Origin: an uncultured Lachnospiraceae bacterium
Lineage (GTDB): Bacteria > Bacillota > Clostridia > Lachnospirales > Lachnospiraceae
Assembly (NCBI GenBank): GCA_947629545.1
Contig: CANREE010000016.1
Span: 1-41,435 of the forward strand
Reading direction: 5' to 3'
Length of the DNA stretch: 41,435 nt
Below the pieces are notes generated by a model. The model had not been told where the DNA came from and did not search any database. It saw only the letters and a program-made list of their open reading frames with translations. Shown here one piece after another: positions 1-41,435 of this stretch (the stretch's first letter is position 1; each line of letters opens with the position of its first letter). The position numbers were made by a program, and so were the translations under genes.

Positions 1-16
1 CAATAATAGCGTACAT
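1..16 (-). CDS. rplU: 5' end of rplU (ribosomal protein L21), cut by window edge
   Basis: Only the first five codons lie in the window and read MYAII, the usual start of bacterial L21. An AGGAGG ribosome site at 25-30 sits eight bases before the ATG at 16. The identification rests on this start, on the leader and promoter in front of it, and on the upstream RNase G / radical SAM genes, which are normal rplU neighbours in Clostridia. L21 is a 50S subunit protein, normally followed by prp and rpmA (not visible here). So few residues are visible that another gene starting MYAII cannot be excluded. Confidence 0.6.
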
Positions 17-30
17 ATATGGCACCTCCT

Positions 31-123
31 CTTTATCATTACTCGCCAACTACGGTGTCCCCGCAGCCTGTCCGCAAAGCAGAACCGGCCCGGAATCTTT
101 CAGAACCTCATTGTGCGGCACAC
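31..123 (-). ncRNA. Probable L21-type leader RNA of rplU
   Basis: About 90 nt of 5' leader lie between the predicted start of transcription (near 123) and the rplU ribosome site. On the minus strand GTGT-G-CCGCA near the 5' end can pair with TGCGG-GG-ACAC about 55 nt downstream, enclosing smaller stems. L21 leaders that control rplU are known in Firmicutes. I recognise the position and a closing stem, not the full consensus, so the family assignment is tentative. Confidence 0.45.
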
Positions 124-129
124 TAAGAA

Positions 130-158
130 ATCATATCATTTCATCGGTCAAATGTCAA
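130..158 (-). promoter_or_regulatory. Promoter for rplU
   Basis: Minus-strand TTGACA (153-158), 17-bp spacer and TATGAT (130-135) form a near-consensus sigma-A promoter. It lies downstream of the M15 gene and gives rplU its own promoter, independent of the RNase G transcript and of the inserted cassette. Confidence 0.8.
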
Positions 159-216
159 CCGAAAAAACAAATAATTTCTGGCGGCGTCCGAAATCCTGTC
201 AAACCTATCTGTATCG

Positions 217-1149
217 TCAATATCCTGCGCCCCGGCAGTCGAAATGCATGTAATCCGGCGTATATTTCCATTCCCCGCCCCAGGTGAATCCTGCCTCCTT
301 AAAAAGTCTGACGCACAGATCATCCGGATCGATCTTATAAGGAAAATCCTGCGTCCGGTCCAGATAACGGACTCCTGCGGCCGGGGTACATATCTTTTCC
401 TCATCCGTATTATATCCGGAAATGATGTAAGGATTATAAAGCGGGTTGATATTAACGGCAAGTCCCCTTGCGTGATAGGAAAGACGGTTCGTATTGGCAA
501 CGCTGCGGAAATTAAAACACGACGTATTGTTGTCCGAGCTGGACGCCTCGTCGTTGGCGTCGTATTCATCTACCAGAATCATTTTCTCGATCGGATACCG
601 GGCGTCGTACAGCTGCCGGAAAACAGAAAGGAGAACGTCCGTAATATGCCGGTTGCTGATCATTTCGCCTACATGGATATTCCCCTCCAGATCATAATGA
701 AGCAGCTGCATATATCGAAGGTCCTCGCGCGAAACCGGGCAGCCGTCCCTGTAAGATTTCCCGTAAATCCTCGCAAACGTTGCATCGTCCAACGGCGCCT
801 GCCAGAAGAATGCATCCGTCCCGGTCAGGGCGACGTCCTCTTCCGAAAGGATCTTACCCGGAGTAATATCGATCAGCGCATCATCTTTATTCTCAGCGGC
901 CGTCGACGGTTCCTCAGGCTGCGCCGGCGGCTCTGTTTCCGCCGGCAGGGTATCTTCCGGCGCGGTTGTCTCATCGGAAGTAATAATCACGATTTTGCTT
1001 ATGGCTGCAGACGGTTCCAGCGTCTGTATCTGCGGCCGGCCGGACCTGAGTCCCGCAGCTTCCGAACAGCCGGTCAGGCAGAAAATCAGCAGAACAAATG
1101 AGCCCAGCCTCAGAGATCTTTTATGTCTGTCTATTTCCGGAGCGCGCAT
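217..1149 (-). CDS. M15-type (VanY/CwlK-like) lipoprotein peptidase, copy 1, zinc ligand Asp replaced by Asn
   Basis: A 310-residue lipoprotein. A hydrophobic signal ends in LTGC (Cys28 lipidated), followed by a Thr/Pro/Glu-rich linker to about residue 90. The C-terminal domain is M15C/VanY-like: SCFNFR (210-215), then S-Y-H-A-R-G-L-A-V-N (224-233), and DYMHF near the end. M15 enzymes hydrolyse peptidoglycan stem peptides using a His/Asp/His zinc site. Here the ligands would be His226, position 233 and His302, but 233 is Asn where the family and the second copy in this window have Asp. Activity may be lost or changed. The ATG at 1149 overlaps the adenylation gene by 29 bp and has AGGA five bases upstream, which suggests translational coupling. 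It is the last gene of the cassette and is clearly homologous to the protein at 7307-8188. Confidence 0.85.
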   Translation of the reverse strand: MRAPEIDRHKRSLRLGSFVLLIFCLTGCSEAAGLRSGRPQIQTLEPSAAISKIVIITSDETTAPEDTLPAETEPPAQPEEPSTAAENKDDALIDITPGKILSEEDVALTGTDAFFWQAPLDDATFARIYGKSYRDGCPVSREDLRYMQLLHYDLEGNIHVGEMISNRHITDVLLSVFRQLYDARYPIEKMILVDEYDANDEASSSDNNTSCFNFRSVANTNRLSYHARGLAVNINPLYNPYIISGYNTDEEKICTPAAGVRYLDRTQDFPYKIDPDDLCVRLFKEAGFTWGGEWKYTPDYMHFDCRGAGY

Positions 1150-2656
1150 ATAATTCCTTTAACCCCCTGCGGTCTGCTTTGCCGTTCGCGTTTTTGGGCA
1201 TCTGTTCCAGATAAATGTATCTGTTTGGCATCATATAGCGTGGGATCCTCGTCGAAATACCGCTCGAAACCGTTTTGGAATCGATCTTCTCAGCAGCCGT
1301 ATAAAGCATTAAAATCATCTGTCTGTCTTCATCGTAAACACAGACACATTCGCTGATTTCAGGGATCAGCGCGGCGGCAGCTTCGATCTCCCCGAGCTCG
1401 ATCCGATATCCCATCCGCTTGATCTGAAAATCCTTTCGGCCATGATAGACGATATTTCCGTCCGAATCATAGGAAGCGATATCTCCCGTACGGTAAAACC
1501 GTTCCTGCTCCGATGAAGCCGTTTTCAGGCAAATAAAGCGGTCTTTTGTCTTTTCCGGATCTTTATAATATCCGAGAGACAGGGCGGCGCCGCCGATATA
1601 CAGCTCCCCTTCCGTCTCTTCTCCGGGCTCGACGGGCCGTCCGCCGTCATCCAGGATCACGGCTTTGACATTCCCGCATGCACGTCCGATCGGGAGCCGT
1701 TCATCATCCGCAAAATCCCTGCAAAGCTCAAAAAACATACTGACATGGGTCTCTGTAGAACCATACATATTCACATATCGCGCATCCGGCAGATATCGTC
1801 TCCAGTAATTCAGGTATCTGACCGGCATTACCTCCCCGATGAAAAAAATATACCGAAGGAACGCGGGCAGCTGTGTGTCAAAACCGTTCAGTCTGGAAAC
1901 GACCGTAAGCGCGGACGGAACCCAGAAAATGGAAGTTATACGGTTACTGTTCAAGCAGTTGACCAGACGCGCAGGAGAAGAAAAATACTCCTGCGGGATT
2001 ACAAAGGTACTGCAGCCGAAACGAAGCGGAACAAAAATGTCATGAAGCGATATGACAAAATGGAACGGCACCTGACTGCCCAGAACATCTTCCGGCTCAT
2101 AGGGAAATTCTTTCTCAAGCCAGCAGAGGTTATTAAGGATCATGCGATGGCAGCCTGCCACGCCCTTGGGAACTCCTGTCGAACCGCTGGTAAACAGAAT
2201 ATAAAGCGGATCCATCTCGCTTAAGCCGTTTCTGATCCGGGCGAGAAGTTCCGTATCTTCCGGCATTCCGCTCAGTTCATCAAAATCCCAGACCGGACAT
2301 TTAAGATCAAAATGTTCTGCCAGATACCGGCTGTCCTGTTCTGTAACCATCGCCACCGGGTCAAGTACAGAAAGGATCGTCCGGATTCGCTGCTCAGGCA
2401 TGGAGGTATCGATCGGACAATAGCAGCACCCGCCGTACAAGACGCCGAGAATGGCCACCGCCATCGACGCGCTCTTCTCCATAAAGACAGCCACCGGCCG
2501 GCCGGAAGCCTTAAGGCTTCCGATCCTGCTGCCGATGGCTCTCGCTGTGCGTACGGCTTCCGTAAAAGTATACGTACGTTCTGGGTCGCTGTAAACACAC
2601 CGGTCAGGATAAGAGACCGCTGTCTCTTCCAGAAATTCCAGAACATTTTTCTTCAT
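1121..2656 (-). CDS. DltA-like adenylation (AMP-forming) enzyme loading a carrier protein
   Basis: A stand-alone ANL-superfamily adenylation domain of 511 residues, the size of DltA. Visible core motifs are the P-loop FTSGSTGVPKG (155-165), MYGSTET (297-303), YRTGD (388-392), the hinge region GRKDFQIKRMGYRIE (406-420) and the catalytic Lys in NANGK (Lys493). It would activate an acid as acyl-AMP and pass it to the carrier protein encoded at 5892-6122. In DltA and NRPS domains an Asp in the PF-x-FD-x-S motif binds the substrate's alpha-amino group. The aligned segment here is PFHFVIS, with Val201 at that place, so the substrate is probably not an ordinary alpha-amino acid. The start is the ATG 15 bp after the frameshifted gene; the ribosome site is weak. 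It is encoded with MBOAT, ACP and SGNH genes, a dlt-like set. Substrate unknown. Confidence 0.85.
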   Translation of the reverse strand: MKKNVLEFLEETAVSYPDRCVYSDPERTYTFTEAVRTARAIGSRIGSLKASGRPVAVFMEKSASMAVAILGVLYGGCCYCPIDTSMPEQRIRTILSVLDPVAMVTEQDSRYLAEHFDLKCPVWDFDELSGMPEDTELLARIRNGLSEMDPLYILFTSGSTGVPKGVAGCHRMILNNLCWLEKEFPYEPEDVLGSQVPFHFVISLHDIFVPLRFGCSTFVIPQEYFSSPARLVNCLNSNRITSIFWVPSALTVVSRLNGFDTQLPAFLRYIFFIGEVMPVRYLNYWRRYLPDARYVNMYGSTETHVSMFFELCRDFADDERLPIGRACGNVKAVILDDGGRPVEPGEETEGELYIGGAALSLGYYKDPEKTKDRFICLKTASSEQERFYRTGDIASYDSDGNIVYHGRKDFQIKRMGYRIELGEIEAAAALIPEISECVCVYDEDRQMILMLYTAAEKIDSKTVSSGISTRIPRYMMPNRYIYLEQMPKNANGKADRRGLKELYARSGNRQT

Positions 2657-2671
2657 CCGACAAAACCCCCG

Positions 2672-3207
2672 CTATTTCTCAGGTATTACGATATACTCGA
2701 TCGCGTCGACCACGTCCTTGGTCGTATAGATCTTTAACTGGGTATTCCCGGCCGTATAGGCATACGTGCCGAATTTCGCTTCATCCGCATTATAGGCGTT
2801 GCCGTAAGCGGCAAGGACCTCTTTTTTCGTGGAGCCGATCTTGATGCCCTCGGGAGTCGAGACGGCGGCGTCAAAGATATATACGGATTCAACGCAATCC
2901 TTTTTGTTTACAGGATATGTGCAAAGCTCGAAGCCCTTATAGGTATATACCTTATTCTTCCCCTGATACGCGCAGCTGTCACGTTCAAACGTGGAACTTG
3001 CCTTCCAAGCGCTGTCAGAATTCCGGCTGCTTCCGCCCCCATAGAAATAACTGTTTCACCGGATTTGAATTCGTATTTTACTTCTTCTTTCGTTTCCGTC
3101 TTATTGGCCGATATTGGTCCGCCAATCGCCAAAGACGGCACTGCCGATGAAATCATCATCGCGGCTGCAAGTCCAAAAGCAGCCAGAACCTTAAAATTCC
3201 TTTTCAT
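2672..3207 (-). pseudogene. Secreted two-repeat protein, broken by a one-base frameshift
   Basis: The gene starts at 3207 with AGGAGG upstream and a clear signal peptide (ending near SLAIGG). The reading frame is good to about 3007 (…GILTALG). It then continues in another frame as KASSTFERDSCAYQGKNK… to a TAG at 2672. One extra A in the minus-strand GGAAGG at about 3001-3006 would restore a product of about 178 residues. The restored protein looks like two similar half-domains, each with a short helix ending in LG or YG and then a Y-T-Y strand: ISMGAEAAGILTALG… and TPEGIKIGSTKKEVLAAYG…. This resembles SmpA/BLIP-like folds. It sits 15 bp from each neighbour inside the cassette. Either a true pseudogene or a sequencing error in a short A run; function unknown. 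Confidence 0.75.
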
Positions 3208-3222
3208 ATGTTCTCTCCTCCT

Positions 3223-4299
3223 TTATTGTATATAAAATTGTTTAATATAACCCAGTTTGGCAAATTCCTCTTCCTGAGAGGCTTTCATCTGATCGTAAAA
3301 ATCACATTTTTCCTGCCAGACAGAATCAAGGTCGATTCCTTCAGAAGCGGTTCCCCTGCGGTCATAAACCCCGGGAAGCCCAAGAAGGATCGGGCCGAAA
3401 TAACGGGCCATCTTCTCTGCCCCATATACGTTCATATGAAGGCCTGCATCATAGGTATCGGTCGCAAAGTCAATACCGATTTCATCAGAGGCTTCAAGGC
3501 AGTTTATATACAGAAGATTATGCTCCGACGCATATTCCTCGATCTGTATCTCCCACTGGTCATACCATGCCGGGTAAAGGGACGGCGCTTTCATCAGAAC
3601 CAGCTGAATTCCGTTATTCTCGCAGAGAGCACGTATTCTCTCCAGATATTCCCATGAGCGGGAGTCAAAGGAATAATCAGATCTTCGGCGCTCTACCGGC
3701 AGATCTCCCGCCGGTCTTATGTCCGCCCGGAGGTAATATCCGTTATGGGCTACCTTTCCGCTCTTCATGAAATAAGTCAGATCGTCTGCCTCAAGTTCCG
3801 CAAAACGGGAATGGAACCGCAGGATCGGAAAAACGTATTCTATTATATGTTCATCTTCCATCATGGTTGTGCGGATTGCGTTCCACTTGGAAGCGGACCA
3901 GCGCATACCATCCAGCGTCATACGGTTGTAGCTCTCATTATCCTGGTCGAACTGCTGCATGGCCGAGACGTTAAAGACAACGACGCCCGGCGTCTCGTAC
4001 TTCAGTGTATCCTCCAGAAGATAATAAGACTGGGCAATCAGCTGCTGCGCGTTGCCGCGGATATAACTGGTAATGCCGAATTCCCGCCAAAGCACGATCG
4101 GAGAAATGTTTTCGTAAACTTCACAGTTCCCGAGAAACAGCACATCGTGAGGCGTCGTCTCTTCATAGTATTCGGAGGTAAAATTCCCTTCGACGACCTG
4201 TCCCATATATTTGGGCATCAGCAACCTCTGGAGCCCGGCGATCACAGTTACGCCAACCGCCGCCAGAAGCAGAACACAGGCCGGTTTTTTCCATCTCAT
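3223..4299 (-). CDS. DltD/SGNH-like membrane-anchored protein of the MBOAT cassette
   Basis: A 358-residue protein with one N-terminal membrane segment (about 6-28) and an extracytoplasmic SGNH-like domain. The block holding the nucleophile in GDSL/SGNH proteins reads VLFLGNCEVYE (53-63), so Cys59 stands where Ser is usual. The C-terminal catalytic block is present as D284-A-G-L-H288. Other parts (SYIRGNAQQL, YYLLEDTLKYE, VFPILRFHSRF) are typical of the DltD-like proteins encoded beside MBOAT genes in Clostridia. In dlt and alginate/cellulose acetylation systems the partner takes the acyl group moved across the membrane by the MBOAT protein. The gene starts 12 bp after the MBOAT stop, so they are co-transcribed. 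The acceptor polymer cannot be read from the sequence. Confidence 0.8.
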   Translation of the reverse strand: MRWKKPACVLLLAAVGVTVIAGLQRLLMPKYMGQVVEGNFTSEYYEETTPHDVLFLGNCEVYENISPIVLWREFGITSYIRGNAQQLIAQSYYLLEDTLKYETPGVVVFNVSAMQQFDQDNESYNRMTLDGMRWSASKWNAIRTTMMEDEHIIEYVFPILRFHSRFAELEADDLTYFMKSGKVAHNGYYLRADIRPAGDLPVERRRSDYSFDSRSWEYLERIRALCENNGIQLVLMKAPSLYPAWYDQWEIQIEEYASEHNLLYINCLEASDEIGIDFATDTYDAGLHMNVYGAEKMARYFGPILLGLPGVYDRRGTASEGIDLDSVWQEKCDFYDQMKASQEEEFAKLGYIKQFYIQ

Positions 4300-4311
4300 G
4301 GATTCCGCCTC

Positions 4312-5895
4312 CTAAAACTGATTGTAAATGAACTGGCTGGCATTGTACCCGTGTCCGTAGCATCCGGCCACAAGTACCGTGACAAACAGCAGGAATACCG
4401 CCGCGAAACGTACAACAAGCGGTCTGGCGGCAAGCTTCTGCCGGACGCTGCCGGTCTCCTGCAAAATACTGATCAGAAGCATAAGGAGCAGCCCGATGGC
4501 CAACACAATGAAATCCGCAGCAGTAAGTCCCAGTTCCGCAAACCGTCCGTCAAACAACTGCGAAAGGCGCCCTGTTGCAAGCAGATTTCCCAGCATCGCA
4601 AATACCGTTCCGAACGGATAGTACTGAAACATCAGCAGGCCCGAAAACAGAAGGCCGGTACGTACTTTCTGGAACGCGCCGTATACGCTTCCGTCCGTTT
4701 GCGGAAAACGCCTGTGAAAAGCGCGGTACAGTTCCGTAAGTTCCTGCGAAACCATCATGACGATGCCATTGGCAAGCCCCCACAGGATAAAGCCCCAGGC
4801 CGCGCCGTGCCAGATACCGGTTACAAACCATACGATCAGATTAGCAATGTATACCGGAAGCTTTTTCGTGACCTTTTTCATTCCCAGCCTTCCTGCCAGA
4901 CGCGAAACAGCCCTGCAGAAACGGCTCGTCGATACCGGAAAGAAAATGTATTCCCGGAACCATCCGGTCAGCGTCATATGCCATCTGCGCCAGAACTCCG
5001 AGAGATTCTTTGCTCCGAACGGTCTCTGGAAATTCTCGGGGAGCCGGATGCCGAAGCACTGCGACACGCCGATCACAATATCCATGCAGCCCGAAAAATC
5101 AGCGTATAACTGAAGCGTATAGCCCAGCATACCGACAAGGACATAAATTCCATCGTAGACATCCGGCGCCGCCGTGATCGTCGCGACGGCCGGGGCAATA
5201 CGGTCGGCGATGACCAGTTTCTTAAAAAAACCCCAAAGGACGCGCCAGAGTCCGAAGGTAAACTGCGTTCCGTCGAAAGGATGTTCTTCAAAAAGCTCTT
5301 TCCTCAGCTGATCGAAGCGGCTGATCGGTCCGCTGACCATCTGCGGGAAATAGGTGACGAAAAGCATGAACCGGAACAGATTCTTCTCCGGCCGATAACG
5401 GCCGCGGAAGACATCGATCAGATAGCCCATCGTCTGAAAAGTATAGTAAGAAATACCCAGCGGAAGCACCCAGCTGATCTGCGGGACGGCTCCTTCTTCC
5501 GGGCCCAAAAGCACATGCAGATTCCCAAGGAGAAAATCCGTGTACTTTAACACCACCAAAATCCCGAAATTAAGCAGGATCCCTGTCGTCATAAGACGTT
5601 TCTTCTGCTTTCTTATCTGTGCCTGATACGCCTTTTTCTGTTCTTTGTCCGGCTTCTGTTCCTGAATATACGTCTGTGCCGCACTGTCTACCCTGCCGAT
5701 CCGAAGCGCAAGAAACCACGTGCTTACCGCGGTGATCATCGGATACAGCAGATAAACAGCCCCGCCGCCTGCATAAAACAGAAAGCTGACAGCCAGAAGC
5801 ATGATCCACTGAAACCTTTTCGGAACCACATAATACAAAATGGCCGCAGCGGCGAAAAAGGCTAAAAACTCATAAGACACCAGGGACATGATCAT
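4312..5895 (-). CDS. MBOAT O-acyltransferase (AlgI/DltB-like)
   Basis: A 527-residue polytopic membrane protein. It carries the MBOAT signature: YFPQMVSGPISRFDQL (182-197), YADFSGCMDI (264-273), LPENFQRPF…FWRRWHMTLTGW (His306) and the catalytic IWHGAAWG (His363). Such proteins move an acyl group from a carrier protein or CoA in the cytoplasm to an acceptor outside. Charged residues 68-100 form a predicted cytoplasmic loop rich in Lys/Gln. The ATG overlaps the carrier protein's stop as ATGA, which suggests tight coupling; a second ATG two codons later is possible. Placed with an adenylation enzyme, ACP and SGNH protein, it would be the transferase step of a dlt-like pathway. It could use another acyl group than D-alanine. 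Confidence 0.9.
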   Translation of the reverse strand: MIMSLVSYEFLAFFAAAAILYYVVPKRFQWIMLLAVSFLFYAGGGAVYLLYPMITAVSTWFLALRIGRVDSAAQTYIQEQKPDKEQKKAYQAQIRKQKKRLMTTGILLNFGILVVLKYTDFLLGNLHVLLGPEEGAVPQISWVLPLGISYYTFQTMGYLIDVFRGRYRPEKNLFRFMLFVTYFPQMVSGPISRFDQLRKELFEEHPFDGTQFTFGLWRVLWGFFKKLVIADRIAPAVATITAAPDVYDGIYVLVGMLGYTLQLYADFSGCMDIVIGVSQCFGIRLPENFQRPFGAKNLSEFWRRWHMTLTGWFREYIFFPVSTSRFCRAVSRLAGRLGMKKVTKKLPVYIANLIVWFVTGIWHGAAWGFILWGLANGIVMMVSQELTELYRAFHRRFPQTDGSVYGAFQKVRTGLLFSGLLMFQYYPFGTVFAMLGNLLATGRLSQLFDGRFAELGLTAADFIVLAIGLLLMLLISILQETGSVRQKLAARPLVVRFAAVFLLFVTVLVAGCYGHGYNASQFIYNQF

Positions 5896-6122
5896 TCATC
5901 TTCTTTCAGCCGGCCGATCAGACGCATCATCGCTTTCACAGAATTAAAATTCTCAGGAATGATGGCCTCCGACGGAATGGATACATCAAGCACGTCGCGG
6001 ATCTGCGTTACAAGCATCACCAGCTCAAAGGAAGTCAGGATCTCGTCGTCAACCAGATGTTCATTCGTTTCATAGTCTGCATCCGGGTTTATATCGTTCA
6101 GGATCTCAAGCAGTTCATCCAT
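5892..6122 (-). CDS. Acyl carrier protein (DltC-like) for the cassette
   Basis: A 76-residue acidic four-helix carrier protein. The ATG at 6122 is chosen because AGGAG lies eight bases upstream. Ser31 in ILTSFELVML is the expected phosphopantetheine site; the residue before it is Thr rather than the usual Asp. Helix 3 with IPSEAIIPENFNSVKAM fits ACP/PCP folds. It would receive the acyl group from the adenylation enzyme (1121-2656) and offer it to the MBOAT protein, whose gene overlaps its stop codon. It lies 17 bp after the transglutaminase stop. Confidence 0.85.
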   Translation of the reverse strand: MDELLEILNDINPDADYETNEHLVDDEILTSFELVMLVTQIRDVLDVSIPSEAIIPENFNSVKAMMRLIGRLKEDE

Positions 6123-6139
6123 GCTTCGAACTCCTTTCA

Positions 6140-7216
6140 TCAGGGCGTATGCGGATAAAGGGAACGGTCAAACGCAAAACAATTGCCGTGACTTGCAGAA
6201 TAATTCAGCATCTGCGCATCCGTCCACAGGCAGAAATATCCGCCAAGCCGTCGCGGCGTCGCGTCAAAATGATACCAGTTGCCGTCGCTTAACTGGATAA
6301 GATTCCAATAGTGGCCGTTATCCGTATAACGGAGCACCTCGATACACGGAATACCGCACCGCATCAAAAGGGCCGCCGATACGGAATAATAAGTGAAACA
6401 GTCCCCATGACGTCTGCGGAATCCGTTATAGGCTTCCAGAACCCAGTCCCTGGTCGCTGCATGTCCGCTGTATGTAAAGCTTCCGCGGACCCATGCATAG
6501 ATAGCCTCTGCTTTCTGCCGGTCCGTCATGCCGTCATTCACGATTCCGGCCAGAATGGAGTCCGCCATTGCGGAAACCGTCTGCCACATTTCCTGCTGTT
6601 CCGGCGCCACCTGCGTTATCGCCTTATAGGGCCAGGCGGCCGCGCCGGAACTGTCGAACGTGTAAGTGACGCCGCCGACAGTGACCTGCGTATCATGGGC
6701 CATCACGCCGTTGTCATACAGATAATATGTCATGCCGCCATCATTGATCAGACCGGTCTTCATATAACCAACTTCGTCGAAATAATACCACTCGCCGTCG
6801 ATCTGCTGCCAGCCGTTCGTCGCAAACGTGCCGTTGGGAAATCTGTAATACCACGTGACATCATCCAACATCCAGCCGGAATAACGAAACGGCATTCTGG
6901 TTCCGGCCCCCGTTTCATTAAATGCCCATACATTGCCGTCGATTGTCAGCACCTGACCGGCGCGCATGGTGCCGTCCGTCGGACGAAGATAATAGATCTG
7001 ATGATTATCAGTCAGCCACCCGGTATGCGCGTATCCGTCTTCATCGAAATAATACCAGGGGGCGTTTTCGCTGGCCTGGTACCAACCGGTGACATCCGTG
7101 CCGTCGTCATTGCGGCAGCGAAAACCAATCCCGTCATGATACAAGGTCGCAGCCGCCGATGATACGGCAAACAGACAGGAAAACATTATTGAAAATAGAA
7201 TTATGCGTGTTTTCAT
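6140..7216 (-). CDS. Secreted transglutaminase-like protein with cell-wall-binding repeats
   Basis: 358 residues. A signal peptide (1-23) is followed by four or more aromatic cell-wall-binding repeats (CW_binding_1 type, about 42-190; for example GWYQ…WYYFDEDGYAHTGWL and GEWYYFDEVGYMKTGL). The C-terminal half (about 205-340) is a transglutaminase-like domain with the complete triad: Cys273 in HGDCFTYY, His302 in NGHYWNLI and Asp318 in YHFDATP. Such domains can cross-link or cleave peptide bonds; the repeats would hold it at a choline- or glucan-like wall polymer. It is the first gene behind the cassette promoter at 7265-7293, so surface anchoring and the acylation genes are probably expressed together. 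The start ATG is the only good one; no strong AGGAGG precedes it. Confidence 0.85.
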   Translation of the reverse strand: MKTRIILFSIMFSCLFAVSSAAATLYHDGIGFRCRNDDGTDVTGWYQASENAPWYYFDEDGYAHTGWLTDNHQIYYLRPTDGTMRAGQVLTIDGNVWAFNETGAGTRMPFRYSGWMLDDVTWYYRFPNGTFATNGWQQIDGEWYYFDEVGYMKTGLINDGGMTYYLYDNGVMAHDTQVTVGGVTYTFDSSGAAAWPYKAITQVAPEQQEMWQTVSAMADSILAGIVNDGMTDRQKAEAIYAWVRGSFTYSGHAATRDWVLEAYNGFRRRHGDCFTYYSVSAALLMRCGIPCIEVLRYTDNGHYWNLIQLSDGNWYHFDATPRRLGGYFCLWTDAQMLNYSASHGNCFAFDRSLYPHTP

Positions 7217-7264
7217 AGTATCTCATCCGTCCTGTTCTTTCCCAAACGGGTTTATCTATTCCAT

Positions 7265-7293
7265 ATCATATCGCTCATTTATAGTTGTGTCAA
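7265..7293 (-). promoter_or_regulatory. Promoter of the dlt-like cassette
   Basis: Minus-strand TTGACA (7288-7293), exactly 17 bp, then TATGAT (7265-7270). It lies in the 90-bp gap between M15 copy 2 and the transglutaminase gene, giving the cassette (7216 to 217) its own strong promoter. Confidence 0.8.
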
Positions 7294-7306
7294 TCCGTAT
7301 TCTTTT

Positions 7307-8188
7307 CTAATTTTCCTTTTCAAAATGCATATAATCCGGCGTGTTCTCCCAGCTGCCGCCCCAGGTAAAACCGGCTTCCGCAAAAAGCCGGTAACAGAGA
7401 TCATTCTCATTGATCTTGTGGGAAAACGTCTTTGTCCTGTCCGTATAAACAGCGCCGTTTTCAGGGACGCAGATCCCGGTGCTTTTGGATAGGTACGGGT
7501 TATACAGGGGGTTGATATCGACAGCAAGCCCCAGCGCATGTCTGGAGAGGCTGCCTCCGCCTGTGATAACGCGGTAATTGAAACAGGATGTATTATTATC
7601 GGAACAGGAAGCTGCGTCATCAGCGTCGTATTCATCCACAAGAATGATCTTTTCAATCGGATACGCTTCCTCATAAAGCCGATGAAAGATAGAAAGCAGA
7701 TCGCTGCTGATCGCCTTGTTGCAGATCAGCTCGCCAACCCTTACATTGCCGTCAAAATCATAATGAAGGACCTGCAGATAACGAAGATCGTTCCGCATAT
7801 CAGCGCCATCCTTATAGGATTTGCCGTTAATCCGTTCAAAGACCTCATCCGTAACCGCGCTCTGCCAGAAAAACTGATCAGCATTCGAGGCGTTAAGCGA
7901 TTTGACCGGCATCATCTGACCGGGTTTTACCGCATGCGGCAGCGGAAGCGCTTCCGTCGTCTCCCCGGTTGACCGGGTTTCCTCTTCCGTCGGCTCTGTT
8001 TCCGTACTTTCAGGTGTTTCCGATCCAGGCATCAACTCAATCTCCAAAAGTTCATGCGGCTTCACGCCGCAGCCCGTAAGGACAGGGCCGCCAAGCACAG
8101 CCGCCGCAAGAATTACCGCAAACACGCTTTCCTTTCGTTTCCCGGATCTGCCCGTCTTCTTCATCACAGCTTTACCGCCACTGCTCAT
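7307..8188 (-). CDS. M15-type (VanY/CwlK-like) lipoprotein peptidase, copy 2, intact zinc site
   Basis: A 293-residue paralogue of 217-1149. The signal ends in LTGC (Cys40), then a Glu/Thr-rich linker, then an M15C-like domain with SCFNYR, S-R-H-A-L-G-L-A-V-D (His217, Asp224) and DYMHF (His288), a full zinc triad. Expected role: cutting of peptidoglycan stem peptides (D,D-carboxypeptidase or L,D/D,D-endopeptidase) at the outer face of the membrane. The ATG at 8188 has AAGGAG eight bases upstream and overlaps the RNase G gene by 17 bp, so translation is coupled to rng. A second possible start (8164) has no good ribosome site. It stands at the RNase G side of the insertion, as its paralogue stands at the rplU side. 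Confidence 0.87.
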   Translation of the reverse strand: MSSGGKAVMKKTGRSGKRKESVFAVILAAAVLGGPVLTGCGVKPHELLEIELMPGSETPESTETEPTEEETRSTGETTEALPLPHAVKPGQMMPVKSLNASNADQFFWQSAVTDEVFERINGKSYKDGADMRNDLRYLQVLHYDFDGNVRVGELICNKAISSDLLSIFHRLYEEAYPIEKIILVDEYDADDAASCSDNNTSCFNYRVITGGGSLSRHALGLAVDINPLYNPYLSKSTGICVPENGAVYTDRTKTFSHKINENDLCYRLFAEAGFTWGGSWENTPDYMHFEKEN

Positions 8189-9422
8189 ACAGGGGTCTCC
8201 TTGTCTTCTTCCTTGTGATCTCGACCAGTCCCAGTCTGGTCATATCCACAACTGTGGTCTTCACCGGATCACCGGAACAGTGCCCTGTCAGGATCCGCAG
8301 CAGTTCCTCCCGGTCTTCGGCCGACTCCATGTTGATGAAATCGACCAGAATGATTCCCGACAGATTCCGAAGGCGAAGCTGCCTCGCCGTCTCCTTCGCG
8401 GCCTCCAGGTTGATCATGCGCATGGTCTCGCGCATGGTTTTCCGACCCGTGAATTTGCCGGTATTCACATCGATGACCGTCATGGCCTCCGTCTGTTCAA
8501 TGACCAGATAAGCGCCGGAAGAAAGCCAGACACGCTTCTGTATGGCGTCGTGCAGGTTCTTCTCGATGGAATACAGCTTCGCAAGAGAAAGCAGCGGATC
8601 CTTATAAAGGCGGAGCCTGCCGGCCATATCCGGCTGTTCCTGCCTCAGGTACGAATTCAGCCGGTCAAAAATCTCTTCGTCGTCCGTCACGATCTCATCC
8701 ACTGTCTGCGCGTCATGATCACGCAAACGGGCCGCGTAAAAAGGCATTTCCTCGTAAAGCAGGCTGAAGCAGGTCCGATGGGGAGCCGAAGTGAGGATCT
8801 GTTTCATCTGTTGCGTCAGCCGGCTCATTTCGCCGAGGATCTCCCCCTGAGGCGCCTGATAGGCGTTTGTCCGCACGATCAGTCCGAACGTCTCCTCCTT
8901 TGCAGGGCGAAGGAATTCTGTCGTTTTCTTCTTCCAGTCGTTATCGCTGATCTTGCCGGAAAAGCGGATATAATTCTTCCGGCCGGAAGGATCCGCCGAT
9001 AAGACGCAGTAGCGGCCGGTAAGGGTAAGTTCGGCGGTAAGTACCGGATCCTTCGTCTTTACCGCATCTTTCAGCACCTGAACGATGATCTCGTCGCCGG
9101 GACGTAAGGGGCGCGGCGTTCTTGGGGCCATGTCTTTCGTTCCCATGCGAACAATTTCCTCTTTGCCGGAGAACCGCGCCTGTATCCGGGAGGTAAGCCA
9201 CGGCTCCGGATTAGCCTCCAGACTGTAGTAGCCGACTGCGCCTCCGCCCAGATCAACAAACGCGGCACGGATGTTTGGCACCACATCTTTTACTTTGCCA
9301 ATATAGATATTGCCCAGATTCGACGGCTCCTGATCTTCAAAATCAAGCTGGACCGCCCGCGTGTCATCCATCAGGGCGGTCAGGATCCGTCCGTCAAGCC
9401 TGGTAATGATCAGTTTATTCAA
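8172..9422 (-). CDS. rng: Ribonuclease E/G family protein (RNase G)
   Basis: A 416-residue endoribonuclease. The S1-like RNA-binding part is near the N-terminus (GNIYIGKVKDVVPNIRAAFVD). The catalytic domain has AMTVIDVNTGKFTG and GIILVDFINME, the two Asp-bearing motifs that bind Mg2+. It is shorter than RNase E and lacks the C-terminal scaffold; I see no Zn-link CPxC pair. The start is TTG at 9422, overlapping the stop of the preceding gene (TTGAATAA), with GGGAGAAG just upstream; upstream ATGs in the frame belong to the previous gene's region. Roles in the family are rRNA 5' end maturation and mRNA decay. It follows the radical SAM/DUF2344 pair, as is usual in Clostridia, where rplU normally comes next. 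Confidence 0.93.
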   Translation of the reverse strand: MNKLIITRLDGRILTALMDDTRAVQLDFEDQEPSNLGNIYIGKVKDVVPNIRAAFVDLGGGAVGYYSLEANPEPWLTSRIQARFSGKEEIVRMGTKDMAPRTPRPLRPGDEIIVQVLKDAVKTKDPVLTAELTLTGRYCVLSADPSGRKNYIRFSGKISDNDWKKKTTEFLRPAKEETFGLIVRTNAYQAPQGEILGEMSRLTQQMKQILTSAPHRTCFSLLYEEMPFYAARLRDHDAQTVDEIVTDDEEIFDRLNSYLRQEQPDMAGRLRLYKDPLLSLAKLYSIEKNLHDAIQKRVWLSSGAYLVIEQTEAMTVIDVNTGKFTGRKTMRETMRMINLEAAKETARQLRLRNLSGIILVDFINMESAEDREELLRILTGHCSGDPVKTTVVDMTRLGLVEITRKKTRRPLYEQWR

Positions 9423-10302
9423 TGTCTTCTCCCAACGCCTCAAGAGGCACCAAACTGCGGCCGCATCCGCCGTCTCCATCTCCACCGAAATCCGCATAAA
9501 CCTCTTCACGCTCTGCCTGAAACGTGAACGGAGCCAGTTCAAGTCCCATAAAATCATAGAGCGCCTTCATGACAAGCTCCGGCTTGATGTTATCGGTACT
9601 GCCGGTGCAGACCTGAAGGAATACTGCATCCGAAGGCTCATTCACCGCACCGGAAATGATCACCGGAAGCTTTCTTCCGTTCGGCGTTGCTGCGCCGGGA
9701 ACAATGCCGGCCGGGCTTGCCGCGGAAGCCGATGAGGAAAGCCGGTCGGAAATACGGTTCGGAACCTGCGCCGGACATTCTTCGTCCGGAACCGCCCATA
9801 CCCGCTCCATCCGATAGATCAGCGGTTTCAGATCCATCTCTTTCTCTCCGCTTTTCGTCTTCTTCGTGACCGGGATCTGCGGCTGCGCGTAAAACCGCTC
9901 AAGCGCCGCAAAAAAAGCCTCCAGATCTTCCGGCTCCTTCCCGGGCCTGAACGCCAGCACGTAGTCGGCGGCGGCCACCAGCGACATGGCGCTTTTGGCA
10001 GAATCGTCCAGACGTCGGAAGGAAATGGCTTCCATGCCCTCCGACATGACCGCGTTCATCCGCCGGACCATCTCCGCAGAACTGTACGCCGAGTTCACTT
10101 CAATGTCCAGATACTCGCCGTTGCTTAAAAGACCCACGCCCAACGGGGCCGCGAAGGACATGATCTGATGGGGGCTGAAGCCGCCGCTGTAGCAGATGTC
10201 CACATCCGCCCGGCGCATGACCTTCTGGAAATACCGCATGATATCCAGATGTCCGATGAATTTCATGGCGCCCTGCTTGCGGAACTTAATTCTTATCTTC
10301 AA
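9415..10302 (-). CDS. DUF2344 / TIGR03936 radical-SAM-linked protein
   Basis: About 295 residues. The N-terminus [19 protein letters not shown] and the segment YSGGFSPHQIMSFAAPLG are characteristic of the TIGR03936 family, which is encoded directly after, or fused to, TIGR03960 radical SAM proteins. The start is TTG at 10302 because GGAGGAGG lies eight bases upstream; the GTG at 10311 is too close to that site. It overlaps the radical SAM gene by 17 bp and RNase G by 8 bp, so the three are translated as a unit. The exact biochemical role is unknown; a link to RNA or translation is inferred from constant association with rng-rplU-rpmA. Residues of about 175-210 form an Ala/Ser/Pro-rich linker. 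Confidence 0.9.
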   Translation of the reverse strand: MKIRIKFRKQGAMKFIGHLDIMRYFQKVMRRADVDICYSGGFSPHQIMSFAAPLGVGLLSNGEYLDIEVNSAYSSAEMVRRMNAVMSEGMEAISFRRLDDSAKSAMSLVAAADYVLAFRPGKEPEDLEAFFAALERFYAQPQIPVTKKTKSGEKEMDLKPLIYRMERVWAVPDEECPAQVPNRISDRLSSSASAASPAGIVPGAATPNGRKLPVIISGAVNEPSDAVFLQVCTGSTDNIKPELVMKALYDFMGLELAPFTFQAEREEVYADFGGDGDGGCGRSLVPLEALGEDIE

Positions 10303-12151
10303 AGCAGACACCTCCTCCGAACACCCGGGCGCCGCAGCCGGCGCAGCCCTGACGGCAGTTGGGCGTGACGGTCTCCTCCGTCGCCCTCTTCCATTCGCGC
10401 TTTAAGAATTCCTTCGACACGCCCGCGTCGATGAAATCCCACGGCAGCTTCTCATCCAGATCCCGGTCGCGGACCGTATAGAAATCCGGATCCACGCCGC
10501 AGGCGTCAAACGCCGCCATCCATAAGTCGTTATCAAAATTCTCGCCCCAGGAGTCGAACATGGCTCCGCGGCGGTACGCTTCTTCGATCACCGGGGCGAC
10601 CCTGCGGTCTCCGCGGGCCAGAACGCCCTCCAGCACGCTTAGATCCGCCTCGTGATAGTTGTACTTCAGGCTGCGGGCGTTCTTCATCTCCTGGAAGGTA
10701 TCGCGAACCAGCCAGGCGCGCCGCAGGAATTCCTCCTTTGTACACTGCTTCGCCCACTGGAACGGCGTGAAGGGCTTGGGCACGAAGAAGGAAGAACTGG
10801 CGACGATCTGCACCCGCTTCTGCCGCTGCTCCACGGGCAGGTCGTAGAACGTCTCCGCCACCTTCTCCGACAGATAGGCGATGCCTTTCATATCCTCTTC
10901 CGTCTCCGTCGGCTGTCCCAGCATAAAGTACAGTTTGACCCGGTTCCAACCGCCCAGGAAGGCGTCCCGGGCGCCGTTTAGGATGGCTTCCTCCGTCAGG
11001 CCTTTGTTGATCACATCCCGCAGGCGCTGGGAACCGGCCTCCGGCGCGAAGGTCAGGCTGCTCTTTTTCACATCCTGGACCTTGCTCATCACGTCCAGGG
11101 AAAACGCGTCGATGCGCAGGGACGGCAGGGAAATGTTGATCCCCTTGCCTTTCACCTCTTCCAGCAGAAAGCTGATCAGCTCCGGAAGCTTCGAGTAATC
11201 GCTGGAGCTTAAGGAACTCAGCGAGATCTCCTCGTGGCCGGTGCTCTTTAACATTTTTACGGCGTAATCCTTCAGATATTCCAGGCTGTGTTCCCTTAAC
11301 GGCCTGTAAATGTTCCCGGCCTGGCAGAACCGGCAGCCGCGGATGCAGCCCCGCTGGATCTCCAGAACGACCCGGTCCTGAGTCACCTTAATAAACGGCA
11401 CCAGAGGCTTTTCGATATACCAGGCGTCGTCCATATTGACGACAAGCTCCTTGGTCACCTTCTCCGGCGCGCAGGGGTTATTGGGGCTGAAATCAGCGAT
11501 GGTCCCGTCGCTGTGATACGTCACGTCATAGAAAGCCGGGACATAGAGGCCCGGGATCTGTGCCGCCGCTTCCAAAAACTTTTCCCGGCTGCCGCCGCGG
11601 CTTTTATTGGCTTTGTAAACATCGAAAAGCTGTCCGTAGACTGTTTCACCTTCCCCGATGTAGAAAATGTCAAAGAAGGGTGCTAAAGGCTCAGGGTTGT
11701 AGGCGCAGGGGCCGCCGCCGATGACGATGGGATCCTTTTCGGTCCTATCGGCGGCATGCAGCGGAATCTGGCTCAGATCCAGGATCTGGAGCACATTGGT
11801 ATAGCACATCTCATACTGGAGCGTGATACCCAGGAAATCAAAGTCCCGTACCGGGTCCTGAGACTCCAGCGCGAACAGGGGGATATTCTTTTCCCGCAGC
11901 AGCTTGTCCATATCGGTCCACGGCGAATAGACCCGCTCGCAGTAGACGTCGTCCCTGCCGTTGAACATATCGTAAAGAATCTGAATGCCCAGATGGGACA
12001 TACCGATCTCATAGACGTCCGGGAAACACATACAGAACCGGATATCCACTTTCTTCGGGTCTTTCACCGCCATATTCACTTCCCCGCCGATATAGCGGGC
12101 GGGCTGCTGGACGGACAGCAGGATCTCGTCGTCTAATGCCAGTTTTCTCAT
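10286..12151 (-). CDS. TIGR03960-type radical SAM protein with B12-binding-like domain
   Basis: 621 residues. An N-terminal B12-binding-like Rossmann region ([20 protein letters not shown]) precedes the radical SAM barrel. The [4Fe-4S] motif C-IRG-C-RF-C is in [18 protein letters not shown], and [10 protein letters not shown] follows. The C-terminus carries an extra Cys cluster ([18 protein letters not shown]), as in this family. The reaction is not established. The ATG overlaps the pepT stop as ATGA, so it is coupled to pepT. The whole pepT, radical SAM, DUF2344, rng order is a single minus-strand transcription unit by spacing. Confidence 0.93.
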
Positions 12152-13386
12152 AGAATGTCCTTGGCGGTAAATTTCTCCGCGATCTTAACCATCAGTTCCA
12201 CGGTCTGTTCCATGGACTGGATGCAGACGAATTCATATTTACCATGGCCATTGTGGGCGCCGATGCCCAGATTCGGACAGGGCAGACCCATATAGGACAG
12301 CCGCGCGCCGTCGGTTCCGCCGCGGATCGGCGAAACTTCCGGTATGATCCCCAGTTCCGTCATGGCTTCTTTCGCCAGATCGATCAGGTACATATGGGGC
12401 TTGATCTGCTCCTTCATGTTGTAGTAGCTGTCGCGCAGGGAAAGCTCGAAGGTTCCTTCTCCGTACTTCGCGTTCAGGTAATCCACGGCTCTGGCAAAAT
12501 ACTCCTTCTTCTGAAGAAATTTTTCCATATCATGGTCGCGGATAATGTAGTGCATCTTCGTCTGCTCCACATTGCCCTGGATATCGTTCAGATGATAGAA
12601 GCCCTCGTAGCCCTCCGTGTACATGGGATTCTCCGCCGCGGGAAGCATGGACTGCAGTTCCATGGCCATAAGAATCGCGTTCTTCATCTTGTTCTTGGAA
12701 CTTCCGGGATGGATGCTTAAGCCGTGTATCGTCACGTCCGCCGCAGCTGCGTTAAAATTCTCATAGTCGATACCGCCGACGGCGCCGCCGTCCATCGTAT
12801 AGGCCACATCCGCGCCGAAGCCCTTCACATCGAACAGATCCGCGCCGCGTCCCACTTCCTCATCGGGTGTAAATCCGATTTTAATGGTTCCGTGAGGAAT
12901 CTCGGGGTGCTTTATGAGATACTCTGCCATCGCCATAATCTCGGCAACGCCGGCTTTGTCGTCGCCGCCCAGGAGCGTGGTGCCGTCCGTGGTGATCAGA
13001 TCCTGACCCACGTAATTAAGCAGGTGCGGATACTGTTCCGGCTTCATGGAAATGTAGGGATTTTCATTCAGGACGATCTCCCCGCCGTCGTAACCGCGGA
13101 TGATGTGAGGGTTCACACACCCATCCGGGAAGTCCGGGGAAGTGTCCATATGGGCGATCAGACCGAGTACCGGTACCTTCTTATCGATCGTCGCCGGTAT
13201 CGTCGCGTAGACATAGCAGTGATTGTCGATGCGCACATCAAACGCGCCGATCTCCTCCAGCTCGTCGACCAGCATATGGGCCAGTGTAAACTGCTTCTCG
13301 GTGCTGGGAATCGCTTCCTGATCCGGCTTCGATTGGGTGTCAATGGCAATGTAGCGCAGGAATCTCGAAATTACGGATGTTTCCAT
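12148..13386 (-). CDS. pepT: Peptidase T (tripeptide aminopeptidase)
   Basis: A 412-residue M20B metallopeptidase with metal-binding motifs [30 protein letters not shown] and [13 protein letters not shown], and the late block [21 protein letters not shown]. It releases the N-terminal residue from tripeptides in the cytoplasm using two Zn ions. Length and motifs match PepT over the full protein. AAGGAG lies seven bases before the ATG. A promoter with an overlapping palindrome (13479-13508) sits about 95 bp upstream, so this is probably the first gene of the unit running to rng. Confidence 0.95.
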
Positions 13387-13478
13387 GTTGATGCTCCTTT
13401 TTTCTGTTATTTTTGCACTTTACGCAATCTTTGATTTATTTTTACTGGTTCTTTCGGTTTGAATTATGAATGGCATGC

Positions 13479-13508
13479 AATATGTTGACATAATCATTTT
13501 ATGTCAAC
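13479..13508 (-). promoter_or_regulatory. pepT promoter overlapped by a 10-bp-arm palindrome (operator candidate)
   Basis: Minus-strand TTGACA (13502-13507), 17-bp spacer and CATATT (13479-13484) make a promoter. The perfect inverted repeat GTTGACATAA-N5-TTATGTCAAC (13484-13493 and 13499-13508) covers the -35 and the spacer, the classic place for a repressor site. It could instead form a weak AT-rich hairpin after hisIE, but no T-run follows. Confidence 0.6.
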
Positions 13509-13588
13509 TATATGTTTCTATAAGCAACGGATCAGACCTGTAGATCCGCCCATTTGGTGAAAAGATACAGCGTATCCGAAATACCACA

Positions 13589-14881
13589 CTACCGGTTCGC
13601 CAGTTCATGGGTAATCTCTTCCCATGTAATGCCTTTCTTTGCCATCAGCACCATCATATGATAAAGAAAATCCGATATCTCATACTTGATCTCCTCCGGA
13701 TTCGGATTCTTGGCGGCGATGACGATCTCCGTGGCTTCTTCGCCCAGTTTCTTCAGAATCTTATCCAGCCCCTTGTCGAACAGATAATTGGTGTAGGAGC
13801 CTTCCTTCGGGTGTTCCTTCCGGTCGCAGATAACGGCAAATACATCCTCAAACACCCGCAGCGGATTCACATCCCTGTATTCCTTCTCAGCCAGCGTCGT
13901 GAAAAAACAGGACTGTTCCCCGGTATGGCAGGCCGGACCGATCTGTCGGACCTTCGCCAGGATCGTATCATGATCGCAGTCCAGCTTCAAGGATTTCACA
14001 AACTGGAAATGGCCGGAAGTCTCTCCCTTCACCCAGAGCGTCTGGCGGCTGCGGCTGAAATACGTCATCCGTCCGCTCTCCAGGGTCTTATGGAACGCTT
14101 CCCGGTTCATATAGGCCAGCATCAGCACCTGAGACGAACGGTAATCCTGAACAATCACCGGGATCAAACCGTCGGCATTCAGCTTGAAATCCTCCCAGCT
14201 TACGCTGCTCTCAAAGGTCTCCACCGGGATCCCCCGCTTCTTTAGTTCCTGCTTCCAGCGCATGCAGTCGCCTTCCAGCTTCTCCGGCACCGTCAGCACC
14301 ACGCCGGCGACGGACGGAACCTTCAGATAAGCGGCGATGGTTCCCGCGACATCCTCGTCGCAGACCGCCAGGATCGGGATCGGACTGGCCGGCATGGAGA
14401 CGATCTCACTGTCGTCCATCATTACGTCCAGAATCGCCATGGACGCGCCTAACTGGGCGTATTCCTCAATATGGTGCCGCAGATACTGGATTCCCGGCAT
14501 ATAGGCATAGATTTTCTCATTGCCGAAGCGATTACATGCCTCCCTGATCAGGTCCACATTTTCCGGAACGGATACATTCAGGAATGTGGCTTTGGCCCCG
14601 GCGTAGAGATACTTTTTCACATCTTCGAGCCGCTTCACACGTCCGCCCGCGATGACGGGGATGTCGATTTCCCGCGCCACCAGCCTGATCGTATCGATCG
14701 TCTTTTCATGATCTTCGTCGTCCTCGGACAGATCGCAGATCAGAAGGCCGTCGGCCCCGTTGTCGCTGTAATAACGGGCAAGCGTGAGAATATCGTCGCT
14801 GTAATACTCCCGGCCTTCATCCATAATGATCGCCCGGCCGTTCTTGCATCCGAAACTGGGGATGAGTTTTTTCTTTTCCAT
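13589..14881 (-). CDS. hisI: HisIE with an N-terminal degenerate HisF-like domain
   Basis: 430 residues in three parts. Residues 1 to about 215 align with HisF ([13 protein letters not shown] against the usual KRIIPCLDVKDGR). About 225-335 is HisI, phosphoribosyl-AMP cyclohydrolase, with metal residues in [10 protein letters not shown] and [12 protein letters not shown]. About 345-430 is HisE, phosphoribosyl-ATP pyrophosphatase ([13 protein letters not shown]). HisI and HisE carry out steps 2 and 3 of histidine synthesis. The HisF-like part has lost both catalytic Asp residues (Gly and Pro stand there) and the GGG phosphate loop is GGR, so it is probably structural or regulatory. The start is the ATG at 14881; upstream in-frame codons overlap the hisA end and have no family match. 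HisA lies 67 bp upstream; no genuine hisF or hisH is in the window. Confidence 0.9.
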
Positions 14882-14948
14882 AATCCGTATTACTCCTGTT
14901 TCAGTGAATAAATGTCTCTGCCGGCTGCTATTGCCGGTTACTGCTCTG

Positions 14949-15665
14949 CTATTGGTATCTGCGGACAGCTTCCGAAAGATCCAGACGTTTTTCGTACAAA
15001 GCTTTCCCGATGATCGCGCCCCGGATACCATTCCGGTACAATTCTTCCAGATCTTCCATGCAGGACACGCCGCCGGACGCGATAACATCCAGCCCGGTCT
15101 CCTCCGTCAGTTTCTTCGTGGCCGCCACATTCGGCCCGGACAGCATGCCGTCTCTGGAAATATCCGTGTAGACGATATGGCGCGCGCCGTACCGTTTCAT
15201 CTTCCGACAAAGCGCAACAGCAGTCATGGAACTCACCTTTTCCCAGCCTTCCACCGCCACAAGCCCGTCCTTCGCGTCTACGCCGACGACAATACGCTCT
15301 TCTCCGAATTCCTCAATGAGTTCCCGGATGAATTCTGGCCGCTCTACGGCTTTCGTGCCGATAATGACCCGACTGACGCCCATAAACAGCAGATCGCGGA
15401 CCGTTCCGCGGCTTCGGATTCCGCCGCCAAGCTGAACAGGCACATTGACCGATTCCACGATCCTGCGGATCACGGGTTCATTGACGGAACGCCCTGCCAG
15501 GGCTCCGTCCAGATCCACCAGATGAAGATATGTGGCGCCTTTCTGGACCCACAGACGCGCCATGTCTGACGGCGTGTCCGAATAGATCTTCGCCTGATCA
15601 AACAGTCCCTGAGTCAGCCGGACGCACTGACCTCCTTTGATATCGATCGCCGGATAAAGCTGCAT
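14949..15665 (-). CDS. hisA: HisA, ProFAR isomerase
   Basis: A 238-residue TIM-barrel isomerase that converts ProFAR to PRFAR, the fourth step of histidine synthesis. It has the catalytic Asp in YPAIDIKGG, the phosphate sites [10 protein letters not shown] and ASGGVS, and VGVDAKDG and YTDISRDGM. The ATG at 15665 is used, with GGGAG 11 bases upstream; a GTG four codons earlier lies on top of that site. It is followed by the hisIE fusion and separated from hisZGDB by about 7 kb of unrelated genes. Confidence 0.95.
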
Positions 15666-15729
15666 ATGTTGTCTCACTCCCTGCCTGTTTACATTCCTTT
15701 GCTATGCCGTCTGCAGAACATATTCTATG

Positions 15730-15970
15730 TCAAAAATATTTAAAAAAAGTTTTCTTGTCCGAGCCGTCTTCATATCTGCAGCTGCGGTAAAACGCATGTG
15801 CGCCGTCCCGATGCGCTCCGGAGACGACTCTTACGCCCGCGCAGTGTTCTTCTCTGGCCCATTCCTCCGCCTTCTCAAGCAATGCCTTGCCAATCGTAGC
15901 CCAACGCGTCCCGGTTCAGTTCATAGATTCGCATAAAATCCTTATCCAGCGCTTCCCGTATCTCCATCAT
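15730..15970 (-). pseudogene. GNAT acetyltransferase remnant with its middle deleted
   Basis: The start at 15970 (ATGATG after GAGGGGG) encodes IREALDKDFMRIYELNRDALGYD, a typical GNAT N-terminus. Within a few codons the frame hits a stop (about 15889). In the next frame the sequence continues IGKALLEKAEEWAREE…AFYRSCRYED… to the TGA at 15730, a typical GNAT motif A and C-terminus. About 60-70 residues (strands 2-4 and the start of motif A) are missing, and the join is out of frame. So this is an internally deleted pseudogene, not a simple frameshift. Confidence 0.75.
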
Positions 15971-16069
15971 ATCCCCCTCTTTCTGACAGATCGATCATAC
16001 TGACATCACGCAGACTCATATGCCGGAGAATGATGACACCCCCGCTGAACGAACACCTCTCCTCAATTA

Positions 16070-16098
16070 ATTATACTGGAAACTGCATGGAAAATCAA
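16070..16098 (-). promoter_or_regulatory. Promoter in front of the GNAT remnant
   Basis: Minus-strand TTGATT (16093-16098), 17-bp spacer and a perfect TATAAT (16070-16075). The -35 overlaps the serpin stop codon. It would drive the dead GNAT gene and perhaps hisA-hisIE beyond it. Confidence 0.6.
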
Positions 16099-17486
16099 TT
16101 ATTCTCTGACGGATTTTCACATACGCCGATGAAAATGGGCGCGTACCCGCAGTATTGGTCCCGGATCACGAACAGGAACGGCCGGTCAAGGATCATTTCC
16201 GCTTTGTCCTGGGGCATTCCGGCTCCCGCGTACCCAAGATCCGTATAGGCGGCCGCCTCGACGCCGTCTTCGTTGATGCCGATGTGGGCCATCTGAACGG
16301 CGGAATCGATCCAGACCGGGTCGTCCGTCATCACCGCGAATTCCGCGTCGGGACCAAACGCCTTCTCCATGCCCAGGTCCGCAAGCATCTGGTTCAGCTC
16401 AAATTTGCTTCCGTAGGAGAATTTCGGCACTTTCCAGGTGATCTCCCCGTAAAGGCCGGTGGTGTCGTCGGTCTCCAAAACCCGGCGGAGCTTCTCCGGC
16501 GACTCCAAAAGTTCGCGGACATCCACGCCTTCGTCCGGCAGCACGAACTGGACCTGGCCGCTTTTGGTACCCAGACTGGCCGTCAGACAGCCCTCCCTGC
16601 GGAAAAATGTCCCGCTGCTTACCCGGTTCATGAAATCACATTTCACAAGGCTGCCGTCCGTCAGATGGAACCCATCCTCTTTCACAGCCTCTTTCGGGAA
16701 CTGATCGATCCATTCCGCGTAATAATAGACCGTGTTCATCATGTGCATCAGGATGTCATTCGTTTCAACAGACGGCCGGATCAGTCCGCCGGTGTGGTCC
16801 CGAACCCACTCTTCCATAGCGTCTTTCATGTTCTCCGTGTTCATCTCTCCGCAGAAGATATCCGCGTAAAGATCATCGGCGGCAGTCCGCAGGTACGCGT
16901 CCTTAATCGACAGGCTATTGTCGAACCAGACGGAATTGGCCATCTGAAATTTGTAGCTGTCCTCATCGCGGTAGAAGACCTTAAACTGCTTGCCGGCCCG
17001 CACGGCCAGCTCATCAGCGTCGTCCATCCGAAGTAGCGTTAGGATCTGCGCCTGCGTCGCTCCCTCCGCCCCCGCTGCGGCCAGAGACAGCGCATAGTAG
17101 AGGGAAAGCGGCGAATAGACTGTGTTCCCGGCTTCTTCTCTCAAAAGCGGGCTTGCGGTATCATAGGCGAAATACGCGAGCTTCTTGCAGAGATCCGCGT
17201 CGATATCTTGACGTTCCTGAAGCTCTGCTTCCCATTTTTCATCTTCATTTTTGTATTCTTTTACGGGGCAGACAGCCTCTGCAAGCTGTTTGACTTTGCT
17301 GCCTTTTGGAAGCGCGTCTGTGTCAGCAGCATTCGCGCCCGGAGTATTCTTCCGGTGGCGAATTTCGTTATTGCTTTCATTCTTTGCACAGGCAGTCAGG
17401 CTTGTACACGCCAGAGCCGCGGCCAGTAGGGCGGCTGCGGCGCGGCAAATCGTATCTCTGTTCTTATTTCTGATGATGTTTTTCAT
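16095..17486 (-). CDS. Serpin-family lipoprotein (protease inhibitor)
   Basis: 463 residues. The start at 17486 has GAGGAG upstream; a 17-codon longer frame has none. A signal peptide ends in LTAC (lipidated Cys), then a 50-residue charged linker, then a full serpin domain: NTVYSPLSLYYALSLAAAGA, NSVWFD, MMNTVYYYAEW, VPKFSYGSKFELNQML and DRPFLFVIRD. The hinge of the reactive loop is intact (INEDGVEAAAYT), as needed for an inhibitory serpin. The scissile bond probably falls in the small-residue stretch YAGAGMP, which suggests elastase-like targets. Held on the cell surface, it may protect against host or microbial proteases. Bacterial serpins are patchily distributed, so transfer is plausible. 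The next genes, on either side, are unrelated. Confidence 0.92.
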   Translation of the reverse strand: MKNIIRNKNRDTICRAAAALLAAALACTSLTACAKNESNNEIRHRKNTPGANAADTDALPKGSKVKQLAEAVCPVKEYKNEDEKWEAELQERQDIDADLCKKLAYFAYDTASPLLREEAGNTVYSPLSLYYALSLAAAGAEGATQAQILTLLRMDDADELAVRAGKQFKVFYRDEDSYKFQMANSVWFDNSLSIKDAYLRTAADDLYADIFCGEMNTENMKDAMEEWVRDHTGGLIRPSVETNDILMHMMNTVYYYAEWIDQFPKEAVKEDGFHLTDGSLVKCDFMNRVSSGTFFRREGCLTASLGTKSGQVQFVLPDEGVDVRELLESPEKLRRVLETDDTTGLYGEITWKVPKFSYGSKFELNQMLADLGMEKAFGPDAEFAVMTDDPVWIDSAVQMAHIGINEDGVEAAAYTDLGYAGAGMPQDKAEMILDRPFLFVIRDQYCGYAPIFIGVCENPSENN

Positions 17487-17616
17487 GTTGTTCTTCTCCT
17501 CTTCCAAAGTCAGAAGCTTTTCCGGCCAGTTCTCCAATCTTAGGTTTTATCTCCTGTTTCTTGTCCGGATATATACGTTACGTCCCGAAAAGGCAATTTT
17601 ATGGAAAAATAAAAAA

Positions 17617-18660
17617 TTACGCTCCGACGATGGTCCCGCCGTTCGGATGCAGCACCTGGCCGGTCATGTAGGAGGCGTCATCCGAGGCCAGAAAGACGTA
17701 GCACGGCGACACCTCGCAGGGCTGACCAGCCCGCTTCATCGGCACCTCGGAGGTCTTACGGCCGAAAGTTGTCACCTCTTCTGCTGAAAAGGAAGCAGGT
17801 ATTAACGGCGTCCAGATCGGTCCGGGAGCGACTCCGTTGACCCGGATGCCCTGATCGGCCAGGGACAGGGCCAGCGACCTGGTGAGCGCAACGATCGCGC
17901 CCTTTGTGGCGCTGTAATCGATCAGATCTTTATTCCCCTGATAGGCGGTGACGGACGTGGTGTTGATGATAGACGCCCCCTTTTTCATATGCGGCAGCGC
18001 CGCCTGGATCAGATAGAAAAATGAGATCACGTTGTTCTGAAACACGAAGTCCAGCTGTTCCGGCGAGATGTCCAGGATGCTGCGCTGGAGAAACTGGACT
18101 GCGTGGTTGTTCACAAGCACGTCGAGACGGCCGAATTCTTCCATAGTCCGGTCGACGCAGCTTTGGACAAAATCGCGGCTGCGCAGATCCCCACGAAGCA
18201 GCAGGCAGTTTCCGCCAAGCTCTTCGATCCGCGCCTTCGTCTCCTGCGCATCCGTTTCCTCGTCGTAGTAAACCAGAGCAACCGACGTGCCCTCCTTCAC
18301 GAAATCATAGGCCACAGCACGGCCGATACCGCTGTCTCCGCCGGTGATGAGGGAAACTTTTCCTTCAAGCTTTCGTCCGGTAGTTGATCGCTCGGATATG
18401 GGTCGCGGGTTCATAATATATTCGAAACCCGGCTGACGGCTCTGGTGCTGCGGCGGAAATGTATACTGTACGTTTTCGCAGAAGCGCTCGCTTCCGTAAT
18501 CGTTATCTGTCTGCTCTGTCTCAACGTCACCATTACCGTCAGACGTGGAATCGCCGGCAGCGCTGCCCACATCAGATACAGGTTCGACGCTGCCGACAGC
18601 AGGCGCTGCCGTGCAGTCTTTTTCTTCCCATCCGCGGATATAATCACTATCGCTTAACAA
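17617..18660 (-). CDS. SDR-family oxidoreductase (YhdF / general stress protein 39-like)
   Basis: About 347 residues. The C-terminal 250 are a classical short-chain dehydrogenase: TGGDSGIGRA cofactor loop, VNNHA, catalytic Ser and Tyr-x-x-x-Lys in TTSVTAY…IDYSATKG, and RVNGVAPGPIWTPLIP. The lead FPPQHQSRQPGFEYIMNPRP is shared with the YhdF/YdaD group of NAD(P)-dependent enzymes of unknown substrate. An acidic Ser/Asp/Glu-rich insertion of about 35 residues near the N-terminus (VGSVEPVSDVG…) is unusual. The start is TTG at 18660, ten bases after AGGAGG; the GTG at 18669 is too close. It lies behind the ftsH terminator. Confidence 0.88.
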   Translation of the reverse strand: MLSDSDYIRGWEEKDCTAAPAVGSVEPVSDVGSAAGDSTSDGNGDVETEQTDNDYGSERFCENVQYTFPPQHQSRQPGFEYIMNPRPISERSTTGRKLEGKVSLITGGDSGIGRAVAYDFVKEGTSVALVYYDEETDAQETKARIEELGGNCLLLRGDLRSRDFVQSCVDRTMEEFGRLDVLVNNHAVQFLQRSILDISPEQLDFVFQNNVISFFYLIQAALPHMKKGASIINTTSVTAYQGNKDLIDYSATKGAIVALTRSLALSLADQGIRVNGVAPGPIWTPLIPASFSAEEVTTFGRKTSEVPMKRAGQPCEVSPCYVFLASDDASYMTGQVLHPNGGTIVGA

Positions 18661-18705
18661 AGTTCGCACACCTCCTGTGATTTCGGTATGAGAACCATAA
18701 AGCCG

Positions 18706-18754
18706 AAAAAATCATGGTTCACACACCTTATGAAACCAAGGTATGTGAACCATG
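18706..18754 (-). terminator. Intrinsic terminator after ftsH
   Basis: 17-bp arms (18713-18729 and 18738-18754, one G-T wobble) with an 8-base loop, followed on the minus strand by ATTTTTT (18706-18712). The right half could also pair with another GAACCAT copy at about 18692, giving an alternative hairpin. Confidence 0.85.
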
Positions 18755-18815
18755 AAATGTCCGTGATTTGTCCGAACTCTTCTTACCCAAAATCCATGGA
18801 TTTACAAGCCGGACC

Positions 18816-20630
18816 TTAACCATTCAGAATCGCCATAAATTCATCCCCGGTGATCGTTTCATGCTCATAGAGATACATGGCCAGTTCATCCAGCTTTTCG
18901 CGGTTCTCCATCAGGATCCGGGCCGCCTTCTCATGCTGCTTTTTGACCAGCTCCACCACCTTACGGTCGATCTCGGCCTGTGTCTCGGCAGCGCAGATCA
19001 GGGAGGTGTCGCCGCCCAGATACTGTCCGTTTACGGTCTCCAGCGCCACCATGTCGAAATCACCGCTCATTCCGTACCGCGTGATCATGGCGCGGGCCAG
19101 CTTGGTCGCCTGCTCGATATCGTTGGCGGCCCCTGTCGTCACGGAGCTGAACACGATCTCTTCCGCCGCCCTGCCGCCTGTAAAGGTTGCGATCCGGTTC
19201 TCGATCTCCTCCTTGCTCATCAGGTAATGGTTGCCTTCCTCCACCTGCATGGTGTAGCCCAAAGCGCCTGAGGTTCTGGGAATGATCGTGATCTTCTGCA
19301 CCGGCGCGGAATTGGTCTGCATTGCCGCGACCAGGGCGTGGCCGATCTCATGATAAGACACGATCCGCTTCTCCTTGTCGGTCAGAATGGCGTTCTTCTT
19401 CTGATAACCGGCGATCACGACTTCAATGCTCTCTTCCAGATCCGACTGGGTGGCGAATTTCCGGCCGGAACGGACTGCCCGCAGCGCCGCCTCATTGACA
19501 ATATTGGCGAGCTCCGCGCCCGATGCGCCGGAAGCCATCCGCGCTACCTTTAAGAAATCTACATCGTCGGCAATCTTGACCTTTTTCGCATGTACCTTCA
19601 GGATCGCTTCACGGCCCTTTAAGTCCGGAAGTTCAACAGGGACACGGCGGTCGAAACGGCCAGGCCTGGTAAGCGCCGGATCCAGCGCCTCCGGACGGTT
19701 GGTCGCCGCCAGGATAATGACGCCGTTATTGCCCTCGAAGCCGTCCATCTCGGTAAGCAGCTGGTTAAGCGTCTGTTCACGCTCGTCGTTGCCGCCCACA
19801 TTGCCGCTGCTGCGCTTCTGGCCGATGGCATCGATCTCGTCGATGAAAACGATGCACGGAGCCTTTTCCTTGGCCTGCTTAAATAAGTCGCGGACCTTGG
19901 ACGCGCCCATGCCGACGAACATTTCCACGAATTCGGAACCGGACATGGAGAAGAACGGCACGTTTGCCTCGCCGGCTACCGCCTTGGCCAGCATGGTCTT
20001 GCCGGTACCGGGAGGGCCTACAAGCAGAAGCCCCTTGGGCATGGAAGCGCCGATCTCTTTGTATTTGTCCGGATTGTGCAGGTAATCGACGATCTCCTGA
20101 AGGCTTTCCTCCGCCTCGTCGACGCCCTCCACGTCGGAGAATTTAATGCCGTCGGAGGATTTTACATAGATTTTGGCGTTGCTCTTGCCCATGTTGAACA
20201 TCATGGAATTGGGCCCGCCGGCCTTGTCCATCATCTTCTTCGACAGAAACTGGCCGATGATGAAGAAAATCGCAATGGGCAGCACCCAGGACAGGATAAT
20301 GCTGAGAAGCGGCGACATTTCCTCAATGATCTCGCTGGAAAATACCGCTCCCGAAGCATGCAGCCGATTTACCAGATCCGGGTCGGAAATGGGCCCGGTC
20401 TTAAAGATCTGGGTTTCTTCCTTGTCTGTAAACAGGATCTGGTTGCTCTGGATCTCCACCCGCCCGATGTTCTTCTCTTCCGTCATGGTCATGAAGGTAC
20501 CGTAATCCACCTCCCGGATCTGCCGTCTGGCAGCCCAGGGCATGACGATTAAGTTAATGAGCATCAGGATCAGCATAACGATGCCGTAATAATACAGCAA
20601 TGGTTTTTGCGGACGTTTCACTTCGTTCAT
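18816..20630 (-). CDS. ftsH: ATP-dependent zinc metalloprotease FtsH
   Basis: 604 residues. Two membrane segments (about 12-32 and 107-128) flank an outer loop. The AAA+ domain has Walker A GPPGTGKT, Walker [11 protein letters not shown] and the SRH region [20 protein letters not shown]. The M41 protease domain has the zinc motif HEIGH (HExxH) and a distal Asp in [11 protein letters not shown]. It degrades misfolded membrane and regulatory proteins as a hexamer. Family length is usual, with a short C-terminal tail. GGGGGAA precedes the ATG. The 5' leader holds a long imperfect hairpin (20688-20727). Confidence 0.96.
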
Positions 20631-20687
20631 AACAAAATTCCCCCTTTTTGCGTAATTTGAAGCTTTGTCCTTTTTGTATCTCTTTCT

Positions 20688-20727
20688 GCCTCCGGCGCGT
20701 CCCGGATATATCGGGTACGCCAGAGGC
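20688..20727 (-). other. Imperfect GC-rich hairpin in the ftsH leader
   Basis: GCCTCTGGCGT pairs with ACGCGCCGGAGGC around a CCCG-ATATAT-CGGG tip, with small bulges. No T-run follows on the minus strand, so it is not a standard terminator. It lies about 60 bases upstream of the ftsH start and could affect mRNA stability or separate ftsH from the MFS gene. Confidence 0.45.
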
Positions 20728-20737
20728 GGAAGTTGCT

Positions 20738-20779
20738 TTACATCAGTATAAGAGTGTCAGTGACGCTCTGCTCGTATTT
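20738..20779 (-). repeat. Dispersed hairpin repeat, copy C
   Basis: Read on the minus strand: AAAATACGAGCAGAGCGTC followed by ACTGACACTC, then a degenerate GATG-TAAA end. GAGCGTCA/TGACACTC form the stem. It starts right at the MFS stop codon. Same family as 27301-27345, 32595-32722, 34701-34900 and 38021-38070. Confidence 0.6.
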
Positions 20780-22078
20780 TCAGTTATCCGACGGTTCTAT
20801 AAAATGATACCGTCCCAGGACCCGACCGAATACAAGACAAATAACGACGCTGCCGATACAGAGCAGAAACATCGTCATCGCCGCGCCGGAGCCTTTGCCG
20901 GTGCCGAACATCGCCGCGAAAAGTCCCTGCGGATCCACAGCCGACATAAACGGTTCGCAGACTTTATCCACCAGAAATCCTCCGAGGAAAAGGCCGACAG
21001 GGATCGTGAAAAACTGCAGCGTGTTCCGGCAGGAATAGACTCTCCCCTGCATCTGCGGCGGGATCGTACTGCGCAGGATCATATCAAGATTGGCGTCCAT
21101 AAACGGAACCGGGAACCATCCGATCACCTGGGCGACACACCAGAGCGCGGGCGTGCGCGCAAAGGCCAGCAGAAATGTCTCCGCGCCCAGGGAGAATATC
21201 ATGGTCAACCAGATTACGCGGATCCGGTTCTTCGGCGCCGGAAGCGCCGTCACCACAAGACTTCCGAGAAGCATCGCGATCCCCGCGCAGGAGGTGACGA
21301 TCCCCAGGACCGTCTCGCCACCCCGCGGATTGGACAGCACGTAAGGCGGCAGCACCGCGTCGAATACGGACGCGGACAGATTCACGCCTGCCATGAAAAG
21401 GATCAGCGCCAGAATCAGGCCGTGGCCGCGCAGATACAGAAGGCCGGCTTTCGCGGAAGTCCACAGGGATTCCGGAGCGGCCGCCGTACGCGCATTCACA
21501 TCCGGAATCCGCACAAACAGCAAAAGCGCCAGAAACGCCGCCGCGAACGTCCCCAGATCGATATAGATCACGCCTGCCATCCCCACAAACGCGAACATGG
21601 TCGTCGCGAGAACCGGATGCAGGATCGTCACCAGGGAATTGGAAAAAGATCTCAGTCCGCTGACCTTCTGGTAATGCTTCTTCGGCGTGATCAGCGTCAT
21701 GGCCACGTCGCCGGCTGGCTGCTGGACCGTGTTCATCAGGCCGTTTACCGCGTTCAGGATATACATATGAACGGGCCGCAGTGAATCTGTCTTCAGCAGC
21801 ACCAGCACTGCCGCGGAACAGCAGGCCGCGAAGGTATCGCAGCACAGCATGACCTTCTTCTTGTCCCACCGGTCGCTTAACGCGCCCGCGAAGATACTCA
21901 TCAGCACATACGGCGCGTAGGAACAGATGGACAATGCTGCCGTCTTAAGCGCCGATCCGGTCTTCTCATAAAGCCACAGCGTCAGCGCAAAATTCGTCAT
22001 TGCGCTGCCAAGCTGGGACAGCGACTGGGTACTCCACAGGATCAGAAATGTTTTCAGCTCTTTTATTAAATTTTTCAT
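20780..22078 (-). CDS. MFS transporter (enterobactin/macrolide-exporter-like)
   Basis: A 432-residue integral membrane protein with about 12 hydrophobic segments. It has the MFS loop motif GALSDRWDKKKVMLCCD after segment 2 and a matching long central loop (FVRIPDVNARTAA…SLWTSAKAGL). The general shape matches MFS exporters of the MdfA/MefA/EntS-like type common in Firmicutes. The substrate is not predictable. AAGGAG lies nine bases upstream of the ATG. The 5' leader between it and the YcxB-like gene is about 200 bp and contains a pseudoknot-capable structure, so regulation by RNA structure is possible. ftsH follows 150 bp downstream. Confidence 0.85.
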   Translation of the reverse strand: MKNLIKELKTFLILWSTQSLSQLGSAMTNFALTLWLYEKTGSALKTAALSICSYAPYVLMSIFAGALSDRWDKKKVMLCCDTFAACCSAAVLVLLKTDSLRPVHMYILNAVNGLMNTVQQPAGDVAMTLITPKKHYQKVSGLRSFSNSLVTILHPVLATTMFAFVGMAGVIYIDLGTFAAAFLALLLFVRIPDVNARTAAAPESLWTSAKAGLLYLRGHGLILALILFMAGVNLSASVFDAVLPPYVLSNPRGGETVLGIVTSCAGIAMLLGSLVVTALPAPKNRIRVIWLTMIFSLGAETFLLAFARTPALWCVAQVIGWFPVPFMDANLDMILRSTIPPQMQGRVYSCRNTLQFFTIPVGLFLGGFLVDKVCEPFMSAVDPQGLFAAMFGTGKGSGAAMTMFLLCIGSVVICLVFGRVLGRYHFIEPSDN

Positions 22079-22111
22079 TTTACTTTGCTCCTTTGATTAT
22101 GTTGATATGCA

Positions 22112-22246
22112 GCAAAGAGCGCCGGGCGGCGCGCTTTCTGCGCTTGCCATCAGTATTTCAAACATGAATCAAGTCGCAAAGTCTGAGGACTATTGCCTGC
22201 GGTCAGGCACTTTCCTCCCCACGCATCGTCCTCAAACCCTGCGTGG
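22112..22246 (-). ncRNA. Structured leader RNA candidate upstream of the MFS gene
   Basis: On the minus strand: stem P1 CCACGCA (22240-22246) with TGCGTGG (22219-22225). Inside its loop GTTTGAGGAC (22228-22237) can pair with GTCCTCAGAC (22181-22190) beyond P1, giving a pseudoknot. TGCCTG/CAGGCA (22194-22209) is an embedded hairpin. A further 12-bp hairpin (22112-22141, loop GCCC) follows just before the MFS ribosome site. One long-stem pair is G-U only on the minus strand, which supports minus-strand RNA. No known riboswitch consensus was recognised. Confidence 0.5.
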
Positions 22247-22284
22247 AGCGGATGCATTGATCAGTCGCATCGATAACCTCCCGG

Positions 22285-22821
22285 TCATTTCACCTGCTGA
22301 ATCTGCTTACCGGTCGTTTCCTCCAGAAAATGGCGAAATTCTTCGACTGTTCCGCCTTTCAGCGTATTCTTGTCATAAATCTGCGCGTGGTTTGCGCCAA
22401 ATCCCAGCACAAAATACCGGGGCATCTCTGCAATCACGCTGATATGATCATAGCTGAACCGGGACGACCCCAGTTCTGTGTCTGAGGTATATCCCTCCGG
22501 CATAAATGTCACAACCGATTTCGTTGTCCCCGGAGGAAGACGCTTTACGCCAAGCGCTCCGTTCAGCTGATCTTCAAAGAGAAGGGCAAGCACAATGAGC
22601 AAAACAGCAAACCAGGTAATGCCTGTCCTGAAGTCGAATACAAATCCCCCATCTTCGGGTAACAGGCTGAGCAGGATTCCGAGAACGGCCGCTATGATAC
22701 CGAAAATCCGAACGCGGCTGTTCCTTTTCCGGCGGACGGTTTTTCTCAGTGCCCTTGCCATCGCGGTCATAGCCCGCCGGTCATAAACCGTCTCAAAGGT
22801 AAAGCTTACATCTGCTTCCAT
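22285..22821 (-). CDS. YcxB-like membrane protein
   Basis: 178 residues. A short N-terminal strand segment (VSFTFETVYD) is followed by a basic stretch, two membrane segments (about 38-55 and 68-83), and a soluble C-terminal domain with SSRFSYDHISVIAEMPRYFVL and a FR-x-FLEE end. This layout is that of the YcxB family, whose function is unknown. It starts 29 bp after hisB, so it may be carried on the his transcript. The ribosome site AGGAGG is 12 bases upstream, a little far. Confidence 0.75.
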   Translation of the reverse strand: MEADVSFTFETVYDRRAMTAMARALRKTVRRKRNSRVRIFGIIAAVLGILLSLLPEDGGFVFDFRTGITWFAVLLIVLALLFEDQLNGALGVKRLPPGTTKSVVTFMPEGYTSDTELGSSRFSYDHISVIAEMPRYFVLGFGANHAQIYDKNTLKGGTVEEFRHFLEETTGKQIQQVK

Positions 22822-22850
22822 GATTCGCCATCGCCTCCTTCAGTAAAAAA

Positions 22851-23441
22851 TCAGGCCAGCGTCCCCTTCGTCGACAGCACACCGGCAATCCGCGGGTCTG
22901 TCTGTGTCGCCTCATCCAGCGCCTTGGCAAACGCCTTAAAGGCCGCCTCGATGATGTGATGGTTATTGTAACCGGAAATCTGTTTCAGATGCAGATTCAT
23001 CTCCGCCGCGTAAGAAACCGCGTAGAAGAACTCCCGCACCATCTCGGTCTCAAGCTCGCCGACTTTCTCACGATCCAGGTTCAGATCACAGGCCAGATAG
23101 GGCCGCCCGCTTAAGTCCAGCGCGCACAGAACGAGAGCGTCATCCATCGGAAGAATCTTCGTACCGAAACGGACGATTCCTTTCTTGTCGCCGACTGCCT
23201 CGCGGATGGCCTTCCCGAGAACGATCCCGGTATCTTCCACCGTGTGATGCGTGTCGACATGCAGATCGCCGTCTGCCCGGACAATCAGGTCGAAGAGACC
23301 ATGGCGAGCGAAGCCGTCCAGCATATGGTCGAAGAGCCCGATGCCGGTGTGGATGTCAGACCGGCCGGTTCCGTCCAGATTAAGCGATATGGTTATCTTT
23401 GTTTCCTTTGTGTTTCGTTCGATCGTCGCTGTGCGCGGCAT
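22851..23441 (-). CDS. hisB: HisB, imidazoleglycerol-phosphate dehydratase
   Basis: A 196-residue monofunctional dehydratase. The metal-binding repeats are present: GLFDHMLDGFARHG, DTHHTVEDTGI, RPYLACDL, EFFYAVSYAAEMNLH and SGYNNHHIIEAAFKA. It catalyses the sixth step of histidine synthesis. The ATG at 23441 has AGGAGG six bases upstream; two earlier possible starts lie over that site. About 205 bp separate it from hisD; I see no gene or clear site in that gap. Confidence 0.95.
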   Translation of the reverse strand: MPRTATIERNTKETKITISLNLDGTGRSDIHTGIGLFDHMLDGFARHGLFDLIVRADGDLHVDTHHTVEDTGIVLGKAIREAVGDKKGIVRFGTKILPMDDALVLCALDLSGRPYLACDLNLDREKVGELETEMVREFFYAVSYAAEMNLHLKQISGYNNHHIIEAAFKAFAKALDEATQTDPRIAGVLSTKGTLA

Positions 23442-23646
23442 ATCCATCCTCCTTTTCACTCGCAATATTCATATTTCTCTCAGACCGCGCTCTGCATACT
23501 GCGCGTTTTCATTCTCTCTGGATTTTTGTCATACGACTTTCAGCCGATTATACGCATGCAGTCAAATCGTTCTGCTCACTTATTTTCCATCTGACATTCC
23601 TACCTCTATTGCTACATTATTTGAAAACCCGGTATTTCAGCACAGA

Positions 23647-24951
23647 TTAATCCTTCATTGTATCTTCAAACCGCACCCGGATCGAGTTGGCGTGGGCCGT
23701 CAGGTGCTCTGCTTCCGCAAATGTAATAATATCCTTGCTCACCGGCTCAAGCGCCTCCCGGGAGTAATAGATCACGCTGGATTTCTTGACGAAGTCGTCC
23801 ACGCCCAGCGGCGAGAAAAACTTGGCCGTCCCGTTGGTCGGCAGTACATGGTTCGGTCCCGCGAAGTAGTCTCCCAGCGGTTCGGAGCTGTATTCCCCGA
23901 GGAAAATGGCGCCGGCGTTGCGGATCTTCGTCATGATCTCGAACGGGTTCGCGGTCACAATCTCCAGATGTTCCGGCGCGATCTCGTTGACCACGCCGAT
24001 CGCTTCTTCCATATTTTCAGCCACCAGGATATATCCGAAATTCTGAAGCGATTTCTCCAGAATCTCCTTTCTGGACAATGTCTGCACAAATGCATCCGCC
24101 TGGGCGGAGACCTCCTCTGCCAGCTTCCGGCTCGTAGTCACCAAAATCGCGCTGGCCAGCTCATCGTGCTCCGCCTGGGACAGGAGATCCGCAGCCACCC
24201 AGCGGGGACTGGCGGTCTCGTCGGCCAGCACAAGGATCTCGCTGGGACCGGCGATGCTGTCGATGCTCACATGGCCGTATACCGCTTTTTTCGCCAGCGC
24301 CACAAAGATATTGCCGGGGCCGACGATCTTATTGACTCGCGGGATTGACTCCGTTCCAAAGGCCAGAGCCGCGATGGCCTGGGCGCCGCCCACCTTGTAG
24401 ACTTCCGTCGCGCCGGCCAGATGGGCTGCGGTCAGCGTCACCGGATTTACTTTGCCGTCGCGTCCGGGCGGCGTCACCATGACAATGCGGTCCACCCCCG
24501 CGACCTCCGCCGGAACGATATTCATCAGGACCGACGACGGATAGGCCGCCTTGCCGCCGGGCACATAGACGCCGACGCTCTGAAGCGCCGTAAACTTCTG
24601 GCCCAGGATGGTTCCGTCGGGCTTCGCGTCAAACCAGCTGTGGCGCACCTGCATCTGGTGGTAATCGCGGATATTCTTCATAGACCGTTTCATGACCGCC
24701 AGAAGTTCCGGCTCCACCAGTGCCTCCGCTTCTGCGATCTCCTCATCCGTCACGCGGATCGTCTCCGCAGTCAGCTCGGCACCGTCAAATTTCTTTGTAT
24801 AGGCGAAAACCGCCTCGTCCCGTTTTTCCTTCACGGTATCTACGATCTCCTGGACTGTCGCCGCATATTCGCCGTAATTATTCGGATCCCGCTTCAAAAG
24901 ATTCGACAGGATATTCTTTCTGGTCGTCTCATCCAATGTTATAATACGCAT
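23647..24951 (-). CDS. hisD: HisD, histidinol dehydrogenase
   Basis: 434 residues, the normal length. Family blocks are VGVYVPGGKAAYPSSVLMN, VGGAQAIAALAFGT, VGPGNIFVALAKK, IDSIAGPSEILVLAD, the zinc/catalytic region LLSQAEHDE, NEIAPEHLE and GPNHVLPT. It oxidises histidinol to histidine in two NAD+-dependent steps. AAGGAG stands before the ATG. It follows hisG by about 120 bp, with no other signal in the gap. Confidence 0.97.
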   Translation of the reverse strand: MRIITLDETTRKNILSNLLKRDPNNYGEYAATVQEIVDTVKEKRDEAVFAYTKKFDGAELTAETIRVTDEEIAEAEALVEPELLAVMKRSMKNIRDYHQMQVRHSWFDAKPDGTILGQKFTALQSVGVYVPGGKAAYPSSVLMNIVPAEVAGVDRIVMVTPPGRDGKVNPVTLTAAHLAGATEVYKVGGAQAIAALAFGTESIPRVNKIVGPGNIFVALAKKAVYGHVSIDSIAGPSEILVLADETASPRWVAADLLSQAEHDELASAILVTTSRKLAEEVSAQADAFVQTLSRKEILEKSLQNFGYILVAENMEEAIGVVNEIAPEHLEIVTANPFEIMTKIRNAGAIFLGEYSSEPLGDYFAGPNHVLPTNGTAKFFSPLGVDDFVKKSSVIYYSREALEPVSKDIITFAEAEHLTAHANSIRVRFEDTMKD

Positions 24952-25071
24952 ATCATTCTCCTTATATCAGGTCGAAATTTTTCTCGGTATCTGTTGTTGC
25001 GGTGCTTCCTTCTGTTTTTCACGGAAATCGGCCCTTCCGCTTTCCTGCGTTTCTGCGTAAAACCAGCCGCT

Positions 25072-25728
25072 TCAGCCCCCAGCGTTTCCGCGGGCAACCA
25101 GTCCCTTCAGATCCCCGATCAGCTTCGTCACACGCTCATTTTCCCGCTTCATGCTGACCTGGTTGACGATCACACGGGCCGACAGGTCGCAGATCTCCTC
25201 CAGAACCACCAGACCGTTTTCCCGCAGCGTAGAACCGGTCTCCACGATATCCACAATCACCTCGGAAAGCCCCACGAGCGGCGCCAGTTCAATGGAGCCG
25301 TTCAGCTTGATGATCTCCACAGTCTGGTGCTTTTTATTATAAAAATAATCCTTCGCGATGTTCGGGTACTTGGTGGCAACGCGGATCAGTTCGTGGTGCT
25401 TAAGGCGCTCCCTTGCCGATTCCGGCCCGCAGACGCACATCCGGCACCGGCCGAAGCCCAGGTCGATAACCTCGTAAAGCTTGCGGCCTTCCTCCAGAAT
25501 CGTGTCCTTGCCGCAAATGCCGATATCAGCCGCGCCGTATTCCACATAGGTAGGCACATCGTTCGCCTTGGCAAGGAAGAAGCGGATGCCCAGCTCCTCG
25601 TTGGTGAAGATCAGCCTGCGGGAGTTCTTATCCTTCATCTCTTCGCAGGTGATGCCGATCTGCTCCAGAAGTTCTAAAGTTTTATAAGCCAGACGGCCCT
25701 TGGTCAAGGCGATCGTCAAATATCTCAT
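25072..25728 (-). CDS. hisG: HisG, ATP phosphoribosyltransferase (short form)
   Basis: 218 residues, the short form that lacks the C-terminal regulatory domain and works with HisZ. Motifs are [36 protein letters not shown] and the PRPP site [16 protein letters not shown]. It catalyses the first, feedback-controlled step, joining ATP and PRPP. hisZ lies just upstream, as expected for this enzyme form. The RBS (AAGGAGA) overlaps the end of the 30-codon ORF at 25744-25836. Confidence 0.96.
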
Positions 25729-25743
25729 ATGATAAATGTCTCC

Positions 25744-25836
25744 TTACTTAAGTCCAAACCTGATAATTCCGCTTTCCAATAAATCCTCGATTGCCCCAAA
25801 GATGAGGCATAAACCAGGCAGGCACCAGATATTCAT
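25744..25836 (-). CDS. Possible 30-residue protein between hisZ and hisG
   Basis: An ORF of 30 codons starts in an ATGA overlap with the hisZ stop and ends at a TAA that forms part of the hisG ribosome site. The product (MNIWCLPGLCLIF…ESGIIRFGLK) has a hydrophobic N-terminal half. The tight overlap on both sides suggests it is translated, perhaps only to couple HisZ and HisG synthesis. No homologue is recognised. Confidence 0.35.
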   Translation of the reverse strand: MNIWCLPGLCLIFGAIEDLLESGIIRFGLK

Positions 25837-27095
25837 TCTTCTTCCGCCTTATCGCCTGTCTCCGCGCCAGCTTCCATCTCGCCGTCGATCAGATACACAT
25901 TTCCGCCGTTCTTAGCCTGATAAAAAATCTGCGCGATTCCGTTCCTTCGGGCATAGTCCCTGTAATTCTCCGGCGTCATGCCGTGCCTGCGAAGCATCAG
26001 GCACACATTCTCTCCGCGTTCCCGCATACCGGCCGCCATCCGCAGCGCATCTTCCCGCGCCTCCGGCTCGTACAGAAGAAGCGTCTGAATCACCTCCACC
26101 GGAATCTCCACCTTCTGCCGCGCCAGTGCCAGCATCAGACGGTCGATGACAATGGCGAAACCCACCGCCGCCGTATCTTTGCCGAACTGGCACAGGAGCC
26201 GGTCATAGCGCCCGCCGGTCACGAGATACTCGCCGCTCCCATAGGTATACGCCTTGAAAATGATCCCCGTATAGTAATTATAATTGCTCAGCATCCCCAG
26301 ATCACAGGAAACATATTCCGCGACGCCGTAGCTTTCCAGAATCCGCTGAACCTCCATCAGCCGCCTGACGGCCTTCCGGGAACGTTCATTCGTGATCTGC
26401 CCCTCCAGCTCTGCAAGCATTGCAAAGCCGCCGAACAGTTCCGGAAGCTGAAGGAAAATCTTTCGCAGCCCCTCCGGCATCTCCTGCTCGGCAATCAGCT
26501 CTTCCACGCCGAAATGATTCTTATTTTCGATCAGTTCCCGCAGTGTCTCCTGCGTCTGATCGTCCATCCCGGCCTCTTCCACAAGCCCGCGGAAGAAATC
26601 CACCTGTCCCAGCTCCACCTGGAATTCCTGAAGTCCGGCGCTTTTCAGCGCATCCACGACCAGGGCGATCATTTCCGCATCCGCATCTGCCGAATCATCC
26701 CCGATCAGCTCCGCGCCGGTCTGCGTGTTTTCCTTCAGCCGCCCCTGATAGCTGGAATTGTTGATAAATGTCCTCTCCCGGTAGCAGAGCCGCACCGGCA
26801 CCGTTTCATCCATGTAATACTTGGCGACGCATCTGGCGATGGCCGGCGTCACGTCGGGCTTCAGCACCAGCGTATTGTTATCCCGGTCGAAGAATTTGAA
26901 CATCTCCCGGGAACTGACGCTGCCCCGCTCCCTGCCGAATATATCAAAGAATTCGAAGGTCGGCGTCTCGATGTCCTGATATCCATAACGGTGGAATACC
27001 TTGCTGATCCGGCTCTGGACCGAAAGCTTTCTGGCGCATTCGCCGTTATAGATATCCCTGACGCCTTCCGGCGTGTGAAGCAGATTAACCTCCAT
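25833..27095 (-). CDS. hisZ: HisZ, ATP phosphoribosyltransferase regulatory subunit
   Basis: 420 residues, related to histidyl-tRNA synthetase but lacking its anticodon-binding end. It has class II synthetase-type motifs: GYQDIETPTFEFFDIFG, LVLKPDVTPAIARCVAKYY, and LVTGGRYDRLLCQFG. It forms the active complex with short HisG. It is the first gene of the block hisZ, hisG, hisD, hisB, behind a consensus promoter. The stop overlaps the small ORF by 4 bp (ATGA). GGGAGGA precedes the ATG. Confidence 0.94.
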   Translation of the reverse strand: MEVNLLHTPEGVRDIYNGECARKLSVQSRISKVFHRYGYQDIETPTFEFFDIFGRERGSVSSREMFKFFDRDNNTLVLKPDVTPAIARCVAKYYMDETVPVRLCYRERTFINNSSYQGRLKENTQTGAELIGDDSADADAEMIALVVDALKSAGLQEFQVELGQVDFFRGLVEEAGMDDQTQETLRELIENKNHFGVEELIAEQEMPEGLRKIFLQLPELFGGFAMLAELEGQITNERSRKAVRRLMEVQRILESYGVAEYVSCDLGMLSNYNYYTGIIFKAYTYGSGEYLVTGGRYDRLLCQFGKDTAAVGFAIVIDRLMLALARQKVEIPVEVIQTLLLYEPEAREDALRMAAGMRERGENVCLMLRRHGMTPENYRDYARRNGIAQIFYQAKNGGNVYLIDGEMEAGAETGDKAEEE

Positions 27096-27258
27096 GGTTC
27101 CTCCCAGATTCTGTCATTTTGATTCTGTCTTGCGGACGGCACATACAGCCCTTCCAATTGCATTCATACGGCAGGCCGTATATCCGTTTCCGTCTGCACC
27201 AATCATAACAAGGCGACCGCTTTCACGCAGTACAGTGATCACTTCATGATGTGAGACC

Positions 27259-27287
27259 ATTGTACGAAAGCAGCCGCCTTTTGTCAA
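27259..27287 (-). promoter_or_regulatory. his operon promoter
   Basis: Minus-strand TTGACA (27282-27287), 17-bp spacer, TACAAT (27259-27264). A leader of about 155 nt runs to hisZ. I see no T-box or run of His codons in it. An open frame of 48 codons spans the leader, but its ATG overlaps the -10 box. Confidence 0.8.
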
Positions 27288-27300
27288 TCATCCTTTTTCA

Positions 27301-27345
27301 TTTCCATGCGAACGGGCGCCTGTGTGGCACCCCGCTCGTATTTTA
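27301..27345 (-). repeat. Dispersed hairpin repeat, copy E
   Basis: Minus strand: AAAATACGAGCG, stem GGGTGCC-ACACA-GGCGCCC, then GTTCGCATGGAAA. The flanks match the other copies while the stem sequence differs but still pairs. It lies between the end of purF and the his promoter and may act as the purF terminator. Confidence 0.6.
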
Positions 27346-27383
27346 TCGTCCTGCATACATCCGCGCACACCAAAATGCCGTTC

Positions 27384-28826
27384 TCACGCTTTCCCGCCGC
27401 ACCCGCCGGTACATCCGTCAAAGCAGTAGGTGCACACTTTGCATTTCGGCAGTCCGATGGACTCCACCAGATCGTCCAGCCGATGATACCGAAGCGTCGT
27501 GAAATTCTGCTGTTTGCGGATATCCTCCAGCATCGCCTCATAGCGGTCGCTTTCCGGATCCGCATATTCCGCAAGAATCTCCGGCTTCTCCGCGTTATCG
27601 CCTTCCCGCTCAAGGATCACGCGCCGCGCGATCAGGTCCAGATCCGACTTGGACCTGGAGAAATTCAGGAACTTACAGCCGTACACCAGCGGCGGACAGG
27701 CCGGCCGCACATGGACTTCCTTCGCCCCGCTCTGGTACAAAAATTCCGTCGTCTCCCGCAGCTGCGTCCCGCGGACGATGGAATCGTCGATCAGCAGCAG
27801 CTTCTTATTCTCGATCAGCGCCTTCACCGGCACCAGCTTCATCCTGGCGATCAGGTTCCGCTGATTCTGGCTCACCGGCATGAAGGACCGCGGCCAGGTC
27901 GGCGTATATTTGATAAATGGTCTCGTAAACGGCACTTTGGATTCATTGGCGTAGCCGATGGCGTGGGCCGTGCCGGAATCCGGAACGCCCGCCACCATAT
28001 CCGGATGCACATTTCCGGCAGCCATATCGCGCTTTGCCAGGGCGCTGCCGCAGCGGTAACGCATTTCTTCTACATTGATCCCTTCATAGGAGGACGGCGG
28101 ATAGCCGTAGTAGACCCAGAGGAAGGAACAGATCTGCAGCTCATCTCCCGGCGCGGCCAGCTGTTCGATGCCGTCCGGCGTCAGGCGAACGATCTCGCCC
28201 GGCCCCAGCTCCCGCTCGTCCGTATAACCCAGATTCAGATAGGCAAAGCTTTCCATGGAGACGCAGTACGCGTCTTCCTTCCGCCCGATGACGAGCGGCG
28301 TGCGGCCCACCCTGTCCCTGGCCGCGTATACGCCGTCTGATTTCAAAATCAGCATCGTCATGGAGCCGTCGACGATATCCTGTACATAACGGATACCGTC
28401 CAGCAGACTGTCCCTGCGGCAGATCAGCGCGCCGATCAGCTCGGTCACATTGACCTGACCGTTGGTCATTTCCTGAAAATGGGTGTGGCGGTCATCATAA
28501 AGCTCCTGAATCAACCGCTCATAATTGTTTACCTTACCCACCGTGGCAATGGCGAAACTGCCCAGATGGGACTGGATAATGATCGGCTGCGGTTCGAAAT
28601 CCGAGATGCAGGCGATCCCGTAATATCCGTTCATCTCCTCCACGTCGCGCTCGAACTTGGTGCGGAACGGGGAGTTCTCAATGTTATGGATAGCCCTGTG
28701 AAATCCGTCAGCTCCATAGGTAGCCATCCCGCCCCTGCGGGTACCTAAGTGGGAATGATAATCCACGCCGTAAAACAGTTCATGCGTACAGTTCTTTCTG
28801 GCAACGACTCCGAATAAGCCTCCCAT
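27384..28826 (-). CDS. PurF-like amidophosphoribosyltransferase lacking the N-terminal catalytic Cys
   Basis: 480 residues. The N-terminal Ntn glutaminase-like half has YHSHLGTRRGGMATYG and FERDVEEMNGYYGIACISD. The C-terminal half has the PRPP-binding loop LLLIDDSIVRGTQLRET. A Cys-rich end (CKVCTYCFDGCTGGC) may hold an Fe-S cluster. Canonical PurF begins with Cys after the start or propeptide (CGIFGV, CGVFGI); here the start reads MGGLFGVV, so the nucleophile is Gly. The glutaminase is therefore probably inactive; ammonia-dependent or other activity is possible. ATG at 28826 with GGAG eight bases upstream; the TTG two codons earlier is less likely. Its own promoter lies at 28873-28901. No other pur genes are in the window. 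Confidence 0.88.
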   Translation of the reverse strand: MGGLFGVVARKNCTHELFYGVDYHSHLGTRRGGMATYGADGFHRAIHNIENSPFRTKFERDVEEMNGYYGIACISDFEPQPIIIQSHLGSFAIATVGKVNNYERLIQELYDDRHTHFQEMTNGQVNVTELIGALICRRDSLLDGIRYVQDIVDGSMTMLILKSDGVYAARDRVGRTPLVIGRKEDAYCVSMESFAYLNLGYTDERELGPGEIVRLTPDGIEQLAAPGDELQICSFLWVYYGYPPSSYEGINVEEMRYRCGSALAKRDMAAGNVHPDMVAGVPDSGTAHAIGYANESKVPFTRPFIKYTPTWPRSFMPVSQNQRNLIARMKLVPVKALIENKKLLLIDDSIVRGTQLRETTEFLYQSGAKEVHVRPACPPLVYGCKFLNFSRSKSDLDLIARRVILEREGDNAEKPEILAEYADPESDRYEAMLEDIRKQQNFTTLRYHRLDDLVESIGLPKCKVCTYCFDGCTGGCGGKA

Positions 28827-28872
28827 GCGCAAGTCTCCTTTTCTCGTGTGATCCGACTGTCTTCATGCACGG

Positions 28873-28901
28873 ATAATACCATAGATTCCGCTGACAATCA
28901 A
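28873..28901 (-). promoter_or_regulatory. Promoter of the purF-like gene with a cre-like palindrome
   Basis: Minus-strand TTGATT (28896-28901), 17-bp spacer, TATTAT (28873-28878). The palindrome AAAGCGCTT overlaps the -35 and resembles the core of a CcpA catabolite-response element. The match is partial. Confidence 0.6.
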
Positions 28902-28930
28902 GCGCTTTCTTACAGCCTCGCGCGCAATCG

Positions 28931-30631
28931 TCAGCCTGCGTAGAACAGCCCGTCGAAGCAGTCGAACTCCGGAATTCCGCCGATATTTCTGGTACCGTAG
29001 GAATCACCGTCGACGTCGAAGCGGTAATATTCTCCGCTGTCTGTGCGCATGGTCATCCAGGACTTACCGTCCGTGCGTACGGGATGGAGTACGGTCCCCG
29101 CCGGCACCGTCGCCTCGCTGCCGCCTGTCCCGTAATCATTGACCCCGGCCAGCGCCGGCAAATCGCACTTCGCCGTCAGCGTTCCATCCATACCGTAATC
29201 ATAGATCGCATAAGTCTCCGTATGTGCCGACGGATGCCCGTCTTCCCTCAGATCATAATCCTCATAACCCTTATAGGATCCCAGAAATTCGAGACGCGAG
29301 GCAAGGCAGAAATTCTCCGGCCCGGTACAGGAAGCGGACAGCTCCATCGCCTGCAGGGTATCGACATAGGCCGGCGCGCCCTTCGTCAGTTCATAGATGT
29401 CAATATAGGGCCAGTCATTGTCTCCGTACAGCTGTACATAGCACCAGACCCGCCCGTCGATATCGCTGATCACCCAGCTGACGCCAAGCCGCGCCTGGTC
29501 CGGCCGGGTAACGGTGCTGTCATTCAGCGATACATAATAGCCGTTTATGTTATTATTCTCATCGACGTCCGAACCGACATACAGGTGGTCGACGGCGCCG
29601 TCGCCTGTCAGATCCATGTCCCCGCAGCCCCAGTCGATCTGCCGGATATAACCGCTTTCCTGCGGAATGTATTCCGCTTTGAAATACTCCGGGTGTTCCG
29701 CAAACGTCACCGTGACTGATATTGGTCCGGACGCGTAAGGCGCGATCACATAGGTGTTGAAATAAATGGTAACGCCGGTCCGGTCAACGGTCCACTCCGG
29801 CTGTTCATCGCCATAGAACAAGTTCTGGAGGGTTTCGGCGTAGTCATCGAACAGATCGCCGTTCGCCGCATACTCCGTTTCGAGCTCCTGCTTAACCGTC
29901 TCATAAAGGCCGTCGTAATCCGCCGCGATATCGGCCAGCGTCAGGCGGTCCCCGGTCTGCGTATCGTAGGTCACCCCATATTCCTCATAGAATCCATGGG
30001 CGCCTCCGGTGTAGCCTTCCAGCATATGGCGGAAGCTGAGCAGTTTTTCATCGCTTCTCACGGCCTGGGCCGTATGCTCGACGGAATAATAGGCATCGAT
30101 ATCTTCCGACGCCATACTATTGTGAAATTCCAGCGCATCCGCATAGTAATCCGCATGCTGCTCCTGGACACTGTCCCAGACGGCATCCCAGTAGGCGCCT
30201 ACATTTTCACAAAGCGCGGCATATTTCTCATCGTTGACCTTCAGGCCCTGAACGGTCATCGTCAGAATCGTCGCGTAGGTTTCGGGATCGGTATCGACAA
30301 GGGATTCGTAGGTTGTAGTCAGATGCAGGATGTCCGGCACGCCGCCTTCCTCGTCCTCCGGCTGCGGATTCTCCGCGGCTGCGTCTGTCTGTCCGGCAGT
30401 TTCTTTCTGCGAGGCGGCAGTCCCAGCCTGATCCTGCGTATCATCAGCTGCCGAAGCGGACTCTCCGGCCGCGGTAGAGACGCTTACGGGCGTTTCATTC
30501 GCGGCAGACGTCTCCGGCTGTTCTGACGAGCCGGACCCGGAACAGGCGCTCAGTATCAGCGCCGCGGCCGCAAAAACAGCGAGCGCCTTCTTCCGCGCGG
30601 GAATCATTTGCGTAATGGATCTCATTTTCAT
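28931..30631 (-). CDS. Lipoprotein with DUF4163/DUF3298-like domains
   Basis: 566 residues. The signal peptide ends in LSAC (lipidated Cys), followed by a Ser/Ala/Glu/Gln-rich linker of about 70 residues. The middle part (about 100-340) fits the DUF4163 + DUF3298 arrangement of PdaC/RsiV-like surface proteins: FRHMLEGYTGGAHGFYEEYG, TGDRLTLADI, WTVDRTGVTIYFN and IAPYASGPISVTV. The C-terminal part contains a VCBS-like beta segment (GDMDLTGDGAVDHLYVGSD, Asp-rich) and an SH3-like end (TVPAGTVLHPVRTDGKSWMTM…). Role unknown; envelope sensing or a lysozyme-binding type function is possible. Two ATGs (30631, 30625) are both close to GGAGGAG. Confidence 0.78.
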   Translation of the reverse strand: MKMRSITQMIPARKKALAVFAAAALILSACSGSGSSEQPETSAANETPVSVSTAAGESASAADDTQDQAGTAASQKETAGQTDAAAENPQPEDEEGGVPDILHLTTTYESLVDTDPETYATILTMTVQGLKVNDEKYAALCENVGAYWDAVWDSVQEQHADYYADALEFHNSMASEDIDAYYSVEHTAQAVRSDEKLLSFRHMLEGYTGGAHGFYEEYGVTYDTQTGDRLTLADIAADYDGLYETVKQELETEYAANGDLFDDYAETLQNLFYGDEQPEWTVDRTGVTIYFNTYVIAPYASGPISVTVTFAEHPEYFKAEYIPQESGYIRQIDWGCGDMDLTGDGAVDHLYVGSDVDENNNINGYYVSLNDSTVTRPDQARLGVSWVISDIDGRVWCYVQLYGDNDWPYIDIYELTKGAPAYVDTLQAMELSASCTGPENFCLASRLEFLGSYKGYEDYDLREDGHPSAHTETYAIYDYGMDGTLTAKCDLPALAGVNDYGTGGSEATVPAGTVLHPVRTDGKSWMTMRTDSGEYYRFDVDGDSYGTRNIGGIPEFDCFDGLFYAG

Positions 30632-30650
30632 GGTTCTCCTCCCATATTCC

Positions 30651-30715
30651 GATATCCGCTTTACGGGATATCTGATTGATTGCTGTCAGGACCGTTTCCT
30701 GTGCTGTCAGGACCG
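30651..30715 (-). promoter_or_regulatory. Repeat sites upstream of the lipoprotein gene
   Basis: TGCTGTCAGGACCG occurs twice, at 30681-30694 and 30702-30715, 21 bp apart (two helical turns). Next to it is the inverted repeat GATATCC-N8-GGATATC (30651-30672). Paired direct repeats with this spacing often bind a response regulator dimer. The ABC-class ATPase gene is divergent, so either gene could be controlled. Confidence 0.45.
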
Positions 30716-30887
30716 GCCCTGCTGAAAAGGCAAATAGCCTCAATTGTTTATTTTATAACAGCACCGTACCGGTGTCAATGCCGCTTTATGTTCCATGATT
30801 CCCGTTTATGCATTTATCCATTTACAAGGAAAAGCAGAGCCGTTATAATCAGAAGTATCACAGAAATCAGAAAGGAACAGCAAAACT

Positions 30888-32576
30888 ATGAAATCATCTG
30901 CGGAACTGCGCACGCTTCTGCGCTCCATCGACCATAAAGGGTATCCGGCTTATAAATCGCTGACTGGAAGCTATCAGTTTGGAAGTTACATCTTATCGAT
31001 CGACCATGTGCAGGGCGACCCGTTCGCTTCTCCTTCCAGCCTGCATATCGAGATTCTGCACCGGGACGCCGGCTTTCCCGCAGCTTACTACGACCGGGAT
31101 TACGTGCGGATCGCGCTGCAGGACTACCTGACGCGCCGCATGGAGGAACAGTTTGCCGCCTTTAATTTTAAGGCCAAAGGCTCCGGCAAAAGCGGTCTTC
31201 TGTCCATCAGCCGCTGCGGACAGGAAGTGCTGGAGCGAAGTGCCTGCGAGATCACGCCCCAAAAGATCATCGTCCGCTTCCACGTGGGCTTCCCGGCCTT
31301 CGGACGCACAATCAACGCCGGGGAACTTGATAAGATCCTCTTTGATTTTCTGCCCCGCTGCGTGGAAAACGGCTGTTTCGCCCGCAGGCAGGACGCGAAA
31401 CGGCTGAAAGCCGCCATTGATCTGGCAGAGGATCAGCATGCGATCCGGCAGTATTTGCGTGAAAATCAGCTCGTGGCCTTTGTGGCCAACGGTTCTGTGC
31501 TACCCCGTAAAAGCGGCGTTTCCGACCTGCCGATGAACGGCAGCGTGCCGTTTACATCGCCGGCATCCATGGAGGCTGAAATCATGCTGCCCCACGCCGG
31601 GCTTATACGCGGAATGGCTGTACGCCGGGGCATCACGCTGATCGTGGGCGGCGGTTATCACGGCAAGTCCACGCTTCTGGAAGCGCTTCAGATGGGCGTC
31701 TATGACCATATCGCCGGAGACGGACGGGAATACGTGATCACCGACGACACCGCCGTCAAACTGCGGGCCGAAGACGGACGTTCCATCCGTCAGGCGGATA
31801 TTTCCATGTTCATCCGGGATCTGCCAAATAAAAAGGATACCTCCTGCTTTTCCACCGAGGACGCCAGCGGCAGCACCTCACAGGCAGCAGGCGTAATCGA
31901 AGGCATCGAAGCCGGCTGCGGACTCTTCCTGATCGATGAGGACACCTCGGCTACGAATTTCATGGTGCGGGATGAGTTCATGCAGCAGGTGGTCAGCCGC
32001 AGTCAGGAGCCGATCACCCCATTTCTGGAGCGTGCGAGAGATCTGTATGAGAAGGCCGGCGTCTCCACGATTCTGGTAGCCGGAAGCTCCGGCGCCTTCT
32101 TCTATATCGCGGACACGATCCTGCAGATGGACTGCTATCAGCCGCTGGATATTACCGCGCGTGTGAAAGCATTGTGCAAAGAACACACGGCGCCCAGAAC
32201 TCAGGCGCCGGATTTCGCGGTTCCCGTATTTAACCGCGTTCTGCGGGGGAACGGGCATATAGCAGGCGGAGGTCGCGGCGGCAAGATCAAAACCTTCGGC
32301 ATGGATTCCTTCTCCATCGACCGCGAGACCGTCGATATGCGCTATGTGGAACAGCTGGCAGATTCCGAGCAGCTGAACGCCCTGGCCCATCTGCTCCGCT
32401 ATATGACGGAACAGGTCCTTGACGGCAGGAAAAACATGCAGCAGGCAGTCAGACAGACTTACGATATTCTGGAGAAGAAGGGCTGGGAGCCGTTCTGTTC
32501 CTCTTACGTGCCCTGCGGACTGGCCCGGCCGCGGATTCAGGAGCTTTATGCGTGCCTGAACCGGTTCCGGGGATAA
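30888..32576 (+). CDS. Predicted ATPase of the ABC class (COG3044 type)
   Basis: 562 residues, the only clear plus-strand gene. The N-terminal half is family-specific (GYPAYKSLTGSYQFG…YILSIDHVQGDPFA). The ATPase part has Walker A GGGYHGKST (254-262), and Walker B GLFLIDEDTSATNFM with Asp350-Glu351. Between them SGSTSQAAGVIEGIE resembles the ABC signature helix region. There are no membrane segments, so it is a soluble, non-transport ABC protein; its cellular role is unknown. AAAGGAA precedes the ATG by ten bases. It ends in the tandem repeat and bidirectional terminator at 32.6-32.77 kb. Confidence 0.9.
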   Translation: MKSSAELRTLLRSIDHKGYPAYKSLTGSYQFGSYILSIDHVQGDPFASPSSLHIEILHRDAGFPAAYYDRDYVRIALQDYLTRRMEEQFAAFNFKAKGSGKSGLLSISRCGQEVLERSACEITPQKIIVRFHVGFPAFGRTINAGELDKILFDFLPRCVENGCFARRQDAKRLKAAIDLAEDQHAIRQYLRENQLVAFVANGSVLPRKSGVSDLPMNGSVPFTSPASMEAEIMLPHAGLIRGMAVRRGITLIVGGGYHGKSTLLEALQMGVYDHIAGDGREYVITDDTAVKLRAEDGRSIRQADISMFIRDLPNKKDTSCFSTEDASGSTSQAAGVIEGIEAGCGLFLIDEDTSATNFMVRDEFMQQVVSRSQEPITPFLERARDLYEKAGVSTILVAGSSGAFFYIADTILQMDCYQPLDITARVKALCKEHTAPRTQAPDFAVPVFNRVLRGNGHIAGGGRGGKIKTFGMDSFSIDRETVDMRYVEQLADSEQLNALAHLLRYMTEQVLDGRKNMQQAVRQTYDILEKKGWEPFCSSYVPCGLARPRIQELYACLNRFRG

Positions 32577-32594
32577 GTGATCACAAAGAATACC

Positions 32595-32722
32595 GACGAG
32601 TCTCACTGGTGCTTTGTTCGCATGGAAAGACGAGCCGGATGGCGCTGACAAACAGCATAAAAAGACGAGCCGGGCGTCACTGGCACCCTGCATGAAAATA
32701 CGAGTGCCCGCATGGAAATTAA
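32595..32722 (+). repeat. Short tandem array of the dispersed repeat, copy A
   Basis: Three and a half units of 34-38 bp, each starting GACGAG(CCGG) and ending CATG/CATA-AAAA. The best unit is 32664-32701: GACGAGCCGGGCGTCACTGG, then CACCCTGCATGAAAATAC. It lies between the ATPase stop and the terminator, in convergent non-coding DNA. Confidence 0.7.
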
Positions 32723-32725
32723 TAG

Positions 32726-32765
32726 GAAGCCGCATCTGACCGATGAACCGGGCAGGTGCGGCTTC
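32726..32765. terminator. Bidirectional terminator between convergent genes
   Basis: GAAGCCGCA (32726-32734) pairs perfectly with TGCGGCTTC (32757-32765), and CTGACCG/CGGGCAG extend the stem inside. Short T-rich tracts follow on both strands. It separates the plus-strand ATPase from the minus-strand 72-codon gene. Confidence 0.75.
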
Positions 32766-32772
32766 TTTGCCG

Positions 32773-32991
32773 TCACCACTCTCTTCGGATCTCTTCTTCC
32801 TTTACACCATAACTGTAAAGAAATTCCCGCAGATCATCATCCGTACGGATAAACATAAGCTCGTCAAATTTCCCGGTAGCCATGTCTTTAAATCCGGCTA
32901 CCTTCTCCCCATTACAGATACTTGCTTTGATCACCGGAATCTTGCCGGTCTTGTCATAGTCGGCAGTCGGTCTTGAATGTTTCCGAAACAT
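32773..32991 (-). CDS. Small conserved hypothetical protein (72 residues)
   Basis: The ATG at 32991 follows AGAGGGGAAG; an eight-codon longer frame has no good site. The product is MFRKHSRPTADYDK…, with a central IKASICNGEKVAGFKDMATGKF and an acidic C-terminus (DLREFLYSYGVKEEEI). I have the impression of a family found in several Lachnospiraceae, but I cannot assign a function. It follows the esterase gene by about 50 bp and ends at the shared terminator. Confidence 0.6.
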   Translation of the reverse strand: MFRKHSRPTADYDKTGKIPVIKASICNGEKVAGFKDMATGKFDELMFIRTDDDLREFLYSYGVKEEEIRREW

Positions 32992-33039
32992 GATACTTCC
33001 CCTCTCCTGAATCAAGCAGTCTCCCTGAACTTTAAACTC

Positions 33040-33825
33040 CTATAATTCTTTCGCCTTCCACAGAAAATCCATGATCATCGGCACCTGCCGTTCCCAGTCC
33101 GCCTCGCAATGACCGCCGCCCGTCTGGCAGTAGATCTGCGCAGCCGCACCCTGGGCCGCAAGACGCGCCGCCACGGAACGATTCCGCCGGGAGGTGTAGC
33201 TTCTGCGGTCCTCATGGGTATGATCGATGACGCCCTTCGCCTCTCTCGTTCCCCAGGAGAGCCATACCCTCGTATCCGCGTCCACCGGATAGTCCTTCAG
33301 ATCCCGGTATACCCGGGGCATACAGAACGCAATGGCGCTCGATACGCAGGCAGCCTTGGAGAAACACCAGTTATACCGCAGCACGCCGTAAAGCGCCATC
33401 AGGCCGCCCATGCTGGAACCGCCGATGCCGGTGCAGGCACGGTCCGAATATGTCCGGTACTCCCAATCGATCATCGGCTTCACCTGATCTGTGATCCAAC
33501 GCATCGTGGCATCGCCGATACATTCAAAATTGCTGCAGAAGCCCCAGCTCATGCGGTACGGACAATATTCGTTCAGGCGGTCCTGTCCTTCATGGCTGCA
33601 TTCCATGCCCACGATGATCACCGGCTTGTCCCACCGGTCCAGAAATTCCTTAAGCCCCCAGCTCTTGCCGAAGGTCGCGTCGCTGTCATAGAACAGATTG
33701 TGTCCGTCGAAGAAATACATGACCGGATAGCGTTCGTCCGTGCCGTAATAATTCTCCGGCAGATAGATGTGAAGCCGCCGGTTCTGACCGGCAGGCGGAT
33801 AAAAGCAGTCGCGTTTGATTACCAT
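33040..33825 (-). CDS. Esterase-D-like alpha/beta hydrolase
   Basis: About 261 residues. The beginning RRLHIYLPENYYGTDERYPVMYFFDGHN and the nucleophile elbow GIGGSSMGGLMALYG (Ser in GxSxG) are typical of the putative esterase (EstD/Fes-like) family. The catalytic His is in QTGGGHCEADWE. No signal peptide, so it should be cytoplasmic. It would cleave an ester bond, for example of a feruloyl, acetyl or siderophore-type substrate; which one is not visible. The ATG at 33825 is preferred, six bases from GAAGGA; an ATG two codons earlier overlaps the previous stop. It follows the membrane protein gene directly. Confidence 0.82.
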   Translation of the reverse strand: MVIKRDCFYPPAGQNRRLHIYLPENYYGTDERYPVMYFFDGHNLFYDSDATFGKSWGLKEFLDRWDKPVIIVGMECSHEGQDRLNEYCPYRMSWGFCSNFECIGDATMRWITDQVKPMIDWEYRTYSDRACTGIGGSSMGGLMALYGVLRYNWCFSKAACVSSAIAFCMPRVYRDLKDYPVDADTRVWLSWGTREAKGVIDHTHEDRRSYTSRRNRSVAARLAAQGAAAQIYCQTGGGHCEADWERQVPMIMDFLWKAKEL

Positions 33826-33827
33826 AA

Positions 33828-34547
33828 TCATTCCTTCAGAAAATATTCAATTCCCTTCAGAGCGTTCTCCTCATGCGCCGGGGCCGCGAATACACAGAGT
33901 ACGATCCGGTCCGCGCCGGTCGAGGCATACTGCTTAAGCACGGCACTGTCCGTAATATCGATACCGTACTCCAGATCATCGCCGATTGTCGTAACCGTTC
34001 CTGTGACATCGATATCAATGATATGCCCCGTCAGCATACGATCCTTCAGCTGTGCATACGTCTCCTCCGGCAGAACCTCTTTCATATCCGCAAGAAGTCC
34101 CAGATTCGCCTGGTGCTCGAATTGTTCCTCCGAACAGATGATCAGATCCAGCTGCCGGGCGCCCGCGATCGTCATATAAGCCATGTTTGACTGATAGTCA
34201 TCCGTATCATAATAACTGACACTGACATAATCTTTCTTTCGTTCCATGCCGATATATTCTTCCAGCGAAGCTCCCAAATCTTCGGTGGCGCTTACAAAGA
34301 CGTCGTCCAGAAATGCTACGGAAAGGACTTCCTTAGACGGATTGATGACAGACGTATAGAGCATATATGCAACGATAACAACAATCGCAATCAGAGCAGC
34401 CAGCCCCACCAGATAATAATCCCTGAAATAATCAAGCTTCTGCCTCCAGGGAAGATTCTTCAGTTCTTCCTTCGTTACGGTATCTTTCGTCCGGCTGTAA
34501 ATCGACGCGTCATCGTCCAGCGTTGTTTTTCTATGTTCAATATCCAT
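33828..34547 (-). CDS. Single-pass membrane protein of unknown function
   Basis: 239 residues from the ATG at 34547 (AGGAG ten bases upstream). About 40 charged cytoplasmic residues are followed by one membrane segment (YLVGLAALIAIVVIVAYMLY) and an outer domain of about 170 residues. That domain (VLSVAFLDDVFVSATEDL…, QLDLIICSEEQFEHQANLGLLAD) looks like a periplasmic-binding-protein fold fragment. Not recognised beyond this. It is translationally close to the esterase gene (stop overlaps its first possible ATG). Confidence 0.65.
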   Translation of the reverse strand: MDIEHRKTTLDDDASIYSRTKDTVTKEELKNLPWRQKLDYFRDYYLVGLAALIAIVVIVAYMLYTSVINPSKEVLSVAFLDDVFVSATEDLGASLEEYIGMERKKDYVSVSYYDTDDYQSNMAYMTIAGARQLDLIICSEEQFEHQANLGLLADMKEVLPEETYAQLKDRMLTGHIIDIDVTGTVTTIGDDLEYGIDITDSAVLKQYASTGADRIVLCVFAAPAHEENALKGIEYFLKE

Positions 34548-34700
34548 ATGCGGAACACTCCTTTCTGTCCGGAATGCAGTCGGAAGCTGCAATTACCTGT
34601 CAGATATTATAGCCTTTTTCCACTTCACCCGCAACAGATTTATTGAAAATTAAGAATCCATTCACAGCCACTTTATTTTCTGACCCAGAAGAAATGCGGG

Positions 34701-34900
34701 CAGGTCGTCACCGGCGCACTGCACTGCTTGTATGAAATATGAACAAGGTGTCATTGGGGGAACTGCTTGTATGAAATACGAACAAGGTGTCACTGGGGGA
34801 ACTGCTTTTATGGGAATACGAACAAGACGTCACTGGAGCAACTGCTTTTATGGAAATACGAACAAGACGTCACTGGGGCACTGTTCATATGAAAAATACA
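34701..34900 (+). repeat. Tandem array of about five 38-43-bp units, copy B
   Basis: Units begin at about 34701, 34744, 34783, 34823 and 34863. The consensus is CAAGGTGTCACTGGGGGAAC followed by TGCTTTTATGGAAATACGAA. The two middle pairs are nearly identical, so expansion is recent. The unit is a divergent version of the dispersed repeat (GTCACTG core, ATGAAATACGA flank). The gap 34548-35021 holds this array and a terminator; I see no gene in it. Confidence 0.85.
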
Positions 34901-34938
34901 GGGTATCCGTTCCACCGATGTGGTTTAACGGATACCCT
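34892..34938 (-). terminator. Terminator of the ABC/GH5 operon
   Basis: AGGGTATCCGTT (34900-34911) pairs perfectly with AACGGATACCCT (34927-34938), with an inner CCAC/GTGG stem. On the minus strand GTATTTTTC follows. It lies 84 bp after the GH5 stop. Confidence 0.85.
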
Positions 34939-35021
34939 TATCTCTGCAAGAACGATTCCTGCGATGGAAAACAGGCCGCTTTGGCATCTTTGAGCCCATT
35001 TTCGGCGGGAATAGACGATCA

Positions 35022-36203
35022 TTACGCCTCCTCAAACCATCCGAAATCCACGCAGCGTCCCAGATCCCAGGCGTCCCAGCCCTTCCAGGCGTCGCCGTCC
35101 ACCGTGTCGATCAGAAGCTTGTAGCTCCAGAAGAAATACCCGGAGCCGTGGGCCCACGCCTTCTTCTGCATCCGGTCGATGGCCGTGTAGATCTTCTTCT
35201 TCTCCTCGTCGGAGACCTCCGTCATCGCTTCCATCTCGCCGTTTAAGACCGTCTGGCCGCCCTTGGTGTCGCGCCCGCAGGCCATGGAATTGAACAGGCA
35301 CCACTCGCCGACGATCACCGGGAAATACTTCTGCATCTCGATGATCTCCTTCTCGTAGTTCTCCTCCACGAATTTCTCATAAGCTTCCACGTTCTGCTCG
35401 CAGCCCATGCGCTCGGCCACCATCAGGTAGATATGGGTGTCCAGAACCACGTTGGCGTACTTCTCCTCCTGCATGAAATCCTTCCACGCCGTGAAATCAA
35501 AGCCGTCGTGAATCACGACCACCTTATCCTCCGCCAGATGCGGGTTGATCTTATCATATGCAGTCAGATAGAACTGCCGAAGCTGCCCCATCTCATATCC
35601 CTTGGATCCGGCGGCCTTCTCCGGCTCCACCGGCGCGTAGCGCTGGGCTACGGCCATGGTCTCCCACATCTCCGTGGAGACCGGCTCATTTAAGATCTCG
35701 ATGCCCCACAGGCCTTCCCGGTGTCCATAGCGCTCTGCCAGCCGCTCCAGAACCGTATAGACGAATTCGATCTCCTCCGGCTCCTGGAAGAACTTGCAGA
35801 CGCCGCAGATGCCGCCGTTGTCGAAGCCGTTCTGGGAATCCGGTGCCGTGTGGAGGTCGATCAGGATCTTAAGTCCGTAGCGCTCCGCCCACAGAAACGC
35901 CTTGTCCAGCTCCCCGATGCAGCCGATGAACGGCTCCCGGTCGCCGAAGATGAAATACGGCACCGGGATACGGACCGTATTTAAGCCCATCCGCTTCATC
36001 GTAACGAAATCCCGCTCTGTGATATATTCGCTGCGGTGGATCTTCATGCGGGCCTCGTAGACCTCCGGAGCAAGCTGCCGCGGAAGATAATATTCATCCT
36101 CCGCGGTGGTCCCGTCGAACAGTGCCGGGTTCATCCATTTCTCCAGAACCAGCCAGTTGCCAAGATTGACGCCCCTAATGTCCTTAATGATTCCTTTATT
36201 CAC
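35022..36203 (-). CDS. GH5-family glycoside hydrolase (exo-beta-1,3-glucanase-like), cytoplasmic
   Basis: 393 residues with the GH5 TIM-barrel motifs: RGVNLGNWLVLEKWM (close to fungal exo-1,3-beta-glucanases), NTVRIPVPYF, KILIDLHTAPDSQNG, catalytic acid Glu173 in EILNEP, and nucleophile Glu300 in VGEWC. There is no signal peptide. It probably hydrolyses beta-glucan oligosaccharides brought in by the transporter encoded just upstream. The start is GTG at 36203 with AGGAGG eight bases upstream. It is the last gene of the operon, before a strong terminator. Confidence 0.9.
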   Translation of the reverse strand: MNKGIIKDIRGVNLGNWLVLEKWMNPALFDGTTAEDEYYLPRQLAPEVYEARMKIHRSEYITERDFVTMKRMGLNTVRIPVPYFIFGDREPFIGCIGELDKAFLWAERYGLKILIDLHTAPDSQNGFDNGGICGVCKFFQEPEEIEFVYTVLERLAERYGHREGLWGIEILNEPVSTEMWETMAVAQRYAPVEPEKAAGSKGYEMGQLRQFYLTAYDKINPHLAEDKVVVIHDGFDFTAWKDFMQEEKYANVVLDTHIYLMVAERMGCEQNVEAYEKFVEENYEKEIIEMQKYFPVIVGEWCLFNSMACGRDTKGGQTVLNGEMEAMTEVSDEEKKKIYTAIDRMQKKAWAHGSGYFFWSYKLLIDTVDGDAWKGWDAWDLGRCVDFGWFEEA

Positions 36204-36290
36204 GAGAGATACCTCCTCCTTCTTACAATAAAGTTGCGGTGGTTAGATACCTGGCAGTCAGTCAGGACTAACCGTTTCATTATGAAATAC

Positions 36291-36316
36291 GGGGCCGATA
36301 AAACCTTATCAGCCCC
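36291..36316 (-). terminator. Hairpin between the binding-protein and GH5 genes
   Basis: GGGGC-C-GATAA / TTATC-A-GCCCC with loop AACC, followed on the minus strand by a weak GTATTTC. It may reduce read-through into GH5 or protect the upstream mRNA, giving more binding protein than enzyme. A second inverted repeat, GGTTAG…CTAACC, lies at 36241-36273. Confidence 0.5.
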
Positions 36317-36373
36317 GCAATATCTGCCTGTCGGATCCTGCATGCCGACGCTGCCGGCGTGTCAGTCCCTCTC

Positions 36374-36409
36374 TTACCTCGCCAGGCCATCGATGTAAGC
36401 GTCAAACTG
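36374..36409 (-). pseudogene. Tail copy of a sugar-binding protein gene
   Basis: Directly after the binding-protein stop, 36 bp read QFDAYIDGLAR-stop, nearly the same as the gene's own end QLDAYIESLAK-stop. The copy is 37 bp away and out of frame, so it is not read through. It looks like the last codons of a deleted paralogous gene. Confidence 0.7.
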
Positions 36410-36410
36410 C

Positions 36411-37928
36411 TTACTTCGCCAGGCTCTCGATGTAAGCGTCAAGCTGCTTCTGGCACTCCTCGACAACCTTGTCGATACCCGCGGACTTCATCGCCTGACG
36501 GTACTCCTCGATGGAAGCTTCTACGTCGTCGGTGTAGCCCAGCTCCAGCGGCCAGCCGTACTGCTGCTTCGCGTTGGTGCAGGCGGCAACTTCAGTGGTG
36601 ATGTTGGTGGTATCCAGAACGAAGCCGGTGAACTTCTCGGTTCCTACACCGTCCTTGATGGTCTGCTCCCATCCCTCGCGGATGGTGTCATACTCTTCGG
36701 GAACGCCGGCCTGGTTGCGGTTCAGTTCCATCGTACGGGCAGCCCACATGGCGTTGGTGCTGTACAGATCCATGTCGAGAATCGTGAACTGTCCCTGATC
36801 GTTCAGCTCATAGGTCGTGCCTTCGATGCCGTAATAGAACGCGTCATACACTTCCTGATCGGTCGTGATCAGATTCCACAGTGCCAGAGCTCTCTCCGGG
36901 TTCTTCGCCGTGTTGGAGATAACCATGCAGTCCTGGGTGAACGGAAGGTGGGCGACATCCTTGGTCATGGTGCCGTACTTGAAATCCCAATCCGGCTGCT
37001 GGACCGTGTAACCGGACCAGGTATCAATGTTGTGGAAGGTCAGACCGGCCTTGCCGTTCTGGGTCTTCTGGGAATCCGTATCAGCCAGCGCAGACTTGGA
37101 CCAGTAGCCCTTGTCGCACCACTCCTTCATTCTCTTGTAGAAATCGGTCGCGCCCTCCAGATCATACAGAGGAGTCACAGTCGGATGCTCCGCGGACGGA
37201 TCGTAGAACAGGAAACGAAGGTTCGCGTCGATGTCGTAAAGTCCGTTGGATCTGGTCCATACCAGAGAGGTCTCGGGACCGGCGGAGTACTCATTGATGG
37301 CCTCCATCTCCGGATGATTGGCTACAATGTAATCGCAGTACTGTTCGACTTCCTCGAAGGTATCGATCGTGTCCGTGATGCCGGCTTCCGCAGCGATATC
37401 GCCGCGGTAGATCGCGCCGTAGGTCGTATAGGTCGGGAGCAGGGTCGGAACCGCATACAGATGTCCGTCTACGGTAGCCTGTGCCAGCGCGGTCTCAGAC
37501 TGCAGCGCATAGTTGTCAGGAGCGTACTGCTGAAGCATGGTATCCAGCTCCATGAACGCGCCCCTTCTCGCCAGGTTGGAGAAGCCCAGCCAGCCGGCAC
37601 AGTAGGCCATGTCGAACGCCTCGCCGGAGGAGAACAGAAGCGGATACTTCTGCGCGTACTCCGCCCAGCCGATCCAGTTGATCTTCAGCGTGCAGTTCAG
37701 CTTCTCTTTCAGCAGCTTATTCAGGTTCTCATCGACGATATCCTGTCCGGCAGGCCGGTCGCTGATAACGTACATCACGAGTTCCACTTCCTTGGAAGTA
37801 TCAACTGCCCCGGCTTCACCGGAACCGCCGCCCGATGAACTGCCTGCCGAAGATCCGCCGCCGCAGCCGGTGAGAAGGCTTAAGCCCATCGCAGCCGCAA
37901 GCAGTGTTGCAAATAATCTTTTTTTCAT
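36411..37928 (-). CDS. Extracellular solute-binding lipoprotein (YtcQ/LplA-like, carbohydrate ABC transporter)
   Basis: 505 residues from the ATG at 37928 (AGGAGG eight bases upstream; the 11-codon longer frame lacks a site). The signal peptide ends in LTGC, then a Gly/Ser linker (GGGSSAGSSSGGG) and a family 1-type binding domain: ELVMYVISDRPAGQDIVDENLNK…, FSSGEAFDMAYCAGW, NPERALALWNLI. The size fits the large binding proteins that go with YteP/YtcP permeases, used for oligo- and polysaccharides. It should deliver the glycan to the permeases upstream. Two repeats of its C-terminal end follow the stop. Confidence 0.92.
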   Translation of the reverse strand: MKKRLFATLLAAAMGLSLLTGCGGGSSAGSSSGGGSGEAGAVDTSKEVELVMYVISDRPAGQDIVDENLNKLLKEKLNCTLKINWIGWAEYAQKYPLLFSSGEAFDMAYCAGWLGFSNLARRGAFMELDTMLQQYAPDNYALQSETALAQATVDGHLYAVPTLLPTYTTYGAIYRGDIAAEAGITDTIDTFEEVEQYCDYIVANHPEMEAINEYSAGPETSLVWTRSNGLYDIDANLRFLFYDPSAEHPTVTPLYDLEGATDFYKRMKEWCDKGYWSKSALADTDSQKTQNGKAGLTFHNIDTWSGYTVQQPDWDFKYGTMTKDVAHLPFTQDCMVISNTAKNPERALALWNLITTDQEVYDAFYYGIEGTTYELNDQGQFTILDMDLYSTNAMWAARTMELNRNQAGVPEEYDTIREGWEQTIKDGVGTEKFTGFVLDTTNITTEVAACTNAKQQYGWPLELGYTDDVEASIEEYRQAMKSAGIDKVVEECQKQLDAYIESLAK

Positions 37929-37992
37929 TCTTTTTACCTCCTTATAATTCCCACAGCGCATATGCGCCGATGGTTACATGATATCTTTCCGC

Positions 37993-38070
37993 GTGCCGAC
38001 GCAGTTCCCGGCGGCACACGTTTTACATGCGATCAGGGCGTCAGTGACGCTCTGCACATATTTCCATGCA
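37993..38070 (-). repeat. Hairpin plus dispersed repeat copy D, between permease and binding-protein genes
   Basis: GTGCCG (37993-37998) pairs with CGGCAC (38012-38017). Next to it, 38021-38070 on the minus strand reads GCATGGAAATATGTGCAG, then GCGTCA-C-TGACGC as a perfect stem, then CCTGATCGCATGTAAA. No T-run follows. Such hairpins between permease and binding-protein genes often stabilise the binding-protein mRNA. Confidence 0.6.
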
Positions 38071-38098
38071 GAAAGTACGTCCGTTGAAGGTGCCGCGA

Positions 38099-39025
38099 TC
38101 ATCCCTTGACGGAACCGATCGTGATACCGGCGATGAAGTACTTCTGTACGAACGGGTACACGATCACGATGGGGCCGGTGGCCACGACTGCCATTGCCAG
38201 CTTTAAGGAGTTGGACGGCAGGTTCTGGACCTGGATGCCGGCCTGCGCCGCGATCCGCGACAGCGCCTGCGTCTGCTGTTGGATGGAATAAAGCATGTAC
38301 TGCAGCGGGTACTTGGTCTCAGTGCTCATGTACAGCATGGCATTGTACCAGTCGTTCCAGTAGCCCAGAGCCAGGAACAGGCCAATGGTCGCCAGACCGG
38401 ACTTCAGAAGCGGAATGACGATCGTGAAGAGGATCCTCCACTCTCCCGCCCCGTCCAGCTTCGCTGACTCGATCAGGGAGAACGGTACGTTGTTCACGAA
38501 GGTTCTCATGATCAGCAGGTAGAATACGTTGAACATACCCGGCAGGATCAGAGCCAGCATGTTATCCTTCAGATGCAGGTACTGGATATAGAAAATGTAG
38601 GTGCTGACCATACCGCCGTTGAACAGCGTCGTGAAATAGAAGAAAAACGACAGCCAGTTGCGGTACTTGAAATCCTTGCGGCTGATGACGTAAGCCGTCA
38701 TCGTGGTCAGCAGAAGGCCCAGCAGGGTGCCGGCGGCCGTGATGAAGATGGACACGCCGTAGGCGCGGATGATCCTCTCAGGCGTCTTGAAGATAATGCC
38801 GTACGCCTCCAGGGAGAACTCTCCCGGGATCAGGCTGAAGCCGTGGAAGCTGATCCACTGCTCCGCGGTCACGGAACCGGACAGAAGCAGAAGGAACGGG
38901 ATCAGGCAGACCACAGCGACCAGAAGCACGATACCGTAGCAGATCACATAGAAGGCTTTGGAAGAAGCGCTCAGTTTGATCTTGCGCGGCGCGGATTCCA
39001 TCATATCTTTATCATTCTTTGCCAT
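38099..39025 (-). CDS. Carbohydrate ABC permease (YtcP-like)
   Basis: 308 residues, six membrane segments. The EAA loop reads IESAKLDGAGEWRILFTIVIPLLKSGL, the docking site for the ATPase. The N-terminal part (WISFHGFSLIPGEFSLEAYGIIF) and the C-terminus (PFVQKYFIAGITIGSVKG) are typical of the CUT1 YtcP group. AGGAGGGG precedes the ATG. It pairs with the permease encoded 19 bp upstream. No ATPase gene is in the window; these systems often share a general MsmX-like ATPase. Confidence 0.93.
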   Translation of the reverse strand: MAKNDKDMMESAPRKIKLSASSKAFYVICYGIVLLVAVVCLIPFLLLLSGSVTAEQWISFHGFSLIPGEFSLEAYGIIFKTPERIIRAYGVSIFITAAGTLLGLLLTTMTAYVISRKDFKYRNWLSFFFYFTTLFNGGMVSTYIFYIQYLHLKDNMLALILPGMFNVFYLLIMRTFVNNVPFSLIESAKLDGAGEWRILFTIVIPLLKSGLATIGLFLALGYWNDWYNAMLYMSTETKYPLQYMLYSIQQQTQALSRIAAQAGIQVQNLPSNSLKLAMAVVATGPIVIVYPFVQKYFIAGITIGSVKG

Positions 39026-39044
39026 AATTTCTTCCCCTCCTTCT

Positions 39045-39965
39045 TTAGAACAGCGCGTAATCTTCGTCGATCTTCTTCACGATCGTGTTGACGATCATGA
39101 TGATGGCGAAGCACAGTACGGACTGATAGAATGTGGCCGCGGCGGTCATACCGATATCCGGGTTCGTGATCAGGGACCGAAACACGTAGGTATCGATCAC
39201 GTCGGTGGCGTTGAACAGCTGGCCGTTATTTCCTACGATCTGGTAGAACATCTCGAAGTCACCGCGGAGGATTCGTCCTACCTGCAGAAGGATCATGGTC
39301 ACCAGGGTCGGGCGGATGGACGGCAGCGTGATGTAGCGGATGCGCTGGAAGATCGTCGCACCGTCAATGGCGGCCGCCTCGTTGATCTCACCGTCGACGC
39401 CGGTCACGGCCGCGATGTAGATGACCGAGTTATAACCGGTCCATTTCCACGCGTTGAACGCGCAGATGATGATCGGCCAGGCCATCGGCATCATGTAGAA
39501 GTTCACCTTCTCGCCGCCGAACGTCTGGATGACCGAGTTGATCAGACCGGTCTCGTAGTTGAAGATGGAGAACACGAAAACTCCGACGACAACCCATGAA
39601 ATAAAGTACGGAAGCAGGATGACCGTCTGTGTCACTTTCTTAAAGTATTTGGCGTGGATCTCTGTGATGAAAATGGCGATGATGACTGCCAAAAGCTGGG
39701 AAGTGATCAGGTTCAGCAGGTTGTACAGGATCGTGTTGCGGGTGATGAGCCAGCCGGTTCCGGAACTGAACAGATAACCGAAGTTCTGCAGTCCGTTGAA
39801 CGGGCTTCCAAACACACCCAGGTTGTACCGGTACTCCTTGAAAGCGAGGATCAGGCCGCTCATCGGGAAGTACGACATGACGAGCACCAGGATAAAGGCC
39901 GGCGCCGCCATTGCAAAAAGCGCTTTGTTCTTCTTAAATTCGTCGAAAAAGCCTTCTTTTTTCAT
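39045..39965 (-). CDS. Carbohydrate ABC permease (YteP/LplB-like)
   Basis: 306 residues. The ATG at 39965 has AGGAGG six bases upstream, so the 16-codon longer frame is not used. Six membrane segments, with SYFPMSGLILAFKEYRYNLG near the start and the EAA loop NEAAAIDGATIFQRIRYITLPSIRP. First gene of the transport operon, behind the promoter at 40018-40047, and partner of the YtcP-like permease. Confidence 0.93.
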   Translation of the reverse strand: MKKEGFFDEFKKNKALFAMAAPAFILVLVMSYFPMSGLILAFKEYRYNLGVFGSPFNGLQNFGYLFSSGTGWLITRNTILYNLLNLITSQLLAVIIAIFITEIHAKYFKKVTQTVILLPYFISWVVVGVFVFSIFNYETGLINSVIQTFGGEKVNFYMMPMAWPIIICAFNAWKWTGYNSVIYIAAVTGVDGEINEAAAIDGATIFQRIRYITLPSIRPTLVTMILLQVGRILRGDFEMFYQIVGNNGQLFNATDVIDTYVFRSLITNPDIGMTAAATFYQSVLCFAIIMIVNTIVKKIDEDYALF

Positions 39966-40017
39966 ACCAAACCTCCTTATTTTTATTTCTTTTTGGGGCC
40001 CTTTTTTGAACATATAA

Positions 40018-40047
40018 AGATTAGCATACTGCCAAGATGTTTGTCAA
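40018..40047 (-). promoter_or_regulatory. Promoter of the ABC/GH5 operon
   Basis: Minus-strand TTGACA (40042-40047), 18-bp spacer, and TAATCT (40018-40023) preceded by TG (extended -10). The weak -10 suits activation, probably by the AraC-type regulator encoded just upstream. Confidence 0.65.
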
Positions 40048-40160
40048 TAGTTTTTTGTATAATATTTACAATGTATTTTGCGCGTCTTTGAGAATTTATT
40101 GTTATCATGCATATTATTAGAGCTGTAATTCCAGATTAATTAGACATATTTTCGCACAGC

Positions 40161-40204
40161 AAAAGAAGCCTTTGTAACTACTGCACGAATCGTGCCCGCA
40201 AAGG
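40161..40204 (-). terminator. Terminator after the AraC-type regulator gene
   Basis: CCTTTG/CAAAGG (40169-40174 and 40199-40204) enclose GCACGA-A/T-TCGTGC, and CTTCTTTT follows on the minus strand. It starts directly at the regulator's stop. Confidence 0.6.
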
Positions 40205-41356
40205 TTATTGACGGATCCCGTATTTTTCACGATACGTTTTCGGCGTCATACCGGTATACCTCTTAAACGCCTGGCCGAAATGACTCTGTGAAGCGAAGCC
40301 GAAGGAATAGGCGACCTCGTCCAGCGGCTTATCCAGATAGACAAGTTCTTTCTTCGACGCTTCTATCTTCTCCCGTATGATGTATTCCGACAGCTTTACT
40401 CCTTCTTCCTGAAGGAACAGGTGGGAGAGATACCCGGGCGTGATATCAAGCTGGTCCGCAATGTCTTTTACACTCAGTTTCGAATGGAGCTGGCTGACGA
40501 TCAGGCTTTTGCAACGGATAACCAGCGGGTTCTGACGGTCCTTGTCCTTCTTTGCCGTCAGTTCGCGCACGGCCATGCAGTATTCGATCTCTGCCTGCCG
40601 CGCGTACGCCCCCGCGGCCATGATGTCCTGCATCTCTTCGATATGCTGGATAAACGCGTCGGACATGGAAAACGCCGTTTCCGGAACCAGGCCGCCCGCG
40701 ATCGCCGAACGGGAAGCCAGCGTGATCACTACGATCGCCATGTCTTTCATCTGCCGCAGAGGATCGGGGGAAAGCATGCCGTATCTTCCCACAAACGATT
40801 CTCCGAAGCTTCTGTTCAGCGCGTCGAGATCACCCTCCCGGATCGCCTCCTGCTCCCTGAGCTCCTGGCTGTAGGGATTATGTACGGAAGCGCTCTCGCG
40901 CAGTTCATGCATCACGCTGCTTAAATGCCTGCGCATGGAATGGATCATTTCATCATTCACGAAATTCTTCCGCAGCAGTTCTTCCTTGCTGATGTTCCTC
41001 TCTGTCGCCGCTTCATAGATCATCATGACCGCTTCGATAAAATCGTTCAGAGACATACGCGGTACCTTGTAAGGCTTTGACGAATCCATAGCGTGCGCTT
41101 TGATCAGATGAAGGGATGCCTCTGTTTCTTTGCCGCTGACGCAGCAAGGCCCCAGCACGTATATGGAATCTGACTCTTTAACGATCCCGTAGAGGATCTG
41201 GTGAGGTTCCTGGAAAAATACCGGATACTCTTCGCAACTTTTTTCAAGGATCTGCTGCGTAAGGCTATTGTCACAGGAGAAGACGTCCTGCTGCTCCCCG
41301 TGATCCGTATGGACAGCCAGCACTTTCCCATTTCCATCAAAAATATGGATCGGCAC
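40205..41356 (-). CDS. AraC-family transcriptional regulator of the glycan operon
   Basis: 383 residues from the GTG at 41356. The C-terminal 100 hold the two helix-turn-helix motifs: LSVKDIADQLDITPGYLSHLFLQEEG and DEVAYSFGFASQSHFGQAFKRYTGMTP-KTYRE. The N-terminal 250 are a sensor region beginning PIHIFDGNGKVLAV, of the kind found in Lachnospiraceae regulators of sugar transport. It probably activates the operon transcribed away from it, when the glycan is present. The start is uncertain: no ribosome site is seen at the GTG, and two in-frame TAG codons lie in the 40 bp before it, in sequence that still looks coding (LSD-stop-EVS-stop-SVQLHV). The N-terminus may be truncated, or the true start shifted by a frameshift. 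The last 79 bp of the window show no other gene. Confidence 0.85.
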   Translation of the reverse strand: MPIHIFDGNGKVLAVHTDHGEQQDVFSCDNSLTQQILEKSCEEYPVFFQEPHQILYGIVKESDSIYVLGPCCVSGKETEASLHLIKAHAMDSSKPYKVPRMSLNDFIEAVMMIYEAATERNISKEELLRKNFVNDEMIHSMRRHLSSVMHELRESASVHNPYSQELREQEAIREGDLDALNRSFGESFVGRYGMLSPDPLRQMKDMAIVVITLASRSAIAGGLVPETAFSMSDAFIQHIEEMQDIMAAGAYARQAEIEYCMAVRELTAKKDKDRQNPLVIRCKSLIVSQLHSKLSVKDIADQLDITPGYLSHLFLQEEGVKLSEYIIREKIEASKKELVYLDKPLDEVAYSFGFASQSHFGQAFKRYTGMTPKTYREKYGIRQ

Positions 41357-41435
41357 ATGGAGTTGTACGCTCTAAGAGACTTCCTAATCACTCAATTAGA
41401 AAGCGTCTTAAACCGTACAAGCCGTAAGCAAAGAA

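Follow-up and report, generated by a model that had tools for sequence, protein, structure and literature searches.

Why should some 8.1 kb separate rng from rplU in an uncultured gut Lachnospiraceae bacterium, and what do the genes in between accomplish? The window analysed here is the whole contig G000:C16 (41,435 nucleotides), in which rplU is read from base 16 and truncated by the contig end. The interval holds eight genes, all on the minus strand and all where the original prediction had placed them (Table 1). That prediction described a Dlt-like acylation cassette following the logic of D-alanylation, and one that had been inserted at this site. The cassette is indeed Dlt-like and distinct from canonical dltABCD, and no publication was recognised as describing its gene set (as judged by titles and abstract openings, subscription literature being mostly out of reach). 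The balance of the sequence evidence tilts toward an MBOAT/SGNH acylation system that depends on a carrier protein and modifies some extracellular component of the envelope; a small acid is probably loaded on the carrier protein, taken over the membrane and joined to the envelope. Relative to Dlt, its enzymes appear to have changed the acid that they handle as well as a key catalytic residue.

Table 1. Features of the rng-rplU interval and its boundaries (positions in the window).
Feature	Position	Strand	Evidence or remark
rplU promoter-like site	130..158	-	Seen by eye also in G001 and G002 (empty rng-rplU interval)
M15B, M15-type lipoprotein	217..1149	-	PF13539 2.9e-20; Asn replaces zinc-ligand Asp
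Stand-alone DltA/NRPS-type adenylation enzyme (AMP-ligase)	1121..2656	-	NCBIfam models; code VIHFFGMVSK
Small secreted protein, frameshifted in assembly	2673..3207	-	No Pfam/NCBIfam/PDB match at cut-offs used
SGNH-fold transferase (putative), Cys59 at block I nucleophile position	3223..4299	-	Alignments; predicted model and fold search
MBOAT O-acyltransferase, 527 aa	4312..5895	-	PF03062; DltB alignment; C-termini
Acyl carrier protein (ACP)	5892..6140	-	Weak NCBIfam ACP/DltC matches; kept in cassette relatives
Secreted choline-binding-type repeats and transglutaminase-like domain	6140..7216	-	PF19127, PF01473, PF01841
Promoter-like site TTGACA-17-TATGAT before cassette	7265..7293	-	Sigma-70-like
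M15A, M15 D,D-carboxypeptidase-type lipoprotein	7307..8188	-	Pfam PF13539 1.1e-22; zinc-ligand pattern HxxxxxxD intact
rng (RNase E/G family), upstream boundary of interval	8172..9557	-	PF10150

In the pathway that we infer from these sequences, from catalytic steps and acyl group to acceptor and reaction, the ligase would adenylate a small carboxylic acid, and this acid would then be loaded on the ACP. For the window allele a lactate- or pyruvate-like compound (an alpha-hydroxy or alpha-keto acid) is the likeliest choice, in preference to D-alanine. The MBOAT would move the acyl group over the membrane to the Tyr of its own C-terminal FIYNQF. The secreted SGNH protein would take it on Cys59 and pass it on, a wall or membrane polymer supplying the accepting hydroxyl (or amine). 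Placing, processing or remodelling the modified polymer may then fall to the small secreted protein, the M15 lipoproteins and the wall-binding transglutaminase-like protein.

Which acid is used depends on the ligase. This enzyme passes the cut-off of the amino-acid adenylation subfamily (333 versus 317 bits), but the Asp235 of alpha-amino-acid adenylation domains is replaced by Val201 (codon 2054-2056; GrsA position 235), while Lys517 is retained. Ser300 (codon 1757-1759) stands in place of the YGPTE proline. Val occupies position 235 in all seven Val-type loci and is accompanied in all seven by the proline change and by Ser331, the latter also found in some loci of the majority, “DAK” type. 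These linked changes count as one origin, because the Val-type block forms a single clade; two of its members (G009:C20 and G012) are nearly identical, so that the number of distinct Val-type loci is lower than their count. Sister alleles keep Asp at 235, and His239 is conserved in both types, which could mean related substrates. Since G068 has Ser at the proline position and retains Asp235, the two changes are separable. D-alanine is unlikely as the window substrate, because Val235 and Ser-for-Pro are changes reported for alpha-keto- and alpha-hydroxy-acid enzymes. The NRPS domains for such acids (StsA, EnSynA1 and engineered TycA) also have a small or aliphatic residue at 235, and StsA has lost the conserved proline too. 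Unlike them, the cassette enzyme stands alone beside an envelope MBOAT and has Ser, not Met, at the proline, with no ketoreductase among the cassette Pfam matches.

Val at 235 is however no proof that amino-acid use has been lost, given that McyG, described as Phe-activating, has Val at the same position (PMC11253843). The window ligase might then use a hydrophobic or aromatic amino acid, or else a short fatty acid, giving an aminoacyl or fatty-acyl ester. The Phe-rich pocket (VIHFFGMVSK) speaks for this reading, but the invariable company of the proline change and Ser331 speaks against it, and the adenylation subfamily score speaks against a fatty acid; we hold this reading to be improbable, albeit the strongest of the competitors.

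Could the cassette simply be a divergent Dlt system, whose ligase still activates D-Ala and whose product is D-alanyl teichoic or lipoteichoic acid? Among NCBIfam models, two for DltA match the ligase best once the general amino-acid adenylation model is set aside, an ACP, an MBOAT and an SGNH protein partner it as they do in Dlt, and Asp-type sister alleles exist. In addition, a search of the 83%-complete window genome for canonical dlt, made with the DltA model alone, returned no other DltA. The scores nevertheless fall far under all Dlt cut-offs, whether for DltA (TIGR01734, 274.1 versus 559.85 bits; PRK04813, 286.8 versus 476), DltB (TIGR04091, 168.7 versus 375) or DltC (22 versus 68). We take Cys268 of DltA to correspond to the LFCGE column of the alignment. 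The residues aligned to DltA Asp197 and Cys268 are then Val and Ile in the window ligase, versus Asp and Cys in the near-canonical DltA sequences L124 and L125. In B. cereus DltA, Asp197 contacts the amino group of D-Ala and Cys268 selects the enantiomer (PMC8972799). Moreover, G005 carries the cassette together with a separate DltA/DltB pair. Of the three Dlt models tried on this pair, the cut-offs of PRK04813 and TIGR04091 (DltB, 468.7 bits) are passed and that of TIGR01734 is missed (544 versus 560), so in G005 the two systems are not alternatives. Model scores and pocket residues rule out a canonical Dlt identity, a D-alanylating variant is distinctly unlikely, and the predicted logic of D-alanylation finds no support as to the acyl group, with both the amino-group ligand and the enantioselectivity Cys replaced.

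Other versions of the cassette point elsewhere. An aspartate-racemase-family gene, which also passes a cysteate-racemase model, accompanies the DAK ligase at 16 of 22 loci and is absent from the stretch fetched at the other six, code and gene together pointing to D-Asp as the acyl group. Because the ligase differs between versions, the acyl group probably differs as well.

The proposed acyl pathway as a whole combines a Dlt-like front (ligase and ACP) with a PatA-like back (an MBOAT ending in FIYNQF). In the ACP, Ser37 within ILTSFELV is the candidate phosphopantetheine site. The MBOAT matches its family at 1e-21 and has the conserved His in GIWHGAAW, aligned with GFWHG of DltB. Its terminal FIYNQF (encoded at 4315-4332) is a candidate acyl-tyrosine shuttle motif; the FxYxxF hexapeptide ends the MBOAT in 48 of 50 loci, and five other full-length MBOATs of the window genome share this ending, unlike DltB. 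With Dlt (DltA, DltB, DltC, DltD and DltX) the cassette shares the AMP-ligase, carrier protein, MBOAT, SGNH protein and proposed acyl-Tyr step, but the shuttle motif carried by DltX in canonical Dlt is here fused to the MBOAT. No separate ORF of at least 20 aa with an FxYxxF-type tail occurs in window positions 1-9600, and a scan of six relatives gave one chance-like antisense ORF alone (217 aa, in G004). The cassette also departs from Dlt in its replaced D-Ala residues, in an SGNH Cys for Ser, and in its added transglutaminase-like, small secreted and M15 genes. PatA/PatB and related acyl-CoA MBOAT-SGNH pairs have the same C-terminal FxYxxF and a secreted SGNH partner, whereas in the cassette, where genes for both a ligase and an ACP are present, the dedicated ligase appears to supply the donor as acyl-ACP. 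According to PMC12148441, MBOAT/SGNH pathways other than Dlt are without such a carrier protein.

The SGNH protein is itself unusual. By sequence it has no PDB match of value and its Pfam Lipase_GDSL_2 match is below cut-off, but the fold is supported by a fold search with a predicted, partial model (mean pLDDT 68; 117 of 358 residues below 50). At the block I nucleophile position, where the superfamily has Ser, it carries Cys59 (codon 4123-4125), as do 47 of 50 loci; G178, G241 and G101 have Ser. Asp284 and His288 are invariant in 25 aligned rows with a DxxxH rather than DxxH spacing, which differs from that of Asp302/His305 in PatB, and in the 50-locus alignment the block V Asp is Asn in G054 and G136. 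The protein is a candidate cysteine-dependent transferase. Other clostridial ligase-ACP-MBOAT-SGNH loci (codes SMxYFGLICK and DVKxFGLNCK) also keep ligase, ACP and MBOAT close together, with MBOAT tails of the LIYANF or FIYAQF type, but their SGNH proteins have Ser in 18 of 18 aligned rows, and L018-L053 give no match to the window transglutaminase-like protein.

What is the acceptor? A Cys-SGNH and a transglutaminase-like enzyme might form amides or crosslinks on wall proteins, with a protein or peptide, not a glycopolymer, as the acceptor. The Cys nucleophile candidate and the transglutaminase-like gene (in 30 of 35 genomes with a strong SGNH match) do travel together, and no polymer-synthesis partner was recognised among the 12 recurrent neighbour clusters, of which the racemase is the largest (16 loci), four are cassette genes and seven have no annotation. 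Cys/His/Asp candidates can be read in the transglutaminase-like sequence. Such domains are nevertheless often proteases or structural, and the one in the cassette may act as a protease or serve for binding. Furthermore, the MBOAT-SGNH pairs named in passages of PMC12148441 act on envelope polymers, and a protein acceptor is about as improbable as the D-alanylating variant. As for the small secreted protein, no PDB profile match was found at E <= 1 and the sequences scanned matched no Pfam or NCBIfam family, one homologue having a sub-threshold DUF3909 match; its AlphaFold model, built from four sequences with L013, L014 and L015 left out, is useless (mean pLDDT 36). In M15B, the altered zinc-ligand residue is encoded by codon 451-453.

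Is the cassette, finally, a recent arrival? Direct rng-rplU adjacency, supposed to be the usual order, is found in just 4 of 26 same-genus genomes; 10 of 26 carry the cassette at this site and 11 of 26 have trkA-trkH there instead. A promoter-like site, as predicted for the cassette, does stand before the transglutaminase gene, and a TTGAC-type site was read by eye at the same place in four of four relatives (G015, G012, G013 and G004); M15A, however, lies upstream of it and its start overlaps the end of rng (stop at 8172), and it is thus probably co-transcribed with rng. An RNA leader before rplU, conserved by eye in seven genomes, was set aside, with no Rfam match at gathering and one weak, implausible match (E 0.58). 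Base composition does differ from the flanks: GC is 0.510 in 217-8188 versus 0.548 in the rest of the window, and none of 127 equally long flank windows comes as low (0.532-0.562); GC3 is 0.542-0.633 in the seven cassette genes measured versus 0.675-0.812 in 14 hand-picked minus-strand flank ORFs. Despite this composition, and although in G002, the closest genome in the marker-gene comparison, the site is empty and the ligase matches are all weak (<=30% identity, the best two within a large open frame), a recent horizontal insertion specific to this lineage is largely refuted and very unlikely, and one unique to the window genome is ruled out, since the relatives share the cassette and the allele pattern is that of exchange over a longer time, itself still a horizontal event.

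The window cassette is rather one allele of a Lachnospiraceae cassette at a variable locus. A related core (transglutaminase-like protein, AMP-ligase, ACP, MBOAT, SGNH and small secreted protein) recurs in other genera of the family, but the eight genes are not a fixed set: the M15 genes vary, being rare outside the genus, and the upstream one is absent from three Val-type loci (L014, L015 and L017). The SGNH marker exceeds 400 bits in 35 of 200 family genomes, a cut chosen after viewing the match list, in which 94 of 200 have some match at E <= 1e-15. Eight of the 35 have SGNH and MBOAT but no ligase match in the stretch fetched, two of them at contig ends. The cassette is under purifying selection and its trees are incongruent. 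Marker genes reject a common clade of Val-type carriers (p-AU 6e-7; 24 of 26 genomes, G003 being removed by hand and G020 having no row), and the acyl module has therefore moved between lineages. Tree rows are the best tblastn piece per protein, some partial and with internal stops read as X, and G021 and G023 are less than half filled in the transglutaminase tree.

Taken together, these data allow a tentative reading, which we consider possible though less probable than its alternatives combined. A family-wide modular system would couple a Cys-SGNH/MBOAT chassis with its own acyl-tyrosine shuttle to interchangeable ligases, for D-aspartate with a dedicated racemase, for another amino acid or, in the window, for lactate, pyruvate or a similar non-amino acid. 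One genus would exchange the acyl module between lineages, largely at rng-rplU, giving close relatives chemically different envelopes in a manner reminiscent of serotype switching, and the switch would extend to M15B, with its linked loss of the zinc-ligand Asp.

If this is right, D-alanylation should not be the default annotation of dlt-like genes in gut Lachnospiraceae. The family would offer a candidate cysteine-dependent SGNH transferase and a natural experiment on how adenylation enzymes switch between amino and non-amino acids. Envelope charge and reactivity may vary among close relatives, and host antimicrobial peptides, phages and immune receptors could sense these differences.

All eight genes named in the original prediction were found between rng and the start of rplU, each of them on the minus strand (see table); they lie on contig C16, which is the window in its entirety and belongs to a 2.95 Mb genome that is 83% complete. 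Pfam recognizes the AMP-binding ligase, the MBOAT, an M15 peptidase domain in each of the two lipoproteins and, in a single protein, choline-binding repeats together with a transglutaminase-like domain; scores for the ACP and SGNH proteins are weak, their identity being clear from context. In the window assembly the gene for the small secreted protein carries a frameshift, which may reflect an assembly error or a real loss; the frame is open in three relatives (L098, L104, L093). Among named records, the nearest come from assemblies of uncultured Lachnospiraceae that bear the label Lapin (83-85% identity across almost the full ligase). The cassette stretch has a GC content of 0.510 versus 0.548 in its flanks, lower than in 127/127 equal-sized flank windows.

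Positions of features discussed in the text (window coordinates unless a locus is named)
Feature	Position	Strand	Remark
rplU	first codons only, at contig end	(-)	boundary of cassette interval
rplU leader	16-130	(-)	
Asn codon of M15B HxxxxxxN	451-453	(-)	
Small secreted protein gene	2673-3207	(-)	
rng	8172-9557	(-)	other boundary of cassette interval
SGNH gene with Ser, L213	8176-9396		
trkA-trkH after rng, interval start	L087, L089, L091, L092, L094, L095, L097, L099, L100, L105, L109		11 same-genus genomes

The interval was surveyed in 26 genomes of the genus, including the window's own; G020 was unreadable. A recent and unique insertion, as first proposed, is not borne out, the cassette following rng in 10 of the 26: rng, cassette and rplU share a single contig in eight (the window's rplU being cut by the contig end), and in G009 and G023, where the contigs are broken, the cassette or its first gene comes after rng. 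Elsewhere rng directly adjoins rplU (4/26; G001, G002, G018, G025) or lies beside trkA-trkH (11/26). Ten of these 11 trkA-trkH genomes have bactofilin and NlpC/P60 genes within the fetched stretches, about 9 kb beyond in G003 and on a separate contig adjoining rplU in G022. Cassettes also occur at other sites in G001, G025, G005 and G024 (at a contig edge in the last). Given these arrangements, the rng-rplU interval varies in what it holds, and the cassette has long resided there; the G001 cassette is a moved one. It lies upstream of a gene whose start, by eye, is thrS-like (L085), rng and rplU being adjacent on a different contig. The interval of G005 and G024 holds an additional acyltransferase-3 gene, another envelope-modifying function. 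The rplU leader, a candidate ribosomal-protein leader, is by eye strongly conserved in seven genomes, with or without the cassette, and matched no Rfam family.

The front end of the cassette is Dlt-like and its back end PatA-like. The window's MBOAT ends in FIYNQF. In PatA the Tyr within this six-residue motif is the acyl carrier, a role reported for DltX in Dlt, and the same source states that MBOAT/SGNH pathways apart from Dlt have no carrier protein (PMC12148441). The window has both a carrier protein and a shuttle fused to the MBOAT, as do the wider clostridial loci, where MBOAT tails are looser (e.g., LLYANF). No separate small ORF with a shuttle motif was found in the window cassette, and no credible one in six relatives. 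Unlike the window's MBOAT, the DltB of same-genus G005 lacks an FxYxxF-type tail. The SGNH protein is predicted to adopt the SGNH fold, and in the model Cys59 lies two residues past the first core strand (53-57), at the superfamily's Ser position. Cys occupies this position in 47 of 50 cassette loci, three relatives (L213, L216, L217) having Ser, as do all 18 wider clostridial rows. In excerpts of a 2022 SGNH review, the nucleophile is named as Ser and nowhere as Cys (PMC9487903).

The window ligase has the ten-residue code VIHFFGMVSK, versus DLMVFGTAVK in near-canonical DltA. According to one source, the residue at position 235 binds the amino group of the substrate in the majority of amino-acid enzymes, alpha-hydroxy- and alpha-keto-acid enzymes have a small or aliphatic residue there, and in StsA a conserved proline is replaced as well (PMC11253843); the LgrA numbering places this proline in YGPTE. 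Both sites are altered in the window ligase (Val201 and Ser300, respectively), as in 7/7 Val-type loci. Asp and Pro are kept in the six same-genus Asp-type alleles read and in the DAK-type allele of G014; outside the genus, Ser is combined with Asp in G068 and with Asn in G160. McyG speaks against an alpha-hydroxy or alpha-keto substrate, as it has Val at 235 yet is described as Phe-activating (PMC11253843). DAK-type codes make up 22 of the 40 readable ones, and an Asp/Glu racemase family gene is present in 16/22 of their stretches versus 0/18 with other codes, the loci being related and the events not independent. The single racemase scored on NCBIfam passes both the aspartate-racemase subfamily and the cysteate-racemase models. 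Lys at 239 occurs in glutamate codes. Beside the near-canonical dltA-dltB pairs of two same-genus genomes (L124, L125), the neighbouring gene looks aminotransferase-like by eye.

A marker tree built on radical SAM, DUF2344 and Rng sequences (24 genomes) places the window's genome, G000, next to cassette-free G002, beside G004 (Asp-type) and G015 (Val-type). Forcing the seven Val-type genomes together, a group defined after the types were known and before this tree existed, is rejected (p-AU 5.7e-7). The ligase, MBOAT and SGNH tree of 14 genomes splits Val from Asp types (support 100/99), with G005 and the outgroup G014 as long branches. In agreement with the trees, G000 and G013 share 93% identity in MBOAT and 72% in Rng. 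In the less resolved transglutaminase tree, Val-type G000 and G015 fall together with an Asp-type genome, G021 (row half filled). Exchange of the acyl module between lineages has taken place.

In M15B, which follows the ligase gene, the pattern reads HxxxxxxN in 8/8 Val-type loci where it was found; these are seven distinct copies from six genomes, L017 and L093 being the same G008 gene and G009 having two copies. The pattern is HxxxxxxD in 5/5 same-genus Asp-type loci and in G068, G160 and G024, and the upstream M15A keeps the Asp in 7/7. This Asp is a zinc ligand in M15 enzymes. Since Val types form one clade, the Asp-to-Asn change linked with them has a single origin. Low dN/dS values, of 0.15-0.17 for M15B (three comparisons) and 0.07-0.15 for ligase, MBOAT and SGNH (12 comparisons), mark all four as maintained proteins; the Val-type M15B, being under purifying selection, may serve as a binding protein and not as a peptidase.

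Searching with a Cys-SGNH profile gave strong matches (>400 bits, a cut chosen afterwards) in 35 of the 200 genomes of the family searched, roughly one to a genus. In these 35 stretches, several absences falling at contig ends, MBOAT is present in 34, the transglutaminase-like and small secreted genes in 30 each, the ligase in 27, ACP in 26, and ligase, ACP, MBOAT, SGNH and transglutaminase jointly in 22. All eight genomes without a ligase match have MBOAT, and a contig end cuts the stretch in only two (G222, G182). Five loci (L209-L213) have transglutaminase, MBOAT, SGNH and secreted genes, ligase and ACP being unmatched in the fetched stretch; such cassettes may use acyl-CoA. In G178 (L213, with its Ser-SGNH) the transglutaminase-like gene is retained and no ligase was found within the stretch. 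As only 4/35 stretches have M15 genes, these belong to the window's type rather than to the core; the upstream one is absent in three Val-type loci of the genus (L014, L015, L017).

The distinct envelope-modification system originally predicted is supported, in altered form and with a chemistry that we infer throughout: MBOAT-SGNH acylation is already known, and what differs here is that the cassette is fed by an ACP, has its shuttle fused to the MBOAT and Cys in its SGNH protein, and comes with exchangeable ligases.
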